Virus record (IMG/VR): IMGVR_UViG_3300037225_000617
Location: 1-28,193 of that record
Source: a virus
DNA: 28,193 nt
Direction: 5' to 3' (one strand)
The notes below the pieces were generated by a model, which had not been told where the DNA came from, did not search any database, and saw nothing but the letters and a program-made list of their open reading frames with translations. The translations under genes were made by a program, and so were the position numbers. This document shows, piece by piece, positions 1-28,193 of the stretch; position 1 is the stretch's first letter, and each line of letters opens with the position of its first letter.

Positions 1-80
1 TATCCAAGAGCTTGCATCAGCTTAAACTGCATTAAAAGCTCTTCCGAATTTAGTGTACGAATTGGTATTTCTGATATCAT
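1..80 (-). CDS. Partial tail gene overlapping the tail chaperone-like gene
   Basis: Twenty-six codons are visible before the window ends, beginning MISEIPIRTLNSEELL. The ATG overlaps the TGA stop of the preceding gene as ATGA, in the -1 frame. No Shine-Dalgarno sequence precedes the ATG, so translation probably depends on coupling to the upstream gene or on a -1 frameshift that fuses the two products. The position directly after tail tube and chaperone-like gene is where phages commonly place the second, frameshift-made chaperone product or the tape measure. The visible part is too short to decide. The 3' end lies outside the window. Confidence 0.6.
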   Translation of the reverse strand, partial: MISEIPIRTLNSEELLMQFKLMQALG

Positions 81-802
81 TGTTTTTTAGGGCTAGTTAC
101 CAAAGGTTGCTTATTGTCTAAAATTACTTGTGTTTCTACAGCTTTAGCTACATCTTCCAGCTTACCTTGTTGCTGAGCCTTCATTTGTTCTACTAAGGCT
201 ACATGCTCATTACCTGCCGAGAAAGGAGCAAAGTGTGCATCAGAATCAGCAGATACCTCTTCCTTTGCTACTGGTGCTACAGGCGCTTTATCCGTTGTTG
301 TCTTCTTCAAACCCTCGGGTTTCGTTGCTTCCATCTTCTCAGATATTGCTGTCATAGCATCCATTACCTTCATAGTATTCTCTAGTTCCATTTCCTTATA
401 TCTCGCTTCCAATACCTGAACCATGATATCCGACATCTTACAAATCATAGTCCATAAAAGCCTTTTAGATTTTACGTCATTAGGATTGCTAAAATCAATG
501 TTATTAATTCTCTGTATGGATTTGAAAGCGATTAGCCTACGCATTACCCTAGACCTTAAAATAGGATCAGCAGCGTATTTGGTAGTTCTTTGCAGGATAT
601 CCAGATAATCGTCATCCCACAAAACAGCAAAGTAAACAGTATAAACTTTACCGTCTACGCCAGGAAAGTCATAAGGTTTAGATAATTGGCCAAAGTTAAC
701 CAATTGCAGAAGTTCGGATTCTTGAAGTGTTTTATTATCTTCTAAATCCAAATCAAAAAGAATATCAGTATTTACTTTAATCTCAGATTGTGTGCCCGCC
801 AT
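77..802 (-). CDS. Tail assembly chaperone-like protein
   Basis: The product is about 241 residues. The N-terminal 130 residues look globular. The rest is Lys/Glu/Ala-rich and partly helical, ending SPKKQ. The gene lies directly after the tail tube gene, where many myophages and siphophages encode the chaperone that coats the tape measure during tail assembly. The assignment rests mainly on this position and on the overlapping -1-frame gene at its end. I chose the ATG at 802 (MAGTQ) because AAAGGGG lies upstream of it. A TTG six codons earlier also lies in frame but is less likely. A six-A run followed by C sits just before the stop codon. It could equally be an unrelated virion protein. Confidence 0.5.
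   Translation of the reverse strand: MAGTQSEIKVNTDILFDLDLEDNKTLQESELLQLVNFGQLSKPYDFPGVDGKVYTVYFAVLWDDDYLDILQRTTKYAADPILRSRVMRRLIAFKSIQRINNIDFSNPNDVKSKRLLWTMICKMSDIMVQVLEARYKEMELENTMKVMDAMTAISEKMEATKPEGLKKTTTDKAPVAPVAKEEVSADSDAHFAPFSAGNEHVALVEQMKAQQQGKLEDVAKAVETQVILDNKQPLVTSPKKQ
82..89 (-). promoter_or_regulatory. Possible -1 frameshift slip site at chaperone gene end
   Basis: On the minus strand the bases read TAAAAAAC, with zero-frame codons AAA AAA CAA followed directly by TGA. The A6C run resembles known slippery sequences, but the phasing is not the classical X-XXY-YYZ heptamer, because the base before the run is T. A one-base backward slip on the second AAA would enter the frame of the overlapping downstream gene. 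No downstream pseudoknot was established. Confidence 0.3.
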
Positions 803-837
803 TTGCTCAGCCCCTTTCAAAAAATGTTAACTACCAC

Positions 838-871
838 AAAAAGAGTATGCAGATATTCCCGATCTGCATAC
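838..871 (-). terminator. Rho-independent terminator after tail tube gene
   Basis: On the minus strand a perfect 10-bp stem, GTATGCAGAT paired with ATCTGCATAC (arms 862-871 and 845-854), has a 7-base loop and is followed by TCTTTTTG. It lies 14 bases after the tail tube stop codon. It probably ends or attenuates transcripts from the sheath and tube genes before the chaperone-like gene, which would help keep the chaperone less abundant than the tube. Confidence 0.85.
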
Positions 872-884
872 CCCTACAAATTAA

Positions 885-1463
885 TTAGAAACCCGAAGCT
901 ACATAACCGACGTTAATACTTCCAGTATCTGCGACAGCCGCAGTACCAATCGTTATCGGAACGCTCATGCTAGCTATTGTGCAGTTCTTGTAAACTGCTA
1001 AAATAGTTACGCCTGCCGTAGTCCCATCATACCCCGCAGTAGTCGGAAGTGTGGTAGTACGATAAGCGTGGCTTACTACAATACTAAAGGGTATCTGCTG
1101 TTGATCTAACGTCCGCATCAGGTTTACACCTGCCAAACGTCCAGCCGAAGGCCCAACATAGTTCTGATCCTTCATAGCTCCGCCAGAACCTTTTAAATTG
1201 TATACGTAGAAGCCACCAAAGCCCAAGGTAACGATATCAGGGGTCACCACAATATCTACAGGAATACCTGCGTCTACGCTATTCAGATGCCTTATCTGAG
1301 TAACGGTACGGGTATGCCCTAAAGTGATGTTACTAATAAAACCTATTGGCCCTACTGTCTCGCCAGGTAACCAGATATCAAAGCATGTAGACATCGCTAC
1401 ATGGCTTGACGCCGATTGTGGCACTCCCCCCAACTTTAGTGCGTCATTAATTATTCCAGCCAT
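885..1463 (-). CDS. Tail tube protein
   Basis: A 192-residue beta-rich protein (MAGIINDALK...) directly follows the tail sheath gene. Its size and position fit the major tail tube protein of contractile-tailed phages, which polymerises into the inner tube through which DNA passes. The sequence is rich in Val, Thr, Gly and Ile, has no signal peptide or membrane segment, and has one Cys near each end of the chain (CFDIW and NCTIA). The ATG at 1463 is preceded by GAAAGGATTTACA, a well-placed ribosome-binding site. The gap to the sheath gene is only 37 bases and contains no terminator, so sheath and tube are probably co-transcribed. A strong terminator follows. The assignment rests on context and size more than on a diagnostic motif. 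Confidence 0.8.
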   Translation of the reverse strand: MAGIINDALKLGGVPQSASSHVAMSTCFDIWLPGETVGPIGFISNITLGHTRTVTQIRHLNSVDAGIPVDIVVTPDIVTLGFGGFYVYNLKGSGGAMKDQNYVGPSAGRLAGVNLMRTLDQQQIPFSIVVSHAYRTTTLPTTAGYDGTTAGVTILAVYKNCTIASMSVPITIGTAAVADTGSINVGYVASGF

Positions 1464-1500
1464 TGTAAATCCTTTCTATAAGATGTTATATTTTAACGAG

Positions 1501-3372
1501 TTATGCGCCGACCAAATCAAAGCCCCACTGAAAGTCAAGAACGTTAATTGGGTAAACGGGCTTGTAGCTAAAGGAGATTATCACCCAAGTAGGTCTTGTC
1601 GTGTCTTGGTAAACGGTTACATCGCCTTTCAAGCTATTAATGATTGGAACACCTATCAGCTCATCTAATACTTCCTTAGTAGTAAACTTTATAGCTGACC
1701 GCACCGTATCAATATTCTTCTTGCCAACATATTTACGGTTAGCATCTCTCAAACGACGAGCCATATAAGCTTCGGCTAAGACGATTGATAGTTCTGAATC
1801 CTCTACACTGGCTTGTGACACCGTTAAAGCATGTCTTACGTAAAGGTTATTGAACTGGTCTTCCAGCACTAACCCACCATTAGCGCCAATAGCGTCTTTG
1901 CGAGCATTAAGCCATAGCTTAACTGTACCCGCTACTCCGCTAGAGATGCCGTAAACCTGCTTCAAAGTCGGAGGTTCGGCAGGGTCAGGTAAAGCGCAAA
2001 CCATACCCATAGTAGCTATAGCATGCCACTGTCCATCTACGGCTTGATTAAGAGTGTAACCACTAGTCTGCGTAGAATTATCGATCACACAAACGTTGTC
2101 AGTAGTATTCTGCCAAGAGTTGATGTAAGGCTTTCCACCGTCAGTAACTACAAACACGCAACGATTAGAGCCGTTAAAAGCTTTAATCTTGTTAATCACC
2201 TTATTTACATCGGAATCCGATAAAACGGCACTAGTGGTGCTTACAAACCCAAAGCGGTCTTTAGCATTAGCCGTAGAACTCATGGAATTACAATGCGCGA
2301 TAAGGGTTTGGTTTACTAAGTCTGAGGAGCTAGTAGTAGCCATCAGAATCAAGTCCTGAATGCTTTCGCAGGCGCTAATAGCGTCTTGGAATCCCACTAT
2401 CTCTCCATTACTCACTTCAGGCGCAACTAAGTACATCGAAGAGTTAGCTGAGCCCACTCCCGCAGGCCCCATAACCAACCTAGCAGCATTAGAAGCTTCT
2501 GAACCAATACCGTGATCAATCTGTATAGTGTTGGTATCAAAATAGCGCTTCGGGCTATTGTAATTGTAGCCAGAATAATTGTAAGCCACAAACACTAAAG
2601 CGCTATTAGCTGGCGTATGCATTGTCGCATTAGTCGCCGATAAAGTTAAGGCTCCCGCAGAAATAGCGGTAGTCAACGCTATCGAAGAAACCGTACCATC
2701 AGTAATGGTCTGAATACGCGCCCAATCGGTAGTAGAACCAGACGCTGGCTTAGCATAAAGCTTATAACCACTGGCGTTAGGTACTTTACCCCAACGAATA
2801 GTAACCGTAGAAGAACTACTGGCTACGTTGTAAGAAGTAGTGCCTCCTGAGCTATATTGAGTAGCAATCGTCTGATTGCCATTAGCGTCAAGAGCCGTCA
2901 AAGCAAATTGGTAATTGCCTGCGGTAATAGAACCACCACTAGCTATCTGGATAGGATTATCGAATTCAGGAGCCAGTAAAGCAGGTGCGGCACTGAAGTC
3001 AAGAATTCCAGTAGTAGAAGAAAAAGTAAAGTCTATATCTTCCAAATACTCCTTCTTGTAAGGATCAGTACTGGTAGTAGAAACCGATACCAAGCCCCTC
3101 ATTCCAGTAAGAATGCTTAAAGCCGTAGTCAGCTTAGTAGAAGAGCTGTAAGTAAGCTTCTCATAATTAAGAGTATCGCCAGCGGATACTACTATACCGT
3201 TAATGGAGGCGTAAGCCGTTCCATCTGACGTAGCTACCGCTGTACGGGAAATAGTTACATTAGTGCCAAGTGATTTAGCAATAACGGTAGGAATAAAAAA
3301 GCTGGTATTTCCTAGTGGAGTTCCACCCTGTCCAACTCTCTCAGTAATAACTGTTGGCGCGGTATAAGGCAT
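1501..3372 (-). CDS. Contractile tail sheath protein with Fn3-like insertion
   Basis: A 623-residue protein beginning MPYTAPTVITERV and ending with a beta-rich segment (PTWVIISFSYKPVYPINVL) typical of sheath C-termini, which make the strand exchange between neighbouring subunits. The stretch from about residue 285 to 480 (SMYLVAPEVSNG, DAISACESIQDLIL, RCVFVVTDG) fits the conserved sheath core. Residues about 139-250 look like an inserted fibronectin III or Ig-like domain (ITAGNYQFALTALDANGNQT, SGYKLYAK), which probably decorates the outer tail surface. The protein forms the contractile cylinder around the tube. The ATG at 3372 follows AAAGGATACAAC, a good ribosome-binding site. The tail tube gene follows directly, which supports the assignment. 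Confidence 0.9.
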   Translation of the reverse strand: MPYTAPTVITERVGQGGTPLGNTSFFIPTVIAKSLGTNVTISRTAVATSDGTAYASINGIVVSAGDTLNYEKLTYSSSTKLTTALSILTGMRGLVSVSTTSTDPYKKEYLEDIDFTFSSTTGILDFSAAPALLAPEFDNPIQIASGGSITAGNYQFALTALDANGNQTIATQYSSGGTTSYNVASSSSTVTIRWGKVPNASGYKLYAKPASGSTTDWARIQTITDGTVSSIALTTAISAGALTLSATNATMHTPANSALVFVAYNYSGYNYNSPKRYFDTNTIQIDHGIGSEASNAARLVMGPAGVGSANSSMYLVAPEVSNGEIVGFQDAISACESIQDLILMATTSSSDLVNQTLIAHCNSMSSTANAKDRFGFVSTTSAVLSDSDVNKVINKIKAFNGSNRCVFVVTDGGKPYINSWQNTTDNVCVIDNSTQTSGYTLNQAVDGQWHAIATMGMVCALPDPAEPPTLKQVYGISSGVAGTVKLWLNARKDAIGANGGLVLEDQFNNLYVRHALTVSQASVEDSELSIVLAEAYMARRLRDANRKYVGKKNIDTVRSAIKFTTKEVLDELIGVPIINSLKGDVTVYQDTTRPTWVIISFSYKPVYPINVLDFQWGFDLVGA

Positions 3373-3405
3373 GTTGTATCCTTTCTTTAATTGTAAATTT
3401 TAAAT

Positions 3406-4092
3406 CTATGAATTATCTGGCGTTGAATCAACTTCTATACCGTCTACTGTCGGTGCCACTACTTCCATATATTGGTGCCACTCGGCATCCATTATAACAT
3501 TCAACTTCGTTAAGTAAATTTCTCCCCCTAACTTACTACCCGTCTCTTTAATCGGATTAGAGAACTTTACCTGCGGTCTAACGTTAACAAATCGGGTTCC
3601 CATGTGGAACGGGACGAACTGCATTAATGCGAGGAACAATACGTCAGCTAACTTCGCTACATTTCGCTTACCAGTATCTCTGATACTTAGCGTAGTATTG
3701 AGATTAGCTAAGCCAGTATAATGCTCATAAAGATGTCCTTGTGCATCTTCTACTAATCCATTTCTATTACCTAATGAAACTGGCACTCCATCTACTGGCA
3801 AAGATTCTACCGTTACTTGAGGCACGTTCTGAGTTTGATCGGAGTAGCTAGCAACAATTGTCAATTCTTTGTTAACCTTCTTCAATTCCCTATTAAAAGT
3901 AATGCCTAGCGGATACCTCTTAAAAAAGTCCTGCAATATCTCTACTGTCAAATTAGAAATTTCTTCGCTGAGCGTGAAAATGAAACTACATGAGCTGAAG
4001 GCGTCTATAGTAGCGCGATTTCCCGCCGCAATGTTAAGCGAAGAATATAATGTGTCTCCACTAATTCCGCTACCACTCTTTTGATTTACCAT
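3406..4092 (-). CDS. Putative tail terminator/completion protein
   Basis: A 228-residue protein directly upstream of the sheath gene. It has mixed alpha/beta character, with a helical stretch at about residues 45-62 and a C-terminal segment (TKLNVIMDAEWHQYMEV) before a short acidic tail. In many myophages this slot holds the tail terminator or tail-completion protein that caps the tube and sheath at the neck. I see no diagnostic motif, so the role is inferred from position. The ATG at 4092 follows GAGGGTATGAA. The gap to the preceding gene is 11 bases, which suggests one operon with tightly coupled expression. A neck protein or tail-fibre-related protein is also possible. Confidence 0.45.
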   Translation of the reverse strand: MVNQKSGSGISGDTLYSSLNIAAGNRATIDAFSSCSFIFTLSEEISNLTVEILQDFFKRYPLGITFNRELKKVNKELTIVASYSDQTQNVPQVTVESLPVDGVPVSLGNRNGLVEDAQGHLYEHYTGLANLNTTLSIRDTGKRNVAKLADVLFLALMQFVPFHMGTRFVNVRPQVKFSNPIKETGSKLGGEIYLTKLNVIMDAEWHQYMEVVAPTVDGIEVDSTPDNS

Positions 4093-4103
4093 TTCATACC
4101 CTC

Positions 4104-4535
4104 TTAAATAATCAATGTAGCTGGCGTACCTAAAGACAATGTAGTTGAGTTCGCATCAAGGTACGCGATAATAGAATTTATCTTGTCCTTTAAAAGCATG
4201 TCATCTGCTTGCGAGCAATCTATCTCATCCGACGCTAACTTAGGAATTACCTCAAACTTGTCATAGCCATTTACTACTTGTGGAATAATTCCCGTCTTGT
4301 ATGCTACTACGGTATATATGTTGTACTCCACATCGCTGAACCCATACTGGCCATCTCCTTTATCAACTCCCACAATCGGATCGCCGTTGCTGTCCGTGGC
4401 CCGTGTGCCTGTGATTGTGTAATCACTCGCTATCGAAATTGGCCACAAATACAAGTGAACAGTTAAATTTTCGTAGCCGTAATTACTGAACTTTTCGTTC
4501 ACGGTGATATTAAAAATCGTGCGGGCAACGGACAT
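4104..4535 (-). CDS. Small neck/tail protein, function unknown
   Basis: A 143-residue protein (MSVARTIFNITVNE...) in the run of neck genes upstream of the sheath. The first 90 residues look beta-rich (LTVHLYLWPI, YNIYTVVAYKTG). The C-terminal part is a helix (LLKDKINSIIAYLDA) followed by a short beta segment. The architecture resembles head-closure or neck-assembly proteins in general, but I do not recognise a family. AGGGAATTAA precedes the ATG at 4535. The 62 bases upstream contain no terminator or gene. Confidence 0.6.
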   Translation of the reverse strand: MSVARTIFNITVNEKFSNYGYENLTVHLYLWPISIASDYTITGTRATDSNGDPIVGVDKGDGQYGFSDVEYNIYTVVAYKTGIIPQVVNGYDKFEVIPKLASDEIDCSQADDMLLKDKINSIIAYLDANSTTLSLGTPATLII

Positions 4536-4590
4536 TTAATTCCCTAATTTTAAACAAACAAGATTTCGTGCCTACATACTGACGGAATTG

Positions 4591-4614
4591 ATTCAATTTA
4601 AGGAGTACACTTTT
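4591..4614. repeat. 24-base imperfect repeat, copy 1
   Basis: The bases ATTCAAT, four variable bases, then GGAGTACACTTTT recur at 22641-22664 in the same orientation, with 21 of 24 positions identical. This copy spans the stop codon of the gene at 4598-5032. The other copy lies in a stretch without a recognised gene and would be read in a different frame, so protein similarity does not explain the match. It could be chance or a small regulatory element. Confidence 0.4.
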
Positions 4615-5032
4615 CCAAACCTATCACTTCTAAAAAGCCTCTTTTTAGTATTTCTTCCATAAGTTCTTTTGATTCCTGATCTCCGATTCCGTCCATGTTC
4701 ATTTCTACCCCCATGGAGGGAACCTGATTTGGTTCCTCTATTTTATCCGATAATCCCTTATAGTCCATAGACTTAGGAAGAAAGTGTCTATTGGCATCTA
4801 TTCTTAATTTAGGCAAGACTAAAAATTTGTCATCAAATCCTTCCAAATCCTGGGAATAAATAAGAATTTCGCCGTTTTCTACCTTGTAACTGATTTTGTA
4901 GGTTTTGTCGCCTACTGGTACTGAGAATACCTTATCCTGACGCTCCATTAGAGCCTGTTTAAGGGCGTTGATGTAATTCTGATACAAGGACTCTACCATA
5001 TCATTATCAAAGGCCCAGGCTAAGCTAAACAC
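4598..5032 (-). CDS. Hypothetical virion-cluster protein, GTG start
   Basis: A 144-residue protein of unknown function. It has an N-terminal helix (MVESLYQNYINALKQ), a short beta-rich middle (TYKISYKVENGEILIYSQ) and a C-terminal helix with the motif KELMEEILKRG, ending KCTP. I chose the GTG start at 5032 because AGGG lies seven bases upstream, overlapping the stop codon region of the previous gene. An ATG 11 codons later is an alternative but lacks a comparable site. It sits between an Fn3-like/zinc-motif protein and small tail-completion candidates, which suggests a neck or tail assembly role. No family is recognised. Confidence 0.65.
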   Translation of the reverse strand: MFSLAWAFDNDMVESLYQNYINALKQALMERQDKVFSVPVGDKTYKISYKVENGEILIYSQDLEGFDDKFLVLPKLRIDANRHFLPKSMDYKGLSDKIEEPNQVPSMGVEMNMDGIGDQESKELMEEILKRGFLEVIGLEKCTP

Positions 5033-5041
5033 GTTACAGCC

Positions 5042-6121
5042 CTATGGTGATGGAGGATACTGCGAGGGCAAAAATCCCACATACCCCCTGCCAGTTCCAC
5101 TTCCAGAACGGAAAGTTTCTGCCGTCGAACTTTCAATCTCTCCGTCCAAAATGCTACTTTCTTCAGACAACTGCGCGGGAGCGTCAGAGCCTCCCCCACG
5201 TCCTCCGTTCAAAGCATTACCCTCTGGCCGAGCCATTACACCCCCTAAGACGTTTCCTCCCTCTATCCGCTCTACTGGCTGTACTATCGGAGGCGCTGAT
5301 AAGCGGTATCCCATATCGAACAATTGCATGGCCTCCAGCTCTCCACTTTGCGCAGTTGCGTAGCCCTGCGATTGCCTTAATTTAGGATTCCTAATACGAT
5401 ATCTAACATTGTGCGCTCGCACTAAAATATCGCCGTCAGCGATCCGAGGGTAGACTCCCGTGGCAAACGTTGGGTTCTGACTTATGGTGATTCCAGGGGC
5501 CTCAGCTAATAATTGTTTTTTAGCTGAACGAATTCTGGTGAAGACGTTTTCTATTAGAGAATATCCTCCAATGTACATACTTCCATAACATTTTGGGCAG
5601 GCGCTATCGTGCTCGCCCGTCCTAACGTTGACACAAGAGCAGTATTCTCCTGCCCACTTTCTAACAAAGAAATGCACTGGCTCTGCTGATGAAAACCCTT
5701 TGGGGTCTAACATCATATTCGTCCGCATTCGTATCGTCGGCAGAATATATGCTTGGATACCAGATAGTGGTTCGCTAAAGGTTACAGCAGTACTCTTCGA
5801 AAGAGGCAACTGCACTTGCGCCTGAGAAACTGGCACTACTTTGTAGTACCAAGCTATTCTTTCATTGCCTACTGGAATACCACCAGCAAAGCCACGATCC
5901 TCAAAACTGTTTATCTGTATAACAGAACTGTTGACTTTATACCAGTCATTTGGGGAATCTGAAATTGACTCGGCGCGATAAATATTATAACCGTACTGCC
6001 CAGATATGTGGGTCCAGTTAAGATATACTATGTATGATCCTGATTGGGTTAAAGTTCTCGTAACGACAAGCCCAAAGTCATAAGGATCACCAGTATCGCC
6101 GACTACGTTATTTATTTCCAT
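5042..6121 (-). CDS. Fn3-like and CxC/CxxC zinc-motif neck protein
   Basis: A 359-residue protein. Residues about 18-115 resemble a fibronectin III domain (YIVYLNWTHISGQYGYNIYR, ending AWYYKVVPV). Residues 161-178 contain CSC, an 11-residue spacer and CPKC followed by YGSMYIGGY, which suggests a bound zinc ion. Similar Cys-rich segments followed by GGY occur in phage head-completion proteins as I remember them, but I cannot name a family with certainty. The C-terminal 90 residues are Gly/Ser/Pro-rich and probably disordered. It lies between the neck and tail genes. An endonuclease gene ends two bases upstream of its ATG and carries its ribosome-binding site (AAAGG). Interpreting it as a neck or surface protein is inference. 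Confidence 0.6.
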   Translation of the reverse strand: MEINNVVGDTGDPYDFGLVVTRTLTQSGSYIVYLNWTHISGQYGYNIYRAESISDSPNDWYKVNSSVIQINSFEDRGFAGGIPVGNERIAWYYKVVPVSQAQVQLPLSKSTAVTFSEPLSGIQAYILPTIRMRTNMMLDPKGFSSAEPVHFFVRKWAGEYCSCVNVRTGEHDSACPKCYGSMYIGGYSLIENVFTRIRSAKKQLLAEAPGITISQNPTFATGVYPRIADGDILVRAHNVRYRIRNPKLRQSQGYATAQSGELEAMQLFDMGYRLSAPPIVQPVERIEGGNVLGGVMARPEGNALNGGRGGGSDAPAQLSEESSILDGEIESSTAETFRSGSGTGRGYVGFLPSQYPPSP

Positions 6122-6122
6122 A

Positions 6123-7559
6123 TTACGCTGCCTTTGCTATTTTCTCTCGTTCCCATCTTAACTTCTGCCCTTTACTCATTTTAGCACGAGTTTCTTCTGA
6201 AAGTTTATCTTCTCCTCTTTCTTTTCTCAACCGCCAAGCTTCCTTAATATTTTTTCGACCCTCTTCAGACATCGTTCTATCTTTTTTATTCTGCCATCTT
6301 AACCGCAAAACCCTACTCATATTTTGTCTTATCTCTTCTGATCTTTTTTTACCTGTAAGCTTTTCTGATAATAATTTTTTAGTTTCTTCCTTGTGCTTCT
6401 TTCCAAAAAACCCGTTTTTCTCCCCTTTATTTCCAGCACTGATTTTTGCTTTAGTTTCCTCTGAAAGAGGAACTCCTATTCTAGGAGATTTCCAACCATT
6501 CTTTCTTCTTAATTCCCATTGTTTTTTAGCTGCTATGGAAGCCTGCTCTCTTTGTTGTTGTGAAATAATTTTACCTTTATTTGCAATAGATATTTTTTGT
6601 CGTTGCTCTTGAGAAATAATTTTACCTTTATTTCCAGCACTAATTTTTGCTTTAGTTTCTTCCGAACAAGGTATTCCCGGACGTTTCCTTCTAGCTTCCG
6701 ACATTTTTCTTTTGGTCTCTTCGGTATGTTTAAAACCTCTTTTAGACAAAATCATTTTTTGAATAATCTCTTTAGAAAGATGCTTTCCAAACAAAGGATG
6801 ATCTGCACCTCTTCTAGGATTTGAATGCTCTCTTATTTTTCTTTTATGTTCTTCAGAAAGCTTTTTTCCATAATTAGGATTATTTGGTCCTGAATTCGCT
6901 ATGGATAGCTTACGTCTTGTTTCTTCACTCTTAATTCTTCCTTTAGCGTCTATACCTAATTGACGTACCTGAGCCATTCGAGAAGGACTATTTAAAATAG
7001 ATTTCCTAATTTTTTCTATAGTCTCTAATGAAGGATGTTTTCCGAAAAGAGGGTGGGCACTGCCTCGCAGAGGTTTAGCGTTTTCTCTAATCTTTCTTTT
7101 AGCTTCTTCTGAATGTTTTTTACCTTTCATTCCAGAGGGTTTTCCTTTACGTGCTTCTATTCTTAACCGAATAGTCTCTAAAGACTGTTTTTTACCAAAC
7201 ATAGGATTACCAATACCTTTACGACTATTAGATAAATTTTGTTTCCATTCTTCTGTATGTGGCTTACCAAACATAGGATGCCCAGGGCCAGGTAAAAACC
7301 CCTCTCCTCCAATAGCAATATTATAACCAATTTTAGGGTCTCTAGCATTAAGAAAGAGTATCCAATACTGTTCTCGTTCCGCCCAATTATCTTTAGTACA
7401 TATTTCTAAAGTTTCTCTTTTAAAATTTTCTAATTTATACTTTTTAATTGCCCGTTTTATCCAAAGACCTGATCCTAGATACCCCTTCCTATTACCACTA
7501 TATTTTCCAACATATATCTTACCATTTACTAAATTAGTTGTTTTATAAATAATAAGCAT
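6123..7559 (-). CDS. GIY-YIG homing endonuclease with long NUMOD3 array
   Basis: A 478-residue protein. The N-terminal 90 residues form a GIY-YIG nuclease domain: IIYKTTNLVNGKIYVGK carries the degenerate GIY and YVG elements, and EREQYWI supplies the conserved catalytic Glu. The rest is a chain of about 16 NUMOD3-like DNA-binding units, with repeated cores such as HPMFGK, HPLFGK and SEETKAKIS. Free-standing phage enzymes of this family cut DNA in phages lacking the gene and spread by repair. The array is longer than I expect for the family. The gene fits between neighbours with single-base gaps at both ends (TAA-G-ATG and TAA-T-ATG). It is visibly AT-richer than its neighbours, as expected for transfer. 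Its N-terminus is strongly similar to that of the protein at 9945-11084. Confidence 0.92.
   Translation of the reverse strand: MLIIYKTTNLVNGKIYVGKYSGNRKGYLGSGLWIKRAIKKYKLENFKRETLEICTKDNWAEREQYWILFLNARDPKIGYNIAIGGEGFLPGPGHPMFGKPHTEEWKQNLSNSRKGIGNPMFGKKQSLETIRLRIEARKGKPSGMKGKKHSEEAKRKIRENAKPLRGSAHPLFGKHPSLETIEKIRKSILNSPSRMAQVRQLGIDAKGRIKSEETRRKLSIANSGPNNPNYGKKLSEEHKRKIREHSNPRRGADHPLFGKHLSKEIIQKMILSKRGFKHTEETKRKMSEARRKRPGIPCSEETKAKISAGNKGKIISQEQRQKISIANKGKIISQQQREQASIAAKKQWELRRKNGWKSPRIGVPLSEETKAKISAGNKGEKNGFFGKKHKEETKKLLSEKLTGKKRSEEIRQNMSRVLRLRWQNKKDRTMSEEGRKNIKEAWRLRKERGEDKLSEETRAKMSKGQKLRWEREKIAKAA
6562..6633 (-). repeat. 51-base direct repeat inside NUMOD3 array
   Basis: An exact 21-base match at 6562-6582 and 6613-6633 (plus strand GAAATAATTTTACCTTTATT plus one T) marks adjacent units of 17 residues, GKIISQEQRQKIS and GKIISQQQREQAS. 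It is a recent internal duplication of coding repeats, not a CRISPR or intergenic element. Confidence 0.85.
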
Positions 7560-7560
7560 C

Positions 7561-8190
7561 TTAAGCCTTACAAATAGTTAAGTAAAATTCTGAGACTCCC
7601 GTAAGGTAATCCATAAATTTTTTATACGCTACCTCGCTTTCTAGTACTGCGGTTAGCCCTGCTAAGATTCCATATATTATCCCAACTGCTACACAACCCT
7701 CAATATCTTTTACTGTATTCGCTACATGAAATAATACGTCTGTTCTACCACCTGGTACATCCATTATCTGAAAGCATTCCCCATGTTTTGGGTGAATAGT
7801 TCTTTTAACAGCATAATTTCCTTCTGGAATACAACTGATAAAAGCTTGATTATTTTTATCAGGAAGCTCTAAGGTCTTTACTAATTCGGTTCCGTCTTTT
7901 AGTAATAAAATCCCTAAAGTCTCCTTCTCCTGATAAGTACGTTTAAGCGTCAGCTCCACCCCTCCGTTATAAGCAGGAGTAAATACCGCAGGCGCTGGTT
8001 CAGGGTTAGGCGTCGGCTTAGTATCAGGCTTAGGATCAGTCCCTTGGTTGGGTGTAAGGTTGGGTGATAAGTTGGGTGAAGATGAAGGCGTCGGATGAGG
8101 ATCGGGACTAACTATAGGAATAACTGGTACAATAGGAGTAGGCGTATTACTCTTAAATAAACTCATTATCCAATCAAAGAAATTACCCAT
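7561..8190 (-). CDS. Proline-rich DUF5675-like protein
   Basis: A 209-residue protein. Residues 1-14 are a hydrophobic/aromatic start (MGNFFDWIMSLF). Residues 15-75 are a Pro/Thr/Ser/Asn linker of PTPxP and PNLxPN units. Residues 78-209 match my memory of the DUF5675 pattern: VELTLKRTYQEKETLG, TLELP, a conserved IPEGNYAVKR turn, VPGGRTDVLFHVANTVKDIEGCVAVG, then a C-terminal helix. DUF5675 proteins occur widely in phages and their biochemical role is unresolved. The gene lies inside the endonuclease-flanked segment of the neck region. GGAGG lies about six bases before its ATG. The linker suggests the domain is held on a flexible tether, perhaps on the virion, which is inference. Confidence 0.75.
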   Translation of the reverse strand: MGNFFDWIMSLFKSNTPTPIVPVIPIVSPDPHPTPSSSPNLSPNLTPNQGTDPKPDTKPTPNPEPAPAVFTPAYNGGVELTLKRTYQEKETLGILLLKDGTELVKTLELPDKNNQAFISCIPEGNYAVKRTIHPKHGECFQIMDVPGGRTDVLFHVANTVKDIEGCVAVGIIYGILAGLTAVLESEVAYKKFMDYLTGVSEFYLTICKA

Positions 8191-8293
8191 TAATTACCTC
8201 CATTAAAGCACTTTCTACTACCTTAACCAAGTCCTCTAATTCTCCTCCTAAGCCTACTTCTATTTCTACACCTTCTTTATCTGCTATAATTAT
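8183..8293 (-). other. Possible 36-residue frame without standard start
   Basis: An open frame fills the 99-base gap between the genes at 8290-9945 and 7561-8190 and overlaps both. It reads IIIADKEGVEIEVG and continues to ALMEVING before TAA at 8183. The only start candidates are ATA or ATT, eight or more bases after AGAGG. The acidic, amphipathic product looks protein-like. No ATG, GTG or TTG start precedes most of it, so it may be a remnant or a chance frame. The stretch otherwise holds only the ribosome-binding site of the downstream gene. Confidence 0.2.
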
Positions 8294-9945
8294 TTTAGAT
8301 ACCTCTTCTCTAACTTATCAAACATCGAAGGCGTCACTACCTTAGTATCGTAAATGTCTTTAGCCAGTACTTCATAATCCCCGCCCTCTAACTTATATTC
8401 CTTAAGCCTGAGGGTCTTAAACTCACGAGATATCGGATATTTGGTAATCAAACCATTAGTCGTCTTAATAAATTCTAAAGTAGCTTCTGCTTCTCCCTTA
8501 AGCTTTAAATTGTAAGCTACCACCGAATAAAGGTATTCATTTATATCCTTATCTTCGTAAGCTTTGTAAGGCTTAATCCATTCCTTATTCTTTATAATAG
8601 CATAAACGGGAGTCTTCAATTCCTCTGAAGTGTATTCTATACCTTCAGGTAAATCCTCTGAAAGCGGTACATCCAAACCCATGCCTTTAATCCTATCTAC
8701 CTCAGCTTGGAAGAAAACACCATGCGCTCCCCCAAAGTCGTATCCTGCTCTCTCTTGTAGGAGTTTTACGTGTATAAGCTCGTGAGCCATAATTTTTTCA
8801 AATAACGAGGAGTCCATCCGATATTTACCACTAATCACTAACTCAGTTACCTCAGCTTTATCCCCCAACCGCGTCGCCTTAACCTTACCCAAATCCCTAG
8901 CAATATTCCCGTAACGCATCTCAAAACCTAAATCAAGCTTCCCCTCAAAATACTTGTCGTTAAGCTCTCTAGCCGTAGCTTGGATATCGTAAGAATTAAC
9001 AGAAGCCGACGCTATCTTAACAGCCGTACCCCCCTTCTCATTTACTTCACGTAAAAAAGCCCCTAACTCTACCTTATTATGAATCGACTGCCCCTCCAAG
9101 AAATCATCTGCAAAATCTATAAAAACAATAAAACCTTCCTCCAACTTCTCTTTAATAAATGGTATAGCTACATCAATACCCTCTACCGTCGCAGTCATAT
9201 TAAGCCATGTACCCATAGCATACCACCGAACATACCCCATTCGATACGCCTCCATTAAAGCCCCACTATGCGAGCTATCCGACGCGTCTACATCTTTATC
9301 CTCCTTCGGATTTCTACCTAAAATAGTTTCCGCCGTATACCAAGAATGAGATACCCCTAAAGGCAAATTAATTATCTCCCCATCAGGAGCAATAAAACCC
9401 CGATCCTTATCTATAGCCGACGCCTCCGAAAGCAAGGCCGACGTAATTGAATGAACATCCTCCATCAAATTAGTAGAAGAGGAAGAAGCCGACGCTTCTC
9501 TATCATCCAAAGCTTCCTTGATTATTTCAAAATTACCCTCAGAACCAGATATCTTAGTATCCTGCACTAACTGAAAAGGAACACCCTCTACCTTAACTAC
9601 CGTCCCTTCTTCCAAAGTATCCTTATCTCCCCAATTCCCTTCCTTTATCTCAAGCAAAGCCGTCTCCAACTTATCCAAATCATCATACTCTTTGTAAGGT
9701 ACTCCGATTTTTTCCAAAAGTTCTTTTTCAAGAGCCGTCTGTTCTCCCCCTAAATAGAACACTATATAGTCCGCCTTAAGCATTTCCGCTATCTCTTCAT
9801 AGATATCCTTTACTGGGTCGTAATCCGCTTTTACTGGATTATAAAAAGTGAGATCAGTAAACTTAGCGATAATAGGAGTACGCCAATCAGGTTTAACCGA
9901 ACCACCTAAGAAGACGGTAGGTTTGGTACTTTTATCGTTAGGCAT
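8290..9945 (-). CDS. Deoxyribosyltransferase-like and SprT-like peptidase fusion
   Basis: A 551-residue protein in three parts. Residues about 8-95 resemble the nucleoside 2-deoxyribosyltransferase-like fold: VFLGGSV, DWR at 20-22, FYNP, then ADYIVFYL. Residues about 155-280 form a middle domain with RGFIAPDGEIINL and a later GYVRWYAMG, a layout I associate with phage proteins without a known role. Residues about 320-430 look like a SprT-like zinc peptidase: HELIH at 388-392 and a candidate third ligand at His408 (GGAHGVFF). The C-terminal 120 residues are unassigned. The ATG overlaps the upstream endonuclease stop codon (TAATG), and GAGG of its ribosome-binding site lies inside that endonuclease gene. 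Substrates and true activity are unknown. The deoxyribosyltransferase part could be only a binding fold. Confidence 0.75.
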   Translation of the reverse strand: MPNDKSTKPTVFLGGSVKPDWRTPIIAKFTDLTFYNPVKADYDPVKDIYEEIAEMLKADYIVFYLGGEQTALEKELLEKIGVPYKEYDDLDKLETALLEIKEGNWGDKDTLEEGTVVKVEGVPFQLVQDTKISGSEGNFEIIKEALDDREASASSSSTNLMEDVHSITSALLSEASAIDKDRGFIAPDGEIINLPLGVSHSWYTAETILGRNPKEDKDVDASDSSHSGALMEAYRMGYVRWYAMGTWLNMTATVEGIDVAIPFIKEKLEEGFIVFIDFADDFLEGQSIHNKVELGAFLREVNEKGGTAVKIASASVNSYDIQATARELNDKYFEGKLDLGFEMRYGNIARDLGKVKATRLGDKAEVTELVISGKYRMDSSLFEKIMAHELIHVKLLQERAGYDFGGAHGVFFQAEVDRIKGMGLDVPLSEDLPEGIEYTSEELKTPVYAIIKNKEWIKPYKAYEDKDINEYLYSVVAYNLKLKGEAEATLEFIKTTNGLITKYPISREFKTLRLKEYKLEGGDYEVLAKDIYDTKVVTPSMFDKLEKRYLK

Positions 9946-11084
9946 TAGGCTACCTCTGATAAAAGCACACTAAAATATTCAGGAGAGTCTATTTGAAGCT
10001 CTTCCTGATTCTCTTTATTTTCTTGCTGACGCTTATTTTCATAATATCTCTTAAGACCTTCAGATACCCTTTTTCTTTGCTCTTCAGTTTTTTTAACTCC
10101 CTTTACCCTAGCACGAAGTTTTTCTACCCACTCCTCAGACATCTTTCTGCCTTTCAATTTAGCAGATATTTTAGCCTTAGTCTCCTCAGCCATGGGCTTT
10201 CCATATTGATAGCACTGCGGGCCAGTTCTTGGTATCGTCCTTTTATCTATTTTTGGCTTTAATATATCAATATCATAGTTTGGATTTTCTTCTAAATGCT
10301 TTTTATGCCAATATTCTCTTTTAGCTTCTGCAATTTTTTGTTTGTGCTCCTCCGAAAAAGACTTTCCTTTTCTTGCTTCTGACATTTTTCTACGAGCCTC
10401 GTCAGAAGCATGTTTTCCCATATTTATTTCAGATAAATGCTTTTTAACTTCCTCAGACCTAACTTTACCTGTATTAGCTCTAGAAATTTTAGCTTTTCGC
10501 TCTTCTGAAGCAGGTATCCCAAAATTAGGAGATAATTCCCCACTCTTTCCATACATAGGATTGTTCTCGCCAGACATTGCTTCAGATATCTTTTCCTTTG
10601 ACACTTCTGACATCTTTTTACCTTTTTGTGCATCAGATATCCTTTTTCTAGTCTCTTCAGAAAGATTCTCTACTTTATGTGCATCAGAAATTTTAGCCTT
10701 AGTTTCATCAGAATGAACCCTACCAAAAAAGGGATTTCCTTCTCCTGACATCATTTCTGATTGCTGTTTTAATCTTTCTGGAGAAGGATGCTTTCCAAAC
10801 ATAGGATTGTCTGGCCCTGTGCCCCCGCCATCTCCGCCAACGTTTATATTGTAACCTATTTTCTTATTTCTAGCATCTAACTCTTTTATCCAGTACTGTT
10901 CCCTTTCGTTAATATTTTCTTTAGTACAAACCTCTAAAATTTCTTTCTTAAAATTCTCTTTTCCGTATTTAGTAATAGCATACTTCAATAACTTTCCTGA
11001 GCCCAAATAACTTTTCACGTTAAGGGCATCTTTTCCAACATAAAACTTTCCGTTAATAAGATTTGTCGTTTTGTAAATTATCAT
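9945..11084 (-). CDS. GIY-YIG homing endonuclease with NUMOD3 repeats
   Basis: A 379-residue paralogue of the protein at 6123-7559. The nuclease domain (about residues 1-90) shows IIYKTTNLINGKFYVGK, YLGSGK and the catalytic-Glu segment EREQYWI, followed by IGYNINVGGDG. About ten NUMOD3-like units follow, for example NPMFGKHPS, NPFFGRVHS and SEETKAKISDA, then a Gln/Glu/Asn-rich tail. NUMOD3 modules contact DNA and set the cut site. The ribosome-binding site upstream is weak (GAGAATTAG). The last codons overlap the start of the downstream peptidase fusion gene by one base and supply its ribosome-binding site. Like its paralogue it is visibly AT-richer than the structural genes. The two endonucleases bracket two non-structural genes. 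Confidence 0.92.
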   Translation of the reverse strand: MIIYKTTNLINGKFYVGKDALNVKSYLGSGKLLKYAITKYGKENFKKEILEVCTKENINEREQYWIKELDARNKKIGYNINVGGDGGGTGPDNPMFGKHPSPERLKQQSEMMSGEGNPFFGRVHSDETKAKISDAHKVENLSEETRKRISDAQKGKKMSEVSKEKISEAMSGENNPMYGKSGELSPNFGIPASEERKAKISRANTGKVRSEEVKKHLSEINMGKHASDEARRKMSEARKGKSFSEEHKQKIAEAKREYWHKKHLEENPNYDIDILKPKIDKRTIPRTGPQCYQYGKPMAEETKAKISAKLKGRKMSEEWVEKLRARVKGVKKTEEQRKRVSEGLKRYYENKRQQENKENQEELQIDSPEYFSVLLSEVA

Positions 11085-11100
11085 AATGTAAACTAATTCT

Positions 11101-11958
11101 CTAGCCGTAAAAGGTGTTCTGCATCGTACTTTGTAAACTGAGGCAGCGCGTGGTATACAAAGGAAAACGCCCTGAATTCATTCCTTTACCTCCGCGTAAA
11201 TCATGGAAAGCTTTATCTCTTTTCCAAGTAACTTTAGCTTGTTGATATTGTGCATCAAGACTTCTTGCATTCTGGTAGAAATTCGACCGATCCACTTGGA
11301 AGGATAATTCATCGCTGTAATTTATCCGATTATAATTTTCGAAAACGCCCATTGCTGAAAGGGCAAAAATAAATCCTCCGAGTATTACTAACCCATTATT
11401 TTCACTATACATAAAAGGAAACGAATATTCTTGTGGCGAAGGAGGCGTCTGCCCAATATCTAAACGAGCATCATCTACAAAACTGTACAACTCTTCATCC
11501 GACCAACGATTTCTAGGAGAGTCTATTAGGTATCTCCTTGATCTCTTATCTCCTAAACGCAATCTAAGAGCATTAACAAAATACTGCTCCACAGGAATTT
11601 CAGCCGCTGCAAAGGTAAGAACATGAGTTACAGGAGTTATTCCCGTAGCCGAGCCAGTAAAAGTAAAAACATAAGTTCCTGCCCCTAATGCATCACCATT
11701 ACTGTTTTTCATTAAAAAGTTATAAGACCAAACCCCACGGGAATCATCTACCCGAGAAAGTGGCTTCATTACTTTTATGTCAGTAAGAGGTTGCCCATCT
11801 TTAGTAATGGATACAGAATAAGTAGTGGGGTCAAAATATTGATTAGTTGCGGGATCGACAAAATCTATGCTGACCGAACAATAATCTTTAGCTATAGAAA
11901 TGCCTTGGACTGAAGTGGCTTGAACCTGTGATCCATTAAGCATATTTAATGTTGACAT
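11101..11958 (-). CDS. Connector/neck protein with N-terminal Ig-like domain
   Basis: A 285-residue protein. Residues about 25-117 resemble an Ig-like beta sandwich (SVSIDFVDPATNQYFDPTTY, GTYVFTFTGSATG). Residues about 120-260 are mostly helical, with LRLRLGDKRSRRYLIDSP, RWSDEELYSFVDDARLDIG and FALSAMGVFENYNR. This last region recalls phage head-tail connector or neck proteins that bind below the portal. The gene follows the head genes and precedes the tail genes, which fits. The start at 11958 uses AGAGGCGTTAAT. An in-frame ATG five codons later is possible. The gene overlaps the previous one by 13 bases, suggesting coupled translation. The exact ring it forms cannot be told from sequence. 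Confidence 0.6.
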   Translation of the reverse strand: MSTLNMLNGSQVQATSVQGISIAKDYCSVSIDFVDPATNQYFDPTTYSVSITKDGQPLTDIKVMKPLSRVDDSRGVWSYNFLMKNSNGDALGAGTYVFTFTGSATGITPVTHVLTFAAAEIPVEQYFVNALRLRLGDKRSRRYLIDSPRNRWSDEELYSFVDDARLDIGQTPPSPQEYSFPFMYSENNGLVILGGFIFALSAMGVFENYNRINYSDELSFQVDRSNFYQNARSLDAQYQQAKVTWKRDKAFHDLRGGKGMNSGRFPLYTTRCLSLQSTMQNTFYG

Positions 11959-12446
11959 ATTAACGCCTCTTTAATTGCTGAGATACTGGCTCTTAACGTT
12001 ATCTGAGTACGGCCATCCTCATTGTTGCAATCCGTCTCCATTTCACTCGTCAATTGCTGATTAATTTTCTCGTCGAATTTGCGTGGAGGATGATCGTCTA
12101 CGATGAAGGGGTCGAGGACGGCTTGTTTGATATCGGAGAAGGCGTCGGCTATAGCCTTATCTGTAGTAGAGGCGTCGGCTAAAACCTTCTCTGCCCCAAT
12201 AATAGCACTATCGCTAACTAAGTTATCTTCTTGTTTGAATTCTTTACTAAGGATACCGACTTCTCTTAGCCCATTTTTGATATCAGAATCTACTGAGAAA
12301 TTGAATTCGCCTAGAAAGTCGTTTAGAGAATTGTTTTTTTCCAGCATTTTAGAAACCCCAAATTTTTCAAGTAGCTCAGCCAAGCTTTCTTCAATTGAAT
12401 CAAGTATCAAATCAGCTAATTTCTCTCCTACTATTTCTTTTTCCAT
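11946..12446 (-). CDS. Hypothetical protein, helical and acidic
   Basis: A 166-residue, predominantly helical acidic protein (MEKEIVGEKLADLILDS...). It has repeated short helices (KVLADASTTDKAIADAFSD, ASISAIKEALICQH) and no recognised family. It lies between a large head-module protein and the connector-like gene, and overlaps the latter by 13 bases. The start at 12446 is preceded by TAGGA with suitable spacing. A head accessory or assembly role is possible only by position. The pattern AISAIKEAL also resembles a helix in the neighbouring protein at 12465-14450 (AGISAIGEALKA), which may reflect a shared interaction helix. Confidence 0.65.
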   Translation of the reverse strand: MEKEIVGEKLADLILDSIEESLAELLEKFGVSKMLEKNNSLNDFLGEFNFSVDSDIKNGLREVGILSKEFKQEDNLVSDSAIIGAEKVLADASTTDKAIADAFSDIKQAVLDPFIVDDHPPRKFDEKINQQLTSEMETDCNNEDGRTQITLRASISAIKEALICQH

Positions 12447-12464
12447 TAGCCATTCCTACCTTCC

Positions 12465-14450
12465 TTATTGCGGTTTGATAGTAGTTACGTCAGTGCCTTC
12501 TGGAACTAATGTAATGGCTTTAGTATTGGGGTCAACGGCTGTAGGTATTACCCGCTTATCTGCTCCTGATTCGTCTTTAATGGTTATAGGCTGTCCTAGT
12601 GGGATAGTAGCGTCATCAGCTTTCTTCACTGTATTAGCCATTTTGTCTAAGCCATCTACTGTAAAGGTCAAGCCAGAGGGATTCCAATTCACGTAAACGC
12701 CAGAACTTTGTGTGATTTTAACGCTTTCTATTAGTGGCTTTTTAGTCATAGAATCCGTGGTATCTATGCCAGTAGCAGGAGTAGCTATTGAGGCAGGGCC
12801 TTCGGAAGGCGCTATAGCACTAGTTTTAGCGCCTTCGAGAGTCATCTTCTGTTCAATTATTTCAGGCTTCTTTTCTTTTTCTAATTCTCTAGCTTTAGCG
12901 TCACTAGGGATATCTTTATGCCCACCTCCGGCACCAGGATGCCCCATATGACCTGCTTCTTTAGCCTTATTCATAACTAACTGTCTAAATTTGATGGCTG
13001 AGCCATAAGGACTACCCATATCCTCTAATGCTTGTTCTACGGCTAATACCTTATTGATATCTCCGCCTACTTCTTCTAGCGTCCATTCAATGTTTCTGTT
13101 GACGAAGGATTCCGCGATTTCTTGAGGGGTAGCGCCCTCGGAAGCAATTACTTTAGAACCTTCTTTATATCTAGCTATTTCGGCCATTATCTTTTTAAGA
13201 TTACTAGTAAGCATTTCGTTAGCATTTAAAACATTGGCGTCAAGCATTTCCTGGAAAACACGGCCAACGGCTTCAGGGTCTCTTACTTCTTCGCCCCCAA
13301 TAACCGCGTCTATTAAGTCTTGATAAGTAAAACCGTCTAATAAGCTGTCTTCCGTAGAGAAAGGAAATTCGGTAGCTAACTTCTTAGACGCGTCTACTTC
13401 CTTAAAAACGGGTTTAAAAACATGGTCATATTTGTCATAAAGCTTTAACTTAGCGTCGGCTTCGTTCTCCGCTTCTACCGTATCAGTGATAGGATAGAAG
13501 ATACCGATGGCGTCTTTTTTACGTCCAGTAAAAGATACTTCGTAAAGCTTAGCTACTTTCTTAGAAGCACTCTTTTCTTTAGCAGACTTCTCATCCCTTT
13601 TCTCCACAGGGTCTTTCTCAGCACGAGCCAGTATTTCAGGAAAATCTGGCTTCGCTTTCAAAGCTTCGCCGATAGCGGAAATGCCTGCCTTAATATCAGA
13701 GGTCTCTGGATTAAATTCTTCTATTTTCTGACGAAGACGAAAGTTCTTACGCTCTTCATTGTCTTTAGGCATTTCATATTTCTTAGGAGTATAGATTTTC
13801 TTTTGGTCTTCGGTAGCTGTCGTACCTTCTTTAGTTTCTAAACCGAAGGCATTGCCTTTACCTTCAGAAATGGCTTTGCGGTCTTCGCCAAAAATCAGAG
13901 TGGCCGTCTTTTTTGAGGAACGCTTAAATCTATCCATAAACGGTCTTTTCGGAGCAAAAGACGGGTCTCCCGTTACACCTACATCTTCTGGTGAAATGTT
14001 TATAAAAATTCCTGCGATATCGTGAAACATTGCTGCCTCTTGCTTCTTATCTACCGGCGTTAGCGTCAAAATGCCGTCCGCATATTCCACACCTGCCGAG
14101 GGATAATCAATTTTGTAACCCTCAACCAAGCCATCCACGTCATCAGTTTTAATTGATTTAACCCGGTCATCATTGACGTAAATAGATACCTCCGTCATAC
14201 CTTGAAAATCTTGTTCCCCTACCTGGGCGTAAGGAAGCTGTGAAGGAATATCTTTACTCTTTTTAGGTGCGGCTTGTTTCAGGTATGCCTTCACTTCGAC
14301 CTGCTCTTTAAGGGAGGCTTTGTCCAAGAAGGAGACGATGTGGTCGTTACCCTGGGCCGTGGCCAATACTTTTAACTGAGCAATACTGGCGTCGGCTTTT
14401 CCAGCGGTCTTAACATCATCTAAGAATCTGCGATGAGAGAATAATAGCAT
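12465..14450 (-). CDS. Large head-module protein, unknown function
   Basis: A 661-residue Lys/Ala/Glu-rich protein. The first 60 residues are helical. Residues about 85-190 form a mixed domain (TEVSIYVNDDRVKSI, FHDIAGIFINISPEDVG). Residues about 302-345 contain YEVSFTGRKKDAIGIFYPI followed by an acidic helix, a pattern I have seen in other phage proteins but cannot name. A His/Gly-rich spot (HMGHPGAGGGH, 501-511) precedes charged linkers. The last 90 residues look beta-rich (VYVNWNPSGLTFTVDG). The ATG at 14450 has an excellent site (GGAGGAACAAA). The gene sits between capsid and connector genes, so an internal head protein, ejected protein or assembly factor is possible. None is established. 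Confidence 0.65.
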   Translation of the reverse strand: MLLFSHRRFLDDVKTAGKADASIAQLKVLATAQGNDHIVSFLDKASLKEQVEVKAYLKQAAPKKSKDIPSQLPYAQVGEQDFQGMTEVSIYVNDDRVKSIKTDDVDGLVEGYKIDYPSAGVEYADGILTLTPVDKKQEAAMFHDIAGIFINISPEDVGVTGDPSFAPKRPFMDRFKRSSKKTATLIFGEDRKAISEGKGNAFGLETKEGTTATEDQKKIYTPKKYEMPKDNEERKNFRLRQKIEEFNPETSDIKAGISAIGEALKAKPDFPEILARAEKDPVEKRDEKSAKEKSASKKVAKLYEVSFTGRKKDAIGIFYPITDTVEAENEADAKLKLYDKYDHVFKPVFKEVDASKKLATEFPFSTEDSLLDGFTYQDLIDAVIGGEEVRDPEAVGRVFQEMLDANVLNANEMLTSNLKKIMAEIARYKEGSKVIASEGATPQEIAESFVNRNIEWTLEEVGGDINKVLAVEQALEDMGSPYGSAIKFRQLVMNKAKEAGHMGHPGAGGGHKDIPSDAKARELEKEKKPEIIEQKMTLEGAKTSAIAPSEGPASIATPATGIDTTDSMTKKPLIESVKITQSSGVYVNWNPSGLTFTVDGLDKMANTVKKADDATIPLGQPITIKDESGADKRVIPTAVDPNTKAITLVPEGTDVTTIKPQ

Positions 14451-14464
14451 TTTGTTCCTCCACT

Positions 14465-15124
14465 TTATATATTAGTATTGCTCGTCAGGCCAACTACCTT
14501 TAACAGAGCAGTTTTGTTTTCGGGGGTAAGGCTTACATCAGCACCGGGTAACTTCTTGAACAATTCATCAAATACTGCTACCTTCTTATCATTATCCAAA
14601 GCTTCTCCGCCAGCTTGTTCCAAACGATATTGGAATTCGGAAGCAAACTCTTTGTTATCAGCAAATATGCCGATATCCACTAAACAAGTTTCACCAGAAA
14701 TAGTGGCTACGCCATCCTTAACACTAACATCCTTTTGCCCACTAAGCATAGATAAAGCCGTACCTTGTGCCGTCTGCTCCATCTCTTTATACTCTTCAAC
14801 TGCTTCTAACCCTACAGTAGCTGAAGAATCGTCTCTAACTGAGTAAAGGAAGGTAGAACTAGGCGGCGCAGGAATCTCACCACTTGGGTTTTTGTTAGTC
14901 TCTATCGCAGAAGCGACTAATATCTTAGCCACTTCTTTATCAACTGATCCTAATATCATGTCAGGAACTCTTGTATTCTCTACTTTAAGCGGATCATTTA
15001 TCTCACGAGAAACTGGCTGTCTACCAAATAGCTTTTCAAATTTAGCTTTCATCGCTTCTCTAACCACACCAGCATACAGGTAAGCGGTATCTGCGTTTGG
15101 CTTCTCCGAATATACTGTAAACAT
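14465..15124 (-). CDS. Hypothetical head-module protein
   Basis: A 219-residue protein beginning MFTVYSEKPNADTAY. I chose the ATG at 15124 because AAGAGGTAAGC lies directly upstream. A longer frame reaching 15163 would start inside a terminator and lacks such a site. The N-terminal third is helical (VREAMKAKFEKLFG) and the centre has an acidic helix (GLEAVEEYKEMEQTAQG). The rest is mixed, ending TSNTNI. No family is recognised. It follows a terminator, so it either starts a new transcript or depends on read-through. The next gene begins 14 bases after its stop codon. Confidence 0.7.
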   Translation of the reverse strand: MFTVYSEKPNADTAYLYAGVVREAMKAKFEKLFGRQPVSREINDPLKVENTRVPDMILGSVDKEVAKILVASAIETNKNPSGEIPAPPSSTFLYSVRDDSSATVGLEAVEEYKEMEQTAQGTALSMLSGQKDVSVKDGVATISGETCLVDIGIFADNKEFASEFQYRLEQAGGEALDNDKKVAVFDELFKKLPGADVSLTPENKTALLKVVGLTSNTNI

Positions 15125-15137
15125 GCTTACCTCTTTA

Positions 15138-15170
15138 TTAAAAAGGGGCGAGTGGTATCCCACCCACCCC
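15138..15170 (-). terminator. Rho-independent terminator after 222-residue gene
   Basis: On the minus strand the arms GGGGTGGGTGG and CCACTCGCCCC form an 11-bp stem with two G-U pairs and a GATA loop, followed by TTTTT. It lies 25 bases after the stop codon of the gene at 15195-15863 and just upstream of the next gene's ribosome-binding site. Confidence 0.85.
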
Positions 15171-15194
15171 TATGGTTTTCAATTTACTTACTAA

Positions 15195-15863
15195 TTATGC
15201 GTTAGACTGTACCCTCTTCAAGCCCTGGCCTCCCAGAGTTTTCTGCCTCAACTTCTGTTCACGCTTGGATTCCTTGAGTTCCATCTCTTCATAACGCAAA
15301 TCGAAGTCGTTAGGCCTATCATCCACTCTCAACGTCCCTGGTGCGTAAACCGCCTTCTTCGGAGGTATGAAATTCATACCTTCGTCTTCTGAGCGCAAAC
15401 TCACCAAAGCCTTCTGTCCTGCGATACCTGGGATATTCATAGAAGCGCTTCTTAAACCACGGCTTCTATTAATTTCCATCGGTGTATAAAAATCCGTTAA
15501 AGTCACTACTTCCCCAGGATTAAGAGACAATCCCCTGTCGTCTGGGTTGTTTCCATCTCTTAAATCAGGAAAGACCAGAATACTGTCTGACCTATTCTGG
15601 ACTATTTTGTATCGGGGTTCTACTTGCGCTCCTACTGGATCAGCAAGCTTGGCGTTAGGATTGCCCTCGCCAGTATCCCGCTCCGATAACTCTTTCTGGC
15701 TACGCGCCTCTTCTTGCTGACGCGAAGCTAAATCTGCTTTTTTCAAAACTTTGGCCTTCGGCGTAGAATCTACGTTAAGGTCAACATCCAGGCCATTTCC
15801 GCCCTGGTTAGCGGTCTGAAGAGCTACTTCCGCTATCGCGTTTTTGCTCTGTGAATTCTGCAT
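15195..15863 (-). CDS. Capsid-proximal protein flanked by terminators
   Basis: A 222-residue protein of unknown function. Residues 1-80 are polar and probably disordered (QSKNAIAEVALQTANQGG, Lys/Arg/Glu-rich middle). Residues about 82-170 look like a compact beta domain (YKIVQNRSDSILVFPDL, LSLNPGEVVTLTDFYTPMEI). The end is a basic charged helix (EMELKESKREQKLRQKTLGG). The gene follows the capsid gene and lies between two strong terminators, suggesting its own transcript level. The ribosome-binding site AAGGAGGTAATGAA is strong and sits inside a small hairpin. A minor capsid, cement or assembly protein is plausible by location, but I see no specific motif. Confidence 0.7.
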   Translation of the reverse strand: MQNSQSKNAIAEVALQTANQGGNGLDVDLNVDSTPKAKVLKKADLASRQQEEARSQKELSERDTGEGNPNAKLADPVGAQVEPRYKIVQNRSDSILVFPDLRDGNNPDDRGLSLNPGEVVTLTDFYTPMEINRSRGLRSASMNIPGIAGQKALVSLRSEDEGMNFIPPKKAVYAPGTLRVDDRPNDFDLRYEEMELKESKREQKLRQKTLGGQGLKRVQSNA

Positions 15864-15868
15864 TTCAT

Positions 15869-15883
15869 TACCTCCTTAAGGTA
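15869..15883 (-). promoter_or_regulatory. Hairpin over ribosome-binding site of 222-residue gene
   Basis: On the minus strand TACCT-TAAGG-AGGTA forms a perfect 5-bp stem in which most of the Shine-Dalgarno sequence AAGGAGGT is in the loop and the 3' arm. It could lower or tune initiation. Similar small hairpins occur at the capsid and decoration-like genes. Confidence 0.4.
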
Positions 15884-15900
15884 TTTTGCAGTTTATTAGT

Positions 15901-15933
15901 TAAAAGAAATCTGGCGGGTTTTACCCCGCCAGA
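15901..15933 (-). terminator. Rho-independent terminator after major capsid gene
   Basis: On the minus strand TCTGGCGGG pairs perfectly with CCCGCCAGA around a GTAAAA loop and is followed by TTTCTTTT. It lies about 33 bases after the capsid stop codon. A strong terminator here fits a high-level capsid transcript that is mostly ended before the next gene. Confidence 0.9.
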
Positions 15934-15965
15934 CTCTCGGTTGTATCGCGCTACTAAGCACAAAC

Positions 15966-16862
15966 TTAGTTCGTGCTGTCGAAGGTGCCCTTCGCCACGG
16001 CCTTGCCGTTATGGACGGTCATCGCCAGATACTCGTAACCTACGAAGCCCAGCAAGAGCTGGTCAGGTAAGTCAGCGGGGATCACGTCTACGTCACGACG
16101 AATAGGAGTCCAAGCGGTGAACTCGGGTTCGCTGATGATGTAAAAGGTTCCAGCGGTCACCTGGTCGTTGACATAAATGTCAGCGTCCCAGATGCTACCA
16201 AGATAACCAGACTTGCGAATTTCTTCACGAGCCACGTTATCAATAGTAGTATAGTCCCAACGTCTGATGCCCTGCATTCCAAAGGGGCTCATCAGAATGC
16301 TCTTCACACGCAAACGCCATCTTTCGACCTGGCTAAACGCCTTAGCAAGCGCGTCTTTGGTCAGGTAGGTGGTGATGGTGATTGTGGTGTTGACCTGCTG
16401 AGAAGCGGTTTCCAGCAAGCTGAAGCCATAAAGGTCTTCCCGCAGAGCCATACCCTGTTCGAGACGTTCCTTCACACGCTTCATGACCTGATAGAGGCGC
16501 TTGTACAGTTCGGAATATGGCACTTTCGGACGTACCACTATTTCGAAAGGTTCCAGCTCGGTGCGTTCCACTTCGACTTCGATAAGGCGAGTCGTACCAT
16601 TGTAGCCGATTTTAACGGCGGTAAACTCTTCAATATCGTTATCGTAAATGACAGGCATCCCGTCCGGCCAGCCTTCAGTCACGCTGAACTTACGGTAGAT
16701 ACCGATATAGTCCAGATATTTACGAACAGGAGACGCTAGGTTGGCCGCAATTTTGTGCAGGCCAGTAGGAGACTTCATTGCAGACTGCAAATCAGCTTCC
16801 TTCCTCAGCATCGCCGCTTTCGTTGCTTCTCTTTTCAGAGACGCGGTTTTTGGTTGTAGCAT
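15966..16862 (-). CDS. Major capsid protein (HK97-fold type)
   Basis: A 298-residue protein that would form the icosahedral shell. Residues 1-45 are a basic, Ala-rich arm, possibly removed by the prohead protease. Residues about 47-80 (RKYLDYIGIYRKFSVTEGWP, then a short acidic stretch) and 95-115 (EVEVERTELEPFEIVV) fit the extended loop region. Residues about 116-155 form the long spine helix, and the remainder (SILMSPFGMQGIRRWDY, IWDADIYVND, AGTFYIISEPEF, LLLGFVGYEYLAMTV) matches the axial domain of HK97-type capsid proteins as I know them. The upstream protease, scaffold and decoration-like genes support this. GGAGGTTTATAC gives a strong start at 16862. The gene is visibly GC-richer than the TnpB-like gene before it and is followed by a terminator. 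Confidence 0.88.
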   Translation of the reverse strand: MLQPKTASLKREATKAAMLRKEADLQSAMKSPTGLHKIAANLASPVRKYLDYIGIYRKFSVTEGWPDGMPVIYDNDIEEFTAVKIGYNGTTRLIEVEVERTELEPFEIVVRPKVPYSELYKRLYQVMKRVKERLEQGMALREDLYGFSLLETASQQVNTTITITTYLTKDALAKAFSQVERWRLRVKSILMSPFGMQGIRRWDYTTIDNVAREEIRKSGYLGSIWDADIYVNDQVTAGTFYIISEPEFTAWTPIRRDVDVIPADLPDQLLLGFVGYEYLAMTVHNGKAVAKGTFDSTN

Positions 16863-16867
16863 GTATA

Positions 16868-16882
16868 AACCTCCAATAGGTT
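16868..16882 (-). promoter_or_regulatory. Hairpin over capsid gene ribosome-binding site
   Basis: On the minus strand AACCT-ATTGG-AGGTT forms a 5-bp stem whose loop and 3' arm contain the GGAGG ribosome-binding sequence of the major capsid gene. It may moderate translation. Its existence in the RNA is inferred from base pairing only. Confidence 0.4.
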
Positions 16883-16894
16883 AGTTGTTGTTGT

Positions 16895-16931
16895 TGGCTA
16901 ATCTTACCTGAATATCAGAAATAAGATGCCA
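16895..16931 (-). repeat. Imperfect hairpin after TnpB-like gene
   Basis: On the minus strand the paired segments are TGGC with GCCA, ATCTTA with TAAGAT, and CTGA with TCAG, separated by small bulges and a TAT loop. That is 14 base pairs over 37 bases. The position about 55 bases beyond the gene's stop codon fits a right-end hairpin or the scaffold part of a guide RNA for the TnpB-like protein. It has no U-run, so it does not look like a terminator. Confidence 0.5.
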
Positions 16932-16985
16932 GTTTATTTTTAATTTTAATTTAAGTTGTAACATTTTTTCATCAGTTAAGAGTAT

Positions 16986-18326
16986 TTACCTTAGCTGTGT
17001 AACATATTTAAAATCAGCTAAGGGTAAATCCCCTTTAGAAACTCTTTCAATTCCTTCGCCAAAAAGATTACCTTCTTGACACGAATCCGACTGATTATAG
17101 GGTTCGATTACCTTTTCATCTTCCAATGAAACTAATGCCTTATGCCCATTATTTGTGGGTACCAGACAAGACGCTGTGAGCGTAGGCTGTTTTTGGCAAA
17201 TCCTAAATTTAGATTTAAGCCAAAGAAATGATTTTCTTTTCAAAGCAACAGACTCAGATCGTGCTTCAAGCGTCACCAAATCTTTTAACTCTGAAATACT
17301 CACCACTACTTTATCTTTTATTCCTAAACCCATACGGCCAATAATCATTGCCGCCGCAGTATGAATAGAAATAGAATACATAGTCATATATTTTAACTTA
17401 CCAACAATACTAGTATAAGCTGCTGGAACTTCTATAACTTCAACACCAAATCTATGCGCCCTAGATTTAATAGCATTTAGCATACGACGCCAAGCAAAAT
17501 TATTTGCCATTCTATTAAATTTTTTTGATTTTTTCTTTTTACCAAAATTCAATTTTTCTACAACAATAGGCTTTTTATAAAGCAAAGCAAAATCAACAAC
17601 TTTTTTAGCTATTTCGTAAATAGAATTTGTCCTTTTTTCTTTTTTAGAAAACTGAATTGAGGAATCTCTAATGTAAATATGCTTTAAAAGATTTCCAGAA
17701 AAGTCTAAGTTTACTAAAGCAACACCATCAGGATTACTATCAACACCAATCGCCCCTTTTTTTATATCTGTAATTATTTTAGAGGCATACTTATAAGAAA
17801 CTATTACCTTAAAAGTATCGCCCCTAGCTTCGAGCCTAACATCATAACAATTAGAAGGAAAAGATTCTTGCAACCACAATTTTCCAACTATCCAAACACC
17901 ATATTTTGAGGGATCATTAATATAAATTCTATTTCCAATTATTCTAATATTAGGATTCCCCCCACGAAAAGCACTACTATCTCCGCGAGAATATAGCTGA
18001 CTATTTCTAATAAAATTCCATTTCTTTTTAGATATTTTTCCAGAAGCAAACTCTTTCCATACTCTTTTACCACCAAATACAGCATTATCTCTAATTACTT
18101 TTTTTGCCTCAAATACTGCATCTGAAACATATCTTTGATTAAGCATCTCCATATAATTTTTCTTACAATACTTTCTAACATCATTTCCAACTAAAGCATG
18201 CTTATGCATAGCTTGATATGCGGACCTTTTACAAGAACAAAAGGCCTTCATAAGGGAGTGTATCCTTTTTCTATCTATTTCTGAAAAAGAAGCGACCCCG
18301 TGTATTGCTTTTCTAATAGTTTCCAT
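16986..18326 (-). CDS. TnpB-related RuvC-like protein
   Basis: A 446-residue protein with a basic helical N-terminal region (residues about 15-110), a beta-rich segment (125-188) and a RuvC-like core. Asp196 lies in IGVDSNPDG (first motif) and Glu257 in IVVEKLNFGKKK (second motif). The third motif region, AAYTSIVGKLKY followed by SISIHTAAAMIIGRMGLG, has His322 where usual TnpB proteins have Asp. The CxxC zinc finger normally found here is absent. As I recall, this is the pattern of the TnpB-related branch of IS200/IS605 proteins. TnpB proteins are RNA-guided DNA nucleases; whether this branch cuts DNA is not clear from sequence. No ribosome-binding site precedes the ATG. The gene is AT-rich and separates two capsid genes. 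Confidence 0.85.
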   Translation of the reverse strand: METIRKAIHGVASFSEIDRKRIHSLMKAFCSCKRSAYQAMHKHALVGNDVRKYCKKNYMEMLNQRYVSDAVFEAKKVIRDNAVFGGKRVWKEFASGKISKKKWNFIRNSQLYSRGDSSAFRGGNPNIRIIGNRIYINDPSKYGVWIVGKLWLQESFPSNCYDVRLEARGDTFKVIVSYKYASKIITDIKKGAIGVDSNPDGVALVNLDFSGNLLKHIYIRDSSIQFSKKEKRTNSIYEIAKKVVDFALLYKKPIVVEKLNFGKKKKSKKFNRMANNFAWRRMLNAIKSRAHRFGVEVIEVPAAYTSIVGKLKYMTMYSISIHTAAAMIIGRMGLGIKDKVVVSISELKDLVTLEARSESVALKRKSFLWLKSKFRICQKQPTLTASCLVPTNNGHKALVSLEDEKVIEPYNQSDSCQEGNLFGEGIERVSKGDLPLADFKYVTQLR

Positions 18327-18339
18327 AATTGTTTTAATA

Positions 18340-18368
18340 GTATGGCAGAGGAATTAACTCCGCCACAC
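18340..18368 (-). repeat. Hairpin upstream of TnpB-like gene
   Basis: On the minus strand GTGTGGCGGAG pairs with CTCTGCCATAC around a TTAATTC loop: 11 pairs, two of them G-U. It lies about 20 bases after the decoration-like gene and ends 14 bases before the TnpB-like ATG. The following bases (TATTAAAAC) are not a U-run. It may be a left-end hairpin of the element or a decoration-gene terminator whose U-run was displaced by the insertion. Confidence 0.5.
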
Positions 18369-18388
18369 TAAATGTTTACTTTCCGAAC

Positions 18389-18859
18389 TTAGAACATCTG
18401 CACGGTCAAGCTGGTAGTTACACCACCAGAAACCGTTCCAACAGCCAGCACTACGCCACGAATGGTGTTGGAGCCGTAGCTGTTTGACCACTGACCAGCG
18501 GCGGTCGTCAAACCGATACCGATAGCATTACCGATAGCGTAGGTCGCCGTTGAATCATATGGATAAGACGCTTCCACAGGATTGGTAGCAGACTTTTCCA
18601 ACGTATAGATGCCTGGGCCGAAGTAGTAGGTAACGGGGTTACCAGACTGATCACCCTTGAGTCCATGAGTATCCGTGCTACCATTAGCATAGATACCGAT
18701 GTAGCCAGAGGCACCGTTGTCGGAGTAGCAACGAGCTACTGCACCAGCGGAGTTGATACGCGCAGGAGCGCCACCCGGATAACCGCTCTGATGGGCGGTA
18801 ATATCGCCGTCAAGCGCACCGTATTTCAGCACGAAAAGTTTTACTCTATCTAGAGCCAT
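18389..18859 (-). CDS. Decoration-like capsid protein
   Basis: A 156-residue Gly/Ser/Thr/Ala-rich protein (MALDRVKLFVLKYGALDGD...) with almost no charged residues after residue 20. It appears all-beta (SGYIGIYANGSTDTHG, VTYYFGPGIYTLEK, GVVLAVGTVSGGVTTSLTV). Size, composition and position between scaffold and capsid genes fit a capsid decoration or cement protein that binds the outside of the shell. The end (TVSGGVTTSLTVQMF) resembles that of phage decoration or head-fibre proteins in style, without a definite family. The start at 18859 has AGGAGGATTTATT, within a small hairpin. A scaffold gene ends 43 bases upstream. Confidence 0.6.
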   Translation of the reverse strand: MALDRVKLFVLKYGALDGDITAHQSGYPGGAPARINSAGAVARCYSDNGASGYIGIYANGSTDTHGLKGDQSGNPVTYYFGPGIYTLEKSATNPVEASYPYDSTATYAIGNAIGIGLTTAAGQWSNSYGSNTIRGVVLAVGTVSGGVTTSLTVQMF

Positions 18860-18862
18860 AAT

Positions 18863-18882
18863 AAATCCTCCTTATAGGATTT
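18863..18882 (-). promoter_or_regulatory. Hairpin over decoration-gene ribosome-binding site
   Basis: On the minus strand AAATCC pairs with GGATTT around TATAAGGA, enclosing the AAGGAGGA ribosome-binding sequence of the decoration-like gene. It is similar in design to the hairpins before the capsid and 222-residue genes. Confidence 0.4.
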
Positions 18883-18902
18883 TAAGTTAGTAATAGGTTC
18901 AA

Positions 18903-21158
18903 TTAGTTGTCGTCAAAGAAAGTTCCGTTTTCAAGAGAGCCAGACGCTTCTGAACCTTCTGAGGCGTCTACCAACACTTGACCACGATTCGTCATCGAAG
19001 CCTGTACTTTACGAATTGGGCGTTCTGCTATGGAAGCCGTAGTTACCTGCGACTCCATATTAGCGATCAGCCGTTCGAAAGCATTAAACTCCGCTGGCGA
19101 GTTAGTATGCAGTTCAGCCAATACCGTCATCTGCTCTTCGCTCTGGGCTTCGGATATTGCACCTACTTTGAGAGCGCGAGCCACTAAATCCTTTGCTTTA
19201 AACTTCGCCAATTCTCCCGCCATCTTCTTATTATGACCTGAAAGAATCTGTATCTTCTGAGCATAAATACTGAGCTGAGGATTAACTTTCTCTTCGCCAG
19301 TAGTTGAGCTATAGCCCTTACTATTCTGATCAAGACCCTTCAGCTTAGAAGAAATGCTTTCTGAGGAATCTGGAGCCTTGGTAGTAGCAGAATCTACTGG
19401 AGAATCCTTAGTAGTCGTAGTAGCCACTACTTTGGAAGCTTTAGCTACCGACATCGAAGGATTGACCTTTTCTTCTTTAGCAGTAGTGCCGTAGTCTTTA
19501 CCAGACTGATCCAGACCCTTAAGCTTAGAAGAGATGTTTTCGTTAGCATCTGGTTCCTTATCACTTTCGCTCTGATAAGTGTAGATGCTCTTTCTCACGA
19601 ACTTCGCACCTACTTTACCAATAAAAGCCTTGGCCGCTTCTTCGGTGTCAAATTCCTTAGTCTCGTTATTTACAGTAGTAACCGTAAACTTACCAGATTC
19701 AGGATTGACGCCAATCAGATTGGTTTCTGACTTAACGGTTACGTCGCCTGAGTTAGGAGCCAGCTTTTCCTTAGTCTCTTTAGGAGCATCTGGGGAAGTA
19801 GCAGGCGCTACGTCAGCTACCTTCTTGCCACCATTACGCATGATGGAGACTGCTTCCTTAACCTTATCAGCTAAAGAACCAGCCTTAGAAACTACGTCGG
19901 ATTTCTCTTTCTGCGTTCCGCCTTTATCCACTACATCCGACTTCACTTCTTCTTTAAACACTGGTATTGCGGTTTCCGCACCCATGCGCTTGATAGTGCT
20001 GGCCAGATATTCCTTCTCTACGCCACCGATAGTAACCATTACCTTATCACCATTAATGGAAGCTACGGCTCCTACCGAGCCATCAGGAAGCACTACTTTA
20101 TCGTTAGCCTTTACCTCAATAGAAGCCTGAATGCTGGCTTTCTTCTTAGCTAAATAAGCTTTAAAAGCCTGACGACGAGCGGCCATCTTGTCTTCAGCTT
20201 TTGGAAGTTCATGTTCCTTCTTTTCTTCGGCGGGAGTTTCCTTGGCTTCGTGAGCAGGAGTCTCTTTGGCTTCCTGAGCAGGAGTTTCTTTACCTGGCTC
20301 AACAGCCTTCAAATCCTTTACCACTTCTTTAGCAACTTCCTTACCCAAGTCCTTGCCAATTTCCTTCACTTCTTTGGCTACTTCAGGAGCTAGCTTATCC
20401 GAGGTCTTTTTAGAAGCTTCGGCTTTAGCAGGTTCCTTGGCTTCGAGCTTAGGCGCTTCTTTAGTAGGCGACACTACTTCTTTCTCAATAGCTTTCGCTA
20501 CTTCGTTCCCGATTTCCTTAGCAACTTCCTTAATATTGTCAGCGATCTCAGGAACTAGCTTGTCAGCCATCTTCTCGAAAAGAATAGCTTTCCTCTCAAT
20601 CATCGCCTTTTTCTTGGTATCCTTTTCCTTGCCAGCCAGCTCATGAAGCTTGATAGCCTGAGTAATCAAGGAATTAGCTCTTACCTTCTTAGAAGATTCC
20701 GTAACTTTCTGAGCGGGGGCCGCTGGAGCCTGTTCTGGCTCTTTAATCTGTGCATCTGATTCATGACCCTTCTCAAGCTGTTCCAAACGAGGACTAGCCG
20801 CCGTCAGCTCTTTCTGTAAATCGGCCATGTTATTTAGCGCAGTAATTCCTTTATCCAGCTTAGCTTTAGTAGCTTGAAGTTCGGAAATCTTAGCACGAAC
20901 TGAAGCCAACTCTTTCTTTCCCGCGTCTTCAGTCAAAAGCCCTTCTTTAGCAGATTTGAAAATAGCGACACGCTGTTGTATCGCTTTGCTCAAAGCCTGT
21001 GTATTAGCTTCTATTTTTGAAGCAAAGCTAAGCTTCGTCGCGTCAATAACCGAACCAATGCTCTTGGTTTCGTTCGCAGAAAGTTTCTTTCCCGCTTGTT
21101 TTACAGTAGCCATTACACGGCTAGCAGTTTCTAAATCAGCCAGTAGATTATGAAGCAT
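18903..21158 (-). CDS. Prohead core/scaffold-like protein
   Basis: A 751-residue protein rich in Lys, Glu and Ala. Residues 1-130 are helical or coiled-coil. Residues about 199-229 and 254-284 are related amphipathic helices (LVPEIADNIKEVAKEIG and LAPEVAKEVKEIGKDLG). Residues 290-313 are three KETPAxEA units. Residues about 347-392 resemble a small SH3/KOW-like barrel (NDKVVLPDGSVGAV). Residues 535-571 and 595-631 are a duplicated segment (ISSKLKGLDQ ... EEKVNP). The helical C-terminal part (about 632-705) recalls phage scaffold domains. The gene lies between the protease and capsid genes, where scaffold proteins that shape the procapsid and are then degraded are normally encoded. AAGGAGTAGAAAC supports the start at 21158. 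Scaffold is inferred from context, and the large size is unusual. Confidence 0.65.
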   Translation of the reverse strand: MLHNLLADLETASRVMATVKQAGKKLSANETKSIGSVIDATKLSFASKIEANTQALSKAIQQRVAIFKSAKEGLLTEDAGKKELASVRAKISELQATKAKLDKGITALNNMADLQKELTAASPRLEQLEKGHESDAQIKEPEQAPAAPAQKVTESSKKVRANSLITQAIKLHELAGKEKDTKKKAMIERKAILFEKMADKLVPEIADNIKEVAKEIGNEVAKAIEKEVVSPTKEAPKLEAKEPAKAEASKKTSDKLAPEVAKEVKEIGKDLGKEVAKEVVKDLKAVEPGKETPAQEAKETPAHEAKETPAEEKKEHELPKAEDKMAARRQAFKAYLAKKKASIQASIEVKANDKVVLPDGSVGAVASINGDKVMVTIGGVEKEYLASTIKRMGAETAIPVFKEEVKSDVVDKGGTQKEKSDVVSKAGSLADKVKEAVSIMRNGGKKVADVAPATSPDAPKETKEKLAPNSGDVTVKSETNLIGVNPESGKFTVTTVNNETKEFDTEEAAKAFIGKVGAKFVRKSIYTYQSESDKEPDANENISSKLKGLDQSGKDYGTTAKEEKVNPSMSVAKASKVVATTTTKDSPVDSATTKAPDSSESISSKLKGLDQNSKGYSSTTGEEKVNPQLSIYAQKIQILSGHNKKMAGELAKFKAKDLVARALKVGAISEAQSEEQMTVLAELHTNSPAEFNAFERLIANMESQVTTASIAERPIRKVQASMTNRGQVLVDASEGSEASGSLENGTFFDDN
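19266..19376 (-). repeat. Duplicated scaffold segment, second copy
   Basis: This encodes residues 595-631 of the scaffold-like protein, which match residues 535-571 (19446-19556) with a 180-base offset. Shared cores are ISSKLKGLDQ and EEKVNP. It is an in-frame internal duplication. Confidence 0.8.
19446..19556 (-). repeat. Duplicated scaffold segment, first copy
   Basis: This encodes residues 535-571 of the scaffold-like protein, ENISSKLKGLDQSGKDYGTT and on to EEKVNPSMSV. It is the partner of the copy at 19266-19376. Confidence 0.8.
20220..20291 (-). repeat. Three 24-base tandem repeats in scaffold gene
   Basis: Three consecutive in-frame 24-base units encode KETPAQEA, KETPAHEA and KETPAEEK, probably a flexible charged linker. 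Copy-number changes here would keep the frame. Confidence 0.85.
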
Positions 21159-21186
21159 GTTTCTACTCCTTATTGTAAATTACTTG

Positions 21187-22575
21187 TTAAAATCTATTTT
21201 GATAACGACAATTTTTAAAGCTAGCCGCTCTTGCTTCAGGATGTCTCTCCATATCAGGGACATTATTGATATCTTCAAGGTCTTGAATATCCTCTGATTC
21301 CATTTCAGCCGGGTAGTCAATTACTTCAACACCTTCCAAACTTACTTCTACTGGCTTATCTAAGCCGTCAATAGCTACTAAAAGACCGCCATCAATCTCC
21401 TCGATTACGACCGCATTTACTTTTTCATCTTCATGTATGCAACTGATGTAAGTACCACGAGGAAATTCACCAGATTCCAATTCCTTAGTAGACTCTTCTT
21501 CCGTATACTCTTCTTTCTGCTCATTGAACTCATTTTTATTCTCAGTAACTACTTCGGGTACATCGCCAAGCATTACATACTTATCAGGATTATAACTGAC
21601 GGCAGCAGGCGGATTAGGATTCATCTCTATGTAAGCCGTCTTCTTAGTGGCAAATACTTCCAATAACTTAGCGTCTTTGTCCGCGCCTTCGCCACCCGCT
21701 TTACCCCCAAGCTTTCTTGGCAGAATCAAAGAATCTTCAAAGAAAGTAAAGTCGCGGTTTATTTCAAAAGGAATCAGTGTCATACCGCCTATAACTATCT
21801 GACGCCCCTTCATGCTATTTCCCTTCTCATCATACCTGCCATACTTATTCACTGGCAACATATGCTCACAAAAATCCTGCTCAGGAGGAAGTTCGCCAGT
21901 AGCTACGTTTCCGCAGACGGAGCATATTGCCTGCTGGACCATCATGCCCATCGAAGTACTGTCCACTGCGCACTTTAATATTGCATCCGTCAAACCCTCT
22001 TGGTATTCTTCCAAACTTGCTTTGGACACAAACCATAGATTTTCTACGTAGGCTCCTTGAGTCAAAAACCCTGCAACATCTTCTAATAATTTTTTCCTAT
22101 CAGAAGTCTTTACCAATTTATTATTCTTAGCAAATCCTAAAATATGATTGAAGAATGCTTCTTTTACGCAACGTTCAGATAATACTGCCAAAGTATCCTT
22201 TACAGGAAGCAGTGGTAATTCTATTTCATCACGGAAAGAAGAGTAGCGAATAAATTCTGAATCCAATACACAACCTATAGAAGTTCCCGCCAAATGATCT
22301 ACCGAAATGTTTTTTCCAATAAAAGAAGCATAGCTTTTATCCAGCTCATTATATTCTGCGGCGTCAAAATTTTGGTTTGGCCCATGAAACTCAAGTGCGG
22401 ATATTGCTCGATTCCTTAAATAGATTCCTGAGTCTGGATCATAATCCAATTCAGCTAATTTCTTAGTGGCTCTTTTAACCAATCCCTGGCTATTAGAATA
22501 AGGCGATAAGCCAGCTAAGGTAGCCGACGCCTGAACAATTTTAGCGGAGCCGATGGCTCCAAATCTTAATAGCAT
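21187..22575 (-). CDS. Prohead maturation protease
   Basis: A 462-residue protein. Residues about 50-110 (NRAISALEFHGPN, SFIGKNISVDHLAG) match the first part of phage prohead serine proteases, with His94 in VDH as the likely catalytic His. STSMG at 206-210 gives Ser208 as the likely nucleophile. C218-x2-C221 and C236-x-H238 just after it could bind zinc. As I recall this Cys/His block is common in this protease branch. The last 140 residues are very acidic and include a small beta domain (FPRGTYISCIHED, VNAVVIEEIDGGLLVAIDG). The enzyme would trim scaffold and capsid proteins in the procapsid. It is encoded just before the scaffold-like gene. The only in-frame ATG is at 22575, after a distant AAAGGA site. 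Confidence 0.85.
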   Translation of the reverse strand: MLLRFGAIGSAKIVQASATLAGLSPYSNSQGLVKRATKKLAELDYDPDSGIYLRNRAISALEFHGPNQNFDAAEYNELDKSYASFIGKNISVDHLAGTSIGCVLDSEFIRYSSFRDEIELPLLPVKDTLAVLSERCVKEAFFNHILGFAKNNKLVKTSDRKKLLEDVAGFLTQGAYVENLWFVSKASLEEYQEGLTDAILKCAVDSTSMGMMVQQAICSVCGNVATGELPPEQDFCEHMLPVNKYGRYDEKGNSMKGRQIVIGGMTLIPFEINRDFTFFEDSLILPRKLGGKAGGEGADKDAKLLEVFATKKTAYIEMNPNPPAAVSYNPDKYVMLGDVPEVVTENKNEFNEQKEEYTEEESTKELESGEFPRGTYISCIHEDEKVNAVVIEEIDGGLLVAIDGLDKPVEVSLEGVEVIDYPAEMESEDIQDLEDINNVPDMERHPEARAASFKNCRYQNRF

Positions 22576-22602
22576 GTTATGCTTTTATCCTTTTATTGGC
22601 AA

Positions 22603-22619
22603 GGTGGAGGCACCCCACC
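22603..22619 (-). other. GC-rich hairpin upstream of protease gene
   Basis: On the minus strand GGTGGGG pairs with CTCCACC around TGC: seven pairs, one of them G-U. It is followed by TTGCCAATAAAAGG and lies 28 bases before the protease start. It has no U-run, so it is not a typical terminator. An RNA processing site or a translation-control structure is possible. Confidence 0.45.
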
Positions 22620-22640
22620 CACGCAACTAACTCGGTTCTC

Positions 22641-22664
22641 ATTCAATCCAGGGAGTACACTTTT
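22641..22664. repeat. 24-base imperfect repeat, copy 2
   Basis: This is the same-orientation partner of 4591-4614: ATTCAAT, four variable bases, then GGAGTACACTTTT, with 21 of 24 positions identical. It lies in the unassigned stretch upstream of the protease gene. Confidence 0.4.
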
Positions 22665-22780
22665 GGGGGAATCTTTGAGAATTATTTTGCCTTTAAAGAG
22701 AAAAGGCCCAAATTTTCAAAATTTAGGCAGTAGCAAAATAAACGAAATCAGCCAAATAGATAGAAAGAGGCTAACTTAAC

Positions 22781-23110
22781 CTAAGCGGTCCACCAGTCCG
22801 AATATGAATAATCCCTTGCCTGCCTTTCCTGATCTTCCACTAAAGCGTCAGTTCGCTTTTGTTGAATCCAAACCTTTAAAGAGGCGAGCAAAGAAGTAAG
22901 CGTTGCGTCACCCGTGATGCTGGCCAGAGGAATTAAAACCGAAAGTGCACTAGCTACCGCGCTTAAAATACCTTCAGGGATAGCGCCTACAACCGCCTTA
23001 TAGCAGTCGGCCTTCACTACCAGAGCCTCAACCTCTTTTAGGGCTTCCTTAACGTCCGTAGCCTCTCTGGTGAGGCTTGCACGCTTGCACAACAACTGTA
23101 ATTTACGCAT
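22781..23110 (-). CDS. Small protein with hydrophobic helix
   Basis: A 109-residue protein. A basic, helical N-terminus (MRKLQLLCKRASLTREA) is followed by a hydrophobic segment at about residues 43-66 (PEGILSAVASALSVLIPLA) and a more polar helix ending DWWTA. The middle could span or lie on a membrane, or be a buried helix in an oligomer. I do not recognise a family and do not call it a holin, because position and charge pattern do not demand it. AAGGAGTAAT before the ATG at 23110 is a strong site. The gene begins two bases after the 40-residue gene's stop codon triplet. Confidence 0.65.
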   Translation of the reverse strand: MRKLQLLCKRASLTREATDVKEALKEVEALVVKADCYKAVVGAIPEGILSAVASALSVLIPLASITGDATLTSLLASLKVWIQQKRTDALVEDQERQARDYSYSDWWTA

Positions 23111-23111
23111 A

Positions 23112-23234
23112 TTACTCCTTCTTTTGCTTCTTTTCTTCCGCTATCTTAGCCGAAAGCTTCTTCTTGGCAGAATCCAAGGATTCCCCGCTTGCAACGGCTT
23201 GAATTTTACCTGTCCCAGTTTTCAAGAAAGCCAT
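23112..23234 (-). CDS. Forty-residue basic protein
   Basis: A short gene with a very good ribosome-binding site (AGGAGGATTT before ATG at 23234) and a product of 40 residues: MAFLKTGTGKIQAVASGE, then a helical, Lys-rich half (SAKKKLSAKIAEEKKQKK). It occupies almost the whole gap between its neighbours, and the next gene starts right after its stop codon. Codon use is like that of the surrounding genes. The function is unknown. A small DNA- or RNA-binding or assembly peptide is possible but not shown. Confidence 0.7.
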   Translation of the reverse strand: MAFLKTGTGKIQAVASGESLDSAKKKLSAKIAEEKKQKKE

Positions 23235-23246
23235 AAATCCTCCTAA

Positions 23247-23519
23247 TTAATTAAAGTTTTCTTTATTAAATTGCTGATCAATTACTTCATGATTACTGAT
23301 GTTAACAAGCGTCATCAATCTTAGTCCATTATCTGGTTCACCATTTTTTTGCAGACTCCAGCAATATAGGCTATTAGACCGAATTTCGAGGGGGGCTATT
23401 ATCCTATCTGACGAAACCCCGTCTTTATTGGTATAAGTGATATGCATTGCATTTTGTCTCTCAATACAGTTATTCAAGTCGTCTAATAGAACACCAGTAG
23501 GCGTGAATTCAATAGCCAT
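23247..23519 (-). CDS. Small WYL-like beta protein
   Basis: A 90-residue protein. Residues 14-78 follow a pattern similar to WYL-type domains: a helix ending in ERQNAMHITYTN, a DGVSSDRIIAPLEIR turn, LYCWSLQK, and a final strand LVNISNHEVID. WYL domains bind ligands in bacterial regulators and CRISPR-related proteins. Here it would stand alone without a DNA-binding part, so regulation is not established. AAGGGAATTAAG precedes the ATG at 23519, one base after the upstream gene's stop codon. The similarity is moderate and needs a profile search. Confidence 0.5.
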   Translation of the reverse strand: MAIEFTPTGVLLDDLNNCIERQNAMHITYTNKDGVSSDRIIAPLEIRSNSLYCWSLQKNGEPDNGLRLMTLVNISNHEVIDQQFNKENFN

Positions 23520-23520
23520 C

Positions 23521-23829
23521 TTAATTCCCTTCTACCCAGCTCGGCATACCATACTTTTCAAGTAAGGTAGTCTTCTTAAGTACTTTACTATCTTTAACAA
23601 TAGAACCTTTAGGATTATCTATGGCACTCCTCAAAGCTTCTTGTATTTTCAGCTCTTGTTCTATAGTTAATTCACAATCATGTTTCTCACAAACTAGAAC
23701 TCGGTCTCCTAAAGTAGAAGACGATACAAATTTACCGTCTTCAATAGTAAATTCAATACCACATATAGGGCACTCTAGTAAAAAGAGTGTTCTACAAAGG
23801 TTTGAGCCCGTTCTAATAATTGTTGACAC
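23521..23829 (-). CDS. Small Cys-rich protein, GTG start
   Basis: A 102-residue protein with CPICG at about residues 20-24 and CEKHDCEL at about 48-55. The arrangement suggests one zinc site (C-x2-C and C-x2-H or C-x4-C). A helix with QELKIQEALRSAI follows. I chose the GTG at 23829 because AGAGG lies nine bases upstream, at the end of the preceding gene. No ATG in the beginning of the frame offers a better start. The function is unknown. A small zinc-binding adaptor is possible. Confidence 0.65.
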   Translation of the reverse strand: MSTIIRTGSNLCRTLFLLECPICGIEFTIEDGKFVSSSTLGDRVLVCEKHDCELTIEQELKIQEALRSAIDNPKGSIVKDSKVLKKTTLLEKYGMPSWVEGN

Positions 23830-23832
23830 TAA

Positions 23833-24702
23833 TTAAACCTCTAAACCAGCTTCTCCAGCTAATGCTTTAATTTCATCTAATTTTGGCTTAACTTCCGCCA
23901 TTGATCCAAGCAAGGTAGATATTTTATCTGAAACAGACTCCCAAGCACTCTTAAGCGCATTTAAAAGTCCTAAGCCAAAAGATTTAACAGTATCTAATAC
24001 ATCTGCCTGCTTAATTGAAGACGCTTTTGGAACATACTCTTTAACCTTTTTAGGCATATCTTGTGGAACTGGAATATTAACTAAGCGTCTGCGAATTGAG
24101 TCTCCAGCTATTTCAATAGCTTTTACGGCGTCGTCAAATTGCTTTACGATAATCCCCGCTACTTCAGGAGAAGCAAAGGCTTTAATCTTTTCAAGTAAAA
24201 TTTGTTCTCGTTTAGCAGGCGTCGGTTTTGCTCCTGATACTAACTGTTCGTAGATACCAAGAACAGTGCTATTAGATTCAAGCAATACTGGTCCGACTTC
24301 CGCAGTAAGAGATTCAACAGCTTCTCCTAATTTGTTTTTATAGTCATTCATTTCTTGTGTAAGTTTAGTCTTACCTTCTTTAACCTCTAATTCCTTAATC
24401 TTGTCTGCTACCTCAGTTCTCATTTCCGTAGCTTTAGTTTCGATATCCTTTAATTTAAGGGCGCGGTCATTCATTGCCTTCAATTGGCTATGAACTATTT
24501 CCGCTGACTCCAAAGGCATTACCTTATAATCCTTCCATTCAAAACCTGAAGGCGCTTTGTCCATAGGTTTATCATAAGGCTCAAGCTTTGGCTTTGTTTG
24601 CGTAGCTTCTTCCGCCACTACTTCAAGCAGTGCTTCTTTAATAAGACTGATCTCCTCAAAGCCTTCAGCTAATCCTGCTTTGATTAATTCTAAATTTGTC
24701 AT
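23833..24702 (-). CDS. Helical hypothetical protein
   Basis: A 289-residue, almost entirely helical protein. Residues about 65-135 look like a coiled coil (SQLKAMNDRALKLKDIETKA). The C-terminal 70 residues contain amphipathic helices (GLGLLNALKSAWESVSDKIS). No catalytic motif or membrane segment is evident. AAAGGATTTAATC precedes the ATG at 24702. It lies in the run of unassigned genes preceding the protease and could be a head or internal assembly protein. The family is unknown. Confidence 0.65.
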   Translation of the reverse strand: MTNLELIKAGLAEGFEEISLIKEALLEVVAEEATQTKPKLEPYDKPMDKAPSGFEWKDYKVMPLESAEIVHSQLKAMNDRALKLKDIETKATEMRTEVADKIKELEVKEGKTKLTQEMNDYKNKLGEAVESLTAEVGPVLLESNSTVLGIYEQLVSGAKPTPAKREQILLEKIKAFASPEVAGIIVKQFDDAVKAIEIAGDSIRRRLVNIPVPQDMPKKVKEYVPKASSIKQADVLDTVKSFGLGLLNALKSAWESVSDKISTLLGSMAEVKPKLDEIKALAGEAGLEV

Positions 24703-24719
24703 GATTAAATCCTTTTAGT

Positions 24720-26135
24720 TTAATTGTTATCAAGAGGGTTTTTAACGATCTCATCCAGAGAAGCCATCAAATTAAGGTCGTCATTCGCCTGTTCGTAAGC
24801 TTCTTTCTTACTCTGAATATCGGAGACGGATTTACGTTCCTTAGCTTTAGGTGCCTTCTTTGCCTTCTCTTCGGTGCTTTCAGAAGCACCCGTCATATAA
24901 ATGTTACCCTCGGCATCCTTATAAAGGTCTTCGCCAAAGAAGTCAAAAGCATAGCCACTACGATCATAAGGATTAATAAAAACCAGACCGTTTTCCTTAG
25001 CTAAGTCTCCAGTCGCCACATTGAGATAATCAGCATCTGGTTCTTCACCTTCATCAATCGTAGCACCTGTTAATGCTTCATAATCCTTAGCTTCCCACTT
25101 GTTTGTCCAAAACTTCAAAACCAATTTAGCAATAGTACTGTCCGTGCTTTCAGGATAAAGAAGATAACAACGAGAACCGCTCTGCATATCAACGCCATCT
25201 ATAACATTATACCCTCTCTTAATAGAGCCACTCTCTATTTCAGAATATGGTATCTCATTTTTAAGGGATTCTCCATCACTTGACTTAATCTCTTCTGGTA
25301 AAGTATTATAAACTTCTTCGCTATTATCGCCCTCTGAAAACTCTCTCAAACCGACTGGCCCATTATTTACATCCCACTGCGCCCAACGGAAAAGGAATTC
25401 AATCTGCCGAGGAGAAAACTGCTTTGTCGCCGTCTTCAAAGAAGCATACTTTCCTTCCTGATCTATATTAAACCATTCTCCATCTTCTAAATGAAAAGTA
25501 ATTGTTTTAGCTTCATTATCCGCTACGTCTACTATATCTAAAACATTGCCCCAAGATGGTTTATTTTCAAACCAATCAGGATTAGTAGCATCAGAAATAT
25601 TTCCATTTTCAAAGACTGCCTTAAATTTTTCTTTGTCTTCTTCATGAGTAGAATAGCCCGCTGTCTTCTTAGCCCCTTTAACCTCTTTAGGAACTTCTAC
25701 GTCATCAATCTTATCTACTTCGTCTTCAGAAGTAACAATACTACGAGGCTGAATGTATTCTGGCAGATTTTCGCTTATGATAAATTTGAAGCCAGAATCG
25801 GATAAAGTCTTATTCAATTCCTCAATTATCGGCAAGTCTTCTTTCTCAATCAAGATATCTATGCAATCCCTATCAGGCTTTACAGTAAATCTACGGTCTT
25901 CACGATAAAGAAGGCCAGCATCTTTCATAGCATTCAATACCTCAGTATAGCTTCCATTGGTATGCCCTGCTTTTGATTCAATAGTAACCCTGATATCATA
26001 CTTATCAAATATCGTAGCTACTTTCTCCAAACGGTCTTTATGAAGTCTGGAAAGAGGAAGTTCAAATCCTGCCTGTTTTAATTCCCCAAAGTCGGTTGAA
26101 AAATCTTGTCCACGAACACGATTGTTATTTGGCAT
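24720..26135 (-). CDS. Hypothetical two-domain protein
   Basis: A 471-residue acidic protein. Residues about 15-120 form a mixed alpha/beta domain (FGELKQAGFELPLSRLHKDR, DIRVTIESKAG, CIDILIEKEDLP). Residues about 165-260 contain a second region with aromatic residues (PDWFENKPSWGN, FLFRWAQWDVNN). The C-terminal 60 residues are Lys/Glu-rich and probably disordered. I recognise no family. AGGAGAGAAT precedes the ATG at 26135. The genes on both sides are close, which suggests one operon. Confidence 0.65.
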   Translation of the reverse strand: MPNNNRVRGQDFSTDFGELKQAGFELPLSRLHKDRLEKVATIFDKYDIRVTIESKAGHTNGSYTEVLNAMKDAGLLYREDRRFTVKPDRDCIDILIEKEDLPIIEELNKTLSDSGFKFIISENLPEYIQPRSIVTSEDEVDKIDDVEVPKEVKGAKKTAGYSTHEEDKEKFKAVFENGNISDATNPDWFENKPSWGNVLDIVDVADNEAKTITFHLEDGEWFNIDQEGKYASLKTATKQFSPRQIEFLFRWAQWDVNNGPVGLREFSEGDNSEEVYNTLPEEIKSSDGESLKNEIPYSEIESGSIKRGYNVIDGVDMQSGSRCYLLYPESTDSTIAKLVLKFWTNKWEAKDYEALTGATIDEGEEPDADYLNVATGDLAKENGLVFINPYDRSGYAFDFFGEDLYKDAEGNIYMTGASESTEEKAKKAPKAKERKSVSDIQSKKEAYEQANDDLNLMASLDEIVKNPLDNN

Positions 26136-26156
26136 ATTCTCTCCTAGTTAAATTTT

Positions 26157-26627
26157 CTAATATTGGAAGGGGTCTTGAAGCTCAAATACATCCTTATAAA
26201 AGTGCGGGTGTCTATCATCTCCATCTGGTTTAGCTTTTCCTTGGTTATAAGGAATCGCTAATTCTCTATCTACTGGCAAGCCCGTCTGCTCAGACGCTAT
26301 TTCCTGCTCAGTTTGATTACCCGCCAAAGCCTCTCTTATAGCAGATAAACACTTCTTCATAGAACCTACTACATCCCCCTCTTCATTTAAAGGAGGTAGA
26401 GGCTTATCTAAAGGTACATTTTTCTTAGGCATAGGAAATTCATCTAAATTTTTATAAGCACCTGCTTCAATTATTTCCTTAGCTTTTAAAGCTATATAAG
26501 GTCTTGACCTAGTTTTCAATAGCCCTCTAAATAGAAGCTTTCTAACTGCTGACTCTATATCAGAAGAATCAGCAGTACCACTAAACTTCTTATAATCTGG
26601 CCAAGTGAATTCTATGTTATATTGCAT
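26157..26627 (-). CDS. Hypothetical protein, 156 residues
   Basis: A small protein beginning MQYNIEFTWPDYKKFSG. I chose the ATG at 26627 because AGGA lies four bases upstream and it overlaps the previous gene by only 11 bases. A longer frame to 26696 would overlap by 80 bases without a better site. The first 60 residues look like an alpha/beta domain and the middle is Pro-rich (PMPKKNVPLDKPLPPLNEEG). A helix (SMKKCLSAIREALAGN) is followed by a polar end. The pattern of a helix with SAIREAL resembles helices in other head-module proteins here. The function is unknown. Confidence 0.65.
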   Translation of the reverse strand: MQYNIEFTWPDYKKFSGTADSSDIESAVRKLLFRGLLKTRSRPYIALKAKEIIEAGAYKNLDEFPMPKKNVPLDKPLPPLNEEGDVVGSMKKCLSAIREALAGNQTEQEIASEQTGLPVDRELAIPYNQGKAKPDGDDRHPHFYKDVFELQDPFQY

Positions 26628-28193
26628 TAGTCCTAACCAGTTTCTTCTTTCCGTCTTCGCCAGCCTGCAATTTCCAAATAGGGTCGTGTTTGTCAAAGTC
26701 CCAATTTCCTAAGCGAGCGGCCTTCTTTTTTAGACGAGCGATTGGGTTATTTTGTAACCCACTTAGGATACTTTTTGACCCGTAAGTAGGATTAAAGTTT
26801 AAATAAAGTCCAGTAGTCTCTTCAAACAAGGGAATCAATCCATCATTGTAAACGCCACTTACTTCCTTTACTATGTTTAGATCAGTACCCCTAATACGCT
26901 TGAAAGTAACATCGTAAGTATCTAAGCCATTCAACACTATTTCTACTAAATTAGGTTTACCCGCCCCTTTGTTTGGAAACTGAAAATACACACCACCCCT
27001 CTGTTTATTAACTATCACAAAATTCTTTGCGCCAAGCATCGCCTGTAGCTTCCCAATTCCCCCCATCTGCTTGCATATCTCCATCGCTACGGCTTTAGCT
27101 TCTTCCGTCTCTACGTCGGCTACTTTGCTTAAATTAGCTTTCTTCTTTTCAAGCCTCTCTATATCCAAAGACGCCTGTTTTACTAATTGGCTACCGTCTA
27201 CCCCAATAAGAGTACCATCATCAAACTGTACATTTACTTCCCCACTATCACCAAAAGTACGTTCAACAGTTCCTACTTGTCCCAAATGCTTATCCAAAGT
27301 GTCCCGCCAAGAAAATTGTTCTGTAGTATATCCTGCGTGTGGAGGGACACTACGAGAATGCTGTTGTAAAGCATCCTCAGCTAACTTAACCTGATCTCCC
27401 GCCTTCAAACCATGTGGGACTTTTTTACTAAGAATAATTTTCTTATGATTAAGCCTCTTAATAGCTACCATGCTAGCCAGCTTCTCTACCCCAAAGGTTT
27501 TAACCATATTACCAAACTCAGCTATTTGAGCATCAGTTACACCCGCGACCGTGGTAGTAGCTTTACCTTCAGCATCAAAAGAAATGGAGCCATTTGTTAA
27601 CGTAAAAATAGTACCCCCATTATCCATCTTAACTGACGTAACTTCCAAATCCGAAGCCTTGAAAGGAAGTTCGCCATAATCTAAGCTCTTTCTTACAGGA
27701 CTCTTGATAGCTATTTTAGTTGCTTCTACATTAAAGCCTTCCAGCCAGCCCTTCTCTTTAGCATAAGCTAAAAGCTTTGGAGACACCTGAGATTCGTCCC
27801 CTTCAACTGTATTCACGATACTTTCCAAAGCTTTGTCTACGTCCTTAAACGCATCTATAGCATCATCATAAATGCCTTCTTCTATTGGCGACAGTCCTTT
27901 AATTACTTCGTCTTGAGAAAGGATAGCTACTTTAATCGAGGCTTTAATGTAATGCTCATTCTTATTAGGCACCATAGTACGAGTCCAGTAACTAGCTTCA
28001 GGATACTTTTCTTTCACTAATTTATCTACTTCTTCATCACTAAGCTTACTGCTTACATAGAAATCAGCTACCATATCCTTGTCATCAAAGACGTAAACTA
28101 CTACTTCCCCTTTTAAGGCAGTTAAGAAGCTATGTACCATTTCACGACGATCTGTGCCTTCATCAAACTTATTAATGTAGTTCGTTTCTAATT
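26617..28193 (-). CDS. Large hypothetical protein, 5' end outside window
   Basis: The frame stays open to the window end. Codons upstream of the first ATG (28140) read LETNYINKFDEGTDRRE with no stop, and no ribosome-binding site precedes that ATG, so the gene most likely starts beyond 28193. At least 524 residues are visible. One part (LGQVGTVERTFGDSGEVNVQ) looks like a small SH3/KOW-like barrel. A later part (KQMGGIGKLQAMLGAKNFVI, then NLVEIVLNGLDTYDVTF) resembles a domain found in phage proteins and plasmids that I cannot name. The end is basic (ARLKKKAARLGNW). It is the first visible gene of the module. A head or DNA-related role is possible but not shown. Confidence 0.65.
   Translation of the reverse strand, partial: LETNYINKFDEGTDRREMVHSFLTALKGEVVVYVFDDKDMVADFYVSSKLSDEEVDKLVKEKYPEASYWTRTMVPNKNEHYIKASIKVAILSQDEVIKGLSPIEEGIYDDAIDAFKDVDKALESIVNTVEGDESQVSPKLLAYAKEKGWLEGFNVEATKIAIKSPVRKSLDYGELPFKASDLEVTSVKMDNGGTIFTLTNGSISFDAEGKATTTVAGVTDAQIAEFGNMVKTFGVEKLASMVAIKRLNHKKIILSKKVPHGLKAGDQVKLAEDALQQHSRSVPPHAGYTTEQFSWRDTLDKHLGQVGTVERTFGDSGEVNVQFDDGTLIGVDGSQLVKQASLDIERLEKKKANLSKVADVETEEAKAVAMEICKQMGGIGKLQAMLGAKNFVIVNKQRGGVYFQFPNKGAGKPNLVEIVLNGLDTYDVTFKRIRGTDLNIVKEVSGVYNDGLIPLFEETTGLYLNFNPTYGSKSILSGLQNNPIARLKKKAARLGNWDFDKHDPIWKLQAGEDGKKKLVRTNAI

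What the first reader, a model, noticed from the sequence alone, without database searches (positions are those of the whole stretch)
16986..18326. TnpB-related gene with altered third RuvC motif splits the capsid genes
Asp196 and Glu257 are in place, but the third motif region has His322 in SIHTAAAMIIGR where active TnpB has Asp, and the zinc-finger segment is absent. The gene sits between two highly expressed head genes without its own ribosome-binding site. TnpB relatives have become RNA-guided repressors when their nuclease decays, so this protein could be a nuclease variant, a dead repressor, or a homing-type cutter targeting the capsid locus of competitors.
Basis: partly seen in the sequence, partly recalled or inferred. 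Interest (0 to 1): 0.65.

Follow-up and report, generated by a model that had tools for sequence, protein, structure and literature searches.

The report
Orphan TnpB-like gene beside phage capsid
A giant-phage relative carries, between two head genes, a stand-alone member of a zinc-finger-less branch of the RNA-guided TnpB nucleases; the "missing" catalytic aspartate is a histidine that this branch has kept for a long time, including in complete transposons, so it looks like an inherited active-site variant and not recent decay.

Summary
The ORF at 16986-18326 (minus strand, 446 aa) is TnpB-related, has Asp196, Glu257 and His322, lacks the zinc finger and has no Shine-Dalgarno. It separates a phage-G-type major capsid gene from the gene in the decoration-protein position. 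Fifty related records have that pair 11-51 nt apart, so the gene is an insertion. The decay reading is not supported. In 100 relatives residue 322 is Asp or His apart from one Asn (13 His to 11 Asp among 60%-identity clusters), with two changes on the tree, and every relative lacks the zinc finger. Eight His-type relatives sit behind an IS607 transposase, and two His-type copies in one viral contig form a mobile element under purifying selection. The predicted fold matches Cas12f, ISDra2 TnpB and Thermus RuvC; the alignment ends imply that His322 matches RuvC His143, a natural Asp-to-His change in an active nuclease. Best reading: an orphan, IS607-derived, RNA-guided nuclease acting as a homing-type parasite of the head locus, with a guide RNA overlapping its 3' end. 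Activity, guide and target are not shown. Rivals: an RNA-guided binder that does not cut, or a stranded relic.

The parts
16986..18326 (-). TnpB-related gene, 446 aa, zinc-finger-less branch
   Evidence: fold match to Cas12f and ISDra2 TnpB
17739..17741 (-). codon of Asp196 (RuvC-I, GVDxN)
   Evidence: no other residue in clusters with data
17556..17558 (-). codon of Glu257 (RuvC-II)
   Evidence: Glu in 22 of 23 clusters, Asp in one
17361..17363 (-). codon of His322 (RuvC-III position), Asp or His in relatives
   Evidence: first residues of the last RNase H helix 321-333
17169..17183 (-). ACGCTCACAGCGTCT hairpin, identical in L029; candidate guide-RNA element
16954..17133 (-). structured 3' end, candidate guide-RNA scaffold overlapping the C-terminal codons
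   Evidence: fold z -2.93, no shuffle of 200 as good; by analogy with relatives
16978..17035 (-). long stem-loop spanning the stop codon; candidate end of scaffold
   Evidence: position of the true end not established
18338..18370 (-). strong 13-bp stem-loop between the decoration-position gene and tnpB; origin unknown
   Evidence: z -4.88
15966..16862 (-). major capsid protein gene (phage G gp27-like), flank of the insertion
18389..18859 (-). gene in the capsid-decoration position, flank of the insertion
   Evidence: gene order and weak alignment to L119; no family hit

Best explanation
The gene is an orphan, IS607-derived TnpB relative of a zinc-finger-less branch whose third catalytic residue is Asp or His. 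The evidence shows that it is inserted between two head genes that are adjacent in related phages, that it has the Cas12f/TnpB fold, and that its D-E-H constellation is inherited and maintained. I infer that the protein binds a guide RNA made from the 3' end of its own transcript and cuts, perhaps with a preference for manganese, the empty head locus of co-infecting related phages. Repair from the carrying copy would then spread the gene, as a homing endonuclease does. It has no transposase of its own in the window.
For: Position 322 is Asp or His in 100 relatives apart from one Asn; Asp196 and Glu257 are kept; two changes on the tree. IS607 TnpA directly upstream of 8 His-type and 14 Asp-type relatives. 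His-type pair L021/L023: abrupt ends and different flanks, purifying selection on the protein. Model matches Cas12f (Z 17.8), ISDra2 TnpB (Z 14.8) and T. thermophilus RuvC (Z 13.9; 190..337 on 1..158). T. thermophilus RuvC His143 and D. radiodurans RuvC His139 are natural Asp-to-His changes in active enzymes, the latter preferring Mn2+ (PMC3834835, PMC9601230). Head genes are 11-51 nt apart in 50 relatives. Guide-RNA-like 3' ends in relatives and a structured 3' end here with a 15-nt element shared with L029. Other endonuclease-type mobile genes in the same window and at the same place in L013.
Against: No biochemical data for any His-type member that I found. His in E. coli RuvC (D138H) nearly abolishes activity (PMC9601230). 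No empty-site relative close enough to read the ends, the guide or the target. One copy of the gene, so selection on it cannot be measured. The RNA fold score is moderate. The alignment of His322 to RuvC His143 is inferred from range ends.
Confidence: 0.55

Rival explanations
1. RNA-guided DNA binder without cutting: the His-type site is too weak to cut and the protein represses a gene, in the manner of TldR, perhaps in the host or in a competing phage.
For: The literal D-E-D triad is absent; E. coli RuvC D138H is nearly dead (PMC9601230); phage-encoded TldR repressors exist (PMC13418256); Cas12k is among the structural matches.
Against: His is the family state in complete IS607 elements and in a mobile two-copy element, not a loss in this lineage. 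Asp196 and Glu257 are intact. The gene sits as an insertion between head genes with no companion regulatory gene.
Confidence: 0.2
2. Stranded relic: an IS607-type element that landed between the head genes, lost its transposase and transposon ends, and is tolerated without a function for the phage or for itself.
For: No TnpA in the window; no Shine-Dalgarno; single copy; the nearest relative L029 is also an orphan with what reads as a decayed tnpA upstream.
Against: The ORF is intact over 446 codons with the family's invariant residues, in a phage genome where idle DNA is lost quickly; endonuclease-type genes recur at this place and in this window.
Confidence: 0.2
3. Effector of a CRISPR-like phage system, as was suggested for the TnpB genes of the Lalka Thermus phages.
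For: Lalka phages carry a member of this family next to short 29-bp repeat arrays (PMC11437467).
Against: Only 123 nt separate it from the capsid gene. Lalka members are Asp-type and distant.
Confidence: 0.03

Closest known systems
IS200/IS605 accessory 'TnpB-related' proteins (TIGR01766), GVDxN zinc-less branch in Thermus, Aquificota and thermophilic Clostridia; IS607-borne forms in Peptoclostridium, Pseudomonas, Photobacterium
   Same: Same fold region, D-E-(D/H), no zinc finger, 23-33% identity; many behind an IS607 transposase
   Different: The window copy has no transposase, is at the short end in length (446 aa) and sits between phage head genes
TnpB-family genes of Thermus phages phiLo and Lalka
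   Same: Same family, in phages; in Lalka27a within 0.5 kb of the capsid gene
   Different: Asp-type (KD motif); the Lalka copies lie next to short repeat arrays
IS607 TnpB with RAGATH-18-derived guide RNA (ISFba1, PMC11061315)
   Same: IS607 origin, RuvC fold match (Z 12.6), guide RNA at the 3' end
   Different: Canonical D194-E290-D371; no Rfam match in sixteen loci of the window's branch
TldR, nuclease-dead TnpB repressors of phages (PMC13418256)
   Same: Phage-borne TnpB homologue without a literal D-E-D
   Different: In TldR the loss is lineage-specific and linked to non-transposon genes; here His is shared with transposon-borne relatives
T. thermophilus and D. radiodurans RuvC
   Same: Same RNase H fold; natural His at what appears to be the same position; active
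   Different: Holliday-junction resolvases, not RNA-guided; they keep a further Asp that is Ala325 here
Free-standing phage homing endonucleases (GIY-YIG, HNH)
   Same: Single gene inserted between conserved phage genes; such genes also occur in this window
   Different: Protein-guided recognition, unrelated folds

Membership tests
TnpB-related (TIGR01766 / COG0675 group) | Family model above curated cut-off | tested here: met
   50.2 bits, cut-off 32
TnpB-related (TIGR01766 / COG0675 group) | TnpB/Cas12 fold | tested here: met
   Cas12f Z 17.8, ISDra2 TnpB Z 14.8
Canonical RNA-guided TnpB (NF040570) | Family model above curated cut-off | tested here: not met
   70.6 bits, cut-off 100
Canonical RNA-guided TnpB (NF040570) | D-E-D catalytic triad | tested here: not met
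   D196, E257, H322
Canonical RNA-guided TnpB (NF040570) | Zinc finger between RuvC-II and RuvC-III | tested here: not met
   Absent here and in all 100 aligned relatives
Canonical RNA-guided TnpB (NF040570) | Guide RNA at the 3' end | tested here: inconclusive
   Structured 3' end and shared 15-nt element; no RNA data
IS607-type element | Serine recombinase TnpA next to tnpB | tested here: not met
   None in the window; present in 22 relatives
TldR | Catalytic residue lost relative to transposon-borne relatives | tested here: not met
   His is shared with IS607-borne relatives
TldR | RNA-guided repression without cutting | not testable with these tools
   needs biochemistry
Homing endonuclease gene | Inserted at a site that is empty in relatives | tested here: met
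   Head genes 11-51 nt apart in 50 related records; shown by gene order, not to the base
Homing endonuclease gene | Cuts the empty allele and is copied into it | not testable with these tools
   needs co-infection or in vitro cutting

The most novel reading that the evidence does not exclude
A zinc-finger-less, D-E-H branch of TnpB is a working RNA-guided nuclease with altered metal use, and phages have taken it up as an RNA-guided homing endonuclease that drives itself into the capsid locus of competitors.
Probability: 0.4. Interest if true: 0.7.

Novelty: new variant of a known kind. Interest (0 to 1): 0.42.

Why it matters
It turns a suspected dead enzyme into a testable active-site variant: a branch of TnpB in which Asp and His alternate at the third catalytic position, paralleling Thermus and Deinococcus RuvC. 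That would warn against calling nuclease death from a missing Asp alone, which is part of how dead TnpB homologues are recognised. It would also add RNA-guided enzymes to the phage homing endonucleases that sit among capsid genes.

Tried and rejected
Single-protein scan of viral contigs: no relatives. Profile A2 was too loose for the genome scan; A3 worked. Rfam: nothing relevant in the window or in sixteen related loci. A sequence search of solved structures with P0001 alone gave only chance hits. Alternative acidic residue for RuvC-III: the only near-invariant acidic position nearby is 338 (Asp in P0001, Glu in most), 16 residues on and past the last RNase H helix, so I do not take it as a replacement; position 325, where RuvC has its fourth acid, is Ala. 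The decoration-position protein found no relatives by sequence in the phage or viral collections, so its identity rests on position. The motif ACGCTCACAGCGTCT in two other viral contigs is unrelated. L169-L176, where the capsid match stopped half-way: an intron was considered; in L169, the one read, the capsid frame is open and only has an inserted loop. Relatives fetched from annotated plasmid and phage records could not be used for the fold, so the fold alignment A6 holds only scan-derived loci and the window. Guide and target were not searched for, as no close empty site is available and the end of the element is not fixed. A wider sampling around L029 gave one weak further match. The main classification paper of TnpB (PMC10691335) is not held, so I cannot say whether this branch is described there. 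A nucleotide search of phages with 15000-19500 found nothing.

Full report
What is there. The minus-strand ORF 16986..18326 encodes 446 aa. It scores 50.2 bits against TIGR01766 'TnpB-related' (cut-off 32) but only 70.6 against guided_TnpB (cut-off 100), and 16.2 against the TNB zinc-ribbon model (cut-off 26.3). No zinc finger is present, and the 62-nt leader has no Shine-Dalgarno. GC is 31% in the gene body and 51-52% in both neighbours.

Where it sits. The downstream gene 15966-16862 is an HK97-fold capsid protein, closest among named phages to Bacillus phage G gp27 (36.5% identity). The upstream gene 18389-18859 has no family hit but is where phage G has gp26, annotated as capsid decoration. 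In 50 related records, several of them near-duplicates, the equivalent pair is 11-51 nt apart. Here the pair is split by 1.5 kb, so the gene is an insertion. In the closest capsid relative, L013 (88% identical), the DNA just upstream of the capsid gene also carries foreign genes: a 255-aa ORF that looks HNH-like by eye (no Pfam hit) and, at the contig edge, what reads as the C-terminal end of a canonical TnpB (read directly). Another canonical tnpB lies further on in L013 (PF01385, PF07282). Two GIY-YIG/NUMOD3 endonuclease genes lie elsewhere in the window. The head region therefore seems to attract endonuclease-type mobile genes.

Is the His decay? Relatives came from Thermus phages and plasmids, viral contigs and 80 genome loci; the genome pattern did not include position 322. 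In 100 aligned members position 322 is Asp or His apart from one Asn; after clustering at 60% identity it is His in 13 and Asp in 11. Asp196 is the residue of all 23 clusters with data, Glu257 is Glu in 22 of 23, and no member has the zinc finger; two single members read Asn at 196 in the pairwise table. The His state lies deep in the tree, with two changes in all when the motif's own columns are left out (a quick tree, deep branches unsure). Asp-type members nearly all read Lys-Asp; His-type members mostly read Ile/Val-His. His-type members have an IS607 serine recombinase gene directly upstream in 8 loci, Asp-type in 14. The nearest relative, L029, is His-type and has what I read as a decayed IS607 tnpA remnant upstream (SARLYGKRG, read directly). 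L021 and L023 are two His-type copies in one viral contig: 88.8% identical over 2.0 kb with abrupt ends and unrelated flanks, with third-codon changes commoner than first and second ones all along the gene. This is a mobile element whose protein is under purifying selection. The decay idea therefore fails at family level, although activity remains untested.

Structure. The AlphaFold2 model is confident for most of residues 11-350 and poor for 353-446 and 129-155. It matches Cas12f (Z 17.8), Cas12k, ISDra2 TnpB (Z 14.8) and T. thermophilus RuvC (Z 13.9; residues 190..337 on 1..158). If the end of that last alignment is ungapped, His322 falls on RuvC His143; only range ends are reported, so this is an inference. 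In Thermus and Deinococcus RuvC that residue is naturally His; the enzymes are active, and D. radiodurans RuvC prefers Mn2+ (PMC3834835, PMC9601230). The same change made in E. coli RuvC, Asp138 to His, nearly abolished activity (PMC9601230), so His is compatible with catalysis but is no proof of it.

Guide RNA. In three sets of multicopy Asp-type relatives, DNA conservation stays very high through the C-terminal codons and, in two sets, well past the stop codon, and then drops abruptly. There third codon positions are about as conserved as first and second ones, unlike in the RuvC part. That is the usual sign of a guide RNA overlapping the gene's 3' end with the guide lying outside the element. 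The His-type pair shows 93-97% identity in its last 120 nt and an end about 73 nt after the stop. In the window the 3' end folds better than 200 shuffles (z -2.9), and the 15-nt hairpin ACGCTCACAGCGTCT is identical in L029, whose protein is only 33% identical. The tail of the protein is low-confidence in the model, as expected if the DNA there serves mainly as RNA. The exact end of the element and the guide could not be read, because no close relative with an empty site is available.

How it most likely works. Shown: inserted gene, TnpB-type fold (predicted), conserved D-E-(H/D) branch, mobile ancestry of the branch. Inferred: the protein binds RNA from its own 3' end, cuts matching DNA, and is copied into the empty head locus of co-infecting relatives by repair, as homing endonucleases are. 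The rivals are an RNA-guided binder without cutting (0.2), a stranded relic (0.2), and a CRISPR-like effector such as was proposed for the Lalka phages (0.03).

Novelty. TnpB genes in phages, TnpB relatives of this branch, and a member within 0.5 kb of a phage capsid gene (Lalka27a; PMC11437467) are known. I found no paper in the library that describes the Asp/His alternation or the missing zinc finger of this branch, but the main classification paper was not held. I rate it a new variant of a known kind, of moderate interest.

Noticed in passing
window 6123-7559 and 9945-11084 (-): Two GIY-YIG endonuclease genes with 11 and 9 NUMOD3 repeats, inserted among structural genes and lower in GC than their surroundings.
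   Followed up: partly
L013 1-948 and 5584-6767: The closest capsid relative has an HNH-like ORF and the tail of a canonical tnpB directly upstream of the capsid gene, and a second canonical tnpB 4 kb on; the head region looks like a hot spot for endonuclease genes.
   Followed up: partly
L003 6015-6104 (Thermus phage Lalka27a): An Asp-type member of the same family lies next to an annotated CRISPR-like repeat and within 0.5 kb of the capsid gene.
   Followed up: partly
window 18338-18370 (-): A 13-bp perfect stem-loop between the decoration-position gene and tnpB (z -4.9) with a poor T tail; whether it is a terminator or part of the insert is open.
   Followed up: no
window 8290-9945 (-): One ORF combines weak matches to a nucleoside deoxyribosyltransferase-like domain and a SprT-like protease domain.
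   Followed up: no
Asp-type multicopy elements such as L036, L044, L085 (3' ends): Highly conserved RNA-like 3' regions ending at ACCAGG or GCCTC followed by variable sequence; no Rfam family matches them, so they may be undescribed guide-RNA scaffolds.
   Followed up: partly
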